Shown here piece by piece: positions 1 to 64,000 of a stretch of 64,000 bases of DNA. The position numbers were made by a program, and so were the translations under genes. Source of the DNA: Thetidibacter halocola (GTDB taxonomy: Bacteria > Pseudomonadota > Alphaproteobacteria > Rhodobacterales > Rhodobacteraceae). The DNA is taken from assembly GCF_018224955.1 (NCBI RefSeq), contig NZ_JAGTUU010000003.1, forward strand, positions 310,001-374,000, written 5' to 3'. Position 1 is the stretch's first letter. The number at the start of each line of letters is the position of its first letter. The notes beneath the pieces were generated by a model. That model worked only from the letters and a program-made list of their open reading frames with translations. It had not been told where the DNA came from and did not search any database.

Positions 1-2173
1 GCACCACGTTTCCAGCGCGTTCGTTCAGCAGCGTGGATTCGAGGATCTCAATGCAAATCCTCTGCGGATCGATCGAGGCTTCGTCAACCTTCCATAGCAG
101 GCGGTCGACGACCGAGGCATGCATCAGCTGCGAGGTCGAGAGGTTCACGCTGATCCGTGTCTCGGTCAGTCCCAGGCCGTCGAGCATGGCCAGCGCATCG
201 AGCACCCTGGAGAAGACCAGGTCGTCGATCGCCTCGATCAGGTGCGCGTCCTCGGCATGGGGCACGAAGGCCGCCGCGTTCAGGATGCCCCGTTCCGGGT
301 GACGCCAGCGCGCCAGCGCCTCGAACCCGACGATCCGGTTGCTGCGCAGGTCGACTTGCGGCTGGAAGAAGGCGACGAATTCATTGCGGTCGATCCCCTC
401 GCGGATCTGCATCGCGATCTCGACCGAGCGCACCGTCTCGTCGCGCATCGCGGGCTCGAAGAAGACGCAGCGCCCCTTGCCCGATGTCTTGGCGTGTTTG
501 AGAGCGATGTCGGCATTGGCGATCGCGGTGCAGACGGATTCCTCCGTGGCGCTGGACACGACATCGACGCCGATGCTGGCGCCGACGCGAAAACCCTTGC
601 CCTCGAAGGCGATCGGCTGGCCGATTGCGGTGATGAGCGACTGCGCGAAATCCAGCAGGCCTGCGTCGCTAACCTCGGTCCGGATCGCCAGCAGGAACTC
701 GTCCCCGCCGACCCGCGCGATCACCTCGAAGGCGCCGTGAAAGCCGCGCAGCCGGTCCGCGATCTCGCGCAGAACGTGGTCTCCGGCCTCGTGGCCGTTG
801 CTGTCGTTGATCGCCTTGAACATGTCGAGATCGACATGCATCAGGCACAGCCGTGCGGTATCGCTCAGCGCGGCGGCGTGGCGCGTCAGCACCTGAGACA
901 GGCCGCGGCGGTTGCGCAGGCCGGTCAGGTCGTCGGTCATCGCCGCACGCTTGAGCTCGCGTTCGTGGCGGCGCAGCTCGGTCAGGTCGACATGGGTGCC
1001 GACGATGCGCACGACGCGCCCGTCGCGCCGCACCAGCCGGGCACGGGCCAGCACGTTGATCCAGTGACCGTCCTTGTGCCGCATGCGGAACTCGTTCTCG
1101 ACGATGTCGCCGTCGCTGTCGGTGAAGTCGTGGGCCGGGCGAATGACGTTGTCGACATCGGCGGGATGGATCAGCTTGCGGAACGTGTCGAAATGCAGCG
1201 GCAACTCTTCGGCGCGATAGCCGACCATCTGGAACCAGCGCGGCGAGTAATAGGTCTCGCCGGTGAGCGTGTTGAGGTCGAACAGCCCGTCCGAGGCCCC
1301 CTCCATCGCCAGCGCAAAGCGTTCCTCGCGCTCGACAAGGCGCTGCTTGTTCAGGGCGGATTCGTTCAGCAGCGCCGGTACGAACACTGTCAGCGCCAGG
1401 CCGATCAGAAGGATCAGCTCGTCGAGCGGGCTTTGCGCCGCCGCTACCTCGGCCGAGGTCGGGCGCGCGATGATCGTCCAGGTTCGTCCGGCGATGTCGA
1501 GGGTTGTGCTGACGGCAAAGGCCTCACCGACGGGGTCGTGGGGCATTTCATGCACCGAATTGGTGCCGTCCATCACCGTGACGGAGAAGGATTTCGCATC
1601 CGATGGCCCCATCACGTGGTCCATCAGCGGCGCCGAGCGGAAGACCAGGTTTAGAAAGCCGGCCACCTCGCCGTTCACCCGCACCGGGGCATAGCCGACG
1701 ATCCCCTTGCCGCCCTGCGCCAGTTCGATCGGGCCGGTGAGGCGAAAGGCGTCGAGGGCGGTTGCGTCACGCAACGCCTGGCCCGGCCCCGGCAAGGCGG
1801 CGACGTTCAGACCCAGGGCGCGTTCATTGCCGTCGAGCGGCGTCACGCGCTCGATCTCACCTGCGGCGTTGACCCAGTTGAGAGCCTGCACCTCGTCGAA
1901 ATAGGCATGGATGATGTCCGCAACATCGTCGAATTCGCCAAGTCCGGCCATCCGCTCCTTCTGCCAGCTGGCCCGGACCAGTTCGACCACGTCAATGCGG
2001 TTTTGCAGCTGTTCGCCGAGCTTGGCGGCGAAGACCCGCGAATAGGTCTCGACCACCGAGACCACGCGCTCCGACTGCGCGACCCTCGCAAAACGGCTCA
2101 TCACCACGGTCGAGGTCAGAAGGACCAGCGCCGCGATCATGGCTCTTTTTGTCAACAGGCTGCGTGCAGGCAT
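1..2173 (-). CDS. CHASE-PAS-GGDEF-EAL cyclic-di-GMP signalling protein (C-terminus outside window)
   Basis: I read this frame by hand on the minus strand; it is open from the ATG at 2173 to the window edge (724 codons). Residues 11-28 and about 252-270 are membrane segments. The region between them resembles a CHASE sensor (N-x-R-A-L-G near 117-121, then a long stretch ending in G-F-L-N-L-V-F). A PAS/PAC domain follows at about 280-400. The diguanylate cyclase motif GGDEF lies at about 489-493 (near base 700). The phosphodiesterase motif FEALARW lies near residue 613. Both active-site signatures are intact, so it could make or degrade c-di-GMP; which activity dominates cannot be told. The next gene upstream is on the same strand after 242 bp. 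Confidence 0.9.
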   Translation of the reverse strand, partial: MPARSLLTKRAMIAALVLLTSTVVMSRFARVAQSERVVSVVETYSRVFAAKLGEQLQNRIDVVELVRASWQKERMAGLGEFDDVADIIHAYFDEVQALNWVNAAGEIERVTPLDGNERALGLNVAALPGPGQALRDATALDAFRLTGPIELAQGGKGIVGYAPVRVNGEVAGFLNLVFRSAPLMDHVMGPSDAKSFSVTVMDGTNSVHEMPHDPVGEAFAVSTTLDIAGRTWTIIARPTSAEVAAAQSPLDELILLIGLALTVFVPALLNESALNKQRLVEREERFALAMEGASDGLFDLNTLTGETYYSPRWFQMVGYRAEELPLHFDTFRKLIHPADVDNVIRPAHDFTDSDGDIVENEFRMRHKDGHWINVLARARLVRRDGRVVRIVGTHVDLTELRRHERELKRAAMTDDLTGLRNRRGLSQVLTRHAAALSDTARLCLMHVDLDMFKAINDSNGHEAGDHVLREIADRLRGFHGAFEVIARVGGDEFLLAIRTEVSDAGLLDFAQSLITAIGQPIAFEGKGFRVGASIGVDVVSSATEESVCTAIANADIALKHAKTSGKGRCVFFEPAMRDETVRSVEIAMQIREGIDRNEFVAFFQPQVDLRSNRIVGFEALARWRHPERGILNAAAFVPHAEDAHLIEAIDDLVFSRVLDALAMLDGLGLTETRISVNLSTSQLMHASVVDRLLWKVDEASIDPQRICIEILESTLLNERAGNVV

Positions 2174-2415
2174 CGCTCTCTCGTCGGTTCGGGTCTGGCG
2201 ACACTGGAGCACGCATCACTTTCCAAAAGGAAAACGTGCCTGCCATGCCTGCACCCTTCCACACGCATCACGGCGGAACCAGCCGACAATCATGGCAAAA
2301 TGGTTAACAAGACGTTTCCAGCGCGAGTGGCTTTGGTTGTTTTCCCAAGAAATCGCTCGCCCAGCGGGTTTGCCGGGCTGGGTGCCCATCTTTCGGGATG
2401 CGCCGCGCCGCCCGG

Positions 2416-4164
2416 TCAGTCCGCGCGGTCCTTGCGCGGAGCGCCGACATGGCGGGGAAAGATCATCGAGACTTCGGTGCCTTTCCGGGCCTGGGTGGAC
2501 AGGCGCATGTAGCCCTGGGACTGCCGCACGAAACCCGCGACCATGCTCAGGCCCAGACCCACCCCGGCGCCGACGCCCCGGGTCGAGAAGAAGGGTTCGG
2601 TGGCCTGTTTCGCCGTGTCGCGGTCCATGCCGTCGCCCTCGTCGCGCACGACGAAGGCCACGTGGTCACGCTCGCATTGCAGCTCGGCCGGCAGGCGGGG
2701 GTCGCCGGCGGAAAAGTTCAGCGCCTCGACCGCGACCCGGCCGCCCGCGGGCATGGCCTGGCGCGCGTTGGACAGCAGGTTGACCAGCGCGACCTCCAGC
2801 TGTTGCGCGTCGAGCAGGATGTGCCAGTCGTCCTGGGGGATGCCGATGTCCAGGTGGATGCGGTTGGGGGCTCGCAGCGCGCTTTTCAGGATGACCTGGT
2901 GGTCGGTGAGGAAGGCACCGGGCGAGACCGGCGCAGCCTGAAGGTGCTGGCGCCCGGCATAGGACAGGAGGTGCCCGGTCAGTTTCGATGCCTTGGCGAC
3001 CGCGGCCGCGATCGCCTCGACATGCGGCCGCAGGGTCTCCGAGTTGTCCGACAGCATGGCCAGCAGCTCGGCATTGCCGGCGATTGCCGTCAGCTGGTTG
3101 TTGAACTCGTGCGCGATGCCGCCCGCGATCTTGCCAAGCGCCTGCTGGCGGTTGGACTGCATCAGGTTCTCGCGGATGCGGTGGTTCTCGATCAGCCGGT
3201 CCAGCTCGGCGGCGATCGCGGTCCAGGTTTCCTCCAGCGCGGCCTGCCACCAGCCGCCCAGCGGCAGGTCGGCCAGCTGGCCGCCCTCGTCGGCGCCGCG
3301 AAGGCGGTGGCAGAAGCGCACATGCCCGCCGCCGCCGCGCCACAGCTCGCGCAGCGCGCCGTCAAAGCCGCCCGGCCCGTCGCAGGCCGCGTCCGAGCCG
3401 TGCTGCCGCCCGCCGTGGTCGATCTGGATCCACAGGTCCATCTCCATGCCGAAACAGGGCCGCAGCACGCGCGGGGCCGCGTCTAGCATGGCCTCGACCG
3501 ATGCTTCGGGATCGGCCGAGAGCCGATCCAGCGCGACGATCGCCTGGTTGCGCCGCTCGAGGTGGTTCAGTCGGGCGACATGGATCTTGAGATCGGTCTG
3601 GTCGACGATCACCGCCAGGACCGAGGCCGCGCCAGTGCCGGGACCCAGACGCTGAAGATGCACCTCGGCGCGCAGCAGGTCGTCCTCGTCCCGGCCGCGA
3701 AGGGCGATGTCGGCAAGATAGGCCTGTCCGCCGGTGTTCGCCTCGGCCAGTGCCAGCGCCAGAATGTCCTGTTGCCGCCGCGCCCGGCCCAGCCTGCGCC
3801 ACAGGCAGTCGGTGCCGCTGGCGAGCTTGCCGAACCTCTGCCTCGCCCGGAAATTCGCCGTGCGGACCATGCCGCCTGTTGGTTCGATAACGATGGCCGG
3901 CGCCGGCAATTCCTCGAAGAATTGCTGGAAGCGCCGTAGCGCCTGTTCGCTGCGCAGGCTGGTTTCGCGCAGTTCCTCGGCCTGCAAGGCAAGCTCGGCA
4001 TCGAAGACCAGCACCTCGTGCGTCAGTTCGGCGATGGACAGGCCGCCTTCGGCGATCAGGCGGTCGCCGGTGCGCAGGTCTCCCTGGCGAAGCGCCGCAA
4101 GCGCACGACTTCGCAGATCGTCCCGGTATTCCGACGACATTCCCATGTGATTCGTATCGGTCAC
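2416..4164 (-). CDS. PAS-type sensor histidine kinase
   Basis: This is a 582-residue soluble kinase without clear membrane segments. The N-terminus has a helical stretch (45-80), then a PAS-like domain (about 83-190). The dimerisation/phosphoacceptor box GGIAHEFNNQLTAIAG puts the histidine near residue 352. ATPase boxes follow: N-box LLSNARQAM, G1 DEGDGMD and G2 GVGLGLSMV. There is no receiver domain, so a separate response regulator is needed. It starts 32 bp after the CheB-CheR-PAS gene on the same strand, so the two are probably cotranscribed and may form one sensory complex. The signal is unknown. Confidence 0.9.
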   Translation of the reverse strand: MTDTNHMGMSSEYRDDLRSRALAALRQGDLRTGDRLIAEGGLSIAELTHEVLVFDAELALQAEELRETSLRSEQALRRFQQFFEELPAPAIVIEPTGGMVRTANFRARQRFGKLASGTDCLWRRLGRARRQQDILALALAEANTGGQAYLADIALRGRDEDDLLRAEVHLQRLGPGTGAASVLAVIVDQTDLKIHVARLNHLERRNQAIVALDRLSADPEASVEAMLDAAPRVLRPCFGMEMDLWIQIDHGGRQHGSDAACDGPGGFDGALRELWRGGGGHVRFCHRLRGADEGGQLADLPLGGWWQAALEETWTAIAAELDRLIENHRIRENLMQSNRQQALGKIAGGIAHEFNNQLTAIAGNAELLAMLSDNSETLRPHVEAIAAAVAKASKLTGHLLSYAGRQHLQAAPVSPGAFLTDHQVILKSALRAPNRIHLDIGIPQDDWHILLDAQQLEVALVNLLSNARQAMPAGGRVAVEALNFSAGDPRLPAELQCERDHVAFVVRDEGDGMDRDTAKQATEPFFSTRGVGAGVGLGLSMVAGFVRQSQGYMRLSTQARKGTEVSMIFPRHVGAPRKDRAD

Positions 4165-4196
4165 GCCTGCGATTTCCTCTGGTGACCGGCCGATGG

Positions 4197-7130
4197 TCAG
4201 TTCTGTCCGCGTTCATGCTCGATCCGGGCGGGATCGATCCAGTCGCTCAGATTGTAGTGTGTCACCACGCCGCCCCCCTTCGTCAAGCCCGTCGCGTTGA
4301 GCAGGAACCATTGCTCCCTGCCGTCGGACGGGCAGGGGTACAGCTGGGAAAAGCTCGCGCGTGTGCCGGCGAGAATGGCCTCGAGGCCCTCCAGGACGCG
4401 TCGGGCATACTGGTCGGAGGGCGCGGCGCGGCGGCAGGCCTCAAGATAGTCGATGCCCGGGCCGGTGCCGGAAAGAGAGCCGCCGTTGCGGGTCGAGAAG
4501 TCGCGCCACGCGCTGTTGACCTCGACGATCGTGCCGTCGGGATCCAGCACCACGACGCTTTCCGGCAGCGCGTCGAGCACGGCCCGGAGATCGCGCAGGC
4601 CGAGCACGCTGGAAAGGTCGATGAACGAGATCACCACCCGCACCGTGCTGGCGCCGGTTGGCGTGTAGGGCAGGATGGTGACCATCCACTCTCTTCCGTC
4701 GCGGCTCTGGACCTCGTGTTGCAGGCTTGTCTGCTCGCTCATGGATCGCTGGATCTGGTCGAACAGCCCCTCGAAATGCAGGTTCGTGGTCAGTTCCGTG
4801 ATCGGCCGTCCGATATCGGTCTCGCGCAGCGAGAACAGCGCGAGCACCTCGGAAGTATACCGCGTGATCCGCAGGTCCGAGTCGAGGAAAAGCAGCGGGA
4901 TATGCGCCGCCCGCGCCAGACTGTCGAGATCGGCGTTGATCTCGTTCATCTCGACGATCTTGGCCTGGTATTCGGCGTTGATCGTATGCAACTCCTCGTT
5001 GACCGACTGAAGCTCTTCGTTCGAGCTTTGTAATTCCTCGTTTGCGGCCATCAGTTCCTCGTTCGAGGCCTGGAGTTCCTCGTTCGTGGTTCCCAATTCC
5101 TGGATCGTCGCGTTCAGGTTCGACCGGGTGAGCTCCAGTTCGCGCTCCAGGTCGGCGGCGTGGCGGCTGGACATGTCGCTCAGCTGGTCGGGGTCGATCT
5201 GGCGCGGCGGTTCGGCGCTGCGTGCCCGTGGTGCGGACCGTTCGAAGCTGATGAGCAGGTTCGACACGGTGATCGCGGCGTCGTCGAGGGGCACGACCGA
5301 CACGGTCAGCGCCTCCGGATCGCCATGGCCCAAGGCCCAGCGGGTGCTGGCCGTCTGGGGCTTCTTGTCCCGGATCGCGCTGTGCATCAGGGTCGAGACG
5401 ATCGGCACCAGGCCAGGGTCGAGCAACTGGTTGAGGTCAAGGCTGGGCGTGCCGGACCGCACCGCAAGCAGCCCCTCGGTGCGGCCGAAGACATGCAGCA
5501 CGCAGCGCGCGCTGTCGACGAGGATCGAGGGCGGGGCGTAGGCCTCGCACAGCTTTTCCTGCGCCACGTGCACCAGCGGTCGGCCACGCCGCGGATCGGG
5601 CGCCGCCCACGACGCCTCCCTGGTCCGGCCCAGCCCCGAGGACAGCGCCATCGTCGCCTCGGGCGCCAGCAACGGCATGCGCCGCTTGATGCGGAAGATC
5701 TTGCTGCGCTGGTCCACCGGGTTGTAGTCGCCCGAAAAACGCCCCGGCGTCTCGCTCGATCCCAGGAACAGCGTTCCGTCCGCCTTGAGCGCATAGGACA
5801 GCCGGCTCATCACCCGTTCCTGCGCCGGGATGCGCAGGTAGATCAGCATGTTGCGGCAGGTGATGAGATCCATGTTGGTGAAGGGTGCGTCGCTCATCAG
5901 GTCGTGGCGCGAAAACACGATGGACTGCCGCAGGCGCGGCACCACCGTGTACGTCCGCCCTTCGGTGCCGCGCGTGAACCAGCGCTCGCGCACGGTTTCG
6001 GGCAGCGTCGCCACCTGCGCCGCGGCGAATGTTCCGGCGCCCGCCCGGGCGACATAGTCGGGATCGACATCCGTGGCGAAGAACTTGAGCGGCGCGCGGC
6101 ATTCGGCGTTCTCCATCGCCTCGAGCAGCAGGATGGCGATGGAATAGGCCTCTTCGCCGGTCGCGCAGGACGTGGCCCAGACGCGGATCGGATCATCGTG
6201 ATTGTCGCGCCGGTCCTCGACCAGCGGGACGATGACCTGGTCGCGCAGGCATTCGAAGGCGTCGGGATCGCGGAAGAAGGCAGTGACCGGGATCAGGATC
6301 TCGTGGCGCAGCGCGGTCACTTCGTCGGGGCGGCTCGACAGGAACGCGGTATAGGCGTGCAGGTCGGGGATGCCGCAGGCGATCAGCCGTCGTTCCAGCC
6401 GCCGCAACAGCGTGTTCGGCTTGTATTCCGGCAGGTTCAGCTGCACCAGGCTGGACAGGGTCCGCAGGTTGCTGCCCAGCAGGTCGCGTTCGTCCAGCAC
6501 GTGTTCCGACCGCAGGCTTTTCGACGACGGGCGCAGCCCGCTGTGGCACAGGCTGGTCACCTCCTGGGCCAGGCCTTCGGGCGACAGGACATGGTCGACC
6601 GCGCCGGTGGCGATGGCGTTGGCGGGCATCCCGTCGAACCGCGCGCCCTCGGGATCCTGCGCCATCACCCAGGCGCCGGCCTCGGACAGGGTGCGCGCGC
6701 CGAGGCTGCCGTCGGACCCGGTGCCGGACAGGACGATGCCGATGGCCTTGTCCGGGCAATCCTGCGCGAGGCTGTCGAAGAAGGCGTTGATCGGCAGGGA
6801 GATCCCCGCGTTGCTGCGCGGCGCCAGCTTTAGCCGGCCGCCGACGATCGTCATGGCGGCGTTGGGCGGGATGACATAGACATGCCCGGTCTGCACCGCC
6901 ATGTCGTGGCCCGCCACCTGCACGGGCATCTGCGTGTGTCGCGCCAGCAACTTGTCCATCATCGTCTCGTGTTCCGGCGCAAGGTGCTGGATCACCACGA
7001 AGGCGGCGTTCACCGGGAGGTCGACCGCGCCGAAGAACCGGTCGAGCGCGTCCAGCCCGCCGGCCGAGGCGCCGAGCGCCACGATGGTGCCCGGGTTTGC
7101 GGCGGCGTCTTCGGTGGCTCGGCTGTCCAT
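4197..7130 (-). CDS. CheB-CheR fusion protein with coiled coil and PAS domains
   Basis: This 977-residue protein joins a CheB methylesterase domain (GASAGG serine, QHLAPEH histidine, SGTGSDG aspartate; about residues 15-200) to a CheR methyltransferase domain ([29 protein letters not shown]; about 215-480). A long coiled coil of repeated NEEL units follows, then two PAS domains. No kinase domain is present; the next gene supplies one. The ATG at 7130 was chosen because a GGAAGA ribosome-binding site precedes it and CheB homology starts soon after. An upstream ATG would add up to 79 residues without family similarity. Both enzyme active sites look complete, but the methylation target is not a classical chemoreceptor here, as none is nearby. 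Confidence 0.9.
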
Positions 7131-7453
7131 CCTGGGGTCTTCCGTCGGGTTGAGGGGCCTGTTCGTGCCGGTCGGGCGGCGCAGGGCGTCGGGGGTCGCG
7201 GGGATCATTCCCGATGCGCTTGCGGTTGTAAACACGACGCGCAAGCAACCATGGGCCCCTGTGCTCGTGGCGGAGGATTGCGCGGTCCGGCCGTGAAACC
7301 GGGCCGCGTCGCGCGCACTGCCGCCAAGGCCTTCCGTCGTGCCCGCAGGCCGGTTCTTCCGGTCCACAACGGCAAGTGCGGATTTGACACCGGCCCGGTA
7401 ATGTTGGACCGTTGCTCAACCTGAGGATGTTCAAGCCATCGGAGACTCGGATC
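7131..7453. promoter_or_regulatory. Divergent intergenic region between the CheB-CheR fusion and hybrid kinase genes
   Basis: These 323 bases separate two divergent signalling genes and should hold both promoters. A TTGACA at 7384-7389 (plus strand) is a good -35 match, but I see no convincing -10 at the right distance. A GGAGA at 7441-7445 serves the plus-strand gene. No small gene or clear operator was recognised. Confidence 0.4.
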
Positions 7454-9001
7454 ATGCAACAGGCTTCCGATGCCGCCGAATCCGGCCTTTTTCCCTCGGT
7501 TGCGGCCAGCATTCCGGGGTATATCTTCCGCTATCGGCAGGCCGCCGACGGGATCGAGACACTCGATTATGTCAGTCCGGGATTCGACGAGATCTGGCAG
7601 CCCCAGCCAGGCGAGAACCGCAACGATCCGGAGATGCACTGGTCCCGCATCCATGAAAGCGATCTCGAGGCGTTCCAGGCCTCGTTCGCGACGGCGCTGC
7701 GCACCGGTGCCTGGGATTTCCGCTATCGGATCCGGATGCCCGATGGCTCGCTGAAATGGCTGCACGGGCGCGGCAAGCTCCAGTTTCCCGGCGATGGCGG
7801 GTTCCTGTGTGATGGCATGATCCAGGACGTCACGCGCCAGGTCGAGGTCGAGCAGAGCCTCGAAGAGACCAAGCGCCGCCTCGTGCAGGCCTACAGGATG
7901 GAGGCGATCGGCAACCTGACGGCGGGTGTCGCGCATGACTTCAACAACCTCCTGGCGGTGATCCTGGGCAATCTCGAACTGATGGATTTCGCCAACGATC
8001 CCGATGATTTCCGCGAGATGCAGGACCAGGCGATCAAGGCGGTGGACCGGGGGCGCAGCCTGACGCTGAGCCTGCTCAGCTTTGCCCGCAAGTCGACGCT
8101 GAACGCCCGGCGGATCGACGCCGTGGAGGCGCTGAAATCCTCCGAGGGCCTGATCACGCGCGCGCTGTTCGAGAATGTCTCGGTGCGCCGGGTCTATCCC
8201 GACGGCCCGCTGATGACCGTCATCGACGGCAGCCTGCTCGAGAATGCCATTCTCAACCTCGCCCTGAACGCCCGCGATGCGATGCCCGAAGGCGGCACGC
8301 TGTCCATCGAGGCAGGGCGCCGCATGGTCGCGCCGGGGGCGGTCATCTGCGGGATCGAGCCGCTGGCCCCCGGGCGCTATGTCGAGATCGTGGTGCGCGA
8401 CACCGGCCGTGGCATTCCCGAGGCCGACCTGGCCCGCGTGGTCGAGCCGTTCTTCACCACCAAGGGGCCGGACAAGGGCTCGGGTCTGGGCCTGTCGATG
8501 GTGCAGGGCTTCGTCGCGCAATCCGGTGGCGGCATGCGGATCGACTCGGTGCCGGGGCAGGGCACCGCGGTGCACCTGTTCCTGCCAGAGGCCGCGCCCG
8601 AGGAGGAGCAAGCCGAGGCGGAAACCCGCCCCGCGCCGCGCATCCTGCTGGTCGAGGACGAACCCGACGTGCGCGCGGTCATCGGACGGCTGCTTGAAAG
8701 CCTGGGTTGCGACGTGCGCGCGGTGGGCGACCCGCCGGCGGCTATGGATGCGCTGCGCGAGGATGGCCCGTTCTCGGTTGCCGTCATCGACCAGAACCTG
8801 GGCACGCAGATTTCGGGGCGCGATCTGTCCCGCCTGATCCGGTCGGGCACGCCCGAGTGCCGCACGATCATCCTCAGCGGCATGTGGGACAGCGCCAACG
8901 ACGGCGACAGCGTGACCGACAGCTGCGACCTGTTCCTGCAAAAGCCGGTGCAGCGCAGCACGCTGAACGCGGCCCTCTCCGATCTGCTGGCGCGCGACTG
9001 A
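7454..9001 (+). CDS. PAS hybrid histidine kinase with C-terminal receiver domain
   Basis: The product is a 515-residue soluble hybrid kinase. A PAS/PAC domain occupies about 10-130 (the RMPDGSLKWLHGRG segment is typical of PAC). The H-box GVAHDFNNLLAVILGN places the histidine at about 161. The ATPase part has NLALNARDAM, DTGRGIP and GSGLGLSMV. The receiver starts at ILLVEDEPDV (about 397), with the likely phospho-aspartate near 446 (VIDQNLG) and a conserved lysine in FLQKPV. ATG 7454 has GGAGA eight bases upstream; ATG 7427 or TTG 7412 would add 9 or 14 residues with weaker sites. It is divergent from the CheB-CheR fusion gene and probably feeds the same circuit. Confidence 0.9.
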   Translation: MQQASDAAESGLFPSVAASIPGYIFRYRQAADGIETLDYVSPGFDEIWQPQPGENRNDPEMHWSRIHESDLEAFQASFATALRTGAWDFRYRIRMPDGSLKWLHGRGKLQFPGDGGFLCDGMIQDVTRQVEVEQSLEETKRRLVQAYRMEAIGNLTAGVAHDFNNLLAVILGNLELMDFANDPDDFREMQDQAIKAVDRGRSLTLSLLSFARKSTLNARRIDAVEALKSSEGLITRALFENVSVRRVYPDGPLMTVIDGSLLENAILNLALNARDAMPEGGTLSIEAGRRMVAPGAVICGIEPLAPGRYVEIVVRDTGRGIPEADLARVVEPFFTTKGPDKGSGLGLSMVQGFVAQSGGGMRIDSVPGQGTAVHLFLPEAAPEEEQAEAETRPAPRILLVEDEPDVRAVIGRLLESLGCDVRAVGDPPAAMDALREDGPFSVAVIDQNLGTQISGRDLSRLIRSGTPECRTIILSGMWDSANDGDSVTDSCDLFLQKPVQRSTLNAALSDLLARD

Positions 9002-9005
9002 GGCG

Positions 9006-9023
9006 ACTGGCTCGCTCGCCAGT
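9006..9023 (+). terminator. Short stem-loop after the hybrid kinase gene
   Basis: ACTGGC and GCCAGT form a perfect 6-bp stem around a 6-base loop, 5 bases past the stop codon. No T-run follows, so it may be a weak or Rho-assisted terminator or only a stabilising hairpin. Confidence 0.3.
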
Positions 9024-9132
9024 TCCGGTCGGGCCGGTCGCTTCCCTTTGCCTCGGGCGCCCGGATCGTGGCAGACCTTCCGCACAGGGACGGGAGTCGG
9101 CAGGACCCCGTGCAGAATGGGGAGAGGATGCC

Positions 9133-10422
9133 ATGAACCTTGCACGACTTGCGGCCGAGGCCGCCGAGCGGGGATCGCCTGTCCGGGCCGGGCTGATCGG
9201 CGCGGGCAAGTTCGGCTCGATGTTTCTCAGCCAGGTGCCGACCATTCCGGGGCTGACGGTGACGGCCATCGCCGATCTCGATCCCGACAAGGCGCGCGCC
9301 GCCTGCCGCACCGTGGGCTGGGACGCCGCCCGCATCGAGGCGACGACCTTTGTCGACGATGGCGCAGCGCTCGCCGGGCGCGACGATGTCGAGGTGGTGA
9401 TCGAGGCGACGGGCAATCCCCGCGCCGGCATCGCCAATGCCGAGGCCGCCATTGCCGCGGGCCGGCACGTGGTCATGGTCAATGTCGAGGCCGACGCCAT
9501 GGTCGGCCCGCTTCTGGCGCGCAAGGCCGCCGCAGCCGGGGTCTGCTATTCGATGGCCTATGGCGACCAGCCGGCGCTGGTCTCGGAAATGGTCGACTGG
9601 GCGCGCGCCGCGGGGTTTCACGTCACCGCCGCCGGCAAGGGCACCAAATACCTGCCCGCCTATCACGCCGTGACCCCCGACGATGTCTGGACGCATTACG
9701 GCCTGACGCCGGACGCGGCGCGCGCGGCGGGGATGAACCCGCAGATGTTCAACTCGTTCCTCGACGGCACCAAGAGCGCGATCGAGATGGTCGCCATCGC
9801 CAATGCCTGCGGCCTGGACGTGCCCGACGAGGGGTTGGCCTTTCCGCCTTGCGGCGTTGACGACCTGGCGCATGTGCTGCGCCCGCGCGACCTGGGTGGC
9901 CAACTGGCAAGGCGCGGCATGGTCGAGACGATCTCTTCGCTGGAACGCGACGGCAGGCCGGTCTTTCGCGACCTGCGCTGGGGCGTCTACGTGGTGCTCG
10001 AGGCGCCGAACGACTATGCGGCGGCCTGTTTCCGGCAATACGGCCTGCCGACAGATTCCACGGGCCGTTTCGCCGCGATGTACAAGCCGTTCCACCTGAT
10101 CGGGCTGGAACTGTCGATCTCGGTCCTCAGCGTCGCCCTGCGCCGCGAGCCCACCGGGCAGGCGCGCGAGATGCGCGGCACCGTCGCTGCGGTGGCCAAG
10201 CGCGCGCTGCGGTCGGGCGAGATGCTGGACGGCGAGGGCGGTTACACCGTCTGGGGCAAGGCGCTGCCGCTGGCGCGGGCGGGCGCGGCGCTGCCAATCG
10301 GGTTGGCGCACCGGGTGCGTCTGCGGCGCGACATTCCGGCCGGAGCGGTGCTGACGCTGGACGACGTCGAGATCGGCGACGACCCGGTCGCGGCGCTGTA
10401 CCGGCAGGCCATCGCGGGCTGA
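9133..10422 (+). CDS. NAD(P)-binding homoserine-dehydrogenase-like oxidoreductase with SAF domain
   Basis: The 429-residue protein starts with a Rossmann fold (GLIGAGKFGSMF, residues about 20-31) followed by a dinucleotide-dependent dehydrogenase core (VEVVIEATGNP). It ends with a SAF domain (about 350-425, including RRDIPAGAVLTLDD). This architecture is common among proteins annotated as SAF-domain or homoserine-dehydrogenase-like, often in sugar-acid catabolism; the substrate here is unknown. The start at 9133 has a strong GGAGAGG site. It lies 131 bp after the kinase and 78 bp before lrgA, so it may be its own transcription unit. Confidence 0.85.
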   Translation: MNLARLAAEAAERGSPVRAGLIGAGKFGSMFLSQVPTIPGLTVTAIADLDPDKARAACRTVGWDAARIEATTFVDDGAALAGRDDVEVVIEATGNPRAGIANAEAAIAAGRHVVMVNVEADAMVGPLLARKAAAAGVCYSMAYGDQPALVSEMVDWARAAGFHVTAAGKGTKYLPAYHAVTPDDVWTHYGLTPDAARAAGMNPQMFNSFLDGTKSAIEMVAIANACGLDVPDEGLAFPPCGVDDLAHVLRPRDLGGQLARRGMVETISSLERDGRPVFRDLRWGVYVVLEAPNDYAAACFRQYGLPTDSTGRFAAMYKPFHLIGLELSISVLSVALRREPTGQAREMRGTVAAVAKRALRSGEMLDGEGGYTVWGKALPLARAGAALPIGLAHRVRLRRDIPAGAVLTLDDVEIGDDPVAALYRQAIAG

Positions 10423-10442
10423 CGCCGCCGGGACAGGGGCCA

Positions 10443-10472
10443 TTGTGCCGGTGTTGGCGGCGCGGCTACACT
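10443..10472 (+). promoter_or_regulatory. Candidate sigma-70-type promoter for lrgAB
   Basis: TTGTGC (10443-10448) and TACACT (10467-10472) are separated by 18 bases, 28 bases upstream of the lrgA start. This is a pattern match only. Confidence 0.4.
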
Positions 10473-10500
10473 CGGGATCCAAAGGGGGAGTTGTCGGGAC

Positions 10501-10854
10501 ATGCTGGGAGCGATCGGGCTGTTGCTGGCGTGCCAGTTGGTCGGAGAGGTTGTGACGCGCGGCGCGGGCCTGCCGGTGCCGGGGCCGGTCGCGGGGCTGG
10601 CGCTGCTGATCGTGATCCTGCGGCTGCGGCCCGGGCTTGCCGCACGCATCCGGCCAACCGTCACCGTGATCCTTGCCAACCTGTCGCTGCTTTTCGTGCC
10701 GGCGGGCGTCGGGGTGATCGGCAATCTTGATGCGCTGTCGGCGCATGGGCCGGCGCTGATCGTCGTGCTGGTGGTCTCGACCCTGCTGGCGATGCTGGCG
10801 GCGGTCGGCACCTTCATCGGGGTGCGGCGCCTGACCGAAAGACCGGCGCCATGA
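10501..10854 (+). CDS. lrgA: LrgA/CidA family holin-like membrane protein
   Basis: The 117-residue protein is almost entirely hydrophobic with about four membrane segments. It shows the family pattern of an early PVPGPVAGLALL loop and a central LFVPAGVGVIG segment. LrgA/CidA proteins are holin-like and pair with LrgB/CidB; in different bacteria the pair is linked to murein hydrolase control or to export of small acids such as pyruvate or glycolate. The stop overlaps the lrgB start (ATGA), which supports a functional pair. Which role applies here cannot be told from sequence. Confidence 0.9.
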   Translation: MLGAIGLLLACQLVGEVVTRGAGLPVPGPVAGLALLIVILRLRPGLAARIRPTVTVILANLSLLFVPAGVGVIGNLDALSAHGPALIVVLVVSTLLAMLAAVGTFIGVRRLTERPAP

Positions 10855-11567
10855 CCGATGTCGCGCAGCTCTGGAGCTATCTGTCCGCCACGCCGCTGCT
10901 GTGGCTGACCGCGACGGTGCTGGCCTATGTGCTGGCCGACGCGCTGGCGCGGCGGCTGGGCAACCCGCCCTGGGCCAACCCGGTGCTGATGTCGGTCTGC
11001 CTGATCGCGCCGGTGCTGTGGATCACCGCGACCGACTATGCCACCTATTTCGAGGGCGCGCAGTTCATCCATTTCCTGCTGGGTCCGGCCACGGTGGCGC
11101 TGGCGCTGCCGCTGGTCGACAATCTCGACACGATCCGCCGCTCCGTCGCGCCGATCCTGCTGGCGCTGCTGGCCGGGTCGGTCGTGGCGGTCTGCTCGGC
11201 CATCCTGCTGGCGCTGGCGCTGGGCCTGCCCGAGGCGGTGATCCTGTCGCTCAGCCCGAAATCCACCACCGCGCCCGTGGCGCTGGGCGTGTCCGAGGCG
11301 GTGGGCGGCATCCCGACCCTGACGGCCGTTCTGGTGATCCTGACCGGGATCATCGGCGCGGTGACGGTGACGCCGCTGATGACGCTTCTGCGGGTGCGCG
11401 ACTGGCGGGCGCGCGGCTTTGCCGTGGGGGTCGCGGCGCATGGCATCGGCACGGCGCGCGCCTTTCAGGTCAACCAGACCGCCGGCGCCTATGCCGGGAT
11501 CGGCATGGCGCTGAACGCGCTGCTGACCAGCCTGATCGTGCCGCTGATCGTACGCTGGCTGGTCTAG
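10851..11567 (+). CDS. lrgB: LrgB/CidB family membrane protein
   Basis: The product is a 238-residue polytopic membrane protein (about seven hydrophobic segments) with the family signature around LSPKSTTAPVALGVSEAVGG and a conserved late segment AAHGIGTARAFQ. It partners with the preceding LrgA, from which it is translationally coupled through a 4-base overlap. The gene is convergent with a WYL regulator only 9 bp away, leaving no room for a conventional terminator between them. Confidence 0.92.
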   Translation: MTDVAQLWSYLSATPLLWLTATVLAYVLADALARRLGNPPWANPVLMSVCLIAPVLWITATDYATYFEGAQFIHFLLGPATVALALPLVDNLDTIRRSVAPILLALLAGSVVAVCSAILLALALGLPEAVILSLSPKSTTAPVALGVSEAVGGIPTLTAVLVILTGIIGAVTVTPLMTLLRVRDWRARGFAVGVAAHGIGTARAFQVNQTAGAYAGIGMALNALLTSLIVPLIVRWLV

Positions 11568-11576
11568 GCGCGGACG

Positions 11577-12575
11577 TCAGGGGAAAGACGGAAAATCGGC
11601 CCGCCGGTGCCCCTCGACCAGCACGCGCAGCGCCTCGGGCGCCAGCACCTCGACCGAGTCGCCCCATTGATACAGGTGCCAGGCCATCTCGAGGTGGCCC
11701 GAGGCCTGGAACCGCACCGTCAGCGCGCCATCGGGGTCGTCGGTCATCTCTTGCCGGGGATGGAACTGAAAGGCGCGGGCGACCTCTGCCGCATGCGGGG
11801 CAAAGCGCCAGACCACCTCGCCATACTCGGCCTCGGCATGGAACGAGCCGAAGGCGCGCTCGGTATGGGCGGCGAGGTCGAAATCCGGGTCGCGCGCGAA
11901 CGACGCCTTGCCGATCTGCGCAGTCTCGATCCGGTCCAGTCGGAAATGCCGCAGCTGCGTGTCGCTGCCGGGCACCCGCGCCACCAGGTAGCGCCGCGTG
12001 CCAAGGATCAGGCCATAGGGTTCGATCACCCGTTCGCGCGGGGCGTTGTCGCGCGCGCCCGCGTAGGTCAGGTGCAACTGCCAGGGCGCCTGCAACGCCT
12101 CGGCGATCAGCGCCAGCAGGTCGTAGCGTTCACGCAGGCGGGGGCCGGGACGGCTGGCAAATCCCTGCGCCTCCAGCAGCGCCTCGGCATCGGCCTCGAT
12201 CCGGCGGGCCTGCGATCCGGGCGTCGCCGCCAGCAGCCGGTCGCGCAACCGCGTCAGGGTCTGGGCGTCGCGCGTGTCGCCGTCGCGTGTCGCGCGCCGG
12301 ATCGACTGTTCCAGCGCCGTCAACTCGCGCGCCTGGAGCATGGTCTGCGCTGCCTGGCGCAGGTCGGGGCGCGGCAGGCGCCAGTATTTGCGGCGGTCGG
12401 GGGCGGTGTCGGTCTCGCAGGCCGGAAACGTCTCTTCGAGTGCCTTTGTCATCCGCTGCGCGGTGCGGCGGTCGACCTCGAATTCGGCCACGATGTCGTC
12501 GAGCGTCACGCCACCATAGCGCGCGGTCGCCATGTCGGCGAGCGCCAGAAGATCGACGGCTTTCCTGAAAGACAT
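11577..12575 (-). CDS. WYL-domain transcriptional regulator (YafY type)
   Basis: The 332-residue protein has an N-terminal winged helix-turn-helix (about 1-65, VTLDDIVAEFEVDRRTAQRMTKAL), a helical linker and a WYL ligand-sensing domain (about 150-230: RVIEPYGLILGTRRYLVAR), followed by a C-terminal WCX-like extension. Such proteins are usually repressors or activators controlling a neighbouring gene or themselves. An inverted repeat sits just upstream at 12596-12614. No obvious target other than itself is adjacent: lrgAB converges on it and the FAH gene is on the same strand upstream. Confidence 0.88.
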   Translation of the reverse strand: MSFRKAVDLLALADMATARYGGVTLDDIVAEFEVDRRTAQRMTKALEETFPACETDTAPDRRKYWRLPRPDLRQAAQTMLQARELTALEQSIRRATRDGDTRDAQTLTRLRDRLLAATPGSQARRIEADAEALLEAQGFASRPGPRLRERYDLLALIAEALQAPWQLHLTYAGARDNAPRERVIEPYGLILGTRRYLVARVPGSDTQLRHFRLDRIETAQIGKASFARDPDFDLAAHTERAFGSFHAEAEYGEVVWRFAPHAAEVARAFQFHPRQEMTDDPDGALTVRFQASGHLEMAWHLYQWGDSVEVLAPEALRVLVEGHRRADFPSFP

Positions 12576-12595
12576 CGGCGCCTCCGGGTCAATGG

Positions 12596-12614
12596 GGTGA
12601 CAGGTTTCGTCACC
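12596..12614 (-). promoter_or_regulatory. Inverted repeat, candidate WYL-regulator operator
   Basis: GGTGAC and GTCACC are perfect 6-base arms separated by 7 bases, 21 bp upstream of the regulator's start codon. The position and symmetry suit autoregulation by the WYL protein; binding is inferred. Confidence 0.45.
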
Positions 12615-12686
12615 TTGGCCAAGGAGTGGCGGCGATGCAAGGGGATCGGCGCGCGGGCCGGGTTCGTCGCCCGCGCGCCGGAGAGA

Positions 12687-13370
12687 TCAGACGACCGTGA
12701 CGGTCATCGCGCCAAGGCCCTCGACGGCCAGTTCCATGACGTCGCCCTTGACCACGGCGCCGACGCCCGCGGGCGTGCCCGACAGGATCACGTCGCCCGG
12801 TGCCAGCGTGTAATACTGGGACAGGTAGGAGATCATCTCCGGCACCTTCCAGATCATCTGGTTCAGGTCGCCTTCCTGCTTGAGTTCGCCATTGACCTTC
12901 AGCGTGATGCTGCCCTCGGTCAGGTGGCCGACCTCGTCCACGGTGTGAATCGGGCCAACAGGCGCCGAGGCGTCGAACGCCTTGCCGATCTCCCAGGGGC
13001 GGCCCATCTTCTTGGCCGTGCCCTGAAGGTCGCGCCGTGTCATGTCGAGGCAGAGCGCGTAACCGTAGACATGGTCCAGCGCCTTTTCGAGCGGGATGTC
13101 CGTGCCGCCCGCCTTCAGGAATACGGCGACCTCGGCCTCGTGATGCACGTCCGAGGTCTGGCGCGGATAGGGGAATTCGCCGCTCGCGTTCAGGTCGTCG
13201 GGATTCTTCTGGAAGAAGAACGGCGGTTCGCGATCCGGGTCATGCCCCATCTCGACCGCATGGGCGGCATAATTGCGGCCGATGCAATAGACCCGTCGGA
13301 CGGGAAACTGGCCCCCGCCGGCCACCGGGACGGTGACGGTCGGCGGTGCGGGGATCACGAAATCGGACAT
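12687..13370 (-). CDS. Fumarylacetoacetate hydrolase (FAH) family protein
   Basis: The 227-residue protein is a single FAH domain. It carries the RVYCIGRNYAAHA start of the fold, the metal-binding glutamates in HHEAEVAVF, the YALCLDMTRRDLQ segment and the LSGTPAGVGAV turn. Family members cleave C-C bonds or decarboxylate/hydrate oxo-acids (fumarylpyruvate, acylpyruvate, oxaloacetate), usually late in aromatic or keto-acid catabolism. The start has GGAGG five bases upstream. It is divergent from the GntR regulator across 134 bp that contains two palindromes, so it probably belongs to that regulon. Confidence 0.9.
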   Translation of the reverse strand: MSDFVIPAPPTVTVPVAGGGQFPVRRVYCIGRNYAAHAVEMGHDPDREPPFFFQKNPDDLNASGEFPYPRQTSDVHHEAEVAVFLKAGGTDIPLEKALDHVYGYALCLDMTRRDLQGTAKKMGRPWEIGKAFDASAPVGPIHTVDEVGHLTEGSITLKVNGELKQEGDLNQMIWKVPEMISYLSQYYTLAPGDVILSGTPAGVGAVVKGDVMELAVEGLGAMTVTVV

Positions 13371-13415
13371 GGAATCCTCCCATTTATCGCGTTTGCTTCT
13401 TACGCGTCGTAGACC

Positions 13416-13427
13416 GTCCAGTTGGAC
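13416..13427. promoter_or_regulatory. Palindrome between the FAH and GntR genes
   Basis: GTCCA-GT-TGGAC is a perfect inverted repeat, 46 bp upstream of the FAH start and 78 bp upstream of the regulator start. A partly overlapping TTGGA-N8-TCCAA (13422-13439) adds further symmetry. It is a candidate operator for the FAH promoter. Confidence 0.35.
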
Positions 13428-13492
13428 AAATCAATCCAAACCATTCCGATGCGTCACTCAAGAATCCATTGCCAGATGCGTTTTTCGGCGTA

Positions 13493-13504
13493 TGGTTCGA
13501 ACCA
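13493..13504. promoter_or_regulatory. TGGTTCGAACCA palindrome abutting the GntR start codon
   Basis: This 12-base perfect palindrome ends at the base before the regulator's ATG. The TGGT-N4-ACCA form resembles operators of FadR-subfamily GntR regulators (TGGT...ACCA half-sites). It occupies the place of a ribosome-binding site, which suggests tight autorepression and possibly a leaderless transcript. Binding is inferred. Confidence 0.5.
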
Positions 13505-14227
13505 ATGAACACATTGGCCAACCAATATGCGCAGCGCGAATCGGTGATCCGGCGTCCTTCGGACGAACTGGAACTGGTCGAGCGGGTAAGGGCCTTCATC
13601 GCCTCGGGCGGCTATGCCGCCGGCGACCGGCTGCCGCCGGAACGACAGCTGATCGGCGAACTCGACCTGACTCGCGGCGCGCTGCGCAAGGCGCTGGACG
13701 CGCTCGAGCGCGAGGGCCTGATCTGGCGGCAGGTGGGCAAGGGCACGTTCATCTCGCGCCAGGGCGCCGAGATCGGCGGCGAGGCTCTGGTCGACCTGGC
13801 GCGTCAGATCACGCCCTTCCGAATGGTGCGCGCCCGGATGACGATCGAGCCCGCCATCGCCCGAGAGGCGGCGATGAACGCCTCGGGCGAGGCGATGACG
13901 CGGATGCGCATCGCCATGGACCGCGCCGCCTCCGCGACGAACTGGCAGGAATACGAGGCGCAGGACGACAGTTTCCACCGCTCGGTCGCAGAGGCCAGCG
14001 ACAACATGCTGCTGTTGGCGCTGTTCGACCAGCTGAACCAGGTGCGCCGTGCCGTCGCCTGGGGGACCGTGACGCGGTCTACGGCGCGGCCGTCGCCGGA
14101 TCATTCCAGCTTTGCCGAGCACGAGGCCATCGCTTCGGCCATCGAGGCGCATGATCCCGAGGCGGCTTACAACGCGATGCGGACGCATCTGCGCTCTGTT
14201 TCGGCGCGGCTGTTCGAGGAGGGATGA
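13505..14227 (+). CDS. GntR-family (FadR/FCD) transcriptional regulator
   Basis: The 240-residue protein has an N-terminal winged helix (about 20-85; GDRLPPERQLIGELDLTRGALRKAL) and a C-terminal all-helical FCD domain (about 90-235) with conserved histidines in DDSFHRSVAEAS and FAEHEAI that normally bind a metal and an organic-acid effector. ATG 13505 is the only good start: the family domain begins a few residues later and upstream codons have no similarity. There is no Shine-Dalgarno sequence; a 12-base palindrome is there instead. It lies between the divergent FAH gene and the long catabolic operon and is the likely local regulator. Confidence 0.9.
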   Translation: MNTLANQYAQRESVIRRPSDELELVERVRAFIASGGYAAGDRLPPERQLIGELDLTRGALRKALDALEREGLIWRQVGKGTFISRQGAEIGGEALVDLARQITPFRMVRARMTIEPAIAREAAMNASGEAMTRMRIAMDRAASATNWQEYEAQDDSFHRSVAEASDNMLLLALFDQLNQVRRAVAWGTVTRSTARPSPDHSSFAEHEAIASAIEAHDPEAAYNAMRTHLRSVSARLFEEG

Positions 14228-14296
14228 GCATCGACTGACCGGGCGGCAGACCCGGACGATTGGGGAAACAAGACAGATACGAGAGGGAGGAGTATC

Positions 14297-14374
14297 ATGT
14301 CATTGTCGAGAGGGGCGGTTGCGACATCCGCCACTGGCAGCCGGGACGCCGACGCTTGGCGGGCCCGCGCATGA
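14297..14374 (+). CDS. 25-codon leader ORF overlapping the next start
   Basis: ATG 14297 follows a strong GAGGGAGGAG site and opens a 25-residue frame (begins MSLSRGAVATSATG) that stops in an ATGA overlap with the next gene at 14371. The next gene has no good ribosome-binding site of its own. The small frame therefore either couples translation to the downstream gene or is a relic of a longer gene lost by deletion. No similarity is recognised. Confidence 0.45.
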   Translation: MSLSRGAVATSATGSRDADAWRARA

Positions 14375-15363
14375 AGCTGACGCTGGCAACGTGGGATCAC
14401 GACCGGGTCATGGCGCTGCATGACGGGCGCGTGACCGTGCCGGGCGTGGAATTCGAGAGCCACATCCTGCCCACGGGAAAGCTGTTTCCCATTGCCGTGC
14501 AGGAAGCGCGGTTCGACATCACCGAACTGTCGGTTTCCAGTTACGTCCTGCAGGTGTCGCGCGGCACCTCTGAATACACCGCCATCCCCGCCTTTATCAG
14601 CCGCGCCTTCCGCCACAGCGGCTTCTTTGCCCGCGAAGGCTCTGACATCCGCACGCTGGGCGACCTCGCGGGCAAGCGCGTGGGCGTCCCGGAATACCAG
14701 ATGACGGCGGCGCTGTGGATGCGCGGGCTGCTGACGGACGAATACGGCATCGACCCGGCGGGTATCCACTGGCGCACCGGTGCGCTGGATCAGGGCGTGC
14801 GACACGAACGGCTGGAACTGGACCTGCCCGAGGGCATGGTGGTGGAACCCATAAAGGACGGCGAGACGCTGCAGGACCTGCTGCTGTCGGGGGAAATCGA
14901 CGGGCTGCTGGCGCCGAACCCGCCGCGCGCCTTCCTCGAGGGCGATCCGCGCATCCGCCGCATCCTGTCCGATTTCGGCGCAGAGGAGCGCGCCTATCAC
15001 AAGCGAACCGGGTTTTTCCCGATCATGCACCTTGTCGCCGTGCGCAAGACGCTGGTCGACGAAAACCCCTGGCTGCCCGAGGCGCTGATGCAGGGTTTCA
15101 CCCAGGCGCGCGACATGGCGCTGGAGCGACTACGTGACGTCTGGCTGGGATCGGCCAACCGCCTGTCGCTGCCCTGGCTCAATGAAAGCATGGAGGCCAC
15201 GATCGGCGCGATGGGGCGCGACTACTGGCCCTACGGCTTTGCCGCGAACCGGGCGGAACTGGACGCGGTCTGCCGCTACTCGGTGCAGCAATACCTCGCC
15301 GCGCGCCGGGTCAAGCCCGAGGAACTGTTTCCCGAAAGCGTGCGCGGAGGTGTCCCGGCATGA
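14371..15363 (+). CDS. 4,5-dihydroxyphthalate decarboxylase-like / periplasmic-binding-fold protein
   Basis: The 330-residue protein has the two-lobed binding-protein fold of the family annotated as 4,5-dihydroxyphthalate decarboxylase. It starts MKLTLATWDHDRVMAL; a later segment, DLAGKRVGVPEYQMTAALWMRG, is typical of NMT1/SsuA-like binding proteins. There is no signal peptide, so it is cytoplasmic, which favours an enzyme or soluble binder over a transporter component. Characterised members decarboxylate dihydroxyphthalate, but most homologues have no known substrate. It starts inside the stop of a leader ORF and its own stop overlaps the TauE-like gene (ATGA), so they form one operon. Confidence 0.75.
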   Translation: MKLTLATWDHDRVMALHDGRVTVPGVEFESHILPTGKLFPIAVQEARFDITELSVSSYVLQVSRGTSEYTAIPAFISRAFRHSGFFAREGSDIRTLGDLAGKRVGVPEYQMTAALWMRGLLTDEYGIDPAGIHWRTGALDQGVRHERLELDLPEGMVVEPIKDGETLQDLLLSGEIDGLLAPNPPRAFLEGDPRIRRILSDFGAEERAYHKRTGFFPIMHLVAVRKTLVDENPWLPEALMQGFTQARDMALERLRDVWLGSANRLSLPWLNESMEATIGAMGRDYWPYGFAANRAELDAVCRYSVQQYLAARRVKPEELFPESVRGGVPA

Positions 15364-16139
15364 CGCTCGACCTGCTCCATGCCGGGCTGGGATGGCCGGT
15401 GGCGGGAACGCTCACGGCACTGAGTTTCGTCACGTCCTTCATCACAGCCGCCTTCGGGATCGGAGGCGGTGCGGTGATGCTGGCGGTTCTGGCGGTTATG
15501 CTGCCCGCCGCTGCGATCATCCCGGTGCACGGGCTGGTGCAGCTGGGCTCGAACGCGGGGCGCGCGGCGATCATGCTGGGCCACGTGCACCGCGTGGTGC
15601 TGCCAGCCTTCATCGCGGGCGCGCTGATCGGCGTGGCGCTGGGCGGGGCCTTCGTCGTGCAACTGCCGGCGGGCGCGATCCAGGTCGGCGTGGGCCTGTT
15701 CATCCTGTGGTCGGTGTTCTTTACCCCGCCCGCGCTGATGCGCCGCTCGGCCGGGCTGGCCGGCGCGGTGTCGAGTTTCCTGACCATGTTCTTCGGCGGC
15801 ACCGGCCCGTTCGTAGCCGCCTATGTCAAGGGGCAGGGTCTGGACCGGATGGCGCATGTGGCGACGCATTCGGCGCTGATGACGATCCAGCACGCGCTCA
15901 AGGTCGTGGCTTTCGGGCTGCTCGGCTTCATCTTTACGCAGTGGCTCGGCTTCGTGGCGCTGCTGGTCGCGGCGGGCTTTGCCGGTACCGTTGTCGGGCG
16001 CGCCGTGCTGACGCGCATCGACGAGCGCCGCTTCCTGGCCATCCTTCACGTGATCCTGACCGTGCTGGCGCTGCGCCTGATCTGGTCGGGCGCGGGCGAT
16101 CTGTGGGCCGCCCATGCGCCCGCTCCGATGGAGGGCTGA
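15360..16139 (+). CDS. TauE/SafE family anion exporter
   Basis: The 259-residue polytopic protein (about eight membrane segments) shows the two-half TauE/SafE layout: an early TAAFGIGGGAVMLAVLA glycine-rich segment, and a later FFGGTGPFVAAYVKG segment with MATHSALM-type residues after it. The family exports sulfite, sulfoacetate or other organic anions, typically to get rid of a breakdown product. Here it is coupled by a 4-base overlap to the decarboxylase-like gene and precedes the TctCBA transporter, so it may export an end product of the pathway. The exported ion is unknown. Confidence 0.85.
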   Translation: MTLDLLHAGLGWPVAGTLTALSFVTSFITAAFGIGGGAVMLAVLAVMLPAAAIIPVHGLVQLGSNAGRAAIMLGHVHRVVLPAFIAGALIGVALGGAFVVQLPAGAIQVGVGLFILWSVFFTPPALMRRSAGLAGAVSSFLTMFFGGTGPFVAAYVKGQGLDRMAHVATHSALMTIQHALKVVAFGLLGFIFTQWLGFVALLVAAGFAGTVVGRAVLTRIDERRFLAILHVILTVLALRLIWSGAGDLWAAHAPAPMEG

Positions 16140-16232
16140 CAGGCAAGGCATACCAACCGAGGCGGCCACGTCCGGGCCGATCGCGGGGCACAGAACCGGA
16201 CGATTTCTCAACAACCCCCTAGGGAGGAAGAC

Positions 16233-17231
16233 ATGAACCGCAAGACGATCCTGAACCGCCGGACATTCCTGTCCACCAGCGCCGCGGCCTCGCTGACGCT
16301 GGCCACGCCGGGCCTGCTGCGCGCGAACACCTTTCCCGAGCGCAACATAGACGTCTACGTTCCGACCGCTGAGGGCGGCGGCGCCGACCGCAACTTCCGC
16401 GCCTTCACCAGCATCTGGAAGACCAAGCTGGGCGTCGATTTCGAACCGGGCTACTACCCCGGCGCGTCCGGCCGGGTGGGCTATGAGATCTACATGGGTA
16501 AGGCCGAGCCCGACTGCTACAGCCTGATCTTCGGCAACATGGGCCCCGAGGTGCTGAACTGGGCCATGCAGGAGCCGACATTCGACGTCGACGACTACTT
16601 CTATTTCGGCCAGGTCGACGTGGACCCGTCGGTCGTCTTCGTCGGCGCCGAAAGCCCGTTCCAGACCATCGATGACATCGTCGCCGAAGGACAGAAGCGG
16701 ACGCTGACCGTGGGCACCAGTCGCATGGCGCACCCGGCCTCCATCGGTATCCTCGCTCTGGGCGACCAGACCGGGGCGAAGTTCAACCTGATCCCGCTTG
16801 CGGGCGGCAAGAACACGGTCGCGGGCGCCGTGACCGGCGAGGTCGACTTCTCGGTGCTGACCTCGGGTTCGGTGATCGCCGCGGGCGACGCCGTGCGCAC
16901 GCTGCTGGTCTTCGGCGAGAACCGCGTGGGCGAGCGTCTGAACAATGCCAAGAACATCAACGAGGTCTATGGCATGGACCTGCCCGAAATGCTGTCGGCC
17001 CGCGCCTTCGGCATCCACCGCGCCGCGGCCGAGGCTTATCCCGACCGCTTCGCGCGGCTCCAGGAGACCTTTGCCGAGACCTTCGAGGATCCGGCCCTGC
17101 TCGAGGCCTATGTCGCCTCGGGCGGCGCGCCGGAATACCTGCGCATGGGCGGTGTCGAGGAATGCGCCAAGTTCAAGGCCGCGATGCTGGAACTGGGCGC
17201 GAAATACAAGCCGCTGCTGACCGGCGCCTGA
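16233..17231 (+). CDS. tctC: TctC/Bug-type periplasmic substrate-binding protein of a tripartite tricarboxylate transporter
   Basis: The 332-residue protein begins with a twin-arginine signal (NRRTFLSTSAAASLTLATPG), so it is probably exported by Tat, and has no lipobox. The mature part follows the TctC/Bug family (YVPTAEGGGADRN near the start, then a central HPASIG and LIPLAGGKNTVAGAVTGEVDF). It captures a carboxylated solute for the adjacent TctB-TctA permease. The start has an excellent AGGGAGGAAG site. A strong hairpin follows the stop codon and may keep this mRNA segment more abundant than the permease segment. The solute is not predictable from sequence. Confidence 0.9.
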   Translation: MNRKTILNRRTFLSTSAAASLTLATPGLLRANTFPERNIDVYVPTAEGGGADRNFRAFTSIWKTKLGVDFEPGYYPGASGRVGYEIYMGKAEPDCYSLIFGNMGPEVLNWAMQEPTFDVDDYFYFGQVDVDPSVVFVGAESPFQTIDDIVAEGQKRTLTVGTSRMAHPASIGILALGDQTGAKFNLIPLAGGKNTVAGAVTGEVDFSVLTSGSVIAAGDAVRTLLVFGENRVGERLNNAKNINEVYGMDLPEMLSARAFGIHRAAAEAYPDRFARLQETFAETFEDPALLEAYVASGGAPEYLRMGGVEECAKFKAAMLELGAKYKPLLTGA

Positions 17232-17245
17232 TCCGCTGAAAACAC

Positions 17246-17274
17246 GGGCGGCGCCCCCGCTGCGGGCGCCGCCC
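17246..17274 (+). other. Intercistronic stem-loop between tctC and tctB
   Basis: GGGCGGCGCCC and its exact complement form an 11-bp stem around a 7-base loop, 14 bases past the tctC stop. There is no T-run. The likely job is to protect the tctC mRNA end or partly stop transcription, so that the binding protein outnumbers the membrane subunits. Confidence 0.65.
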
Positions 17275-17317
17275 TTCGGTTCGAGCGACAGCGAAAACTC
17301 CCGTCAGAGGACGCACC

Positions 17318-17830
17318 ATGAAAATCGATCCCGACCGGCCGCCACGCCATCTCGGCGGTGAGCTGATCATTCCCGCGCTGGCGGTGGTGTTCACGCTCTA
17401 TTTCTTCAGCACGATCTGGAATTCACCCTGGACGGCGCAGGTCAGCGCCTTTTCCCTTGGCGGCGTGCTGTTGCTGCTCTGCGTCATCTTCTTCGCCAAG
17501 GCCCTTGGCATGGTGGCGAAGGGCGAGGGCAGCCTGACCTTCGGCAATGTCGTCACCTACGAGGACCTGCGGACCGGGCGGCTGGGCCTGATCGTCACCA
17601 CGGTCGGCTATTGCTGGCTGATCGACGACCTGGGCTTCACCCTGGCGACCTTCCTGTTCCTGTGGCTGAGCATGCTGGTCTTGTCGCGGTTCCGCGGCGT
17701 CGGGCGCGTCACGCTGACCTCGGCGATCATGGCGCTGGGCGGCTGGGCGATTTTCATCTGGGCCTTCGACACGCGCTTTCCGCGCGGCTGGTTCGAGGCG
17801 ACCATGGAGGCGGTGCTGAAAAATGGGTGA
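17318..17830 (+). CDS. tctB: TctB small membrane subunit of the tripartite tricarboxylate transporter
   Basis: The 170-residue protein has four to five membrane segments (about 20-45, 50-75, 95-115, 118-140 and 145-160), the size and layout of TctB. This subunit is poorly conserved in sequence, and the call depends partly on its place between tctC and tctA. Its last codons overlap the tctA start by 8 bases, indicating translational coupling. Confidence 0.85.
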   Translation: MKIDPDRPPRHLGGELIIPALAVVFTLYFFSTIWNSPWTAQVSAFSLGGVLLLLCVIFFAKALGMVAKGEGSLTFGNVVTYEDLRTGRLGLIVTTVGYCWLIDDLGFTLATFLFLWLSMLVLSRFRGVGRVTLTSAIMALGGWAIFIWAFDTRFPRGWFEATMEAVLKNG

Positions 17831-19337
17831 CACGGCTGCGCTTCTGTTCAGCGTCCTGATGGACACGCTGGGCTACTGGTGGGTGATGATCCCCACCATC
17901 TTCCTTGGCCTGATCGTGGGCGGCATTCCCGGCTTTTCGGCGGCCAACACGATCATCATCCTGATGCCGCTGACGCTTGCGATGGACCTCCAGATGGGCC
18001 TGGTGTTCATGGTCACGCTCTATTGCGCGGCGCGCATGGGGGCGGGCATTCCGGCGATCCTGGTGAACATCCCCGGCACGGCGGGCGCGGCGGCGACGCC
18101 ACTGGATGGCTACCCGATGACCAAGCAGGGGCGCGGCCAGCAGGCGCTGTCGATCTCCTTCGTGTCGTCGGCCATCGGCGGGCTGCTGACCACGATCATC
18201 GCGCTGGCGGCGATGCCGCTTCTGGCGCGGGTGGGCTTCTACATGCATGCGGTCGAGATGATCGTGGTGATGCTGTTCGGCATCTCGCTGATCGCCTCCA
18301 TCGCGGCGCAGGACATGATCAAGGGCCTGATCGCGGGTTTCCTGGGCCTGATGATCGGCTCGATCGGCACGGACGTGGTCTATGCCACGCCGCGCGGCAC
18401 GATGGGGTTCCTCGAACTCTATGACGGGGTGCCGCTGATCCCGGCGCTGGTCGGCCTGTTCGCGGTGTCCGAGGCCTTCATCATCATCGAGAAGAAGGTG
18501 ATCCTGTCCAAGAAGGGGCAGGAGGCGATGGAGAATCCGTCCTGGGCGGCCACCTTCGAGGGTGTGCGCGAGGCGCTGGTGCGCTGGAAGCACATCGTCT
18601 GGACCTCGATCATCGGCCTCGTGATCGGCGTGATCCCCGGCGCGGGCGCCTCGATCGCCAGCTTCGTCGCCTACCAGCAGTCGCGGACCTTCTCCAAGAC
18701 GCCCGAGAAATACGGCACCGGCCATATCGAGGGCCTGATCGCCCCGGAAAGCGCCAACAACGGCGTGACCTCTGGCACCCTCGTGCCGCTGCTGGTGCTT
18801 GGCATTCCCGGCGGGGCGACGGCGGCGATCATGCTGGTCGTGATGCAGTATCACGGCGTCAGCTTTGGTCCGTCGCTGTTCCAGCGCCAGCCCGAAGTCG
18901 GCTACGGCATGTTCATGGCGATGGCCGTGTCCTACCTGCTGATGATGCTGACGATCATCCCGCTGTCGCGCTACATGAGCCGTGTGACCACGGTGCCGAC
19001 GATCTACCTGGCGCCGATGATCATCTCGTTCACGCTGGTCGGGGCCTTCGTTCCGCGCGAGTACATGTTCGACATGTACCTGGCACTGGCCTTCGGCGTG
19101 CTGGGCTACATCGCCCGCCGCACCGGCTATCACGTCGCCGCCATCCTGATCGGCGTCATCCTCGGCCCGCTGCTGGAGACCTATTTCCTGCGCGCGCTGA
19201 AGAAGTCCGAAGGCGACATCACCGTCCTGTTCTCGTCCACCATCGGCAACATCCTCTGGGTGGCGCTGGTCGTGTCCCTGATCCTGCCGGCCGTCTTCGA
19301 CCGCCGGCGCAAGCGCAAGGAGCTCGTCACCCCATGA
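17823..19337 (+). CDS. tctA: TctA large membrane subunit of the tripartite tricarboxylate transporter
   Basis: The 504-residue protein has about twelve membrane segments in two homologous halves. Each half has a glycine-rich family motif: GGIPGFSAANTIIILMPLT near the start and GVIPGAGASIASFVAY in the middle, with ESANNGVTSGTLVPLLVLGIPGG later. It is the ion-coupled permease that takes solute from TctC. Its stop overlaps the start of the LVIVD-repeat gene, which ties transporter and metabolic genes into one transcript. Confidence 0.95.
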   Translation: MGDTAALLFSVLMDTLGYWWVMIPTIFLGLIVGGIPGFSAANTIIILMPLTLAMDLQMGLVFMVTLYCAARMGAGIPAILVNIPGTAGAAATPLDGYPMTKQGRGQQALSISFVSSAIGGLLTTIIALAAMPLLARVGFYMHAVEMIVVMLFGISLIASIAAQDMIKGLIAGFLGLMIGSIGTDVVYATPRGTMGFLELYDGVPLIPALVGLFAVSEAFIIIEKKVILSKKGQEAMENPSWAATFEGVREALVRWKHIVWTSIIGLVIGVIPGAGASIASFVAYQQSRTFSKTPEKYGTGHIEGLIAPESANNGVTSGTLVPLLVLGIPGGATAAIMLVVMQYHGVSFGPSLFQRQPEVGYGMFMAMAVSYLLMMLTIIPLSRYMSRVTTVPTIYLAPMIISFTLVGAFVPREYMFDMYLALAFGVLGYIARRTGYHVAAILIGVILGPLLETYFLRALKKSEGDITVLFSSTIGNILWVALVVSLILPAVFDRRRKRKELVTP

Positions 19338-20593
19338 AGGTCGAGATGGAATTCGAGATGGCGCACAACGTGCGCCAATTGTCCCGGATGGAGATACCGG
19401 GCGGTGGACAGGTCGTGGTGCAGGGCGACTATGCCTATGTCGGCCACATGAAGCCGCCGCACGGCACCTCGATCATCGACGTGTCGGACCCGGCCAACCC
19501 GACGGTCGTGGCGCATATCGAGCCGCCGGAATGGTCGCACACCCACAAGGTGCGCGTCGCCGGCGACCTGATGATCACCAACGTGGAGCAGGACAAGCGC
19601 CACTTCCTGCGCAAGGGCGACAAGATCCCCGGCCTGCGGGCCGAGGGCAAGAACGACACCCAGATCGCGGCGGAACTGGGCGTGAAGCCGACGGATATCG
19701 CCGTGCTGGATGAGGCGCGCGAGCGAGGCTATACCAACGGCGGCTTCCGCGTCTGGGACATCTCGGACAAGACCGCGCCGAAGCTGCTGTCCTACGTCAA
19801 GACGCATGGTTTTGGCGTGCACCGCTTCGACATGGACGAGAACTACGCCTACATCTCGACCGAGATGGAGGGCTATGTCGGCAATATCCTGGTCATCTAT
19901 GACCTGTCCGACCCGACCAACCCGACCGAGGTCTCGCGCTGGCACATGCCGGGACAGCACGTGGCGGCGGGTGAAACGCCGACCGGCAAGGGCTACAGCC
20001 ACCGTCTGCACCACGCGATGCGCTGCGGGAACGAGTTCTGGGCCGCGTGCTGGCACGCCGGGATGCGCGTGCTGGATTGTTCCGACATCACGAAACCCCG
20101 CCAGATCGGCAGCTACATCTGGCCAAAGGCGATCCCGGAACCCACGCACACCGTCATGCCGCTGGAGCAGACGATCAACGGCCGACGCTATGCCATCGCC
20201 ATCGACGAGGAACACGACCACCAGCCGGGACGCCTGCACGGCTTTGTCTGGGTGATGGACGTGACCGACCTGAACAACATCGAGGCGGTGGCGGCCTGGG
20301 ACCTCAGCGAACGCGCCTGTCCCTGGGTGGGCCAGCCCGGCGCGCGGTTCGGCGCGCACCAGTATCGCGAGAAGCTGGACTCGACGCTGGTCTATTGCAC
20401 CTGGTTCGCGGGCGGGCTGCGGGTGCTGGACATGGCCGATCCGCTGCTCCCCAAGGAGGTCGCCTGGTTCATTCCCGGCGCAGGGCCGGGCGGCATCCCG
20501 CCGCAATCGAACGACGTCGATGTGGATGACAAGGGCCGCATCTACCTGCTCGACCGCAACCACGGCCTCGACATTCTGGAGATGACCCCATGA
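19334..20593 (+). CDS. LVIVD-repeat beta-propeller protein
   Basis: The 419-residue protein contains at least four propeller-blade repeats of the LVIVD type (GTSIIDVSDPANPTVVAHIE, then GGFRVWDISDKTAPKLLSY, ILVIYDLSDPTNPTEVSRW and GMRVLDCSDITKPRQIGSY). No signal peptide is seen, so it appears cytoplasmic. An insert at about 95-130 (NDTQIAAELGVKPTDIAVLD) resembles a helix-turn-helix, which may mislead automated annotation towards a sigma factor. The family has no established biochemical role. Here it sits, by 4-base overlaps on both sides, between the transporter and the OsmC/molybdenum hydroxylase genes. Confidence 0.8.
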   Translation: MKVEMEFEMAHNVRQLSRMEIPGGGQVVVQGDYAYVGHMKPPHGTSIIDVSDPANPTVVAHIEPPEWSHTHKVRVAGDLMITNVEQDKRHFLRKGDKIPGLRAEGKNDTQIAAELGVKPTDIAVLDEARERGYTNGGFRVWDISDKTAPKLLSYVKTHGFGVHRFDMDENYAYISTEMEGYVGNILVIYDLSDPTNPTEVSRWHMPGQHVAAGETPTGKGYSHRLHHAMRCGNEFWAACWHAGMRVLDCSDITKPRQIGSYIWPKAIPEPTHTVMPLEQTINGRRYAIAIDEEHDHQPGRLHGFVWVMDVTDLNNIEAVAAWDLSERACPWVGQPGARFGAHQYREKLDSTLVYCTWFAGGLRVLDMADPLLPKEVAWFIPGAGPGGIPPQSNDVDVDDKGRIYLLDRNHGLDILEMTP

Positions 20594-21075
20594 GCGATAC
20601 CGACGACCTGCTGCCGCCCAGCGTGGACCCGAACACCAAGGCGCTGGGCATTCGCCGCGTCTCGATGCGCAACGAGGGGTCGACCCGCAGCGTGATGATG
20701 GTCCGCGATCACGTCGTCATCACCGACGAAAAGGAAAGCAACACCGGTCCCACGCCGCTGGAAATGACGCTGGCCTCGCTCTGCGGTTGCGAGGGCGTCA
20801 TCATCAACCGCTGCGCCGAGGCGATGCGGTTCCAGTACTCCGCCGTCGAGGTCGAGGCCGATGGCGAGGTCGACCAGCGCGGCTCGCGCGGGGTGCAGGG
20901 CGTGCGGCCCTATTTCAACTGGGTCAAGATGCGCATCCGCATCCACACCGACGAGTCCGAGGACAGGCTGGCGCGCCTGCGCCGCAATGTCGAATACCGC
21001 TGCCCGGTGATGAACCTGTTCTCGGCGGCGGGCGTCGATCTGGACGTGACATGGGAGCGCGTCGCGCCATGCTGA
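20590..21075 (+). CDS. OsmC family protein
   Basis: The 161-residue protein has the OsmC fold with its two redox cysteines, one in ASLCGCEGVII and one in EYRCPVMNL. OsmC/Ohr proteins reduce organic hydroperoxides with a cysteine pair; many pathway-linked members have other, unknown thiol roles. The stop overlaps the 2Fe-2S subunit start by 7 bases and the start overlaps the LVIVD gene. It may protect the adjacent hydroxylase or handle a sulfur-containing intermediate, but this is a guess from position. Confidence 0.85.
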   Translation: MSDTDDLLPPSVDPNTKALGIRRVSMRNEGSTRSVMMVRDHVVITDEKESNTGPTPLEMTLASLCGCEGVIINRCAEAMRFQYSAVEVEADGEVDQRGSRGVQGVRPYFNWVKMRIRIHTDESEDRLARLRRNVEYRCPVMNLFSAAGVDLDVTWERVAPC

Positions 21076-21518
21076 CGCTGAGGATCAATGGCGAGGATCG
21101 GCGCATCAACTCCGACCCGGATACGCCATTGGCCTATGTGCTGCGCGATGAACTGGGGCTGAAGGGCACCAGGATCGGTTGCGGGCTGGAGCAATGCGGC
21201 GCCTGTGCCGCGCTGGTGGATGGCGAAGCGGTGCTGACCTGTTCCACCCCCGCGGCGGTATTCGAGGGGCGTGAGATCGTCACGGTCGAGGGCGTGTCCG
21301 CCCTGCCCGAGGGGCGGCGCGTGCAGGATGCCTTTGTCGCGCAGGCGGCGGCGCAATGCGGATACTGCACCGCCGGGCTGGTCGTGGCGGTGACGGCGCT
21401 GGCCAGGGCCGGTGCGGCGCCCGACCGCGAGGCGATCAAGCAGGCGCTGGCCCCGCATCTGTGCCGCTGCGGCAGCCATCCGCGCGTGCTGGCGGCGGCG
21501 GAGGAGGCACTGTCGTGA
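21069..21518 (+). CDS. 2Fe-2S subunit of a xanthine-dehydrogenase-family molybdenum hydroxylase
   Basis: The 149-residue protein has the plant-type cluster (CGLEQCGACAAL, then the fourth cysteine in LTCSTP, residues about 38-58) and the C-terminal helical cluster (AAQCGYCTAGLV and HLCRCGSHPR). This is the standard layout of the small subunit (CoxS/IorA type). It carries electrons from the molybdenum site of the next gene's product. It overlaps OsmC upstream and the large subunit downstream (GTGA), so the two subunits are made in step. Confidence 0.93.
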   Translation: MLTLRINGEDRRINSDPDTPLAYVLRDELGLKGTRIGCGLEQCGACAALVDGEAVLTCSTPAAVFEGREIVTVEGVSALPEGRRVQDAFVAQAAAQCGYCTAGLVVAVTALARAGAAPDREAIKQALAPHLCRCGSHPRVLAAAEEALS

Positions 21519-23629
21519 ACGTCACGGACTATCCGCTGCTGCGCGACTGGCTGCGCGTCGGGGACGGGGGCCTGATCCTGCGCACCGGCAAGGTCGACCT
21601 GGGCCAACGCATCTCGACGGCCCTTGTGCGCATCGCCACCGAGGAACTCTCGGTGCCGCCCGATCGCATCGCGATCGCGCCCGTCCGTACCGGCGACAGC
21701 CCGGACGAGGGCATCACCTCGGGCAGCAATTCCATCGAGCAATCGGGCCTCGCCCAGCGCCTCGCCTGCGCCACGGCCCGGATCGCCGCGCTGGCACTGG
21801 CGGCAGACCGGCTGGGAACGACGCCGGATGCGCTGGACCTGGACGATGGGCGCGTGACCCATCGCGGCACCAACCGGTCCCTTGACATGGTCGACCTGGT
21901 CGCCGCCCTGCCGGAGGATCTGCCGGTCGACCGCGACGCCCCGGCGCGCGTCCTGCCCGAACCCCTGCCAGAGTTCGAGCCGCGCGGCCTGCGGGCGATG
22001 GTCGAGGGGCGATACACCTATGTTCACGACCTCGACCGCCCCGGGATGCTTCATGCCCGCGTGCTGCGGCCGCCGATGATGGACGCGCGACTGGCCGACC
22101 TGCCGCAGGATATCGTCGCCGGTCTCGAGTCTGCCGGTCTGCACCTTATCCGCGACGGCAGTTTCGTTGCCGTGGCCGGACCGCAGGAATGGCCGGTGGT
22201 GCGCGCCGCCGAACGTCTGAGCAACGGCTGCCGTTGGGACATCGGCGACGGGCTGGAGACAGGCGACATCTTCCAGATATTGGCCGCGCGCGAGGCGCAG
22301 CGCTTTCCGGTGATCGATGGCACGCCGAAAAAGGCGCCGCTGCCCGACCCGCTGGCCAGCGCCGATTTCGACGCCCGGTTCGAGCGGCCCTACACGATGC
22401 ACGGCGCACTGGCGCCCTCTGCCGCGCTGGCGGAATGGCGGGACGGGCGGTTGGAAATCCTGACGCATAGCCAGGGGCTGTATTTCCTGCGCGGCAGCAT
22501 CGCCGACAGCCTGGACATGGCCGAGGCGGATATCGTGCTTGAACACGTTCCCGGCTCGGGCTGCTATGGCCATAACGGCGCCGACGACGTGGCCTTTGAG
22601 GCCGCGCTGATCGCCCGCGCCATTCCCGACACGCCGATCCTTCTGAAATGGTCGCGCGCCGACGAGCACGGCCGCGAGCCGCTGGGCACCGCCATGGCGG
22701 TCAGCGTGCAGGCGCAGGTGGACGGGAAGGGCGGTCTGGCTGCCTTGTGGATGGAGACCCGTGGCGACACTCATCGCGGGCGGCCCCGCAAGGGCGCGAA
22801 CCGGGCGGGCCCGGCGCGTCTCTCAGCCAACAGCCTGCGGGATACGGACGTTCCGCGCTTCGTGCCAGAGCCCAACATGAACAACCATGCCGGGCTGCAC
22901 CGGAATTTCGACCCGATCTACACGGTGCCGGACAAGCGTCTGGTCAAGGCGCTGGTCGCGGACCTGCCGCTGCGCCCCTCGGCGCTGCGCTGCCTTGGCG
23001 CGCCTGCGAACGTGCTGGCGATCGAATCGATGATGGACGAACTTGCCGCGCAGGCGGGTGAGGATCCCATCGCCTACCGCCGCCGCCACTTGGACGATCC
23101 GCGCGCCGTGGCGGTGCTGGACGCGCTGGAGGTCATGCTGCGCGACCGTCCAATGCCGGGCGAGGGCGGCGGGCGCGGCATCGCCTATGCGCAATACAAG
23201 AACGCCATGACTCGCGTCGGTCTTGCCGTGGATCTCGAGATCGCGGAAACCGGTGAGGCGCGGCTGACCGACGTGATCCTGGTGGCCGATGCCGGCCGTA
23301 TCGTTGACCCCGACGGGTTGCGCGCACAGCTGGAGGGCGGCGTGATCCAGGGCGCCAGCTGGGCCCTGCACGAGCGCGTTCTCTGGGGCCCCGAGGGGCG
23401 CGAGACGCTGGATTGGGACAGCTACCCGGTGCTGCGGTTCGACAACGTCCCGCGCATCGCGGTGCACCTGCTGGACCATCCGGGCGCGCCTTCGGTCGGT
23501 GCCGGAGAGGCTAGCCCAGGCCCGACCGTCGCCGCCATCGCGAACGCGATCCACGCCGCCACGGGTCTGCGGCTGCGGCGGATGCCGTTCGACGCCGATG
23601 CTGTCGTGGCCGCGGCCCTACAAGCCTGA
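21515..23629 (+). CDS. Molybdopterin-binding large subunit, isoquinoline 1-oxidoreductase (IorB) type
   Basis: The 704-residue protein starts at a GTG overlapping the previous stop. The molybdopterin-binding motif that is late in xanthine dehydrogenase appears first here (GKVDLGQRISTALVRIATEE at about 22-41), followed by the substrate-domain segment (YTYVHDLDRPGMLHARVLRPP). This order is that of IorB/NicB-like enzymes. The catalytic glutamate is in VGAGEASPGP near residue 660. No FAD subunit (CoxM type) is encoded nearby and no cytochrome domain is present, so the electron acceptor is unclear. Likely chemistry is hydroxylation of an N-heterocycle or an aldehyde; the substrate is unknown. Confidence 0.88.
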   Translation: MNVTDYPLLRDWLRVGDGGLILRTGKVDLGQRISTALVRIATEELSVPPDRIAIAPVRTGDSPDEGITSGSNSIEQSGLAQRLACATARIAALALAADRLGTTPDALDLDDGRVTHRGTNRSLDMVDLVAALPEDLPVDRDAPARVLPEPLPEFEPRGLRAMVEGRYTYVHDLDRPGMLHARVLRPPMMDARLADLPQDIVAGLESAGLHLIRDGSFVAVAGPQEWPVVRAAERLSNGCRWDIGDGLETGDIFQILAAREAQRFPVIDGTPKKAPLPDPLASADFDARFERPYTMHGALAPSAALAEWRDGRLEILTHSQGLYFLRGSIADSLDMAEADIVLEHVPGSGCYGHNGADDVAFEAALIARAIPDTPILLKWSRADEHGREPLGTAMAVSVQAQVDGKGGLAALWMETRGDTHRGRPRKGANRAGPARLSANSLRDTDVPRFVPEPNMNNHAGLHRNFDPIYTVPDKRLVKALVADLPLRPSALRCLGAPANVLAIESMMDELAAQAGEDPIAYRRRHLDDPRAVAVLDALEVMLRDRPMPGEGGGRGIAYAQYKNAMTRVGLAVDLEIAETGEARLTDVILVADAGRIVDPDGLRAQLEGGVIQGASWALHERVLWGPEGRETLDWDSYPVLRFDNVPRIAVHLLDHPGAPSVGAGEASPGPTVAAIANAIHAATGLRLRRMPFDADAVVAAALQA

Positions 23630-23674
23630 CCGCGCCGCGCTAGCTTGCGCTCGGACAGGACAGGAGGCGACAAG

Positions 23675-24631
23675 ATGCAGAGGATCGCGGTGATCGGGGC
23701 AGGGCCGGCGGGGCTGGCCTGCGCGCAAGCGTTGCGGCAGGCGGGACTGGCGCCCGTGCTCTACGAGAAAAGCCGCGGCATCGGCGGGCGGATGGCCAAG
23801 CGGCGGCGCGACGACCTGCAATTCGACCATGGCGCGCAGCGCATCTTCGCCACCACGCCCGAGACCCGCGGCTGGCTGGACACCGCGCAGGCGGCAGGCT
23901 GTGCCGCGCCCTGGCCCGAGGGGGCGGATGCCTTGGGCACCGTTCCTTTCGTCGGCTTGCCGGGGATGAGCGGGCTGTGCCGCCCACTGGCCGAGGGGCT
24001 GGAAATCCGCTTTTCAACCGAAGTGAAGCGGGTTTCACGTGCGGGTTCGGGATGGCGTGTGGCGACAGATACGGATGCCGAGGATTTCGACCTTGTCGCC
24101 ACGGCCATTCCCGCACCGCAGGTGTTGCGGATCATGCGGGACGTGGCGCCGTTCGACACGGTTCTGCCGGGTGTCGTCATGGCGCCCTGCTGGGCGTTGA
24201 TGGTCAGTTTCGGGACACCGCTGAATGCGGCGCCGATCCACGAGCCGCCGGACGGGCCGTTCGACCTGGTCCTGTGCGACAGCGCCAAGCCGGGCCGCCC
24301 GGCGGGCGCGGCCTGGGTCGCCCATGCCAGCGCCGACTGGAGCCGCGCGCACCTGGAAGAAGAGCGTGAGACCATCCGTGACGCGCTGCTGGCGGCGTTG
24401 CCGGACGTGCTGGGCCCTTTGCCCGGCATCTCTACGGCGAGCGCGCATCGCTGGCGCTTTGGCCTGACCGAAACGCCGCTGGGCGCGGACTATCTTGCCA
24501 CCGTGGACGGCACGCTGCTGGCGGGCGGCGACTGGTCCCTCGGCGCGACGGCCGGGGACGGCCTGCGCAGCGGGCAGGCGATGGCAGCGACGCTGCTGGC
24601 CCGGATCGGCGCACCCCAGCCCGCAGCCTGA
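23675..24631 (+). CDS. Renalase-like FAD-dependent oxidoreductase
   Basis: The 318-residue protein opens with the FAD-binding motif AVIGAGPAGLACAQAL and a second flavin-site segment SRGIGGRMAKRR with QFDHGAQRI, both typical of the renalase/amine-oxidase-like flavoproteins. The C-terminal GGDWSLGATAGDGLRSGQ closes the FAD site. ATG 23675 has GGAGGCG upstream; a start 30 bases earlier is less likely. It lies 45 bp after the molybdenum hydroxylase gene. It could oxidise a dihydropyridine-like or amine intermediate, or reoxidise the hydroxylase, but neither is shown. Confidence 0.82.
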   Translation: MQRIAVIGAGPAGLACAQALRQAGLAPVLYEKSRGIGGRMAKRRRDDLQFDHGAQRIFATTPETRGWLDTAQAAGCAAPWPEGADALGTVPFVGLPGMSGLCRPLAEGLEIRFSTEVKRVSRAGSGWRVATDTDAEDFDLVATAIPAPQVLRIMRDVAPFDTVLPGVVMAPCWALMVSFGTPLNAAPIHEPPDGPFDLVLCDSAKPGRPAGAAWVAHASADWSRAHLEEERETIRDALLAALPDVLGPLPGISTASAHRWRFGLTETPLGADYLATVDGTLLAGGDWSLGATAGDGLRSGQAMAATLLARIGAPQPAA

Positions 24632-24740
24632 TCCCGAGGGCCGCACAAAACCCTTCCCCGGACGCCCCCGCATCGGGCAGGCTTGGCGCGTGGGGGCGCG
24701 AACCGCTCCACGCGCTGGAAAAGCACAGGGGAGGGACGAC

Positions 24741-25640
24741 ATGCGCGCAGGGGTGATCGGTATCGGCAACATGGGCTCCGGGCTGGCCCGGAACCTGATG
24801 AAGAACGGCTTCGAGGTCAGCGGGCACGACCTGCTGGAGCATCGTATGCGGGATTTCCGCGAGATGGGCGGGATTGCCTGCGCGAACGCGGCCGAGGTGG
24901 GCGCGCGATCCGACGCCGTCTTTGTCATGGTGATGAACGGCGACGAGGTGAAATCGGTGCTGTTCGGCGAGAACGGGCTGCTGTGGACCATGCCAAAGGG
25001 TGGCACGGTGATCCTGACCGCCACGATCAAGCCGCGCGAGGCGCGCGAGATCGCGGAGATGATGGAAGGCTCGGGCATCGGCCTGATCGACAGCCCTGTC
25101 TCGGGCGGTTACGCGGGCGCGCAGGGCGGCACTCTGACGCTGATGGCCGCGGGGCCGGCCGAGTTGCTGGATCGGAACGCCCCGGTGATGCAGGCCGTGT
25201 CCAAGGTGATCCACCGTGTCGGAGAGGATGCGGGCATGGGCCAGACCGTCAAGGCCTGCCTGCAGACGCTGATCGGCTCGATCTTTTCCGCCACCTTCGA
25301 GGCGAGCGTGCTGGCCGCCAAGGCGGGCGTGCGGGGCGAGGACCTTTACAAGGTGTTCTCGACCAGCGGCGCGGGCTGCGGCTGCACCAACCAGGCGCTG
25401 GAAAGCGTGATCGACCGCAAGTTCGAGGGCACCGGCTCGACCATCTCGACCATGCACAAGGACCTGACGATCTCGCTGGACCTCGCCGAGGAATTGCTGG
25501 TGCCGCTCCACATGGCGACCAGCGCGATGCAGATCTTCCACGCTGGCAAGGCGCGCTATCCCGACGCAGACAACTGGGCCTGCACGCTGGTGATGGAGGA
25601 GATCGCGGGCGCCGCGCTGCATCGCGAGCCGCAATCATGA
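24741..25640 (+). CDS. 3-hydroxyisobutyrate-dehydrogenase-family NAD(P)-dependent reductase
   Basis: The 299-residue protein has the NAD(P) motif GVIGIGNMGSGLARNL, the substrate-loop motif DSPVSGGYAGAQGGTLTLMA and the catalytic lysine in GMGQTVKACLQTL. Four residues after the lysine there is a glutamine where classical members have asparagine; the L-threonate dehydrogenase-like (LtnD) branch shows a similar change as I recall it. Members reduce or oxidise short hydroxy-acids such as tartronate semialdehyde, hydroxyisobutyrate or threonate. The start has GGGGAGGGA upstream and the stop overlaps the TIM-barrel gene (ATGA), as in sugar-acid pathways. Confidence 0.87.
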   Translation: MRAGVIGIGNMGSGLARNLMKNGFEVSGHDLLEHRMRDFREMGGIACANAAEVGARSDAVFVMVMNGDEVKSVLFGENGLLWTMPKGGTVILTATIKPREAREIAEMMEGSGIGLIDSPVSGGYAGAQGGTLTLMAAGPAELLDRNAPVMQAVSKVIHRVGEDAGMGQTVKACLQTLIGSIFSATFEASVLAAKAGVRGEDLYKVFSTSGAGCGCTNQALESVIDRKFEGTGSTISTMHKDLTISLDLAEELLVPLHMATSAMQIFHAGKARYPDADNWACTLVMEEIAGAALHREPQS

Positions 25641-26500
25641 AACTGGGTGTCATCTGCGACGGCATCAGCCGGGACTTGCCCCACGCGATCGACGTGATGG
25701 ACGAATTCGGCCTGACCCATGCCGAGTTGCAGTTCGTCGGCCATACCGAGGTCGGCGATCACTCGGCGCAGGAAATCCGCGCCATCGACGCGTTGCTGCG
25801 CAACCGGGGCAAGCCCGTGTCCTGCCTCAGCCGGCACATCTTTGCCGGCATGACCACCGCCAATGATCCGGGCGATGCGCTGCATTTGAGGCACATGGAC
25901 GCGCTGAAACGGGTGATCGACATGGCGCATGTGGTGGGCAGCCCGCTGGTGCGCATCATGACCAACAAGAAGGAACAGATCCTCTGGGGCCGCAACGGCG
26001 CTGAAAAGTGGAACGTGGCGCATGGCGCCTGGGACAAGACGCTGGCCCTGATCGCGCCCGCCTGCGATTTGGCGCGGGATGCGGGGATCGGGCTGGTGGT
26101 CGAGACCGGCAACGGCACGATGGTCAATTCCAACTGGACGGCGCGGCGGCTGATCGACGACCTGGATGCGAAGGACGTGCTGCGAATCCTCTGGGACCCG
26201 GCGAACAACTGCTGGTGCCATGAAGAGGCCTGGCCGCGGGGATACGAGACTGCGCGGGACGGCTATCTCGGTCACATCCATATCAAGGACGTGCAGGTCG
26301 ACACCCCCTCGGCCACGCTCGAGGTGCGGCGGATGGGCGAGGGGCAACTGGCCGACCAGTATCCGCATGTCGCCAGGGCGCTGCGGGCGGACGGCTATGA
26401 CGGCGTGGTCTCTTTCGAAAGCGTCTATCACCCGGGGAACGGCGATTTCGAGGCGGGCTTTCGCCTGTGCATCGACCGCTTCAGGGCGCTGTTCGGCTGA
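25637..26500 (+). CDS. TIM-barrel sugar isomerase/epimerase family protein
   Basis: The 287-residue protein is an AP-endonuclease-2/xylose-isomerase-type barrel. The usual metal ligands are visible: glutamate in LVVETGNG, aspartate in LWDPANN, histidine in GHIHIKDVQ and glutamate in VVSFESVYH. Members isomerise or epimerise sugars and short oxo-acids (for example hydroxypyruvate isomerase or the OtnI-like enzymes). It is coupled to the preceding reductase and ends the operon; the next gene, tig, begins 159 bp later with its own promoter-like sequence. Confidence 0.87.
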   Translation: MKLGVICDGISRDLPHAIDVMDEFGLTHAELQFVGHTEVGDHSAQEIRAIDALLRNRGKPVSCLSRHIFAGMTTANDPGDALHLRHMDALKRVIDMAHVVGSPLVRIMTNKKEQILWGRNGAEKWNVAHGAWDKTLALIAPACDLARDAGIGLVVETGNGTMVNSNWTARRLIDDLDAKDVLRILWDPANNCWCHEEAWPRGYETARDGYLGHIHIKDVQVDTPSATLEVRRMGEGQLADQYPHVARALRADGYDGVVSFESVYHPGNGDFEAGFRLCIDRFRALFG

Positions 26501-26569
26501 TCCGCGTGGCGCTGGCCGCCGCGACAGGGCGGATGGGTCGATCCCTGCGGCAATAGGGGTGAATCCGTC

Positions 26570-26598
26570 TTGCATGCCCGGGCTTCGGACAATAGAAG
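26570..26598 (+). promoter_or_regulatory. Candidate promoter for the trigger factor gene
   Basis: TTGCAT (26570-26575) and TAGAAG (26593-26598) are 17 bases apart, 61 bases before the tig start. This is a pattern match only. Confidence 0.4.
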
Positions 26599-26618
26599 GT
26601 GCCAAATTCAAAACCAGG

Positions 26619-26636
26619 GCCCCGGCGCACCGGGGC
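26619..26636 (+). other. GC-rich hairpin in front of tig
   Basis: GCCCCGG and CCGGGGC form a 7-bp stem with a CGCA loop, followed by TTTC. It may be the terminator of the upstream catabolic operon or, if the proposed promoter is right, a hairpin in the tig leader. Confidence 0.5.
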
Positions 26637-26659
26637 TTTCGCAGTTCATGGGAAGAGAC

Positions 26660-27991
26660 ATGCAGGTCACCGAGACGCTGAACGAAGGTCTGAAGCGCGC
26701 CTATTCCATCACCGTGACGGCCGACGAACTGGACGCCAAGGTGAATGCCAAGCTGAAGGAAGCGCAGCCCGACATCGAGATGAAGGGCTTTCGCAAGGGC
26801 AAGGTCCCGATGCCGCTGCTGAAGAAGCAGTTCGGCCAGCGCCTGCTGGGCGAGACGATGCAGGAAGCCATCGACGGCGCGATGAACGAGCATTTCGAGA
26901 AGTCGGGCGACCGCCCGGCGCTCCAGCCGCAGGTCAAGATGACCAACGAGGACTGGAAGGAAGGCGACGACATCCTGGTGGAAATGTCCTACGAGGCGCT
27001 GCCCGAGGTGCCCGAGTTGGACCTGAGCACGATCACGGTCGAGCGCCTGGTGGTCAAGGCCGATGACGCCTCGGTGACCGAGGCGCTGGAGTCGCTGGCC
27101 AAGACCGCGCAGGATTTCAAGGACCGCAAGAAGGGCTCCAAGGCCAAGGACGGCGACCAGGTCGTGATCGACTTCGTAGGCAAGATCGACGGAGAGCCCT
27201 TCGAGGGCGGCGCGGCCGACGATTATCCGCTGGTCCTGGGGTCGAACTCGTTCATCCCCGGCTTCGAAGAGCAGCTGGTCGGCGTGAAGGCCGGCGAGGA
27301 AAAGGCCGTCGAGGTCAAGTTCCCCGAGGAGTACGGCGCCGACAACCTGGCCGGCAAGGACGCGGTGTTCGACGTGACCGTGAAGGCCGTCAAGGAGCCC
27401 GTCTCGGCCGAGATCGACGACGAGCTGGCCAAGAAATTCGGCGCCGAGGATCTTGCCGCGCTCAAGGGCCAGATCGCCGAGCGGCTGGAGGCCGAGTATT
27501 CCGGCGCCGCCCGCGCCGTAATGAAGCGCGGAATTCTCGACGCGCTGGACGGCATGGTGACGTTCGACCTGCCGCCGAGCCTGGTCGAGGCCGAGGCCAA
27601 GCAGATCGCGCACCAGCTGTGGCACGAGGAGCACCCCGAGGTGCATGACCACAACCACGACACGGTCGAGCCGACCGAGGAGCACAACAAGCTGGCCGTG
27701 CGCCGCGTGCGCCTTGGCCTGCTGCTGGCCGAGCTGGGCCAGAAGGCCAAGGTCGAGGTGTCCGACGCCGAGATGACGCAGGCGATCATGCAGCAGGCCC
27801 GCCAGTATCCGGGCCAGGAGCGCGCCTTCTTCGACTTCGTGCGCCAGAACGCCCAGATGCAGCAGCAGTTGCGCGCGCCGATCTTCGAGGACAAGGTCAT
27901 CGACCACATCGCCGAACAGGCGCAGGTGACCGAGAAGGAGATCAGCAAGGACGACCTGCAAAAGGCCGTGGACGCGCTGGACGACGAATAA
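26660..27991 (+). CDS. tig: Trigger factor (ribosome-associated chaperone and prolyl isomerase)
   Basis: The 443-residue protein has the ribosome-binding domain with signature [17 protein letters not shown] (about 44-60), the FKBP-type isomerase domain (about 165-245, [21 protein letters not shown]) and the helical C-terminal chaperone domain. It binds at the ribosome exit tunnel near L23 and folds nascent chains. The start at 26660 has GGGAAGAG upstream and matches the family N-terminus MQVTETL. An HDHNHD stretch in the C-terminal domain is a small local peculiarity. Confidence 0.98.
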
Positions 27992-28016
27992 GCCGCCTTA
28001 AACGGCGATAGGCGAG

Positions 28017-28041
28017 GGCCGCTCCGATGGGGCGGCCTTTT
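28017..28041 (+). terminator. Intrinsic terminator after tig
   Basis: GGCCGCTCC and GGGGCGGCC form a 9-bp stem (one G-T pair) with a 3-base loop, followed by TTTT, 26 bases past the stop. Confidence 0.85.
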
Positions 28042-28135
28042 GCTTTGCCGGTGGCAGGATCGCGCGGGGCACCGATTTTGCGGGACGGCTCCTGTTCCAT
28101 CGACTAGCCTGTCTCAAGGACATGCGGAGGGCATC

Positions 28136-28435
28136 GTGTATTCGTCGGCAGTCGAGGTCTTGTTCATCGCCGGATTTCTGTCGTTCTGGCTGGGGGGCGT
28201 GCTTCTGATGGTTCCGTTCGTCTGGCGGATCGTGTTCGGTCCTGGCTGGACAAGGCGGATGTCGGGGTCTGCAGGCGCGCGCATGGACGCGCTGTCGCCC
28301 GTAGTGCATGCCGAGATGCAACGTGCCGGCAGGGATCGCCGGGGGCGGCTTGCGCAGGCTTTGATTGCCTTGGGAACCGTGCTGTTGATGCTTTCAGGGC
28401 TGGTCTGGCTAGTATTCGCGATCGTCGCACAATGA
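28136..28435 (+). CDS. Small membrane protein of unknown function
   Basis: The 99-residue product has two membrane segments (about 7-32, FIAGFLSFWLGGVLLMVPFV, and about 76-97, ALIALGTVLLMLSGLVWLV) flanking a basic, probably cytoplasmic loop. GTG 28136 was chosen because GCGGAGG lies five bases before it and no upstream similarity exists. I do not recognise the family. The gene stands alone between terminators. Confidence 0.65.
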   Translation: MYSSAVEVLFIAGFLSFWLGGVLLMVPFVWRIVFGPGWTRRMSGSAGARMDALSPVVHAEMQRAGRDRRGRLAQALIALGTVLLMLSGLVWLVFAIVAQ

Positions 28436-28439
28436 AAAA

Positions 28440-28464
28440 GGCCGCGCCCGGGGCGCGGCCTTTC
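28440..28464. terminator. Bidirectional intrinsic terminator
   Basis: GGCCGCGCC and GGCGCGGCC form a 9-bp stem with a CGG loop. It has AAAAA on the left and TTTCT on the right, so it can end both the small membrane protein gene and the convergent rplI operon. Confidence 0.85.
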
Positions 28465-28489
28465 TGTATCGGGTGAGGGGACCGAGGGG

Positions 28490-29098
28490 TTACTCGGACT
28501 TGCCTTCCGGCGTCTCGACCAAGCCGGCATCGTCATCCGATGCGGCGCCGCCGATGTCGTCGAACAGTTCCTGGATCTCGAATTCGGCCTGTGCCTCTTC
28601 CTCGGCGGCCAGTTCCTGGATCGACTTGCCCGACGCCTGAAGCTCGGCCTCTTCGGGCGAGCGGGCGACGTTCAGGGTGATCGTGACCATGACCTCGGGG
28701 TGCAGGTGCACCTCGAGTTCGTGCAGGCCCAGTTCCTTGATCGGCTGGCGGATCAGCACCTGCTTGCGATCCAGGGTGAAGCCCTCGGCGGTGGCGACGT
28801 CGGCCGCGTCACGGGTGGTGACGGAGCCATAGAGGTTGCCGCCGTCCGATGCCTGGCGAATCACGACGAAGGTCTGGCCGTCAAGCTTGGCGGCCAGCGC
28901 CCCGGCCTCCTGCTTGGTCTCGAGGTTGCGCGCCTCAAGCTGGGCCTTCTGATCCTCGAACCGGGCGATGTTCTCTTTCGAGGCAGTCAGCGCCTTGCCC
29001 TGCAGCAGCAGGTAGTTGCGAGCGAAGCCCGGCTTGACGTCGACGATGTCGCCCATCTGGCCCAGCTTGGCCACGCGCTCCAGAAGAATGACTTGCAT
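28490..29098 (-). CDS. rplI: 50S ribosomal protein L9
   Basis: The product starts with the family signature [36 protein letters not shown], here residues 1-36, and has the usual connecting helix and C-terminal 23S-binding domain (to about 150). At 202 residues it is about 50 longer than the E. coli protein because of an acidic tail rich in E and D (about 155-202); such tails are common in this bacterial family. It is the last gene of the rpsF-rpsR-rplI operon, 12 bp after rpsR. Confidence 0.98.
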
Positions 29099-29110
29099 GG
29101 GTCTCTCTCC

Positions 29111-29338
29111 TTATTTCACGGCGTAGGGCAGCAGGGCGAGGAAGCGGGCGCGCTTGATCGCGCGGGCCAGCTCACGCTGCTTCTTGGCCGAAACGGCGGT
29201 GATGCGGGACGGGACGATCTTGCCGCGCTCGGAGATGTAGCGTTGCAGCAGCTTGACGTCCTTGTAGTCGATCGCCGGTGCATTGTCGCCCGAGAAGGGG
29301 CAGACCTTGCGGCGGCGGAAAAACGGTTTTGCAGCCAT
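29111..29338 (-). CDS. rpsR: 30S ribosomal protein S18
   Basis: The 75-residue protein has the S18 core ([20 protein letters not shown], then [20 protein letters not shown]). It binds S6 on the platform of the 30S subunit. It lies between rpsF (24 bp upstream) and rplI in the usual order. A basic N-terminus RRRK is retained. No zinc-type cysteine motif is seen; the single cysteine is in KVCPFSGD. Confidence 0.98.
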
Positions 29339-29362
29339 GGGTTATGTCCTCTTCTTCAGGTC

Positions 29363-29755
29363 TCAGTTGCGGCGTTCGCGGCGGTCGCCACGATCACCTC
29401 GGTCACCGCGATCGCCCCGGTCACCGCGCTCGTCGCGCTTCTGCATCTGGGCCGAGGGGCCCTCTTCGTGGGCGTCGACCTTGATGGTCAGAACGCGCAT
29501 CACGTCGTCATGCAGGCGCATCAGGCGTTCCATTTCCTGCACGGCCGACGCGGGTGCGTCGGTCTTGAGGAAGGCATAGTGGCCCTTGCGGTTCTTGTTG
29601 ATCTTGTAGGCCATCGTCTTGACGCCCCAGTACTCGGTCTCGACGATCTTGCCGCCGTTGTCCGAGAGGACGGTTCCGAAATGCTCGATGAGACCTTCGG
29701 CTTGCGTGTTGGACAAGTCCTGACGCGCAATGAAAACATGCTCGTAAAGCGGCAT
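29363..29755 (-). CDS. rpsF: 30S ribosomal protein S6
   Basis: The 130-residue protein begins [15 protein letters not shown], the normal S6 start; the longer frame reaching back to 29782 lacks family similarity. After the ferredoxin-like core (to about 100) it ends in a charged tail with four consecutive GDR repeats followed by RERRN. Such arginine-rich tails vary between relatives. It is the first gene of the operon, behind a roughly 110-base leader. Confidence 0.98.
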
Positions 29756-29802
29756 GTGCACTCCACTTCTGTCAAGGCGCATTTCAAAGGGCGGGCGTCA
29801 TG

Positions 29803-29857
29803 CCTTCCGCACCCGACCCACGAGAGGCTGCGCGGTTCATAAAGAATTCGCGGAAGG
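29803..29857 (-). promoter_or_regulatory. Structured rpsF leader, candidate S6:S18 autoregulatory element
   Basis: The arms CCTTCCGC (at 29850-29857 read on the minus strand) and GCGGAAGG (29803-29810) can close a 39-base loop 47 bases before the rpsF start. rpsF operons of many bacteria carry an S6:S18-binding leader with a CCG element; an ACCGCG lies inside this loop. The detailed fold was not checked. Confidence 0.35.
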
Positions 29858-29864
29858 TGCGCGG

Positions 29865-29892
29865 CTTATACAAGCTTCGAACCGAAACGCAA
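29865..29892 (-). promoter_or_regulatory. Probable promoter of the rpsF-rpsR-rplI operon
   Basis: On the minus strand TTGCGT (29892-29887) and TATAAG (29870-29865) are separated by 16 bases, 110 bases upstream of the rpsF start. The match to the sigma-70 consensus is fair. Confidence 0.5.
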
Positions 29893-29998
29893 GGCCGCCG
29901 GGCATCGTCCCGTGGCGGCATCCTGTTTCCCGCTTCCTGCCGTATTTCCGCCCGACGAATCCGTCAGGTTCGGGTGGTTTGATCGAGGAGTGTCACGC

Positions 29999-30241
29999 AT
30001 GGAACGTTTGCAGGGTGTCGACAGGACCGGAACCGCCGCCGGTGCGGTCCGCTGGACCTTCTTGCGTTTCGGGCTGGCTGTTGTGGGGGTGGTGCTGGCG
30101 ATGTCGGCCTTCGGGCTTTGGATGGTGCCCGGCGACACGGGACAATCGCCCCTCTCGCTGGATAGGCTCGGCCTGTCCTTGTTCATGCTGCTGTGCGGGT
30201 TGTGCTGCTTGGTGGTCGCGCAGCAGATGCGTCGTCTCTAG
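29999..30241 (+). CDS. Small two-segment membrane protein, paralogue A
   Basis: The 80-residue product has two membrane segments (about 22-46 and 57-75). The pattern GLWMVP after the first segment and GLCCLVVA in the second recurs in the next gene, so the two are tandem paralogues. ATG 29999 has GAGGAG nine bases upstream. I do not recognise the family; the paired cysteines lie in the second membrane segment. Confidence 0.6.
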   Translation: MERLQGVDRTGTAAGAVRWTFLRFGLAVVGVVLAMSAFGLWMVPGDTGQSPLSLDRLGLSLFMLLCGLCCLVVAQQMRRL

Positions 30242-30352
30242 CTGGCATATTTCCGCCGAAACAACAACCTTAGCGCGAATTCATTTTAATCTTCGCCATC
30301 AATTCCCGTAGGATGGCCACAGTTTGGTTTAGTCGCTTCGTGGAGACGTTCC

Positions 30353-30601
30353 ATGAAAGAAAAAATACAGTTCGCAAATAGTCTGTTTCCATCCCTTCGA
30401 GTGCTTCTCTCCAGCCTGTTGACCTTGATCCTGACCTGTTCGGGCCTGTTGCTGTCGGGGCTCGCGGTCGGTGTCTGGATCATACCCGATCGCGGGATGC
30501 TGCCCATGCTGACCCTGATGAACCTGGCCCTGTCGGTTCTGTTGCTGATCATCGGCTTGTGCTGTCTTGCCTTCGCATATCACCGGCTCCGGGCGGGCTG
30601 A
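30353..30601 (+). CDS. Small two-segment membrane protein, paralogue B
   Basis: The 82-residue product has two membrane segments (about 17-44 and 52-76). It shares with the preceding protein the GVWIIP turn, the spacing between segments and a GLCCLAFA motif near the end. GGAGA lies six bases before the ATG. The N-terminal 15 residues are unlike those of paralogue A. Function unknown. Confidence 0.6.
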   Translation: MKEKIQFANSLFPSLRVLLSSLLTLILTCSGLLLSGLAVGVWIIPDRGMLPMLTLMNLALSVLLLIIGLCCLAFAYHRLRAG

Positions 30602-30715
30602 GCGGTTTTCGATCGCCTGTCGAAAAACGCACAGACCGTGTTGAGCCCTCAAGATTGCTGTATCCGGCGGTCTGCCCCACCTCCTGTGCACAGTTCACAC
30701 ACGAGGAGACCCCCA

Positions 30716-31300
30716 ATGAAAACTCTCATGCTGTCCACCGCCCTGATGGGCGCCCTGTTCGCCGCGCCGCTGGCCGCTTCGGACGGCGCCGAGACCTATG
30801 TGCTCGACGCCAGCCACAGCCAGATCGTATTCAACTACAACCACCTGGGCTATTCCACGACCTATGGCATGTTCTCCGGCTTTGACGGCCAGATCGCCTG
30901 GGACAAGGCCGCGCCGGAAAACTCGACCGTGAGCGTGTCCTTCCCGGTGCGCACCATGCTGACCGGCTGGGAAGCCCGGTTCTCGCATTTCATGGCGGCT
31001 GACTTCTTCGACGCCGCCGAAGACGAAATGGTGACCTTCACCTCGACCGCGATCACCGTGACCGGCGACAACACCGCCGACATCACCGGCGACCTGACGC
31101 TGAACGGCGTGACCAAGCCGGTGACGCTGTCGGCAAAGCTCAACCAGGAGATGGATCACCCGATGGAGGGCAAGCCCTGGGCCGGCTTCGACGCGACCGC
31201 GACGCTGCTGCGTTCGGATTTCAACGTCGGCGCCTTTGCCCCCTTCGTCAGCGACGAAGTCCAGGTGATGATCTCGATCGAGGCGATGAAGGCCGAGTAA
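30716..31300 (+). CDS. Periplasmic YceI family protein
   Basis: The 194-residue protein has a signal peptide (residues 1-20, cleavage after a PLAA-type site) and a YceI beta-barrel domain (YVLDASHSQIVFNYNHLGYS at the start, then TGDLTLNGVTKPVTLSAKL). YceI proteins bind isoprenoid-like lipids in the periplasm. A second YceI domain, fused to a cytochrome b561, is encoded about 0.9 kb away on the other strand. It is followed by a strong terminator. Confidence 0.93.
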   Translation: MKTLMLSTALMGALFAAPLAASDGAETYVLDASHSQIVFNYNHLGYSTTYGMFSGFDGQIAWDKAAPENSTVSVSFPVRTMLTGWEARFSHFMAADFFDAAEDEMVTFTSTAITVTGDNTADITGDLTLNGVTKPVTLSAKLNQEMDHPMEGKPWAGFDATATLLRSDFNVGAFAPFVSDEVQVMISIEAMKAE

Positions 31301-31322
31301 GCCTGTCTTTCAGTCTGACCGG

Positions 31323-31352
31323 AAAGGCCCGCGCTTTGTGCGGGCCTTTTTT
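31323..31352 (+). terminator. Intrinsic terminator after the YceI gene
   Basis: AAGGCCCGC and GCGGGCCTT form a 9-bp stem around a 7-base loop, followed by a run of T. The A-rich left flank lets it also act on the convergent gene. Confidence 0.9.
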
Positions 31353-31370
31353 CTTGTCCGGGACGCGGCC

Positions 31371-32111
31371 TCAGAGAAGGTTGCGCACCTTCTGGTGGAA
31401 GGCGTGATTGCGGGCGCGGGCGGTCTCGAGCAGGCTTGGGCGGGCTTCGGCGGTGCCGATCCGCGATGGCCAGTCCTGCGGCGCCGCCTCGGGCGGGTTG
31501 TCGGGGAAATGGCGGAACTTGTCGCTGAAGGGCAGGCTCAGAACCCGCCGCCCGAGGCAAAGCGCCCAGTAGGTGCCGTGGTACGAATTGGTGACGACCG
31601 TGGCGCCGCTGGCGAGAAAGGCGATGGCCCCTGCCATGTCGCCCTCGTCGTTCGACCGGGTCGGGATGGCCGGATCCAGCGCCAGGTCGGCGGACTTGCG
31701 CGCGTGGCGGAACAGGACGACCTCGTGGCGGGGCGCGGACACCGCGTCGAAGAGCGGCGACAGGGCAGAGGCGCAGGGTACCCACTCGATCCTGTCGATT
31801 CCGTGGTTGCGGGTCGAGACCAGCGCACAGCCGCCTTCGAGGATGTCGAAGGCATAGCCGCGCCGGTCCCTTGCCGAGATGCCGACGCCCCAGGCGACGC
31901 GATGGCGGACGCTTTCGACCGTGGCGATGGCGGCGCTGACGCAGTCCTGAAAGACCTGCCCGCCGCCCATTACCAGCAGGTCGCAAGGCGGGCAGTCGTC
32001 AGCGAAATCAGCGAACTCATGGGGTCCCAGATCGACATAGTGACCGGGCGAACAGGCCATGTCGCCGACATTGCGATGCCGGCGACGATGCATGAAAACG
32101 GTTCTGGTCAT
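31371..32111 (-). CDS. Polysaccharide pyruvyl transferase family protein
   Basis: The 246-residue protein shows the family's conserved features: an early NVGDMACSP glycine/aspartate motif, LVMGGGQVFQD in the middle of the first half, and VTNSYHGTYWALCLGRRVLSLPF near residue 185-207. Characterised members add pyruvate ketals to surface polysaccharides or teichoic-type polymers. At 246 residues it is shorter than most (300 or more). No other polysaccharide gene is adjacent, so the acceptor is unknown. Confidence 0.82.
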   Translation of the reverse strand: MTRTVFMHRRRHRNVGDMACSPGHYVDLGPHEFADFADDCPPCDLLVMGGGQVFQDCVSAAIATVESVRHRVAWGVGISARDRRGYAFDILEGGCALVSTRNHGIDRIEWVPCASALSPLFDAVSAPRHEVVLFRHARKSADLALDPAIPTRSNDEGDMAGAIAFLASGATVVTNSYHGTYWALCLGRRVLSLPFSDKFRHFPDNPPEAAPQDWPSRIGTAEARPSLLETARARNHAFHQKVRNLL

Positions 32112-32152
32112 GGTGCCCGGATGGTTGCCGCCGGGCGCAGCATGCCGTGGGC

Positions 32153-32177
32153 CCGGGCCGGGTGCAACCCAGCCCGG
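32153..32177. terminator. GC-rich stem-loop upstream of the pyruvyltransferase gene
   Basis: An 11-bp stem with one mismatch and a GCA loop lies just past the stop of the cytochrome b561-YceI gene (read on the minus strand it follows that stop). There is no T-run, so termination is uncertain. Confidence 0.35.
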
Positions 32178-32184
32178 TGGCCCG

Positions 32185-33381
32185 TCAGCCGCGTGTGGCG
32201 GTCAGCGCGACATCCACCGTCACCTCGAATCCCAGTTGCGCCGGGTCGGTCATCTGCCCGCCGATGCCGAATTCGCGGCGGTCGAGCGCGAGGCTTCCCG
32301 TCATCGTGGCGCGGTCTTCCTGAACCTCCAGTATGAAGGGCAGGGTGACCGGCATGGACTGGTCCTTGATGGTCAGCGTGCCCTCGGCGCGCAGCGCGCC
32401 GCTCTCGTCGGCCAGGATGTCGGCGGCGAAGGTCGCGGTGGGATGTGCCTCGGCGGCGAAGAAATCCGGCCCCATCGCCTGGCCCGTGACGCTGCCCAGC
32501 GTCAGCGAGGGGATCGAGACCGTCACGGTGACCGAGCCCTTGTTGCCGGCGCCGGAACTGTCCTGGTAGGCGATCTGCGCGGTCCAGTCGGCGAAACTGC
32601 CTGTCACCGCGCTGCCGAACTGGCTGACGGTTAGGCCCAGCGTGCCTTCCTGCACCTGCCAGTCGCTTTCCACGGTGGCCAGCGCGGCGGCGGGTGCGGG
32701 CCGGTCGTCATGGGCAAAGACGCCCAGCGCCGCACCGGCACCCAGCGCGCCGCCCCAGACCACCAGCGCCCCCGCCAGACCGGCCAGCGCGCCGCGATGC
32801 CGGGCGGGGCTGCCCGCCTGCGTCCGGCCGGGCAGCATCCGGCGCAACGTGGCGTCGCGGTCGATCACGTGATGCTTGAGCGCGCCCGCCACATGCGCCG
32901 CCAGCGCGCCCATCAGAACGTAGGTGGCAACGTGGTGCAGCGCGGCTGTGGCCCCGGCGAGGGCCTCGGACTTGGGCACCAAGGGCAGGTCCTGCCCGAT
33001 GCCCCAGATCGGCGCAAAGCCGGTGGTGGCGGCATGGTGCACCCAGCCCGACAGCGGCACCAGCACAAGCGAGCCGTAGAGCAGCCAGTGCGCCACCTCG
33101 GCCGCGAGCGTCTCGAGCTTGCGATCGGGATGCAGCGGGGCGGGTTTCGGCTGGCTCAGCGCCCACAGGATGCGCAGCAGGGCCAGCGCGAACAGGATCA
33201 CGCCCACGGTCTTGTGGATCGAGAACAGCATCGCCTTGCGGGCCAGTTGCTCGGCGGTGTCATAGGGCAGGTCATTGGCCACGATGCCCAGCGGGATCAT
33301 CGCGAGGATGCCCAGCGCGATCGACCAGTGAAAGGTCTTGGCCACCGCGCCATAGCGGGTTTCGGAGTTTGTCAGGGACAT
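32185..33381 (-). CDS. Cytochrome b561 - YceI fusion protein
   Basis: The 398-residue protein joins a four-helix cytochrome b561 domain (about 1-175) to a YceI domain (about 225-398). The haem-binding histidines are visible in FHWSIALG, SIHKTVG, WVHHAA and LHHVATY. A linker membrane segment (about 203-225) should place YceI in the periplasm. In E. coli yceJ (b561) and yceI are separate neighbouring genes, so this is a fusion of known partners. The start at 33381 (MSLTNSETRYG) is preferred over an upstream ATG that adds 46 residues with no similarity. The unit probably moves electrons from quinol to a periplasmic lipid-bound partner, which is inference. Confidence 0.9.
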   Translation of the reverse strand: MSLTNSETRYGAVAKTFHWSIALGILAMIPLGIVANDLPYDTAEQLARKAMLFSIHKTVGVILFALALLRILWALSQPKPAPLHPDRKLETLAAEVAHWLLYGSLVLVPLSGWVHHAATTGFAPIWGIGQDLPLVPKSEALAGATAALHHVATYVLMGALAAHVAGALKHHVIDRDATLRRMLPGRTQAGSPARHRGALAGLAGALVVWGGALGAGAALGVFAHDDRPAPAAALATVESDWQVQEGTLGLTVSQFGSAVTGSFADWTAQIAYQDSSGAGNKGSVTVTVSIPSLTLGSVTGQAMGPDFFAAEAHPTATFAADILADESGALRAEGTLTIKDQSMPVTLPFILEVQEDRATMTGSLALDRREFGIGGQMTDPAQLGFEVTVDVALTATRG

Positions 33382-33540
33382 TGGAACCTCGTTCGGATCG
33401 TCCTGTTGCTGCGGCAGACCTATAGGCCGGAATGCCGCGCGCAATCCGCGCGCGCGCACAGGCGCCGTGCAGCGCGGCGTTGCGCGGCAGGCCTGCGCCC
33501 TGTAAGGGCAGGACAACAAGGCTGAAACGGAGGGGGATCC

Positions 33541-34482
33541 ATGTCACGCGCTTTCATCTTTCCCGGACAGGGGGCACAGTCCATCGGCATGGGCCGCGAC
33601 CTGGCGGAGGCCTATCCCGAGGCCCGCGCCGTGTTCGACGAGGTGGACAACGCGCTGGGGGAAAAGCTCTCCTCGCTGATCTGGGAGGGCGACATCGAGA
33701 CCCTGACCCTGACCGCGAATGCGCAGCCCGCGCTGATGGCGACCTCGATCGCGGCGATGCGCGCGCTTCAGGCCGAGGGCGTCGGTATCGACGCCGCAGC
33801 CTATGTCGCGGGGCATTCGCTCGGCGAGTACTCGGCGCTCACGGCGGCGGGGGCGTTCACCGTGGCGGATGCGGCGCGGCTGCTGCGCGCGCGCGGCAAG
33901 GCCATGCAGGAGGCGGTTGCGCCGGGCGACGGCGCGATGGCGGCGATCCTGGGGCTCGACCTCGCCGACGTGCGGCAGGTGGCGCATGACGCGGCGATGG
34001 GGGCCGTCGTGACGGCGGCCAATGACAACGACCCGGCGCAAGTGGTCATCTCGGGCCATGTGCATGGCGTCGAACGCGCCGTGGCGCTGGCCAAGGAGCG
34101 TGGCGCCAAGCGGGCGGTGATGCTACCGGTCAGCGCACCGTTCCATTGCTCGCTCATGCAGCCCGCCGCGCGCGAGATGGCCGAGGCGCTGAACCACGTG
34201 ACGATCAACGCGCCCGCGGTGCCGCTGGTGGCCAACGTGGTGGCCGAGGCGGTGGACGATCCCACCACGATCCGCTCGCTGCTGGTGGACCAGATCTGCG
34301 GCACCGTGCGCTGGCGCGAGTCGGTGCAGTGGATGGTCGCCCATGGCGTGTCCGAGTTCTGGGAGATCGGCGCAGGCAAGGCGCTGTCGGGCATGGTGCG
34401 GCGCATCCACAAGGAGGCGGCAACCGTGACGGTGGGCAGTGCCGGGGATGTCCGGTCGGCGGCAGCCAGCCTGTCGTCCTGA
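33541..34482 (+). CDS. fabD: Malonyl-CoA:ACP transacylase
   Basis: The 313-residue protein has the N-terminal FIFPGQGAQSIGMG motif and the active-site serine in GHSLGEYSAL (residue about 92), with the late histidine in VSAPFHCSLMQP. It loads malonyl groups onto acyl carrier protein for fatty acid synthesis. GGAGGGGG precedes the start. fabG and acpP follow in the usual order; the fabD-fabG gap holds an unusual AT-rich inverted repeat. Confidence 0.97.
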   Translation: MSRAFIFPGQGAQSIGMGRDLAEAYPEARAVFDEVDNALGEKLSSLIWEGDIETLTLTANAQPALMATSIAAMRALQAEGVGIDAAAYVAGHSLGEYSALTAAGAFTVADAARLLRARGKAMQEAVAPGDGAMAAILGLDLADVRQVAHDAAMGAVVTAANDNDPAQVVISGHVHGVERAVALAKERGAKRAVMLPVSAPFHCSLMQPAAREMAEALNHVTINAPAVPLVANVVAEAVDDPTTIRSLLVDQICGTVRWRESVQWMVAHGVSEFWEIGAGKALSGMVRRIHKEAATVTVGSAGDVRSAAASLSS

Positions 34483-34511
34483 GCGGGGTGCACATTTCAT
34501 CGACGAAATTT

Positions 34512-34535
34512 GCAAATTCCCTTGAGGGAATTTGC
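34512..34535. other. AT-rich perfect inverted repeat between fabD and fabG
   Basis: GCAAATTCCC and GGGAATTTGC form a 10-bp stem with a TTGA loop. It partly overlaps a 12-base palindrome (AATTTGCAAATT, 34507-34518). The composition is unlike the surrounding GC-rich DNA. It could be a protein-binding site or an mRNA hairpin limiting or coupling fabG expression. Confidence 0.6.
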
Positions 34536-34556
34536 GCGAGCGGAGAAGGAAGCAAG

Positions 34557-35294
34557 ATGTTCGATCTGACGGGCAAGACGGCGCTGGTGACCGGCGCCTC
34601 GGGGGGAATCGGGGGCGCCATCGCGCGCACGTTGCACGGGGCCGGGGCAACGGTCGGGCTGTCGGGCACGCGGGTCGAGCCGCTCGAGGCGCTGGCCGCC
34701 GAGTTGGGCGACCGCTGCCATGTGCTGCCCTGCAACCTGTCGGATGCCGATGCCGTCAACGCGCTGCCGAAACAGGCGGCCGAGGCGATGGGCGGCGTCG
34801 ACATCCTGGTGAACAACGCGGGCATCACCCGCGACAACCTGTTCATGCGCATGTCCGAGGAGGAGTGGTCCGCCGTGCTGGAGGTCAACCTCACCTCTAC
34901 CTTCCGCCTGTGCAAGGGCGTGCTGCGTGGCATGATGAAGGCGCGCTGGGGCCGGATCGTGAACATCTCGTCGGTGGTGGGCGCGACGGGCAACCCGGGG
35001 CAGGGCAACTATGCCGCCGCCAAGGCCGGGATGATCGGCATGTCCAAGAGCCTTGCCTACGAGGTGGCGAGCCGCGGCATCACCGTGAACGCGGTCGCCC
35101 CCGGCTTCATCGAGACGGCGATGACCGACAAGCTGAACGACGACCAGAAGGCCTCGATCCTCGGGCAGATCCCGTCGGGTCGCATGGGCACGCCCGACGA
35201 GATCGCCGCTGCGGTCCTCTACCTGGCGAGCCCCGAGGCAGGTTACGTGACGGGCGCCACGCTGCACGTGAACGGCGGCATGGCGATGCTCTGA
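34557..35294 (+). CDS. fabG: 3-oxoacyl-ACP reductase
   Basis: The 245-residue short-chain dehydrogenase has the NADP motif TGASGGIGGAIA, NNAG (residues about 87-90) and catalytic S-Y-K (serine in NISSVVG, YAAAKAG). The C-terminal VNGGMAML is typical of FabG. It reduces 3-oxoacyl-ACP in fatty acid elongation. GGAGAAGGA lies eight bases before ATG 34557. It follows fabD by 74 bp and is followed by a hairpin, after which acpP has its own promoter. Confidence 0.96.
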   Translation: MFDLTGKTALVTGASGGIGGAIARTLHGAGATVGLSGTRVEPLEALAAELGDRCHVLPCNLSDADAVNALPKQAAEAMGGVDILVNNAGITRDNLFMRMSEEEWSAVLEVNLTSTFRLCKGVLRGMMKARWGRIVNISSVVGATGNPGQGNYAAAKAGMIGMSKSLAYEVASRGITVNAVAPGFIETAMTDKLNDDQKASILGQIPSGRMGTPDEIAAAVLYLASPEAGYVTGATLHVNGGMAML

Positions 35295-35296
35295 TC

Positions 35297-35315
35297 CATG
35301 CCGCAAAGCGGCATG
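35297..35315 (+). terminator. Stem-loop after fabG
   Basis: CATGCCGC and GCGGCATG form an 8-bp stem with an AAA loop, 3 bases past the stop. There is no T-run; it may be a partial terminator or a 3'-end stabiliser. Confidence 0.5.
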
Positions 35316-35324
35316 ACAAAGCGT

Positions 35325-35352
35325 TTGCCATCCTCGTGCCTTATGCTATAGG
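35325..35352 (+). promoter_or_regulatory. Candidate acpP promoter
   Basis: TTGCCA (35325-35330) and TATAGG (35347-35352) are 16 bases apart, about 150 bases before acpP. An overlapping TATGCT at 35342 is an alternative -10. Confidence 0.5.
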
Positions 35353-35499
35353 CGCGCTGACATTGGCCGGGGGGCGCGCAGGCGTTGCAGGCCAGCAGGC
35401 CGGGTTTCCCGGAGAACACCGCCCGAAAGGGCATGTATGGCCACCCCGGAGGGGCAAGGGCAGAACGGGCCTTCGGGCCGCAGAAGCAGAGGAACGGAC

Positions 35500-35733
35500 A
35501 TGAGCGACATCGCAGATCGCGTTAAGAAGATTGTGGTCGAGCACCTGAGCGTCGAAGAGGACAAGGTCACCGAAGGCGCCTCGTTCATCGACGACCTGGG
35601 CGCGGACAGCCTCGACACCGTCGAGCTGGTCATGGCATTCGAGGAAGAGTTCGGCATCGAGATCCCGGACGACGCGGCCGAGACGATCCAGACCTTCGGC
35701 GACGCGGTCAAGTTCATCACCGACGCGCAGTAA
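35500..35733 (+). CDS. acpP: Acyl carrier protein
   Basis: The 77-residue acidic protein has the phosphopantetheine site serine in [19 protein letters not shown] (residue about 37). It carries growing acyl chains. ATG 35500 matches the family start [11 protein letters not shown]; the longer frame from 35437 does not. It has a roughly 150-base leader and a strong terminator, so it can be expressed well above fabD/fabG. Confidence 0.98.
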
Positions 35734-35757
35734 GCGGTTCCCCACGGGGAGTTCAGG

Positions 35758-35784
35758 CGGCGCCCCTCGCGGGCGCCGTTTTGC
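35758..35784 (+). terminator. Intrinsic terminator after acpP
   Basis: CGGCGCCC and GGGCGCCG form an 8-bp stem with a CTCGC loop, followed by TTTTG. A smaller CCCC/GGGG hairpin precedes it. Confidence 0.85.
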
Positions 35785-35802
35785 TTTGGCGGGATGCCGT
35801 CC

Positions 35803-35852
35803 GGCGCTCGTCCCGGCCTCAGGCCGGAACATCGCCCCGCCCGCCGTCCCGC
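35803..35852. repeat. Dispersed intergenic repeat, copy 1 (overlaps the opgC 3' end)
   Basis: GGCGCTCGTCC, a small hairpin, then ACATCGCCCCGCCC-G-CCGTCCCGC. The same parts recur at 40486-40525. In this copy the hairpin arms are CCGGCC and GGCCGG, and the element supplies the last codons of the OpgC-like protein. Confidence 0.65.
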
Positions 35853-37045
35853 CTGCGCGCCGCCTTGCGGGCGCTCTGGTGGCGGTTGACCAACACCGAG
35901 ACGCCGTAGACGACCGCCATGCACAGGCCCAGGAGTCCCAGCGCGAAGGCCGGCGTGGATTCGCTGCCCGCCGGTACGGTGTAGGCGATCCAGTAGCTGA
36001 TCACGATACTGGCCGAGAAGCTTTGCAGCGTCACCGCGCCGATGGTGCGCAGTACGCGCAGGCCGAACAGCCCGCGCACCGCCCGCGCCACCCGGCTGTT
36101 TGCCAGGCGGGGCGTCATCAGCAGGCAGGCGAGCACGAACACCGCCAGCACGAAATTCATCAGCGGCAAAAGCGCCACTGTCAGGTAGTCGCGCAGGTAG
36201 CGCAGCCCGAGGGGCGCAAGCCCGCTGGCCGACAGAAGGCCGACGACGCCGAAGACGGCCAGCAGCGTCAGCATCAGCCGCAACACGCCCGGCGGGGTGT
36301 TGCGGACGAAGCCGCGCAGCGCCTCGGCATCGCGGGCATAGAGCGCGCCGAGGGCGACGCCGAAGAAGAAGATCATTTGCCAGGCGAAGATGTGGAACGA
36401 TCCGCCCTCTTCTATCCGGGCGCCGGGAACCTGGGCGAACAGCGCCTCGAAGGCGCGCTGGGTGAAGCCGTAGCGCGCGAACAGCCAGGCCAGCACGCTC
36501 AGCCCCAGCGCGACATGGCGCAGGCGCGACTGGAACATCAGAACGAAGACCGGGGCGATGGCGATGTAGACGACATAGAGATACAGGATGTCGAAGAAGG
36601 CAGGCCGGTAGAACCCTGTCAGGAACAGCGCGATGTCGTCTAGGCCGATGCTCTCGCGGCCATGCAGCAGGACCGAGGCCGTGCTGCCTGCCAGCGGCAG
36701 AACCAGCGCCGGCAGCAGGCACAGCGCGAAGACCACGATGTAATGCGCGACGATCCTGCCCGCGCGCTGCAATCCCCAGCCCAGCGACGACAGCACGCCG
36801 CGCCGCGCCAGGCGGAAGCTGAGGATGTAGCCGGTCATGAAGCCGGACACCGCCATGAAGCCTTCGCCGGTCAGGAACACGGCAAAGGGCTTGTGCGTCA
36901 GGAATGACAGTGCGCCGACGCCGGTGATGGCGACCACGTGGCCAACCGTCATGGCAAAGATCAGGTAGCCGCGGATGCCATCGACAAGCGGCAGGTGGGC
37001 CGGCGCCTTGGGCCGTTCCTGGCTGTCTGCCTGCGCGTCGCTCAC
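35819..37045 (-). CDS. opgC: OpgC-like membrane protein (glucan succinylation)
   Basis: The 408-residue protein has about ten membrane segments and begins after a short hydrophilic N-terminus with LVDGIRGYLIFAMTVGHV, the OpgC family signature. OpgC proteins transfer succinyl groups to periplasmic glucans at the inner membrane. GTG 37045 was chosen because AGAAGGA lies nine bases before it; an ATG 39 bases upstream is the alternative. The last residues (RRRDGGRGDVPA) are encoded by a dispersed repeat, so the basic tail may be a recent addition. No glucan synthase gene is adjacent. Confidence 0.85.
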   Translation of the reverse strand: MSDAQADSQERPKAPAHLPLVDGIRGYLIFAMTVGHVVAITGVGALSFLTHKPFAVFLTGEGFMAVSGFMTGYILSFRLARRGVLSSLGWGLQRAGRIVAHYIVVFALCLLPALVLPLAGSTASVLLHGRESIGLDDIALFLTGFYRPAFFDILYLYVVYIAIAPVFVLMFQSRLRHVALGLSVLAWLFARYGFTQRAFEALFAQVPGARIEEGGSFHIFAWQMIFFFGVALGALYARDAEALRGFVRNTPPGVLRLMLTLLAVFGVVGLLSASGLAPLGLRYLRDYLTVALLPLMNFVLAVFVLACLLMTPRLANSRVARAVRGLFGLRVLRTIGAVTLQSFSASIVISYWIAYTVPAGSESTPAFALGLLGLCMAVVYGVSVLVNRHQSARKAARRRDGGRGDVPA

Positions 37046-37363
37046 CCGTCCGTTCCTTCTGGATGTCCGGCACCGGTGCCGCATCGCGGACGCGATACTC
37101 CGGGAATGCGCTCAGAATAAGGCTTTGCGAGAGACAGGAAAGGGCACCTTGCGGCGCCCTTCGAGGTCGGTCGGGAAGTGTGGCGGGCCTGCCCGGGATG
37201 CGGGCCTCTGGACGGGACGGATCAGGCCCAGGCCTGTCCTGCTCGTGCCGCGGGCGGTTGCCCGGCCCCATGGGGCCGGGTCCGGCTGCCGGGGCTCCGC
37301 CCGTCATCACCCCGAACCGGCCACTGGCAGGTTCGCCCGGGCCGCAGGCCCGGGTCCGGGCGG
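37046..37363. other. 318-base gap with several GC-rich hairpins
   Basis: The region between the OpgC-like and iron-binding genes has no credible gene. It holds a stem at 37140-37161 (9 bp, TTGC loop), a 20-base perfect palindrome at 37261-37280 and a stem at 37336-37354 (CCCGGGCC/GGCCCGGG, GCA loop). The last lies 9 bases past the stop of the minus-strand iron-binding gene and is probably its terminator. Confidence 0.5.
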
Positions 37364-38365
37364 TCACCCATCGAAATCGACGGTTTCGACCAGCTTCAGC
37401 GCGTCGGCGCGCAGGGCTGCCAGCGTCATCAGGTTCACGTCGTCGGCGGTGAAGGTGCCCCAGCTGTTGGTCAGGGCGTCAGGCTCGGTGCCCGGGGCGA
37501 TGGGGTATTCGTAATTCGCTTCGGCGTAGATCTGCTGCGCCTTGGGCGAGGTCAGGAATTCCATCATCTTCAGTGCGTTCTCGCGGTTCGGCGCCGCCGC
37601 CGTCATCGCCACGCCCGAGATGTTCACGTGGGTGCCGCCATTCTCGAAGGTCGGGAACAGCACGTTGACCGAGTTCGCCCAATCCTGCTGTTCGGGGTCG
37701 GTCAGCATCTGGCCCATGTAATAGGTGTTGCCGAGGCTGATGTCGCATTCGCCCGACCAGATCGCCTTGACCTGTGCGCGGTCGTTGCCTTGCGGCTTGC
37801 GCGCGAGGTTGGCCTTCACGCCTTCCAGCCAGGTCTTGGTATACTCCTCGCCATGATGGTGCAGCATGGCCGAGACGAGGCCGATCGTGTAGCTGTGCGT
37901 GCCCGAACGGGTGCAGATGCGACCCTGCCACTTCGGATCGGCGAGATCCTCGTACGTGGTCACCTCGGAGGGATCGACGCGGTCCTTGCTGGCATAGACG
38001 ATGCGGGCGCGGGTGGTCAGGCCCCACCAATGGCCCTCTGGATCGTGATAGGCGTCGGGCACGTTGGCGGCCAGCGCCTCGGAGGTCACGGCCTGGGTCA
38101 CGCCGGCATCGACCGCCTCGGCCAGGCGCGAGATGTCGACGGTAAAGATCAGGTCGGCGGGCGAGCGCGCGCCCTCGGCCTTCAGCCGCTCGACCATGCC
38201 CTTTTCCAGGAAGGCGACGTTGACCTTGATCCCGGTTTCGGCAGTGAAGGCGTCGGTCAGCGGGGCCAGCAACTCGGGCTGACGGTAGGAATAGAGGTTG
38301 ACCTCCTGGGCAAGGGCCGGGGCGGCGATCGCGATGGCGGTCAGGGCGGTGGTCAGGCGCAGCAT
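37364..38365 (-). CDS. Ferric iron ABC transporter substrate-binding protein (FutA/FbpA type)
   Basis: The 333-residue protein has a signal peptide (1-19, ending PALAQ) and the FutA/FbpA fold. It starts EVNLYSYRQPELLAP; the tyrosine-rich late segments YEYPIAPG and NTYYMGQM probably supply iron ligands. No permease or ATPase gene is adjacent, so it is an orphan binding protein that must use a transporter encoded elsewhere. It has its own promoter in the gap after mazG, overlapped by palindromes that could be iron-responsive. Confidence 0.88.
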   Translation of the reverse strand: MLRLTTALTAIAIAAPALAQEVNLYSYRQPELLAPLTDAFTAETGIKVNVAFLEKGMVERLKAEGARSPADLIFTVDISRLAEAVDAGVTQAVTSEALAANVPDAYHDPEGHWWGLTTRARIVYASKDRVDPSEVTTYEDLADPKWQGRICTRSGTHSYTIGLVSAMLHHHGEEYTKTWLEGVKANLARKPQGNDRAQVKAIWSGECDISLGNTYYMGQMLTDPEQQDWANSVNVLFPTFENGGTHVNISGVAMTAAAPNRENALKMMEFLTSPKAQQIYAEANYEYPIAPGTEPDALTNSWGTFTADDVNLMTLAALRADALKLVETVDFDG

Positions 38366-38404
38366 GAAGGACTCCTGTTCGTGGCGCTTCCATTTGATGC
38401 GCTT

Positions 38405-38440
38405 CTTAAACCCGACTAAAATGATCAGGTCAATACCTGA
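38405..38440 (-). promoter_or_regulatory. Promoter and overlapping palindromes upstream of the iron-binding gene
   Basis: On the minus strand TTGACC (38433-38428) and TTTAAG (38410-38405) are 17 bases apart. TCAGGT-CAAT-ACCTGA (38425-38440) overlaps the -35, and a TGATCA plus AT-rich stretch fill the spacer. The layout suits repression by an iron-responsive regulator; which one is not known. Confidence 0.5.
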
Positions 38441-38449
38441 GTGAAGAGT

Positions 38450-39262
38450 TCAGGTATAGCCAGCCTTCTCGCGCGCCTTGGCCGCGTCCCACAGCGCGTC
38501 CATCTCTTCCAGCGTGCTGTTCGAGGGCGTGCGGCCCTGTTCGGCCAGCGCCGCCTCGATGGCGGCGAAGCGGCGGGTGAACTTGGCATTGGCGGACCGC
38601 AGGGCGGCCTCCGGGTCGATCTTGAGGTGACGGGCGAGATTCGCCATGACGAACAGGAGGTCGCCGAATTCCTCCTCCATGTGGGCGGCGTCGCGCGCCT
38701 CGCGCAGTTCGGCGGCTTCTTCCACCACCTTGTCCAGCACCTCGTCGGTCGAGGGCCAGTCGAATCCGACCCGCGCGGCGCGGTTCTGCAACTTGATCGC
38801 GCGGGTCAGCGCGGGCAGGCCGTGGGCGACGCCATCGAGGATGCCCTTCTGTTTCTTCGCGGCGCGTTCGGCGGCCTTGATCGCCTCCCAGTCGCGGGTC
38901 TGCTGTTCGGGGGACTTGTCGTTCGACTCGTCGCCGAAGACATGCGGATGCCGTGCCACCATCTTGTCCGACATCGTGTTGGCCACGTCGTCGAAGGTGA
39001 ACAGCCCGCGGTCCGCCGCCATCTGGGCGTGAAAGACCGACTGGAACAGCAGGTCGCCCAACTCGCCCTTCAGTTCGTCCCAGGCCTCGCGCTGGATCGC
39101 GTCGGCGACCTCGTAGGCTTCCTCGATCGTGTAGGGGGCGATGGTGGCGAAATCCTGCTCGAGATCCCAGGGGCAGCCCGTGACAGGGTCGCGCAGCGCC
39201 CGCATGATCGCCAGAAGTCGCGGCATCCCGCCTTTCGGGTCGTGGATCAGATCGTCGCTCAT
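38450..39262 (-). CDS. mazG: Nucleoside triphosphate pyrophosphohydrolase MazG
   Basis: The 270-residue protein has the two-domain MazG layout. The first domain carries CPWDLEQDFATIAPYTIEEAYEVADAI and ELGDLLFQSVFHA with the metal-binding E-E-x-x-E and E-x-x-D pairs; the second has VVEEAAELREARD and EEFGDLLFVMANLARH. It hydrolyses NTPs to NMP and pyrophosphate, cleaning damaged nucleotides and affecting stress signalling. It is divergent from the M20 gene across 61 bp. Confidence 0.96.
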   Translation of the reverse strand: MSDDLIHDPKGGMPRLLAIMRALRDPVTGCPWDLEQDFATIAPYTIEEAYEVADAIQREAWDELKGELGDLLFQSVFHAQMAADRGLFTFDDVANTMSDKMVARHPHVFGDESNDKSPEQQTRDWEAIKAAERAAKKQKGILDGVAHGLPALTRAIKLQNRAARVGFDWPSTDEVLDKVVEEAAELREARDAAHMEEEFGDLLFVMANLARHLKIDPEAALRSANAKFTRRFAAIEAALAEQGRTPSNSTLEEMDALWDAAKAREKAGYT

Positions 39263-39323
39263 TGCGTCCCTCTCGGGTTTCGGTCACTTGAGGGATGAGC
39301 CATCGCGTCCGAGGAGTCCACCC

Positions 39324-40484
39324 ATGCCCGTCCTGAACCGCATCGCAGGCTTTGCCGAGGAAATGGCAGGCTGGCGCCGTCACCTGCACCGGCATCCGGA
39401 ACTGTCGCTGGACTGCCACCTGACAGCCGCCTTCGTGGTCGAGCGCCTCGCCGAATTCGGGGTCGACGTGATCGAGACCGGCATCGCCACCAGCGGCGTC
39501 GTCGCGGTGATCGAGGGCAGGGGGCCCGGCCCCGTGACCGGCCTGCGCGCCGACATGGACGCGCTGCCCATGGACGAGGCGACGGGTGCGGAATGGGCCA
39601 GCACCACCCCGGGCCGGATGCATGCCTGTGGCCATGACGGCCACACGGCGATGCTGCTGGGGGCTGCGAAATACCTCGCGGAGACGCGCAATTTCGCGGG
39701 AAAGGTCGTGCTGATCTTCCAACCCGCCGAGGAAACCATCGGCGGCGGCCGGATCATGGTCGAGGAAGGCATCATGGAACGCTTCGGCATCGACGAGGTC
39801 TATGCCCTGCACACCGACCCGTTCGGCGACCTGGGCGAGTTCCGCACCTGTCCCGGCCCGATCATGGCGGCAGTGGACGATTTCGAGATCACCGTGACGG
39901 GCAAGGGCGGCCATGCAGCCTATCCGCATGAATGTCTCGATCCGTTGCCCTGCGCGCTGGCCATCGGCCAGGCGATGCAGACCGTGGTCTCGCGCAATGC
40001 CGATCCGCTGGCCTCGTTGGTGGTGTCGCTGACGCAGGTTCATGGCGGCACCGCCTTCAACATCATCCCCGAGAGCGTGCGGCTGGCCGGCACCGTGCGC
40101 AGCTTTGACCCGAAGGTGCGCGACATGGCCGAACGGCGCATCGCCGAAATCGCCAGGGGGCAGGCGGCCAGCTATGGCGTCACCGTCGCGGTGGAGTATC
40201 GCCGCAACTATCCGCCCACCGTGAACCATGCCGACCAGACCGCCCGCGCAGTGGCCGTGGCGCGGGAGGTCTCGCCCGCCGTGATCGACGATCTGCCACC
40301 CGAGATGGGGGCCGAAGATTTCTCTTACATGCTGAACGTCCGCCCCGGGGCCTTCCTGTTCCTGGGCCAGGGCAAGGGACCGTCGGTACATCACCCGGAA
40401 TTCGACTTCAACGATGCCGCCGCGCCCTATGGCGCGAGCTTTTTCGCGCGGCTGATCGAGACGCGGCACGGCGGGGGACGGTGA
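39324..40484 (+). CDS. M20 family amidohydrolase, copy 1
   Basis: The 386-residue protein has the M20D signature: HLHRHPELS near the start, RADMDALPM, the metal site HACGHDGHTAMLLGAAKYL and FQPAEETIGGG. Relatives hydrolyse N-acyl amino acids (hippurate, indole-3-acetyl amino acids and similar). The start at 39324 has GAGGAG upstream. It is followed 95 bp later by a paralogue with the same layout and then an agmatinase, suggesting a small amide/amine catabolic unit. A dispersed repeat follows the stop codon directly. Confidence 0.93.
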   Translation: MPVLNRIAGFAEEMAGWRRHLHRHPELSLDCHLTAAFVVERLAEFGVDVIETGIATSGVVAVIEGRGPGPVTGLRADMDALPMDEATGAEWASTTPGRMHACGHDGHTAMLLGAAKYLAETRNFAGKVVLIFQPAEETIGGGRIMVEEGIMERFGIDEVYALHTDPFGDLGEFRTCPGPIMAAVDDFEITVTGKGGHAAYPHECLDPLPCALAIGQAMQTVVSRNADPLASLVVSLTQVHGGTAFNIIPESVRLAGTVRSFDPKVRDMAERRIAEIARGQAASYGVTVAVEYRRNYPPTVNHADQTARAVAVAREVSPAVIDDLPPEMGAEDFSYMLNVRPGAFLFLGQGKGPSVHHPEFDFNDAAAPYGASFFARLIETRHGGGR

Positions 40485-40485
40485 C

Positions 40486-40525
40486 GGCGCTCGTCCTTCG
40501 GACATCGCCCCGCCCACCGTCCCGC
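40486..40525. repeat. Dispersed intergenic repeat, copy 2
   Basis: This copy has GGCGCTCGTCC, then TTCGG, then ACATCGCCCCGCCC-A-CCGTCCCGC, matching 35803-35852 outside the hairpin. Its mini-hairpin is GTCC-TTC-GGAC instead of the longer one in copy 1. It begins one base after the M20 stop codon. Confidence 0.65.
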
Positions 40526-40579
40526 ATGTGTTGCGCCTGTAGTCAATCGGCGCGACAGTTCCGAAAAAGGAGATCCCCC

Positions 40580-41746
40580 ATGCCTATCGTGAATTCCATC
40601 GCCGCCCAGGCCGAAGAGATGACCGCCTGGCGCCGCCACCTGCACACGATCCCCGAACTTGGTCTGGACTGCCACAAGACGGCAGCCTTCGTGGTGGATC
40701 AACTGCGCGGCTTCGGGATCGAGGACATCACCACGGGCATCGCCCGCACCGGGATCATCGCCATCATCGAGGGCCGCGAACCGGGGCGCACCATCGGTCT
40801 GCGCGCCGACATGGACGCGCTGCCGATGCAGGACCTCTCGGGCACGGGCTGGGCCTCGACCGTGCCGGGCATGGCGCATACCTGTGGCCATGACGGCCAC
40901 ACGACGATGCTGCTCGGCGCCGCGAAATACCTGGCCGAGACGCGCAATTTCGCGGGGCGCGTCGCGCTGATCTTCCAGCCCGCCGAGGAAAACGAGGGCG
41001 GCGGGCGTATCATGGTCGAGGAAGGCATGATGGAGCGGTTCGGCATCGACGAGGTCTATGGCATCCACAATTCGCCGGGCCTGGCGCAGGGCCATTTCGC
41101 CACCAATCCCGGCGCGCTGCTGGCGGGCGTCGACGAGTTCACGATCACCATCACCGGAATCGGCGGTCATGGCGCGCAGCCCTACCAGACCCGCGACCCG
41201 GTGATCGCGGCCGCCAGCATGACGCTTGCGCTGCAAAGCATCGTCAGCCGCAATGTCAGCGCGCTTGACCGCCTGGTGGTCTCGGTCACGCAGATCCACA
41301 CCGGGTCGGCGATGAACATCGTGCCCGAGACCGCCATGCTCAACGGCACCGTGCGCTACTTCGACAAGGCCGTGCAGGCCACGGTCAAGGAGCGCATGGC
41401 CGAGATCGTGGAATTCCAGGCCAGGAGCTTTGGCATGACGGCAACGCTCGACTATTCCGAGGGTTACCCGCCCACGATCAACCACCCCGACCAGGCCGCC
41501 TTCGCGGCCGAGGTCGCGCGCGAAGTCGCGGGCGAGAACGCCGTCGATGCCGACGCGCCGCCGATCATGCCCGGCGAGGATTTCGCCTACATGCTGCTGG
41601 CGCGCCCGGGCGCCTACCTCTTTCTTGGCCAGGGCGACACGCCGGGCTGCCACCACCCGAAATACGACTTCAACGACGGCATCGCCCCGATCGGCGCCAG
41701 CTTCTTCGCCCGACTGGTGGAGCGCGCCCTGCCGATCAAGGACTGA
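40580..41746 (+). CDS. M20 family amidohydrolase, copy 2
   Basis: The 388-residue paralogue of the preceding gene shares long stretches with it (for example RADMDALPM, CGHDGHT-MLLGAAKYLAETRN and RIMVEEG-MERFGIDEVY). Metal and catalytic residues (CGHDGH, FQPAEE) are intact. GGAGATC lies before ATG 40580. Divergence concentrates around residues 175-210, near the lid domain entrance, so the two copies may act on different acyl or amino groups. It is followed by the agmatinase gene. Confidence 0.93.
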   Translation: MPIVNSIAAQAEEMTAWRRHLHTIPELGLDCHKTAAFVVDQLRGFGIEDITTGIARTGIIAIIEGREPGRTIGLRADMDALPMQDLSGTGWASTVPGMAHTCGHDGHTTMLLGAAKYLAETRNFAGRVALIFQPAEENEGGGRIMVEEGMMERFGIDEVYGIHNSPGLAQGHFATNPGALLAGVDEFTITITGIGGHGAQPYQTRDPVIAAASMTLALQSIVSRNVSALDRLVVSVTQIHTGSAMNIVPETAMLNGTVRYFDKAVQATVKERMAEIVEFQARSFGMTATLDYSEGYPPTINHPDQAAFAAEVAREVAGENAVDADAPPIMPGEDFAYMLLARPGAYLFLGQGDTPGCHHPKYDFNDGIAPIGASFFARLVERALPIKD

Positions 41747-41784
41747 GCCGTCCCTTCATCTTGCCCGATAAACTCCGGGGGTGA

Positions 41785-41818
41785 GGCGCGGAACGCGCCG
41801 AGGGGGCAGCGCCCCCTC
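41785..41818. repeat. Double-hairpin intergenic element, copy 1
   Basis: Two adjacent perfect hairpins with 3-base loops, GGCGCG-GAA-CGCGCC and GAGGGGGC-AGC-GCCCCCTC, follow a CTCCGGGGG stretch. A similarly built element lies at 47036-47064. It may also end transcription after the M20 pair. Confidence 0.5.
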
Positions 41819-41848
41819 GACCCCATCCACACAGGACCACGACCGACC

Positions 41849-42811
41849 ATGAGCCTCGAAGACGCCAAGCGCCAGATCGACCACGCCTTCACGAGGGAAG
41901 ACCTCAAGGGCCCCTCATTCGAGAACGTCTTTGCCGGCGCCACATCCTTCCTGCGCCGCCGCTACACGAAGGACCTCGCGGGCATCGACATCGCCGTCAC
42001 GGGCCTGCCCTTCGACCAGGCGGTGACGAACCGGCCCGGCACGCGCCTCGGGCCGCGCGCCATCCGCGAAGCCTCGCAGCTGCAACCCTGCGACGCGCCC
42101 TATGGCTGGGGCTTCGACGTGCTGTCCGAGTTCGCCATCGCCGATTACGGCGACATGGCCTTCGACTATGCCATGCCCTCCGAGGTGCCCGAGCGCATCC
42201 GCGCCCATGTGGCCGGCATCCTGGGGCAGGGCGCGGCCTGCATCGCGCTGGGGGGCGATCACTCGGTCACGCTGGGCTGTCTGCGGGCGCACGCGGGAAA
42301 GCACGGGCCACTCTCGGTGATCCAGTTCGACGCCCATACCGACACCTGGGCCGATGACGATTTCGCGCGGGTCGATCACGGCACCTTCCTCTACAAGGCG
42401 GCGAAGGAAGGCACGGTCGTGCCCGAACGCTCGGTCCAGATCGGCATCCGCACCGACAATCCAGACCCGCTGGGCTTCCACATCCTCGACGCGCCCTTCG
42501 TGCATGACAACGGCCCCGCCGTCGTGGCGCAGCGGGTGAAGGAGATCGTCGGCGACGCGCCCTGCTATGTCACCTTCGACATCGATGCGCTGGACCCGGC
42601 CTTTGCGCCGGGCACGGGCACGCCGGTCTGGGGTGGATTGGCCAGCCACCAGGCGGCGGCGATCCTGCGCGGCATCGCGGGTGTCAACATGGTCGGTGGC
42701 GACGTGGTCGAGGTCTCTCCGCCGTTCGATTCCGCCGCGATCACGGCGGTGGCGGGCGCGCATGTGGCGACGGCGCTGCTGTGCCTGTGGGCCTATGCAA
42801 GACGCGGCTAG
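41849..42811 (+). CDS. speB: Agmatinase / ureohydrolase family protein
   Basis: The 320-residue protein has all manganese-binding motifs of the arginase/agmatinase fold: GGDHSVTLG, FDAHTDTW and TFDIDALDPAFAPGTGTP. It is closest in layout to agmatinases, which cleave agmatine to putrescine and urea. Several family members act on other guanidino compounds, so the symbol is a family-level call. It follows two M20 amidohydrolases after 102 bp containing a double hairpin. Confidence 0.88.
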   Translation: MSLEDAKRQIDHAFTREDLKGPSFENVFAGATSFLRRRYTKDLAGIDIAVTGLPFDQAVTNRPGTRLGPRAIREASQLQPCDAPYGWGFDVLSEFAIADYGDMAFDYAMPSEVPERIRAHVAGILGQGAACIALGGDHSVTLGCLRAHAGKHGPLSVIQFDAHTDTWADDDFARVDHGTFLYKAAKEGTVVPERSVQIGIRTDNPDPLGFHILDAPFVHDNGPAVVAQRVKEIVGDAPCYVTFDIDALDPAFAPGTGTPVWGGLASHQAAAILRGIAGVNMVGGDVVEVSPPFDSAAITAVAGAHVATALLCLWAYARRG

Positions 42812-42917
42812 GGGTGGCGGGTCCTTGCCGGGTCACAGCATTGTCCTTTGAGAATCGCGCCCAACCGTGTCATGCCCGCCTGAGGGCAGGACAACGAAGC
42901 CGGGGGACACCGTGCGC

Positions 42918-43331
42918 ATGATCTTCTACGCCATCGTCATTCTCGTCTTCGGCGGGCTGGCCTGGATCCGCCTCGCTCCATCGGACCCTGCGGTGTGGAA
43001 CGTCGATCCGCAGGTCACCGCAGACCAGGACCTGGCCAGTGGCGTGCGCCGCCGCATTCCCGGCGGCGAGGCGACGCTGACCGCGCTGCACCAGATCATC
43101 CTGGAAACCCCTCGGACAGAGGTGCTGGCCGGCGACCCCTCGGAGGGGCGCGTGACCTATGTCACCCGTTCCAAGTGGATGGGCTTTCCCGATTACACGA
43201 CCGTTCAGCTGTCCGATGGCCAGGTCGAGCTGTATGCCCGGCTGCGCTTTGGCCAGTCCGACATGGGTGTGAACCGCGCCCGGGTCGAAGGCTGGTTGTC
43301 GGCGCTGCAATCCGAGGGCGGCACGTCTTGA
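42918..43331 (+). CDS. DUF1499 family membrane-anchored protein
   Basis: The 137-residue protein has one N-terminal membrane segment (about 3-20) and a DUF1499 domain; its late segment [18 protein letters not shown] and the ending [18 protein letters not shown] are typical. Function is unknown. A GGGGG site serves either ATG 42918 or GTG 42912; the two differ by two residues. It lies 31 bp before prfA. Confidence 0.8.
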
Positions 43332-43362
43332 CGCGGCGCCGCGGGCGCGCCATTCAGCCCGC

Positions 43363-44412
43363 ATGATCCCCCAGGACCGCCTTCGCCAGATCAAGGACAG
43401 GCTCGGCTATGTCGAGGCGCGTATGAGCACGGGCGATGGCGACATCGCCGCGCTGGGCCGTGAATATGCCGAATTGCGCCCTCTGGTCTCGGTGATCGAG
43501 GATTGGGAGCGGCTGAACACCGACATCGCCGAGGCCGAGGCGATGCTGTCCGATCCCGAGATGCGCGCGCTGGCCGAGGAAGAACTGCCGCAGCTGCGCG
43601 CCCGCCTGCCCGAGGCCGAGCGCGCCGTGCAACTGGCACTGCTGCCGCGCGATGCGGCCGATGCCCGGCCCGCCGTGCTGGAAATCCGCCCCGGCACGGG
43701 TGGCGAGGAGGCGGCGCTGTTCGCTGCCGACCTGGCCCGCATGTACCAGCGTTACGCCGAGGCGCGCGGCTGGACATGGGACGTGATCGAACAACAGGAC
43801 AGCGATCTGGGCGGCCTGCGTGAGCTGGTCGTGCGAATCGCGGGCGAGGGAGTCTTTGCCCGTCTCAAGTTCGAATCCGGCGTGCACCGCGTCCAGCGGG
43901 TGCCCGAGACGGAATCGGGCGGGCGCATCCATACCTCGGCCGCGACCGTCGCCGTCCTCCCCGAGGCGCAGGAGGTCGATATCCAGATCGACCCCAACGA
44001 TATTCGCATCGACACGATGCGCAGTTCCGGCGCGGGCGGGCAGCATGTGAACACCACCGACTCGGCGGTGCGGATCACGCATATCCCCTCGGGGATCGTC
44101 GTCACCTCGTCCGAGAAGTCCCAGCACCGCAACCGCGAGATCGCCATGCAGGTGCTGCGCGCGCGGCTGTTCGACAAGCAGCGCCAGGAGGCCGATTCCG
44201 AGCGCGCCGGCGCGCGCAAGGCGCAGGTGGGCTCCGGCGACCGCAGCGAGCGCATCCGCACCTACAACTTCCCGCAAGGGCGCATGACCGATCACCGGAT
44301 CGGGCTGACGCTGTACAAGCTCGATCAGATCCTGCAAGGCGACCTCGACGAGATCATCGACGCTCTGACCGCCGAACACCAGGCCGCCGCCCTCGCGGAA
44401 ATGGGCGCCTGA
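43363..44412 (+). CDS. prfA: Peptide chain release factor 1
   Basis: The 349-residue class I release factor has the GGQ motif in [18 protein letters not shown] (glycine-glycine-glutamine near 226-228) and the stop-codon recognition region ahead of it. It frees the finished peptide at UAA and UAG. The next gene, prmC, methylates the GGQ glutamine and starts one base after the stop codon, the usual arrangement. Confidence 0.97.
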
Positions 44413-44413
44413 G

Positions 44414-45262
44414 ATGCGCGGAACCGACCTGCTGGCGCGGGCCGTCGTGCGGCTGCGCGACGCGGGTGTGCCCGATCCGGGCCGCGATGCGCGCCGCCTG
44501 CTGGCCCATGTGCTGAAGGTGCCGCCGGGTCGGCTGACCCTGTTCCTGCCGGAACCTGTGGCGCCGGACCTCGGCATGGCCTTCGATGCGCTGGTCAATC
44601 GCCGCGCGGCGCGCGAGCCCGTCAGTCACCTGACCGGCCGCCGCGCCTTCTATGGCCGCGACTTCCTCGTGACGCCCGATGTGCTGGACCCGCGCCCCGA
44701 GACGGAAACGCTGATCGAGGCGGCCCTAGCCGAGCCCTTTGCCTCGGTCCTCGACCTTGGTACCGGGACGGGCTGCATCCTTCTGACGCTGCTGGCCGAA
44801 CGGCCGCAGGCCTATGGCACGGGCATCGACCTCAGCGAGGCGGCGCTGAACGTGGCCTTCTGGAACCGCAACGCGCTGCGGCTGGAGGCGCGGGCGGAAC
44901 TGCTGCAAGGCAACTGGTGCGTGCCGCTGGACCCGGACATGCGCTATGACCTGATCGTGTCGAACCCGCCCTATATCGCCGCCTCCGAGATGGCCGGGCT
45001 GGCGCCTGAGGTGCGCGACCACGAGCCACTCCTCGCGCTCACCGACGAGGAGGACGGCCTGTCGGCCTATCGCGCCATCGCCGACCAGGCGCCCGGTCAT
45101 CTCGAACCCGGCGGGCGGCTGATCGTCGAGATCGGGGCGACGCAGGCGGAGGCGGTTTCCGCTCTTTTCGAACGGGCGGGGCTGGCCCGGATTGCCACGA
45201 TTGCCGATCTCGACGGGCGCGATCGCGTGGTCGTCGCGCATCGCGACGCGGAAAAACGCTGA
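44414..45262 (+). CDS. prmC: Release factor glutamine methyltransferase
   Basis: The 282-residue protein has the SAM-binding segment VLDLGTGTGCILLTLL (about 112-127) and the catalytic IVSNPPYIA (NPPY near 180) that define PrmC, with the N-terminal helical domain that recognises release factors. It methylates the GGQ glutamine of RF1 and RF2. It lies directly behind prfA and is probably cotranscribed with it. Confidence 0.96.
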   Translation: MRGTDLLARAVVRLRDAGVPDPGRDARRLLAHVLKVPPGRLTLFLPEPVAPDLGMAFDALVNRRAAREPVSHLTGRRAFYGRDFLVTPDVLDPRPETETLIEAALAEPFASVLDLGTGTGCILLTLLAERPQAYGTGIDLSEAALNVAFWNRNALRLEARAELLQGNWCVPLDPDMRYDLIVSNPPYIAASEMAGLAPEVRDHEPLLALTDEEDGLSAYRAIADQAPGHLEPGGRLIVEIGATQAEAVSALFERAGLARIATIADLDGRDRVVVAHRDAEKR

Positions 45263-45300
45263 AAAGCGCGGCGAATTGCCCGGGACATGCCGCAAACCCC

Positions 45301-45377
45301 TTGTCTCTGCGGCGCCACTATGCTTAATCGAGGGCGTCAGGTGGTTGGACAGTGCCAACGCCGTCCTTCCTGACGCC
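45301..45377 (+). promoter_or_regulatory. Candidate promoter and structured leader of the DUF4167 gene
   Basis: TTGTCT (45301-45306) and TTAATC (45324-45329) are 17 bases apart. Immediately downstream, GGCGTCAGG (45333-45341) and CCTGACGCC (45369-45377) form a 9-bp stem enclosing a smaller TTGG/CCAA stem (45345-45358). About 90 bases then remain before the start codon. Confidence 0.4.
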
Positions 45378-45469
45378 AAGCCGAACAGCCGCGTGACCAG
45401 AAATCGGACCGGCGCAAAGCGCGCCCCAGGGGTCACTCCACAGTCAAAACGGACTGGATAGCCAAACTT

Positions 45470-46117
45470 ATGCGTTCCACCAAATCCCGCTCGCGGAACA
45501 AGAACAACCGCAACCGCAACCCTCTGGGCAATGTCGTGAACCGTGTGTTCGACAGCTCCGGGCCCGAGGGCAAGGTGCGCGGCACGCCGCAGCAGATCAT
45601 CGAGAAATACAACCAGCTGGCGCGTGACGCCGCCCTGGGTAACGACCGCGTCGCGGCCGAGAACTTCCAGCAGCACGCAGAGCACTACCTGCGTATGCTG
45701 GCAGAGGCCCAGCGCGAGCAGGACCAGCGCCGCGAGCAGCAGGAACGCGAGAACCGCGAACGTCAGGCGCAGCGCGACCGCGACCGCCCCGAGCGTGACG
45801 GCCAGTCCGGCGACCGCAGCGGCGACGACGATCAGCCGCGCCGCGCCGACAACCCGCGCCGCGCCGATCCTGCGCGCGGCGACGACCAGCCCGACGTGCT
45901 GGACCTGCACGGCGACGATGACGGCCCAGGCCTTGTCGAGACACCCGAATCGCGCTCTGAGGCTGCTCCGGAGCCGGCCCCCGCAACCGAGGAAAAGCCG
46001 CGCAAGCCCCGCGCCCCGCGCCGCCCCCGGAAAAAGCCCGAGGCCAAGGATGGCGGCCAGGGCGAGGCGCCGGCCGGATCGGACAAGCCCGGCGACGCCA
46101 CCGAAGCGGCGGAATGA
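45470..46117 (+). CDS. DUF4167 domain protein, probable RNA-binding
   Basis: The 215-residue protein starts with a basic, asparagine- and arginine-rich stretch (RSRNKNNRNRNP) and the DUF4167 core (about 20-80, PEGKVRGTPQQIIEKYNQLA and QQHAEHYLRML). The rest is a low-complexity, charged tail rich in R, D, E and P, with a lysine/arginine block near 175-192. The composition suggests nucleic-acid binding; function is not established. Its order after prfA-prmC is common in alphaproteobacteria. A strong terminator follows. Confidence 0.88.
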   Translation: MRSTKSRSRNKNNRNRNPLGNVVNRVFDSSGPEGKVRGTPQQIIEKYNQLARDAALGNDRVAAENFQQHAEHYLRMLAEAQREQDQRREQQERENRERQAQRDRDRPERDGQSGDRSGDDDQPRRADNPRRADPARGDDQPDVLDLHGDDDGPGLVETPESRSEAAPEPAPATEEKPRKPRAPRRPRKKPEAKDGGQGEAPAGSDKPGDATEAAE

Positions 46118-46129
46118 CGGGATGGACTT

Positions 46130-46151
46130 AGGCCCCTTCGGGGGCCTTTTT
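46130..46151 (+). terminator. Intrinsic terminator after the DUF4167 gene
   Basis: AGGCCCC and GGGGCCT form a 7-bp stem with a TTCG tetraloop, followed by five T. It also separates this gene from convergent rsmA. Confidence 0.9.
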
Positions 46152-46159
46152 CGTGGTGC

Positions 46160-47002
46160 TCAGCGGCGCGCGATCTCGCGCGCCAGCGCGCAGAATCCCT
46201 CGATCGGCACCTGTTCGGCGCGATCCGTGGGCGCGATCCCGGCCGCCCTCAGCCGATCCTCGATATCCGGCCCGAACCCCTTCAGCGCCGCGCGCAGCAT
46301 CTTGCGCCGCTGGTTGAAGGCCATTGCCACCACCCGCTCCAGCACCGCCGGATCGGCCTCGAAACGCGGGCCGGGCAAGGCGCGCAGATGCACCACCGCG
46401 GACGAGATCTTGGGCGGCGGGGTGAAGGCCTCGGGCGGCAAGGACAGCGCGATGCGCGCCTCGCATCGCCATTGCGCCAGAACGGCGAGCCGCCCATAGG
46501 TCTTGGAGCCTGGCTGCGCCACGATCCGCTCGGCCACCTCGCGCTGGAACATCAGCGTGAGACTCGTCCAGAAGGGCGGCCATACTGGCGGTGTCAGCCA
46601 GCGCACCAGCAGTTCGGTGCCCACGTTGTAGGGCAGGTTGGCGCAGATCGCGATGGGCGGGGTCAGATGTGCCAGCGGGTCGACCTCCAGCGCGTCGCCC
46701 TCGATCACTTGCAAGCGGCCCGGATAGGCCGCGGCGATCTCTGCCAGCGCGGGCAGGCAGCGTGCGTCCTTCTCGATGGCCAGCACGCGCCGCGCCCCCT
46801 CGGCCAACAAGCCGCGGGTCAGCCCACCGGGGCCCGGCCCCACCTCCAGCACGTCCATCCCCGACAAGTCGCCCGCAATCCGCGCGATCCGTGCGGTCAG
46901 GTTCAGATCCAGGAGGAAGTTCTGCCCCAGCGCCTTCTTGGCGCGCAGGTCATGCGTCGCGATGACCTCGCGCAGGGGCGGCAGGGCGTCGATCCGGCTC
47001 AT
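46160..47002 (-). CDS. rsmA: 16S rRNA (adenine1518/1519-N6)-dimethyltransferase
   Basis: The 280-residue protein has the KsgA/RsmA N-terminus ([19 protein letters not shown]), the SAM motif [16 protein letters not shown] (about 50-65) and the catalytic ICANLPYNV (NLPY near 120). It dimethylates two adenines near the 16S 3' end. It is the last gene of the lptF-to-rsmA series, 82 bp after pdxA with a double hairpin between them. Confidence 0.97.
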
Positions 47003-47035
47003 GGCGTCTCTGGGCTCCAGATACCCCGGGGGGGG

Positions 47036-47064
47036 CTCGCGCAGCGAGACGGGGGCACAGCCCC
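47036..47064. repeat. Double-hairpin intergenic element, copy 2
   Basis: CTCGC-GCA-GCGAG followed by GGGGC-ACA-GCCCC, after an ACCCCGGGGG stretch. It has the same build as 41785-41818, with different stem sequences. It lies between pdxA and rsmA. Confidence 0.5.
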
Positions 47065-47084
47065 GATGTCCCGGCTCGCCACGA

Positions 47085-48056
47085 TCACGCCTTGCCCCCG
47101 GCCATGCGCCAAGCCATGCGCAGCGCCTCGATCGTGCTTGTGGGATTGGCGACGCCGCGCCCCGCGATGTCGAAGGCGGTGCCGTGATCCGGCGAGGTGC
47201 GGATGAAGGGCAGGCCCAGCGTCACGTTCACGCCGCGGTCGAAATCGAGCGTCTTGATCGGGATCAGAGCCTGGTCGTGATACATGCAGAGCGCGGCGTC
47301 ATAGCCGGCGCGGGCGCGCTCGTGAAACATCGTGTCGGCGGGCAGCGGGCCGCGCAGGTCCATGCCCACGGCGCGCAACCGGTCCAGCACCGGGGCGATC
47401 AGCGTCTCTTCCTCGTGACCCATGCGCCCGCCTTCGCCCGCATGCGGGTTCAGGCCGGCCACCGCCAGCCGCGGTGCCGCGATGCCGAACCGCTCGACCA
47501 GGGCGCGATGGGTGATGCGGATGCGTTTTTCCAGCAGGTCCGCGGTCAGCACGCGGGGCACCTCGGCCAAGGCGATGTGGATCGTCACCGGCACGACACG
47601 AAGCCGGTCCGAGGCGAGCATCATCACCACCTCGTCCACCCCGGCGAGATGGGCGAGAAACTCGGTATGGCCGGGAAAGGCGAAACCGGCCCCGTCGGCC
47701 AGCGCCTTCTTGTGGATGGGCAGGGTGCAGACGCCACCCGCCGAGCCGTCCTGCGCCAGCCGCACGCCGGTCTCGATCGCCGCCACCACGCCGGGAGCGT
47801 GCGCCGCCTGCGCCACGCCGGGAACGCGCGGGCCGGGCATGGACAGAGCCAGCACCGGCAGGCCCTGTGCGGCCGCCTTGGCGGCCTGGGCGGGGCTGTC
47901 GATGACGACCGAGGGCACGGTTCCGGGGAGATGGGCTGGATCGCCGATCCAGAAGAAGGGCAGGGATTCGCCCAATTCTGACCAGGCGGCCTCGGCCAGT
48001 TCAGGGCCGATGCCGGCGGGCTCTCCGCAGCTCAGCGCGATGGGCGCAGGTGTCAT
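47085..48056 (-). CDS. pdxA: 4-hydroxythreonine-4-phosphate dehydrogenase
   Basis: The 323-residue protein starts [14 protein letters not shown] and carries the family zinc ligands in [20 protein letters not shown] and [13 protein letters not shown]. It makes the amino-ketone precursor of pyridoxal phosphate with PdxJ. ATG 48056 overlaps the surA stop (ATGA). An upstream start would add 45 residues with no similarity. It lies between surA and rsmA, an order widely conserved in proteobacteria. Confidence 0.96.
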
Positions 48057-49264
48057 TTCTCGATGATGACCGAGTCGGAGCGCAGCTGTTCCAGGTAACT
48101 TGCGGCGAGCGATTCGATGCGCTGGTTGCGAAGCCCGATGCCAAAGCTCTCGCGGTCGAGATCGTCCGACAGTTTCGGCGAGCGTCCGCATAGCATCAGG
48201 AAGACCAGCGTCTGGCCGTTCGCCCGCGTCAGCGCGGTCGAGACCTCGCCGGGGTCGAGCTTGCTCAGTTCGAAGGCGATGTCGGTGGGGATCTGCTCGG
48301 GCGGCAGCGATCCGCGTTCCAGCACCTCGGCCGGCTGGCCCTTGGCGACGCCATAGAGGTCGTCACAGCGGTCCAGCGTGCTTTCCAGCACGCGCGCCTT
48401 GGCCAGCGTTTCGGGCGAGCGGCCACCGGGCATGTAATAGGCGGCGTATTCGATGGTCGCGCTTTCCGGAGCGGCAAAGCCGGTTTCCTCGATCTCGCGC
48501 AGCTGGAACAGGGCGATGGCGCCTTGCAGCGGGATCGGTTCCGACACTTCGCCCGGCTTCAGGCCCAGCACGATTGGGCGCAGCGGCGGCGGTAGCTCGG
48601 TCAGGTCCTGCCAGGGCAGGCGGCCGCCATTGCCGCGCGTGGCGGTTGCAGAATAGCGACGCGCCTCGGCCGAGAAGGCGGCGGTCGAGTCGAGTTCGGC
48701 GATGCGGGCGGCGCGGGCGCGCACTTCTTCCTGGTTCTGCGGCGTCATCGGCATGATGATCTCGGACAGCAGGACGCGCACCGAACTGCCGCCCTGCGCG
48801 GTCAGGGCGCGGTCGATCTCGTCTTCGGAGACATTGGCGCGTCCGGCAAAGCGCTGCTGGACCAGGATCCGCCAGCTGAGGCCGGCCTGCACGAAATCGC
48901 GGAAGGTCTGTTCGGCCACGCCCCTGGCCTCGAGGGCCGCAACGAATTCCTCGCGCTCGAGGTTTGCGCGGGCGGCGAATTCGGCCATCCCGTCCAGCAC
49001 GTCCTCGGGCGAGGGGCGGATGCCGGCATCCTGCGCTGCGTTCAGGCGCAGACGGTCGTCGATCAGCTGCTGCCGCGCGGTTTCCATCGGGTCGCCGGGG
49101 GCGTTCAGCAATTGCAGCATGCGCGCGCGCTGCTCGATCTCGTAGCCGGTGATCACCTTGTCGTCGACGAGGATGGCGGGCGAGAACAACCCCTGCGCCT
49201 GCGCGCCCGAGGACAGCGACAGGCCGAGGACCAGCGCGGCGGAGAGGCGGGTCAGTAGGTGCAT
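48053..49264 (-). CDS. surA: SurA-like periplasmic peptidyl-prolyl isomerase / outer-membrane protein chaperone
   Basis: The 403-residue protein has a signal peptide (1-23, ending SGAQAQ), the SurA N-terminal helical chaperone domain (AILVDDKVITGYEIEQRARML onward) and one recognisable parvulin-like domain (about 165-265, RYSATATRGNGGRLPWQ). The second parvulin region is weak. It escorts outer-membrane proteins such as LptD through the periplasm, fitting its place next to lptD, whose end it overlaps by 13 bases. Confidence 0.9.
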   Translation of the reverse strand: MHLLTRLSAALVLGLSLSSGAQAQGLFSPAILVDDKVITGYEIEQRARMLQLLNAPGDPMETARQQLIDDRLRLNAAQDAGIRPSPEDVLDGMAEFAARANLEREEFVAALEARGVAEQTFRDFVQAGLSWRILVQQRFAGRANVSEDEIDRALTAQGGSSVRVLLSEIIMPMTPQNQEEVRARAARIAELDSTAAFSAEARRYSATATRGNGGRLPWQDLTELPPPLRPIVLGLKPGEVSEPIPLQGAIALFQLREIEETGFAAPESATIEYAAYYMPGGRSPETLAKARVLESTLDRCDDLYGVAKGQPAEVLERGSLPPEQIPTDIAFELSKLDPGEVSTALTRANGQTLVFLMLCGRSPKLSDDLDRESFGIGLRNQRIESLAASYLEQLRSDSVIIEK

Positions 49265-51405
49265 GTGCGACGGTACTCCTTGCCACTGCCGCCGGTGGAA
49301 AACCCCTTGAGCGCGACAGTCAGGTCGAAATCGGTGCTTGGTTCGAGGTTGGTCGACGACGCCAGGCGACGCGATGCCGACAAACCCACCTCCACGCATT
49401 CATTCCGGTATTGCAGGCCCAGCCCGACGCGGTCAAGCCGGTCGTCGGCAAGGTCATAGCGCCACTCGGTCAAGGCGGTCCAGTGCCGATCGAAGCGGTA
49501 GGTGCCGTCAAAGCTCCATTCCGACAGCGCCTTTGAACGGTTTTCGTCCGGATCGGTCACCAGCAGCAGGTAGGACGCGCCGAGGTCGAGCCGGGCATTG
49601 GACCAACCTGCCCGCGCCTCGGCCTTGGAAAAGCGGCTGTTTTCCTCAAGAAGGCCGCGCGCCGAGATGGTCAGACCGACGGGATGAGCGAAACTCCCGG
49701 CCAGCAAGATGTCCGACGCGGTATCCATCAGGCCCGATGAGCGCGAGAAATCGGGATCTGCCGCCTCGCGCCAGACGCGGCCCATGGTCAAGGCTGCCGT
49801 CCATCCGGTCGGTGCCTGGTGCATCCAGCGCAGCCCGGCGGCCAGCGTGGCGCCGTGTTCACGCCGGTCGGCGGCGGGAAAACGCGACAGCGACAGCAGG
49901 TTTGCCTCGTCGAATTCGACGCGGGTGCTTTCGTCGTTGGGATTGCCGGGTCGGGTTCCGCCTGTCCAGCCCAACTGGACGACCGGTTCCAGCAGGGTGC
50001 GACCGCCCGCGGGGCCGACCCGCAGCAGCGGCCAGCGCAGTTCTACCGCTGCGCCGGGCGTGGCGCGGGCGATATCGGGCGTGGCAGTCACGTCCTGCCG
50101 CGTGGCGAAGGAGTCGAGCCAGAGGTGGGCGCTGGCCCCGGCGCGCAGGCCCATCGGCAGGGTCCATTGGTCGCGCCAGCTGATCTCGGCGTTGACGCGG
50201 GCGACGTCCCGGCCGTCGATCTCGGTATCGGCGTCCGTGCCATCGATCGGCAGGTCGGAATAGCGATAATGGGTGTGCGCCGTGGCGTTGAACCGCCATT
50301 CGCCACCCCCGGCCCAGGCCGGGAACCACCGGCGTTCGAACCGTGCGTCCGAGACGATGGTGGGCTGGGTGCCGTTGTCCTCGCTTACGCGGAGCGACTG
50401 GTAGTGCACGAGATTCGCCTGGAGAAAGGCGTCGCGGCGCACCCGGGTCACGGTCAGGCGGCTTTCCAGCCGGTCTTGGCTGGTGACGCCGTAATCGTTG
50501 AGATAGCTTTCGTCCGAGGCGGTCTTGATGTCGAAATCCAGCTTGAAATCGTCCGGCAGGTCGAACAGGCCGCGGGCAAAAAGATAGCCCCGCGCCGCGT
50601 CCGAACCCAGCGTGTCCGACGACACGGCGCCCGTCACCTCGAGATCGCCATGCACGAAGGCGCGTCTATAGCGTAGTTCCAGCGTGCGGGTGTTTGGCGA
50701 CAGGAAGGGCGTCAGCGTGACGTCCTGGTGATCGCCCAACGGGATGAAATAGGGCACACGCACCCCGAAACCCAGCAGGGTCGAGGTATGGATCGTCGGG
50801 ATCATGAAGCCGCGCGCACGGTCCAGCGTCGGGTCCGGCATGCGCAGGCGCGGCAGGTAGAACACGGGCACGTCCAGCACGCGGACCTGCGCGTCGTCGA
50901 AATAGAGCTGGCGTGCCTCGGTGTCATGCACGACTCGCGTGGCGCGGATCTGCCACAGCGGCGCGCTGGTGCCGCAGACCTGGCAGGAGGTGGCGGCAAC
51001 GCGGCTGAGCCGGGTATAGCGGCCGCCGACGCGGCGCGCCTCGACCGAGGCGACCTGCAACTGCTCGTCCAGAACCAGCCGTGCCCCTGTCAGCAGTCCG
51101 TTCTTCAGCGCACGATCCATCGTGGCGAAATCGGCGATCAGCACGTTGCCCTGCGGATCGGTGATGCGGATCGGGCCGTCGATCTGCAGGGTCTCTGCGG
51201 TGCTATCATAGACGATGCGGCTGGCTTGCAGACGGGTGCCATCCTGCAACGCCTCGACATTGCCGGTGGCGATCAGGCGGCTGTCACCCTCGACCAGGAT
51301 CTCGTCGGCGACCAGCAGTGCGGGGCCGTCCTGCGCGCGCGCGGGCGGCGCGAGCGCGAGGCACAGCGCGGCGATCAGCGGCGCGATCAGGCGGACGGTG
51401 CGCAT
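49252..51405 (-). CDS. lptD: LPS assembly outer-membrane protein LptD
   Basis: The 717-residue protein has a signal peptide (1-24), an N-terminal OstA jellyroll (about 30-150, VEGDSRLIATGNVEALQDGTRL) and a long beta-barrel domain. The N-terminal CQVC pair and a C-terminal cysteine near the end could form disulfides, as in other LptD proteins. It inserts lipopolysaccharide into the outer leaflet. It starts one base inside the lptG stop and its barrel biogenesis needs the next gene product, SurA. Confidence 0.94.
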   Translation of the reverse strand: MRTVRLIAPLIAALCLALAPPARAQDGPALLVADEILVEGDSRLIATGNVEALQDGTRLQASRIVYDSTAETLQIDGPIRITDPQGNVLIADFATMDRALKNGLLTGARLVLDEQLQVASVEARRVGGRYTRLSRVAATSCQVCGTSAPLWQIRATRVVHDTEARQLYFDDAQVRVLDVPVFYLPRLRMPDPTLDRARGFMIPTIHTSTLLGFGVRVPYFIPLGDHQDVTLTPFLSPNTRTLELRYRRAFVHGDLEVTGAVSSDTLGSDAARGYLFARGLFDLPDDFKLDFDIKTASDESYLNDYGVTSQDRLESRLTVTRVRRDAFLQANLVHYQSLRVSEDNGTQPTIVSDARFERRWFPAWAGGGEWRFNATAHTHYRYSDLPIDGTDADTEIDGRDVARVNAEISWRDQWTLPMGLRAGASAHLWLDSFATRQDVTATPDIARATPGAAVELRWPLLRVGPAGGRTLLEPVVQLGWTGGTRPGNPNDESTRVEFDEANLLSLSRFPAADRREHGATLAAGLRWMHQAPTGWTAALTMGRVWREAADPDFSRSSGLMDTASDILLAGSFAHPVGLTISARGLLEENSRFSKAEARAGWSNARLDLGASYLLLVTDPDENRSKALSEWSFDGTYRFDRHWTALTEWRYDLADDRLDRVGLGLQYRNECVEVGLSASRRLASSTNLEPSTDFDLTVALKGFSTGGSGKEYRRTCTY

Positions 51406-52499
51406 CAGCCGTCCTCCATCTGAAGCACCAGGCCAAGCGCCAGCAGCAGCGCCGCGACCGGCGGCACCCACGCCGCCAGCAGCGGCTGGAGCTGGCCGTT
51501 CTCGCCCATGATCTGGGCGAAGTTGCGCACGTAATACAGGCCAAAGCCCAGCAGGATCGCCGACAGCACCGAGACGCCGGTGCGCCCCAGCCGGGCGGGC
51601 CGCATGGTAAAGGCCGCGCCCACCAGCACCATGGCCACCAGGAACAGCGGCCTGGCCAGTTCCATCTGGAACCAGACCAGGTGGCGGCGCGCGGAAAAGC
51701 CCGCCTGTTCGAGATCGGAGATGAAATCGGGCAGATCCCAGATCGCCACCGCCGAAGGGCTGCCGAACCGGTCGCGGATGCTGTCCTGTGTCAGGTTCGA
51801 CGGCAGCAGCAGCATGTCATGCGCCCGCGCGCCCAGTTCCGGGTTCAGACCCGGCGTCAGTGGCCAGGCGGTGGCGTTGGTGAGGCGCCAGGCGCCGTCG
51901 GTCAGCTCGGCCTCGGCGGCGAGGATGCGGCTCTGCGGTCCGCCCTGGGGCGCGTAGGTCACGATGGACACGTCGTAAAGCCGTGTCGCCTCGGCATTGG
52001 CGCGGTCGGCGCGGATCACCGCCTGCCCCTCGTCGCCACCCTGGCGCAGCCACAGCCCCTCGGGGCCGATCGAGATGGCCGAGGCGCTGCCCGTGCGGTA
52101 GGTCTCGCGCAGGTCGGCATAGCGTTTCGAGGTCGCGGCGACGATCGGGTTCATCATCGCCACCACAAGCACGCCGATCAGCAACGCTACCAGCAGCGGC
52201 GCGGCCAGCACCGTCAGCCCGGACCGGCCCGTGGCGCGTACCACGACCAGTTCCGACGACCGTGCCAGGCTGATGAACAGGGCGATGGTCGACAGGATCA
52301 TCACCAGCGGCAGGATCTGGTACAGCCCGTCGGGCAGTTTCAGCGCGGCCAGCTGCACCACCTGCCCGAAGGTGGCGTCGTCGCCGAAACGGCGCAACTG
52401 CTCGACCAGGTCCAGCAATGCCTGGAGCAGGGCGAACACGGCGAAGAGGCCGAGGAACATCATCAGGAAGCGGCGGGCGAAATAGGCGTGAAGGATCAT
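51405..52499 (-). CDS. lptG: LPS export permease LptG
   Basis: The 364-residue protein has six membrane segments, three at each end around a periplasmic beta-jellyroll (about 125-265), the LptF/LptG family layout. It forms the inner-membrane core of the LPS transporter with LptF and LptB. ATG 52499 overlaps the lptF stop (ATGA); the upstream frame has no similarity. Its stop shares a base with the lptD start. Confidence 0.94.
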   Translation of the reverse strand: MILHAYFARRFLMMFLGLFAVFALLQALLDLVEQLRRFGDDATFGQVVQLAALKLPDGLYQILPLVMILSTIALFISLARSSELVVVRATGRSGLTVLAAPLLVALLIGVLVVAMMNPIVAATSKRYADLRETYRTGSASAISIGPEGLWLRQGGDEGQAVIRADRANAEATRLYDVSIVTYAPQGGPQSRILAAEAELTDGAWRLTNATAWPLTPGLNPELGARAHDMLLLPSNLTQDSIRDRFGSPSAVAIWDLPDFISDLEQAGFSARRHLVWFQMELARPLFLVAMVLVGAAFTMRPARLGRTGVSVLSAILLGFGLYYVRNFAQIMGENGQLQPLLAAWVPPVAALLLALGLVLQMEDG

Positions 52500-53632
52500 G
52501 TAGCGGCCTCCGCCGGGGGCGACCCGCGCCGCCGGGGGCGCCACCCTCGCCCGCCCGAGGCCAGAAGCGCCCAGACCATGCCGAGACCGACCACCGAGGG
52601 CAGATAGACCAGCGGCCAGAGCCGGGAAACGCTCCGCACCGGGTCGCTGACGCCGGATTCCACCAGCTTGACCGTCACCAGCAGGAAAATCGCGCCGACA
52701 ATCTGCTTTGTGACGCCAAAGCGCGAGAAGGTGCCGGCCTGAAGCGCCGCAAAACCGATCAGCGCAGCCACCATCGCAAGGATCGGCTGTTCGAAACGCA
52801 TATGCGCCTCTTGCAGCACGGCACCGGGTCGTTCGCGCAGTTCCTCGGCCAGCGCCTCTGTCCGGGTCAGCAATTCCAGCGTCGGTACCGTGTCGAGCCG
52901 CCGCACGACCACGCGGGACTGCGCGACCAGGCCGCTGATGTCGTAGATCAGGTCGGCGAAGGTGGTGGTCGAGAGGCGCCTTTCCTCGAGGTTCATGGTC
53001 TGTGCGAGGCCGGAGATCATGACCAGCTTTGGCCCGTCATCGGCCCGCAGCAGGTAGGCGCGCTCGGCGGTATAGGTCAGGCTGCGGTCAGGCTGTCGGC
53101 GGTCGGACAGCAGGACGTCGCGCAACTCCCCATCCGGGGCAATGTCGCCGATGTAGAAGGTGACGCCCCGCGCAGGATGCAAAAAGGTTCCCTCGCGCAG
53201 CAGTCGGGCCGAGACCGAGCCGGAAATCTCCTGTTCGCGCAGGCGCAACTGCGCGATCGAGGCGGGCACGAGGACATGGCACAGGATCGCCGTCATCAGC
53301 GCGATGATCGTGCCGTAGATCGCGACGGGGCGGGCCAGGCGCCAGGGCGAATAGCCCACGGCCTTGACGACGGTCAGTTCGGAATCGCCCGACATGCGGT
53401 TGGTCACGTAGACGGCGGCGGCAAAGCTGGCCATCGGCATGATCTGGAGGATCACCGCCGGCAGCGACAGCATGGTGAATTCCAGGAAAACCCCCGCCGA
53501 GTGCCCGTCGGCGATCAGCCGGTCGAACAGCACCACCGCACGGTTCACCCAGTAGACCAACACCAGCACCAGCGAGAAGAATCCGAACAGCACCATCAGT
53601 TGCGACAGCATGTATCTGTCGAATCTCTGCAC
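52496..53632 (-). CDS. lptF: LPS export permease LptF
   Basis: The 378-residue protein has the LptF/LptG layout with six membrane segments and a periplasmic domain (about 125-260). The N-terminus RFDRYMLSQLMVLFGFFSLV matches relatives and fixes the start at GTG 53632, with GGGGGA upstream; the longer open frame reaching 54046 is not coding. It opens the lptF-lptG-lptD-surA-pdxA-rsmA series and is divergent from pepA by 127 bp. Confidence 0.94.
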   Translation of the reverse strand: MQRFDRYMLSQLMVLFGFFSLVLVLVYWVNRAVVLFDRLIADGHSAGVFLEFTMLSLPAVILQIMPMASFAAAVYVTNRMSGDSELTVVKAVGYSPWRLARPVAIYGTIIALMTAILCHVLVPASIAQLRLREQEISGSVSARLLREGTFLHPARGVTFYIGDIAPDGELRDVLLSDRRQPDRSLTYTAERAYLLRADDGPKLVMISGLAQTMNLEERRLSTTTFADLIYDISGLVAQSRVVVRRLDTVPTLELLTRTEALAEELRERPGAVLQEAHMRFEQPILAMVAALIGFAALQAGTFSRFGVTKQIVGAIFLLVTVKLVESGVSDPVRSVSRLWPLVYLPSVVGLGMVWALLASGGRGWRPRRRGSPPAEAAT

Positions 53633-53759
53633 GCCGACATGTCCCCCAGCAGTTCCTGTGCCGGAGCCTAGCCGATGCGCAGGGGACGGGAAAGGTGGCA
53701 CTGGCCAAGGACTGCCGCGCGCATTACCTGTGGGCGGGGAACGGCCGAAGGGGAAAGAC

Positions 53760-55226
53760 ATGACGGACCTGCGCGCAATCCGCTTTGCGGCGGTGGAACT
53801 GGACGCCCTGGCGGACATCGAGGGGCACCTGGGAATCACGGTGCCCGCCGCCGGAACCATGAGCCCGGGTGCGCGGCGCCTGAACCGGCTGTGCAAGGGC
53901 GCGCTGGCGCGGCTGTTGGCCTCGGAGGCCTGGGAAAAGGTCAAACCCGGCGAGGGGCATACGCTGTCGCATCCCGCGGGCATGACCTGCGCCGCGTTGC
54001 ACGTGGTCAAGGTCGAACGCCGCCCGGCGCAGGCGGATGCGCGCAAGGCCGGTGCGACGCTGGCGCGGCTGGCGGGCGAGGCGCCGCTGACGGTGCTGGT
54101 CGAGGGGACGGGCCTGCCGGAACAGATCGCGCTGGGGCTGGCGCTGCGCGGCTATGCCTTTACCGCGCGCAAGTCCGAACCGGGCAAGACACCGGCCCCG
54201 GCGGTGCTGATGGTGCGCGACGCGGACGCGGTCGCGCAGGCCGCGGCGCCGGTGCTGGCGGTGGCCGAGGGCGTGTGCTTCACCCGCGACCTGACCTCGG
54301 AACCGGCCAACGTGCTGACCACCACCGAGTTCGCCGCAAGGCTGGAGGCGCTGCGCGGCATTGGCGTCGAGGTCGAGGTGTTGGAGGAGGATCGCCTGAC
54401 CGAACTGGGCATGGGGGCGCTGCTGTGCGTCGGGCAAGGCTCTGACAGCCCATCCAAGGTCGTCATCATGCGCTGGAAGGGCGGCGAGGGCGCGCCGCTG
54501 GCGCTGGTCGGCAAGGGCGTCGTGTTCGACACCGGCGGCATCAGTCTCAAACCTGCGCAGGGCATGGAAGACATGACCATGGACATGGGCGGCGCGGGCG
54601 TCGTGGCCGGGGTGATGAAGGCCCTCGCGCTGCGCAAGGCGCGTGCCAATGTCACCGGCCTTGTCGGGCTGGTCGAGAACATGCCCTCGGGTTCGGCGAC
54701 CCGTCCGGGCGATATCGTGAAATCGATGAAGGGCGACACGATCGAGGTCATCAATACCGATGCCGAAGGGCGTCTGGTGCTGGCCGACGTGCTGTGGCAC
54801 GCGCAGGAAACCGAAAAGCCCGCCGCCATCGTCGACCTGGCGACGCTGACCGGGGCCTGCATCATCGCGCTGGGGCATCACAATGCGGGCGTCTTTGCCA
54901 ATGACGACGCCTTTGCGGCCGATTTCCTCAAGGCGGCGCAGGCCGAGGGCGAGGGCGCTTGGCGCCTGCCAATGGGCCCGGCCTATGACGAGCAGATCAA
55001 GTCGCAGAAGGCGGACATGAAGAACACCGGCGGGCGGCCCGGTGGGGCGGTGACGGCGGCGCAGCTGCTGCAACGCTTCGTGCGGCCGGAAATGCCGTGG
55101 ATTCATCTGGATATCGCGGGCGTGGCGCAGGTCACGTTCGACACCACGCTGGCGCCCAAGGGCGCGACGGGCTGGGGCGTCATGGCGCTGGACCGGCTGG
55201 TTCGGGACAAGTTCGAGAAGGGCTGA
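53760..55226 (+). CDS. pepA: Leucyl aminopeptidase
   Basis: The 488-residue protein has the M17 active-site motif NTDAEGRLVLADVLWHA (about 340-356) and other metal ligands in GVVFDTGGISLKP. It removes N-terminal amino acids from peptides. The A at 53760 begins the ATG; GGGAAAG precedes it. holC follows after 5 bp, an order also known in gammaproteobacteria. Confidence 0.96.
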   Translation: MTDLRAIRFAAVELDALADIEGHLGITVPAAGTMSPGARRLNRLCKGALARLLASEAWEKVKPGEGHTLSHPAGMTCAALHVVKVERRPAQADARKAGATLARLAGEAPLTVLVEGTGLPEQIALGLALRGYAFTARKSEPGKTPAPAVLMVRDADAVAQAAAPVLAVAEGVCFTRDLTSEPANVLTTTEFAARLEALRGIGVEVEVLEEDRLTELGMGALLCVGQGSDSPSKVVIMRWKGGEGAPLALVGKGVVFDTGGISLKPAQGMEDMTMDMGGAGVVAGVMKALALRKARANVTGLVGLVENMPSGSATRPGDIVKSMKGDTIEVINTDAEGRLVLADVLWHAQETEKPAAIVDLATLTGACIIALGHHNAGVFANDDAFAADFLKAAQAEGEGAWRLPMGPAYDEQIKSQKADMKNTGGRPGGAVTAAQLLQRFVRPEMPWIHLDIAGVAQVTFDTTLAPKGATGWGVMALDRLVRDKFEKG

Positions 55227-55231
55227 GGGCC

Positions 55232-55699
55232 GTGGGGGCGGTCTATTTCTACCACCTGACGCGCCAGCCGGTCGAGGTCACGCTGCCCATGCTGCTGGAC
55301 AAGTCGCTGGCGGCGGGCTGGCGCGTGGCGGTGCGCGGCACCGATCCCGCCCGGATGGACTGGCTGGACCAGAAGCTGTGGCTGGGTCCCGAGGAGCAGT
55401 TCCTGCCGCACGGGCTGGCCGGCGGCGATCACGACGCGGATCAGCCGGTGCTGCTGACAGTGGGACCGGGCGAAGCCAACAACCCGGCCTGCCTGATGGC
55501 GATCGACGGGGCCGAGGTGTCGGTCGACGAGGTGCAGCGGCTGGAACGGGTCTGCATCCTGTTTGACGGCCATGACGACTCTGCTCTGGGCGTCGCGCGC
55601 GCTCAATGGAAGGCACTGACCGGGGCGGGGTGCCGGGCGCTGTACTGGTCCGAGGAATCGGGCCGCTGGCAGAAGCTGCGCGAGACGGGCGGGGATTAG
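55232..55699 (+). CDS. holC: DNA polymerase III chi subunit
   Basis: The 155-residue protein shows the chi family pattern: VYFYHLTRQPVEVTLPMLLDK at the start, WLDQKLWLG in the middle (about 44-52), then LPHGLAGG and RVCILFDGHD. Chi links the clamp loader to single-strand-binding protein. It starts at GTG 55232 behind pepA. The stop overlaps the tail of the convergent protease gene by four bases. Confidence 0.92.
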   Translation: MGAVYFYHLTRQPVEVTLPMLLDKSLAAGWRVAVRGTDPARMDWLDQKLWLGPEEQFLPHGLAGGDHDADQPVLLTVGPGEANNPACLMAIDGAEVSVDEVQRLERVCILFDGHDDSALGVARAQWKALTGAGCRALYWSEESGRWQKLRETGGD

Positions 55700-56277
55700 C
55701 GCTCGAGCACCAGCTTGCCGCCGGCGATCTCGATCCGGTCGAAGCGTTGCAGATAGCTCATCCCCAGCAGTGACTTGTCCATCTCGCCCTCGTTGACGTA
55801 GGCCGGCACGCGGGCGTCGGTGAAGGGGCCGACCGCCACCGTGTCCAGCGTGACGGGCGCCGTCCGGACAAGGCCGTTCGCGGTCATAGCCTCGGAGAAA
55901 TAGGCCAACTCGCCCAGTGATAGGCCTGCGCGTTCGGCATCCGCCCTGGTCAGGACCATGGCCGAGGCGCCGGTATCGACGACAAAGCGCACCGGAACGC
56001 CGTTCAGGTCGAGTGTGACGTAGTAGTGGCCGTCCGGTGCGCGGGGCAGTTCGATCCGGCCGGATTCGGCAAAGACCGATTGCTGCGGACGGACTGTCTG
56101 GCGGATGTCGCCCCACAGGCCGATGGCCGCAATCACCCCGATGAAGATCAGCACCCAGGCCGACATCTGGCGCAGCGTCTTGCCCAAGCCCTGTCGGTTC
56201 TCGACGAAGAACCAGAAGGCGATGGCGCAGCCCAGCACCACGAGGTAGATCGCCTGACCGAAATCGTCGCCGTTCAT
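55696..56277 (-). CDS. Membrane-anchored retropepsin-like aspartic protease (TIGR02281 type)
   Basis: The 193-residue protein has two N-terminal membrane segments (about 8-25 and 40-55) and a retroviral-type protease domain (about 78-193) with the active site VVDTGASAMVLT (aspartate near 101) and the C-terminal LLGMSYLQRF flap-side motif. Such single-domain proteases work as dimers in the periplasm; the substrate is unknown. It overlaps holC tail to tail by four bases. Confidence 0.88.
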   Translation of the reverse strand: MNGDDFGQAIYLVVLGCAIAFWFFVENRQGLGKTLRQMSAWVLIFIGVIAAIGLWGDIRQTVRPQQSVFAESGRIELPRAPDGHYYVTLDLNGVPVRFVVDTGASAMVLTRADAERAGLSLGELAYFSEAMTANGLVRTAPVTLDTVAVGPFTDARVPAYVNEGEMDKSLLGMSYLQRFDRIEIAGGKLVLER

Positions 56278-56333
56278 GCCGCCGCTCCTTCTGACAAGGG
56301 AAAGATAGGGGCGCTTGCGCGGAATTTCGAGCC

Positions 56334-56954
56334 TCAGAGCGCGCCGAAACCGAACGCGCGCAGCCCGTCCAGCACGAATTGCACCGAAAGCGCGGCCAGC
56401 AGCATCCCCAGGAGCCGCGTGACGACGACGATTCCCGTCCGGCCCAGCGCCCGTTCGATCAGTCCCGCCAGCAGGAACATCACCATCACGATGGCCAGGA
56501 CCGAGACCATGACGCCCATGATCCCCGCCATTTCCAGCGCGCTGTCGGACTGGCCCGCGAGCAGGATCATCGTAGCGATGGCGCCCGGGCCCGCGATCAG
56601 CGGAATGGCGATGGGAAAGACCGAGGGGTCGGGCATGTCCTCGGGCTCGACCTTGTCCTCGCGTCGCTTGGTGCGGCGCTCGAACAGCATGTCGAGGGCG
56701 GTCAGGAACAGCAGGATTCCACCCGCGATGCGGAAGGCCGGCATGGAGATGCCGATGAAGCCCAAGACCGCCTCGCCGAGGAAGGCGAACAGCGTCAGCA
56801 CCGCGAAGGCCGTGATGCAGGCGCGCAAGGCCACGGCGCGGCGATGGCGCGCGTCGGCGCCCGCGGTCAGCGCGATGAAGATCGGCGTGAGGCCGATCGG
56901 GTCGATCACGACAAAGAGCGTCGCAAAGGCCGTTATGAGCGCGGCGGTGTCCAT
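56334..56954 (-). CDS. MarC family integral membrane protein
   Basis: The 206-residue protein has six membrane segments and the MarC pattern: FATLFVVIDPIGLTPIFIALT at the start and PLIAGPGAIATMI in the middle (about 110-122). The family, once linked to multidrug resistance, has no settled function. It stands 56 bp upstream of the aspartic protease gene on the same strand. Confidence 0.92.
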   Translation of the reverse strand: MDTAALITAFATLFVVIDPIGLTPIFIALTAGADARHRRAVALRACITAFAVLTLFAFLGEAVLGFIGISMPAFRIAGGILLFLTALDMLFERRTKRREDKVEPEDMPDPSVFPIAIPLIAGPGAIATMILLAGQSDSALEMAGIMGVMVSVLAIVMVMFLLAGLIERALGRTGIVVVTRLLGMLLAALSVQFVLDGLRAFGFGAL

Positions 56955-57249
56955 GGGCCGGGCCTAGCCGGGCGCACCGGCGGAGTCCAGCGGCCGAGGC
57001 CGCTGCCGTCGTGCGGCCCCAGTTGCGCAGGATCCTCTGGACGCGGAAGCAGGAAAAGACGAGCGGTCGAACATCCTGTCGCCGAAATGGTCGTCCATCT
57101 GAGCCTAGTGCACGCCGGGCAAGGTCAGGCGGCTTTGGTCATGGCCTTGCGCGATGGCCCAGCGGCGCGCCGTAGGCACGTCCCGTGGATAGCCGACGTG
57201 CCGACCCTCGGGAAAAATCGGGGAAGGCAGTTACCGGTCGCGTGAACGG
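56955..57249. other. 295-base gap without a supported gene
   Basis: Between marC and the ABC-F gene (both minus) I find only a GC-rich hairpin at 56988-57005 (CAGCGGCC/GGCCGCTG). A 52-codon plus-strand frame (57087-57245) has no ribosome-binding site and is probably chance. Confidence 0.4.
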
Positions 57250-59103
57250 CTACGCGCTTTCTGCGGCGTCGAGTTTCTCGGCAGCGGCCTCCCACATGGC
57301 CTCGGCGCGGGCGAGGCCTTCCATGACCTCGGCGTATTTGCGGTTCCAGACCTCGAGCTCGCCCACCTTTTCGGGCTCGTAGAGCGCGGGATCGGCAAGT
57401 TTTTTCGCCAGCCTGCCGCGCATCTCCTCGATCTTGGTCACGCGATCCTCGCAGCGGCGGAGCTCCGCCCGCAGTTCGAGAATCACGTCACGAGACGGGC
57501 GTTTCGGTTTGGAATCGTTTGGTTTCTGAGCCTTCTTTTGGTCCTTTTCAGAGATCAGCAGCAGGGCGCGATAGGTGTCGAGATCGTCCTCGTAGGGCGC
57601 CACGCCACCATCCGAGACCAGCCAGAGCCGGTCTGCCACCATGCCCAGCAGGTGCATGTCGTGGCTGACAAGGATCACCGCGCCGGAATAGGCGGTGAGC
57701 GCCTCGACCAGCGCCTCGCGGCTTTCGATGTCGAGGTGGTTGGTCGGTTCGTCGAGGATCAGCAGGTGTGGCGCATCAAGCGTTGCCAGCAACAGCGACA
57801 GGCGCGCCTTCTGACCGCCGGACAGGCGTGCGACCTCGGTTTCCGCCTGCGCCGCCATCAGGCCGAAGCCCGCGAGGCGCGCCCGCAACTGCGCCGGCGC
57901 TGTTCCGGAGCGTTCGCGTTGCAGGTGTTGCAGGGGCGTTTCGTCCAGGTGAAGTTCGTCGACCTGGTGCTGGGCGAAATAGCCGATGCGCAGCTTGCTG
58001 GAGGTGGTCATGCGCCCCTCGATCAGCGGCAGGCGGCCGGACAGCAGTTTCGACAGGGTCGACTTGCCCTGGCCGTTGCGGCCCAGCAGCGCGATGCGGT
58101 CATCCTGGTCGATTCGCAGGTTCATCTTTCGAAGGATGATCTTTTCGCCATAACCCGTTGCGCCACCTTCGATATTGATGATCGGCGGGCTGAGTTCCTC
58201 GGGTTGGGGGAAGGTGAAGACGCGCTTGGCGGCCTCCTCTGGCGCGGTGATCATCTCCATCCGCTCGATCATCTTCAGGCGGGCCTGCGCCTGCTTGGCC
58301 TTGCTGGCCTTGGCGCGGAACCGGTCGACGAAACCTTGCAGATGGGCGCGGCGTTCCTGCTGTTTCTTTGCCGTGGCGGTCTGCTGGGCGCGCTTTTCTG
58401 CGCGCTGCCGGACAAAGCCGTCATAGGGCACGCCGTAATAGGTCAGCCCACGATCCTCGAGATGCAGGATCGAGCCCACCGCGCGGTTCAGCAGGCCGCG
58501 GTCGTGGCTGATGATTATGACGGTGTGTGGATAGCGCGCGAGGTAGCTTTCCAGCCAGAGCGCGCCTTCGAGGTCGAGATAGTTCGTCGGTTCATCCAGC
58601 AGGAGCAGGTCGGGCCGGGCGAAGAGCACGCCGGCCAGCGCCACGCGCATCCGCCAGCCGCCGGAAAAGGCGCTGCACGGCATCAGCTGTTGTTCCGGGT
58701 CGAAACCAAGGCCACGCAGGATGGTGGCGGCGCGCGCCTCGGCCGACCAAGCGTCGATATCGGCAAGCCTGGTCTGGATCTCGGCCATGCGGTTGCCGGT
58801 CGCGTCCTCGGCCTCGGCCATCAGCGCGGCGCGTTCGGTGTCGGCGGCCAGAACCGTGTCGATCAGCGAGACCTCTGTGGCGGGCACTTCCTGCGCGACG
58901 CCGCCGATCTTGGCGCGCGAGGGCAGCGTGATCTCGCCGCCATCCAGAGTCAGTTCGCCCCGTATGAGGCGGAAGAGCGTGGTCTTTCCCGCGCCATTGG
59001 CGCCGACCAGGCCCACCTTGTGACCTTCGGGAATCGTGGCGGAGGCGCCCTCGAACAGGGGGCGGCCCTCGACGGAATAGGAGATGGAGTCGATGCGCAA
59101 CAT
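57250..59103 (-). CDS. ABC-F family ATPase (ribosome-associated, YheS/Uup-like)
   Basis: The 617-residue protein has two ATP-binding cassettes: first Walker [12 protein letters not shown], signature FSGGWRMR and Walker [15 protein letters not shown]; second [19 protein letters not shown] and [14 protein letters not shown]. The linker (about 240-315) is basic and helical and the C-terminal extension (about 520-617) is a coiled coil. There are no membrane segments, so it is a translation factor type, not a transporter. Which paralogue cannot be settled without a tree. Confidence 0.93.
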
Positions 59104-59232
59104 GGGCGCGGCTTAGCAGAGGCCGCAGGGGGGCGCCAGCGGCGCGGCAAGGGGTTTCCAATCGCTGCGCCCCATGCTAACGCCGCGCCCAATCGGCCGG
59201 GCTTGTCCGGCCTGTCACAATGGAGCGAACCC

Positions 59233-59655
59233 ATGGCAATCGAACGCACTCTGTCGATCATCAAGCCCGACGCCACCCGCCGCAACCTGACCGGCAAGAT
59301 CAACGCCAAGTTCGAGGATGCGGGCCTGCGCATCGTCGCGCAGAAGCGCATCCACCTGACCAAGGCGCAGGCCGGCGAGTTCTACAAGGTTCACGCCGCG
59401 CGCCCGTTCTATGACGAACTGTGCGAGTTCATGGCGTCCGAACCGGTCGTCGTGCAGGTGCTGGAAGGCGAAGGCGCCATCGCGAAGAATCGCGAAGTGA
59501 TGGGCGCCACCAACCCGGCCGACGCGGCCCCGGGCACGATCCGCGCCGAATTCGCGGAATCGGTTGGCGAAAATTCGGTTCATGGGTCGGACGCACCGGA
59601 CACCGCAGCCGGAGAGATCGCGTATTTCTTCTCGGGCCTCGAACTGGTGGGCTGA
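59233..59655 (+). CDS. ndk: Nucleoside diphosphate kinase
   Basis: The 140-residue protein has the active-site histidine in [20 protein letters not shown] (near 118) and the nucleotide site [15 protein letters not shown] at the start. It balances nucleoside triphosphates through a phosphohistidine. ATG 59233 follows GGAGCG. A strong terminator follows the stop. Confidence 0.98.
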
Positions 59656-59677
59656 GCCACACCGCTTCCTCGGATCG

Positions 59678-59706
59678 GAAAGGCGCCCCGCGGGGCGCCT
59701 TTTTGT
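59678..59706. terminator. Bidirectional intrinsic terminator after ndk
   Basis: A perfect palindromic stem (AGGCGCCCCG and its complement, 59681-59700), flanked by AAA on the left and a T-run on the right, can end ndk and the convergent TfoX-domain gene. Confidence 0.9.
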
Positions 59707-59719
59707 TTTGGCGGCGGGG

Positions 59720-60058
59720 TCAGGGGCGGATGCCGAAGTCGCGCAGGAAGGCGGTGAGGTCGGGCGGCAGGGCGCCGTCCTGTCCCGCGGCGCCGGCCTT
59801 GATCGCGTCAAAGCGTTCCCGCAGGGCGGCTTTTTCGGCGCCCTTGCAATCGTTCCAGGGACGGCCCTGCAACGCCATGACCAGGACGTAATAGCCGATG
59901 AAATGGGGTTTTTCGCCTGCGGCCAGCAGACGGGCATAGGCCCGGTCGGCACCGAGGGCGCGCAAGTCCTCGGCCGAGCGAATGCCGGCGCGTGCCATCG
60001 CTGCCTCTGTTGCCGGGCCGAGGTTGCGGATGGAGGAAACCGGCGTGGTCATGGTCAC
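59720..60058 (-). CDS. TfoX C-terminal domain protein
   Basis: The 112-residue protein is a stand-alone TfoX/Sxy C-terminal domain: SIRNLGPATEAAMARAGI with helix-hairpin-helix character, then SAEDLRALGADRAYARL and FIGYYVLVMALQGRPW. Full Sxy proteins control competence together with CRP, but this short form lacks the N-terminal domain and its role is unknown. The start may be the second methionine (60052). Confidence 0.8.
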   Translation of the reverse strand: MTMTTPVSSIRNLGPATEAAMARAGIRSAEDLRALGADRAYARLLAAGEKPHFIGYYVLVMALQGRPWNDCKGAEKAALRERFDAIKAGAAGQDGALPPDLTAFLRDFGIRP

Positions 60059-60109
60059 GCGGTCGAGGTTCGGCGGCGGATGCCGCCCCGAGTGGGGCGC
60101 AAGTGCCGT

Positions 60110-61294
60110 TCAGGCATCGGCGAGTCCCTTTGCGAAGTCGCACAGAGTATGCACGGCTTCCCAAAGGCGGTCATCCTCGACCGTGAGGGCCACGCGAATG
60201 TGACCGGCGGCGGAGCGGCCAAAGCTTTCGCCCGGCATGACGGCGATGCGGTGCTGATCGAGCAGGCGTTCGGCGAAGTCGCGGCCCGATAGACCGGTCT
60301 TGCGGATGTCGAGCATCAGATACATGGCCCCCTGGGAGGGGATGACACCGACGATGTCCTGCTTTTCCAGCGCGTCGAGGATGATCTGGCGGCGGCGGTG
60401 GAACGGTTCGGCAACGGCCTGTTCGGCGGATTCGCCCTGTGACAGGGCAAAGACGGCCGCATCCTGGATATAGCCGGGCACACCGTAGGTGGTGCAGGTG
60501 GCGAGGTCGATCAGGGAGCCGATCGCATCCTCCGGCCCGACGAGCCAACCGATGCGCGAGCCGGTCATCGCGTGGCTTTTCGACAGCGAGCCGATCACCA
60601 GCGTGCGCCGCGCCATGCCGGGCAGGGCGCGCGGGCTGAGATGGCTGCCCTGCCAGACCTGCGTGTCGTAGACCTCGTCCGACAGGAGCCACATGTCGCG
60701 CGCCTGCACCACGGAGGCCAGCGCCTCGAGCGTGAGGCGGGGATAGACTGCGCCGGTCGGGTTGTTCGGCGTGTTGACCAACAGGCTGGTGGCGCGGAAA
60801 TCGGCGGCCAGCCTGTGCACCTCTGCCGGATCGGGCAGAAAACCCCGTTCCGCGCGGGTGCGGATGGCGACCGGATGGGCCGAGGCGGCGCGGATCGTGC
60901 CGGGATAGGTGGCGTAATATGGATCGACGAACAAGGCCGCGTCGCCCGGCGTGCAGGCGGCCATGTGCGCGGCAAAGAGCGCGGCCTGGCCGCCAGGCGT
61001 GACAAGCACGTTCTCGCGCGTGGTGGGCACGCCGGTGCGGGCCTGAACCCGGTCGGCGATGGTCTCGCGCAGGGCATCGGTGCCCGGCACGCTGGCATAT
61101 CCGGTATGGCCCGCCCGAGCGGCCCGGTGCATGGCCTCGAGAATCGTCGGGTCGGTGGTGATGTCGTGTTCGCCAATGGTGAGCTCGGTGACCTGCTGGC
61201 CGTCGCGCACCATGGCGCGGGCGCGATAGAACACCTCCCACCCGTCAGAGCCGTCTTCGTTCAGCCGCGCAACGCGGTTCGAGAGCTTGGGCAT
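60110..61294 (-). CDS. PLP-dependent class I/II aminotransferase
   Basis: The 394-residue protein has fold type I aminotransferase features: NTPNNPTGAVYP, DEVYDTQVW and the cofactor lysine in GSLSKSHAMTGSRIGWLVG (near 235), with the substrate arginine in HIRVALTVED. The amino-acid specificity cannot be read from sequence. It is divergent from the terminase region by 272 bp, which contains a candidate promoter for the plus-strand cluster. Confidence 0.92.
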   Translation of the reverse strand: MPKLSNRVARLNEDGSDGWEVFYRARAMVRDGQQVTELTIGEHDITTDPTILEAMHRAARAGHTGYASVPGTDALRETIADRVQARTGVPTTRENVLVTPGGQAALFAAHMAACTPGDAALFVDPYYATYPGTIRAASAHPVAIRTRAERGFLPDPAEVHRLAADFRATSLLVNTPNNPTGAVYPRLTLEALASVVQARDMWLLSDEVYDTQVWQGSHLSPRALPGMARRTLVIGSLSKSHAMTGSRIGWLVGPEDAIGSLIDLATCTTYGVPGYIQDAAVFALSQGESAEQAVAEPFHRRRQIILDALEKQDIVGVIPSQGAMYLMLDIRKTGLSGRDFAERLLDQHRIAVMPGESFGRSAAGHIRVALTVEDDRLWEAVHTLCDFAKGLADA

Positions 61295-61429
61295 GCGACC
61301 CTCCTCAATTGCGGTCGTTCTTGCCAGAGCCGGCCCCGCCCGGCAAGCGCACCGAACGATGCGGTTTTCTATCTGATTGCCACCTTAGAAAGGGTAAACG
61401 GTTTCAGATATTTGCGTTCGCTGGTGGCT

Positions 61430-61458
61430 TTGACAGACAGGGCAATCGCGGCTAGCGT
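61430..61458 (+). promoter_or_regulatory. Candidate promoter of the GTA/terminase cluster
   Basis: TTGACA (61430-61435) and TAGCGT (61453-61458) are 17 bases apart, about 110 bases before the first gene of the cluster. The -35 is a consensus match, the -10 is weaker. No other motif was recognised in 61295-61566. Confidence 0.45.
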
Positions 61459-61566
61459 CCATCCATGCTGGACGTGTCGGCATGTGGAACAGGCCGGGCG
61501 AAGATCCGATCCGCATCACCGCCGCTTACCTGGAGGGGAGACCTACAGGCAAGAAAGGTGTCGAGC

Positions 61567-61926
61567 ATGGAAGAGCAGAACGAAGACCGGACGCTGATCC
61601 GGGCCAGCAGCCGCCTGAGACGGCTGGAATCAGAACGGGATGACATCGCCGAGATGCTGGCGACCATCCGCGAAGATATCCGCGATCTGAGAACGCGGAT
61701 CCGGCAGGGCGAAGTTTCCAGGAGTGCAGAGGACGCGAAGTTGATGGCGGACATCCGCTACTGGCTGCGTGCGTCGCGGGAAACGGAGGCCGAGATTGAA
61801 GACATCAGGCGCAAGGAAGAGGGAATCGTCGGGGAATACGGATTGGACCTCGAACAGGCATGCGTTGCGGTCCGGTGCCAGCTTGATAGCCTCCGCGCCT
61901 GCTGCGGTGCAGGAGAGGTTTCTTGA
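61567..61926 (+). CDS. Probable GTA small terminase subunit (g1-like)
   Basis: The 119-residue protein is mainly a coiled coil (about 10-45, SSRLRRLESERDDIAEMLAT) with a short helical C-terminus (DLEQACVAVRCQLDSLRA). Its size, coiled coil and place immediately before the large terminase match gene g1 of Rhodobacter-type gene transfer agents, which encodes the small terminase. ATG 61567 follows AGAAAGG; upstream starts are less likely. Its end overlaps the large terminase start. Sequence similarity alone is weak, so the call depends on position. Confidence 0.6.
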   Translation: MEEQNEDRTLIRASSRLRRLESERDDIAEMLATIREDIRDLRTRIRQGEVSRSAEDAKLMADIRYWLRASRETEAEIEDIRRKEEGIVGEYGLDLEQACVAVRCQLDSLRACCGAGEVS

Positions 61927-63202
61927 CGGTCTGACCACCGGGGAGCGCATCGCGCTCCCCTACCTGTTCGAATTCTGGGCGCATCCGCACCAGCTGCCGC
62001 CGGATGGTTTCTGGCGGTCCTGGGTGATCCTGGGCGGGCGCGGCGCGGGAAAGACGCGGGCGGGCGCCGAATGGGTGCGATCCCAGGTCGAGGGCGCGCG
62101 GCCGCTGTCGCCGGGGCGCTGCAAGCGGCTGGCGCTGATCGGCGAGACGCTGGACCAGGCGCGCGAGGTGATGATCTTTGGCGACAGCGGGATCATGGCC
62201 TGTTCGCCGCCTGACCGGAAACCGAAATGGGTGGCGTCGCGGCGCTGCCTCGTCTGGCCGAACGGGGCGGAGGCGATGGTCTATTCCGCCTTCGACCCTG
62301 AATCGCTACGGGGGCCGCAGTTTGATGGCGCCTGGGTGGATGAACTGGCGAAATGGCCCAAGGCGCGCGAGACCTGGGACATGCTGCAATTCGGGCTGCG
62401 GCTGGGGGATGACCCTAAGGTCTGCGTGACGACGACGCCGCGCAATGTCGATGTGCTGAAGGAATTGCTGGAGCTGCCGTCCTCGGTGGTGACCCATGCG
62501 CCGACCGAGGCGAACCGGGCGCACCTGGCGGAGTCCTTCCTCGAGGAGGTGCGGGCGCGCTATGCGAACACGCGGCTGGGGATGCAGGAACTGGACGGCG
62601 TGCTGGTCGACACGGTCGATGGCGCGCTGTGGTCGCGCGAGATGTTCCGGCCCGCGGGGCGGGTTCCCGATCTGGATAGGGTCGTTGTGGCGGTCGATCC
62701 GCCGGCGGGGACGGGCAAGGCGGCGGATGAATGCGGGATCGTGGTGGCCGGTGTGGTCATGCAGGGCAAGCCGCATGAATGGCGCGCCTATGTGCTGGAG
62801 GATGCCTCGGTCCAGGGGGTGTCTCCGACCGGATGGGCCACGGCGGCAGTCGAGGCGGCGCGGCGCTGGGACGCGCAGCGGGTGGTCTACGAGGCCAACC
62901 AGGGCGGCGCGATGGTGGGCACGGTGCTGCAACAGGTCGACCCGGGCGTGGCGCTGAAGGCGGTGCATGCCTCGGACGGCAAGAGCGCGCGGGCCGAGCC
63001 GGTGGCGGCGCTGTATGAGCAGGGCCGGGTGTTCCACGCGGCGGGTCTGGGGCGGCTGGAGGCGCAGATGCAACTGATGACGCAGCGCGGCTTCGAGGGG
63101 CAGGGCAGCCCGGACCGGGTGGACGCGCTGGTCTGGGCGGTGACGGAGTTGATGCTGGGGCGGGGGGGGATGGCGTCGCCGAGGGCAAGGACGTTAGGGT
63201 GA
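61883..63202 (+). CDS. Terminase large subunit, gene transfer agent type (g2-like)
   Basis: The 439-residue protein has the packaging ATPase motif LGGRGAGKTRAGAEW (about 47-61), Walker B GAWVDELAKW and the RNase-H-like nuclease with aspartates in VVVAVDPPAG and SPDRVDALVWA. The N-terminal LPYLFEFWAHPHQLPP stretch is typical of Rhodobacterales GTA terminases. No ATG fits: TTG 61883 matches the expected N-terminus, while ATG 61769 would add 38 residues that lie mostly inside g1. A prophage terminase is possible, but no integrase is seen. The C-terminus looks complete. Confidence 0.88.
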   Translation: MIASAPAAVQERFLDGLTTGERIALPYLFEFWAHPHQLPPDGFWRSWVILGGRGAGKTRAGAEWVRSQVEGARPLSPGRCKRLALIGETLDQAREVMIFGDSGIMACSPPDRKPKWVASRRCLVWPNGAEAMVYSAFDPESLRGPQFDGAWVDELAKWPKARETWDMLQFGLRLGDDPKVCVTTTPRNVDVLKELLELPSSVVTHAPTEANRAHLAESFLEEVRARYANTRLGMQELDGVLVDTVDGALWSREMFRPAGRVPDLDRVVVAVDPPAGTGKAADECGIVVAGVVMQGKPHEWRAYVLEDASVQGVSPTGWATAAVEAARRWDAQRVVYEANQGGAMVGTVLQQVDPGVALKAVHASDGKSARAEPVAALYEQGRVFHAAGLGRLEAQMQLMTQRGFEGQGSPDRVDALVWAVTELMLGRGGMASPRARTLG

Positions 63203-63403
63203 GGAATTACAATTTTCAAGGACCAAGGCGAATGTTTTGGTCCTGTTCTATCATGAGATAACGAATTCTTTGCGGCAAATGGATCTTGCAGCCTTTCATT
63301 CTTCAATTTGTCATAATGTAGCTAGTTGATTAGGAACTCTAAAATTTTCAATACGGTGGGCAGAGGGTGGGGTTTATTGATGGAAATACTTGCGCGGCTC
63401 AGG
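63203..63403. other. AT-rich stretch after the terminase gene
   Basis: Hand counts give about 33-40% G+C per 60 bases, against about 65-70% in the terminase. It holds an 8-bp stem, AGGACCAA (63219-63226) with TTGGTCCT (63237-63244), that could end transcription. No gene is visible. Confidence 0.6.
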
Positions 63404-63817
63404 TTAAATAAAGACGAAATATGCTAAAGCTGCAAAACCCAAGAGCGCAACCAATGCGGCTGTGGAAGCAGCCACCCACATTGCCGAGACAGCGGCAAAG
63501 CTAGCAGTAAGCAAGTTCTGAAGGAACGGCACTTCGACGGCGGGCTCTTCAACAAAAGCCAATCCATACCAAGTATCGTCGATTCTAAGAATAGCAGCTT
63601 TGCCTGTTAGAAGAATTCCGTGTTTCAAAGCCATAATAGTCCCGTCTTCGTCACCGGCCCACCAACGATCCATCATGATGCGTTGTTCAAATTCGATCGA
63701 ATTTTTTATTTTGACTGGAGCGATGCCGCTAGCAACCGTATAGCCGATAATGACAGCAGCAGCTGAAAATAGGCGTACTGCTTTTAGTAAGTCATCTAAA
63801 CTCGCCCGTAGGTCCAT
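63404..63817 (-). CDS. Hypothetical membrane protein in AT-rich insert
   Basis: The 137-residue product has an N-terminal membrane segment (about 14-32), a soluble middle part (about 35-95, with DRWWAGDEDGTIMALKHGIL) and a long hydrophobic C-terminus (about 97-137) that can span the membrane once or twice. ATG 63817 has GAGGA seven bases upstream and is preferred over ATG 63865. I recognise no family. It lies opposite to the terminase genes, in DNA of clearly lower G+C (about 47-52% in the lines I counted), which suggests transfer. Confidence 0.6.
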   Translation of the reverse strand: MDLRASLDDLLKAVRLFSAAAVIIGYTVASGIAPVKIKNSIEFEQRIMMDRWWAGDEDGTIMALKHGILLTGKAAILRIDDTWYGLAFVEEPAVEVPFLQNLLTASFAAVSAMWVAASTAALVALLGFAALAYFVFI

Positions 63818-64000
63818 TAGGATTCCTCGTCGGTGGTATGAAGCAAAATATGAAAGCTCTTTCATTTAGCCTTAATTTTAGATGGGCTCAACAAAGATTC
63901 TCAGTGTTGCGCACCCACCGTGCGGTGCCGTGAAAGCCTCTTAAGCCCAGTCTCCTACAACCCTCACAACGGCGGAAAGACCCGCCCAAGGACACCGCTT
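63818..64000. other. AT-rich end of insert turning GC-richer near the window edge
   Basis: The composition rises again from about 63905. A perfect inverted repeat, CACCG-TG-CGGTG, lies at 63916-63927. No start of a portal gene or other gene is recognised before the window ends. Confidence 0.4.

Follow-up and report, generated by a model that had tools for sequence, protein, structure and literature searches.

Does the low-G+C DNA that follows the large terminase gene of a gene transfer agent (GTA) cluster in Thetidibacter halocola mark a foreign gene carried by a whole cluster, or the edge of a cluster in decay, and what sets this junction apart from the others? Here, we describe the locus in a window of 64,000 nucleotides (the whole stretch of DNA that was analysed, whose positions are used below) and in L002, a stretch covering the cluster (L002 position is window position minus 59999). 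A first-pass annotation had reported a g1-like open reading frame (ORF) and a complete GTA large terminase, followed by roughly 0.7 kb of DNA low in G+C in which a membrane-protein-like ORF lies on the opposite strand, and had offered inserted cargo and a decayed cluster edge as readings. Its description stands: the ORFs before the insert are open, the terminase matches Pfam families Terminase_6N (E 6.9e-28) and Terminase_6C (E 7.2e-19), and composition and an ORF bear out the low-G+C stretch and its reverse gene. The features are as follows, with g-numbers assigned here by gene order and family matches.

61567 to 61926, plus strand: g1, GTA small-terminase-like; the ORF is open from 61465 and the start at 61567 is likely, by eye.
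61769 to 63202, plus strand: g2, large terminase; homology from 61877, Pfam Terminase_6N and Terminase_6C.
63203 to 63904, no strand: low-G+C inserted DNA, about 0.7 kb, by composition and by the short spacers of the nearest relatives.
63220 to 63251, plus strand: terminator-like hairpin with a weak T-tract, by RNA fold; terminator-scan score 27.5.
63404 to 63865, minus strand: orphan cargo gene; ORF of 153 aa, more likely 137 aa with the start at 63817.
63875 to 63904, minus strand: candidate sigma-70-like promoter site for the cargo gene, CTGAGA-18-TAAAAT, by consensus scan only.
63907 to 63961, plus strand: promoter-like element before the portal gene g3, from a de novo motif in g2-g3 spacers, with TTGCG, the palindrome CACCGTGCGGTG at 63916-63927, TTAA at 63941-63944 and TACAAC at 63956-63961.

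Sequence beyond the window contains portal, protease and capsid genes. The portal match begins at G000:C16:374032, equivalent to window position 64032, so 32 bases beyond the window; the portal start lies 829 bp from the terminase stop. The order is g1, g2, insert, portal (L002 4033-5226), g3.5, protease, capsid, g6-g14 and g15, the last encoding 1311 aa and ending at L002 16306. Matches were found to Pfam portal, S78 protease, HK97-type capsid, connector, gp17-like and DUF2460 families, and to the curated NCBIfam models for the RcGTA tape-measure protein (NF058675 RcGTA_tape, 356 bits, cut-off 220) and the megatron protein (NF048004, 1908 bits, cut-off 800). With 17 ORFs open in g1-g15 order, the head-tail cluster is complete in RcGTA order, and the genes of relatives are equally ordered in most of 100 loci. 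The earlier suggestion of a decayed cluster edge is thus rejected for this genome, and that of a cargo gene inserted in a GTA cluster is supported by the genes that continue downstream to g15. Among the matches listed, g2 is mostly 60-79% identical to same-family terminases; g1 was detected in 73 of 101 loci, with about 24-56% identity (tblastn) in those named loci that gave a match. Elsewhere, the genome encodes a GafA-like protein of 373 aa with DUF6456 (205 bits), a domain linked to GafA in an excerpt of PMC9638019, and an N-terminal HTH_38 match of 20.9 bits, under the Pfam cut-off of 27.

An ordinary prophage carrying a moron gene would likewise have a portal and capsid of HK97 type, but the top phage portal is 49% identical, against up to 85% in Rhodobacteraceae clusters, and the curated RcGTA families match. 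The eight flanking ORFs tested (ABC-F-like ATPase, TfoX_C, aminotransferase, serine acetyltransferase, lipoate acyltransferase, transketolase C-terminus, DUF7742 and one matchless) are of chromosomal types or unassigned, with no integrase among them. We therefore reject a prophage as extremely improbable. Because the RcGTA models match, the nearer portals are those of Rhodobacteraceae and the tested flanks hold no integrase, we read the locus from its genes as an intact RcGTA-type gene transfer agent cluster, which would be expected to make particles.

The insert itself differs sharply in composition from the cluster. G+C drops from about 0.70 to 0.43-0.50 past the terminase stop and recovers from about 63905, leaving 702 nt of 44% G+C in surroundings of 65-70%. 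The length of the cargo ORF exceeds chance (when the insert was shuffled 1000 times with dinucleotides preserved, an ORF this long arose twice), and its G+C by codon position (0.55, 0.42 and 0.42) is consistent with foreign DNA, given how GC-rich the genome is. The internal ATG at 63817 is the better start, with GAGGA before it (by eye); the predicted structure of the resulting 137-aa form was set aside at pLDDT 59.8. Hydrophobic stretches at both ends, seen by eye, suggest a membrane protein. Searches of Pfam, NCBIfam and PADLOC gave no match, and thus no known anti-phage defence family in PADLOC. Among 394 genomes of the family, in which this genome is the sole representative of its genus, 12 matches at E <=0.1 (itself included) held no convincing relative, the best non-self ones (E 0.0055 and 0.0076) being 29% identical over short stretches. 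No relatives were found in plasmids and phages, nor in GTDB and viral contigs by a pattern search sensitive to close relatives only; by these searches, the gene is an orphan. Against its own genome, the insert matched only itself and chance-level stretches of about 16-25 nt. A mobile element was rejected, as the insert occurs once in the genome and encodes no transposase. The sigma-70-like consensus scan gave 2 sites in the region against 0.6 expected. Since the promoter-like site for the cargo stands back to back with the conserved element, control shared by the two is possible; most likely the cargo is a passenger gene that is independent of the cluster and read from a putative promoter of its own.

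We then compared the junction across the Rhodobacteraceae, measuring 16 junctions in 100 loci, each of a different genus, and in our own. The loci were taken from the terminase matches listed, and most, not all, are also among the portal matches listed. In the nearest relatives, g2-g3 spacers are mostly 111-353 bp, compared with 829 bp here. Intervals above 400 bp occur at g2-g3 in 9 of 99 loci, a sample that took in every long interval spotted by eye except that of G260 (433 bp), and that becomes 8 of 98 when our own is left aside. At the other 15 junctions there are none in 1405 observations (n=73-99 each, some lost to deletions in L152, L197 and L220). Two loci with no g3 in the stretch (L175 and L179) fall outside the 99, and L150 runs off its contig. 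The nine long intervals span 489 to 5853 bp. Among 80 named loci from the listed portal matches, 9 of the 79 that were measurable exceed 600 bp after correction of two frame-split terminases, three of these nine being genomes also in the 99-locus set. The first-pass statement that GTA clusters are normally continuous therefore stands for 15 junctions and fails at g2-g3.

Unrelated genes occupy the site in different lineages. Four Salipiger and one Citreicella carry an antisense GNAT acetyltransferase (Pfam was run on the S. abyssi copy), and Sagittula salina an antisense fragment of an MFS transporter that runs into the end of g2. In genome G126, the cargo is a sense lipoprotein-like orphan with no Pfam match. 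In G031, an antisense LuxR regulator is followed by a sense ABC-transporter operon and a short-chain dehydrogenase (Pfam identified LuxR and the binding protein, and the remaining genes were assigned by eye), and in G382 an antisense IS1595 transposase is accompanied by other ORFs. The Pelagimonas insert (L057/L132) holds no clear gene. These data show that g2-g3 is the near-exclusive junction for inserts, and that inserts recur there with different cargo.

Target size accounts for part of this bias, since g2-g3 is the longest spacer: its median of 144 bp is the largest, and other junctions mostly overlap or have medians of at most 33 bp. On that account, neutral insertions would be tolerated just at the longest gap of a packed operon, with no transcription boundary there. 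As the whole explanation we hold this unlikely: g5-g6 is intergenic too, with a median of 103 bp, yet has no long interval in 97 loci (Fisher p 0.003), and a conserved element is specific to the g2-g3 spacer and stays with g3 where clusters are split, as described below.

The element has the pattern TTGCG..CGNNCGGT..TTAA..TANNNT and lies in or at the g2-g3 spacer in 75 of 99 loci. A motif search run without coding sequence yielded GCACCGNACGGTGGNNTTNNGGNNTNTTAA, which scores at least 12 in 52 of 99 spacers against 0.2 in shuffles; with the last 60 nt of g2 added, 75 of 99 score at least 8, of which 21 overlap g2. Besides the upstream TTGCG, the motif columns contain a TANNNT-like hexamer with its A 97% conserved and a pyrimidine run after it. 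With half of the sites held out, the best match of the locus fell at g2-g3 in 41/63 and 42/63 test genomes, a cross-validation that is not fully independent, the alignment model having been trained on all spacers. In our own genome, the pattern occurs once with one mismatch allowed, ending 87 nt before the portal gene. Seven of the nine long-interval genomes have the element between cargo and g3 (L180 and L197 have no scoring element), and it adjoins g3 in 14/14 named loci tested, whose spacers are 335-1149 bp, nine of them above 600 bp. Its distance to the start codon that follows is roughly 30-230 nt. A role as the g1 promoter was rejected: upstream of g1 only 1 of 73 loci scores at least 15, and the conserved sequence found there is unlike the element. 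The palindrome, the TTAA and the -10-like A look promoter-like, and we infer that the element is a promoter, on which GafA or CtrA may act.

Two genomes separate the element from the terminase. In L175 (genome G150) and L179 (G325), unrelated genes follow g1-g2, and no match to g3-g15 was found in the rest of the stretch; the capsid genes of both genomes are on other contigs, within g3-g15 modules in which all genes were found. Neither genome took part in motif building, so both are independent of it. When both strands of each g3 locus are scored, the top element match falls about 90-105 nt ahead of g3 (scores of 20.7 and 33.1); after g2 there is none (2.3 and -2.3). Thus g2-g3 is a point of breakage as well as of insertion, and the element is part of the g3 side. 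These results raised our confidence in two expression units meeting at g2-g3, and lowered that in target size and in the element as a relic. On the latter account, it would be a leftover of the ancestral phage, either a packaging site or one bound by IHF, that is retained because it serves packaging or DNA looping; this suits its usual position beside the terminase and the four IHF sites described for the Caulobacter interval in sections of PMC11150451. We think it very unlikely, as palindrome, TTAA and 97% conserved -10-like A ahead of a start codon resemble a promoter, the element goes with g3 and not with the terminase in the split genomes, and the Caulobacter IHF sites are, in those same sections of PMC11150451, mutable without particle loss.

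Termination signals are also concentrated at this junction. In scans that covered each spacer to a maximum of 420 nt from its start, strong terminator-like hairpins on the sense strand (score at least 27) were found in 16 of 99 g2-g3 spacers against 1.7 expected, compared with 1/95 at g5-g6 (0.5 expected), 1/99 in coding sequence (0.9) and 3/97 after g15 (1.0). Antisense terminators in g2-g3 are in slight excess (3/99, 0.7 expected). Our own hairpin after g2 has z -3.37, with 1 of 200 shuffles equally stable, and its T-tract is weak; a separate terminator scan of the region did not list it. In the Caulobacter GTA, the terminase gene is followed by a strong terminator, which some of the polymerase passes with the aid of GafZ, and Tran and Le propose that R. 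capsulatus GafA may have an unrecognised anti-termination activity (both from portions of PMC11150451). According to an extract of PMC6854486, g1 had been deleted by means of a gentamicin-interrupted construct, and g1 alone rescued the mutant; this fits independent expression of the later genes, but the cassette could also be the cause.

A more pessimistic account is that the insert is recent and harmful, silencing g3-g15 and leaving a young pseudo-operon too early for decay. The insert is AT-rich and no relatives of it were found, hence it is probably recent; the hairpin and the opposing gene stand in the path of transcription; and one cargo-bearing relative, L197, carries a large deletion. 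Against this, the element is retained downstream of the cargo, and an older cargo precedes a constrained gene: in the five Salipiger-Citreicella loci (ten pairs each), dN/dS is 0.20-0.40 for the GNAT cargo and 0.12-0.19 for the portal gene behind it. Cargo in the g2-g3 slot has therefore coexisted with a constrained GTA gene; on the other side, the terminase of S. abyssi (L060) is frame-broken in its assembly. In L197, one of the nine long-interval loci, g6-g14 are lost by a deletion that fuses g5 to g15, which shows that decay can affect a cluster carrying cargo. Internal deletions also occur in 2 of 90 other loci (L152 and L220). A rough ORF-length check found short genes in 2/117 cases in cargo clusters and 10/1248 elsewhere, counts in which g6 of L206 and of L176 is open in another frame and the deletions of L197, L152 and L220 are real. 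We regard silencing of the cluster here as quite unlikely.

Instead, we consider it likely that this is a complete, probably functional RcGTA-type cluster whose reverse foreign gene at g2-g3 is tolerated because that junction bounds two expression units. Genes g1-g2 would be read from a promoter upstream of g1, and their transcription would meet a terminator after g2, clearly so in some genomes. Genes g3-g15 would be controlled separately, by the conserved element immediately before g3, perhaps with help from GafA anti-termination read-through. The cargo would thus have landed between the g2 stop and the element, breaking neither unit. A stronger version, which we hold possible but doubtful, is that the cluster is bipartite, with the element serving as a GafA/CtrA-dependent late promoter or an anti-termination loading site and the slot as a regulated moron slot, in which divergent cargo is co-activated and has a linked function; if so, the cargo would give GTA-producing cells or recipients that function.

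The RcGTA-type cluster is usually treated as a single unit under a single promoter. The element before the portal, the single cargo-tolerant junction and the two split genomes together suggest that control is exerted at a second point, where the packaging genes give way to the structural genes. The g2-g3 spacer is where the GafA anti-termination idea could be tested, and the slot offers a route to accessory genes tied to GTAs. In a literature search of titles and the starts of abstracts, in which subscription journals were mostly outside scope and an earlier description is possible, we found no paper that describes cargo at g2-g3 or a promoter inside a Rhodobacteraceae GTA cluster.

Compared with known systems, the cluster resembles RcGTA (Rhodobacter capsulatus g1-g15) in gene order, in the curated tape-measure and megatron families and in a separate gafA-like gene. 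It differs in the foreign gene of 0.7 kb that separates g2 from g3, and in the conserved g2-g3 element when set beside RcGTA as described in the literature, rather than beside the R. capsulatus sequence. CcGTA of Caulobacter crescentus has the order gtaT - terGTA - gtaQS - gtaP, with a terminator directly after the large terminase, whose possible counterpart here is a strong hairpin with a weak T-tract, and, as in our cluster, extra genes before the portal (CcGTA from parts of PMC11150451). Unlike CcGTA, Rhodobacteraceae spacers, with a median of 144 bp, are mostly too short for three 150-bp repeats, and they carry changing cargo together with a palindrome-TTAA element. Prophage morons are accessory genes with their own promoter between phage modules. 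Like them, the cargo appears to be an autonomous, often reversed gene that is distinct in G+C and flanked by two functional modules; unlike them, it sits inside a GTA cluster, at one fixed junction.

The promoter-like element conserved ahead of the portal gene g3 (TTGCG, a palindrome, TTAA and TANNNT) reaches into the end of the large terminase gene g2, covering its final codons and stop codon, in 21 of 75 Rhodobacteraceae loci. Where the g2-g3 spacer is longer, in these same 75 loci, the element is set apart from the g2 stop, as if the end of g2 had been displaced from it through insertion. An eight-G run near the terminase 3' end in the window (63162-63169) is a possible slippage site. The GTA cluster is naturally split between g2 and g3, with its halves on different contigs, in genomes G150 (loci L175 and L249) and G325 (L179 and L250), and L249 and L250 each carry a complete g3-g15 half with the element ahead of it.

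The biggest g2-g3 cargo observed, of 5.85 kb, is that of locus L136, and the contents of this and one further insert are as follows:

L136 (G031), 5.85 kb, inside the GTA cluster: LuxR-type regulator, antisense; then ABC-transporter operon, sense, and short-chain dehydrogenase
L137 / L197 (G382), 3.9 kb, between g2 and g3: IS1595-family transposase, DUF3800 protein and membrane-protein-like ORF

A deletion joins g5 to the g15 end in the G382 cluster (L137 / L197). GTA clusters L152 and L220 have no long g2-g3 insert, yet carry internal deletions (g11 to g15 region and g12 to g15 region, respectively). In Salipiger abyssi (L060, 1876-3220) and a FRAM18 MAG (L104, 2526-3862), the large terminase is broken between two reading frames, reflecting either real pseudogenes or assembly errors. 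Candidate decayed clusters are those of G003 (L030), whose terminase is shortened and whose genome is absent from the matches listed by the portal search, and G013 (L031), with a terminase in three pieces among the matches listed by the terminase search.

Shortly after the T. halocola cluster lies a serine acetyltransferase gene (17026-17877 of the home locus L002); R. capsulatus cysE1 is reportedly tied to GTA transfer, according to the title of one paper (PMC9552610). Upstream of g1, reading by eye of window 61380-61567 and loci L146-L216 revealed a conserved GTAAACG-NTTTCA-N5-TTGCGTTCG, TTGAC and TANNNT, followed by ATGCTGGACG. In several relatives, again by eye, CGNACGGTC lies between the TTGAC and TANNNT hexamers, the place between two hexamers at which a putative GafZ-binding element has been reported in Caulobacter.
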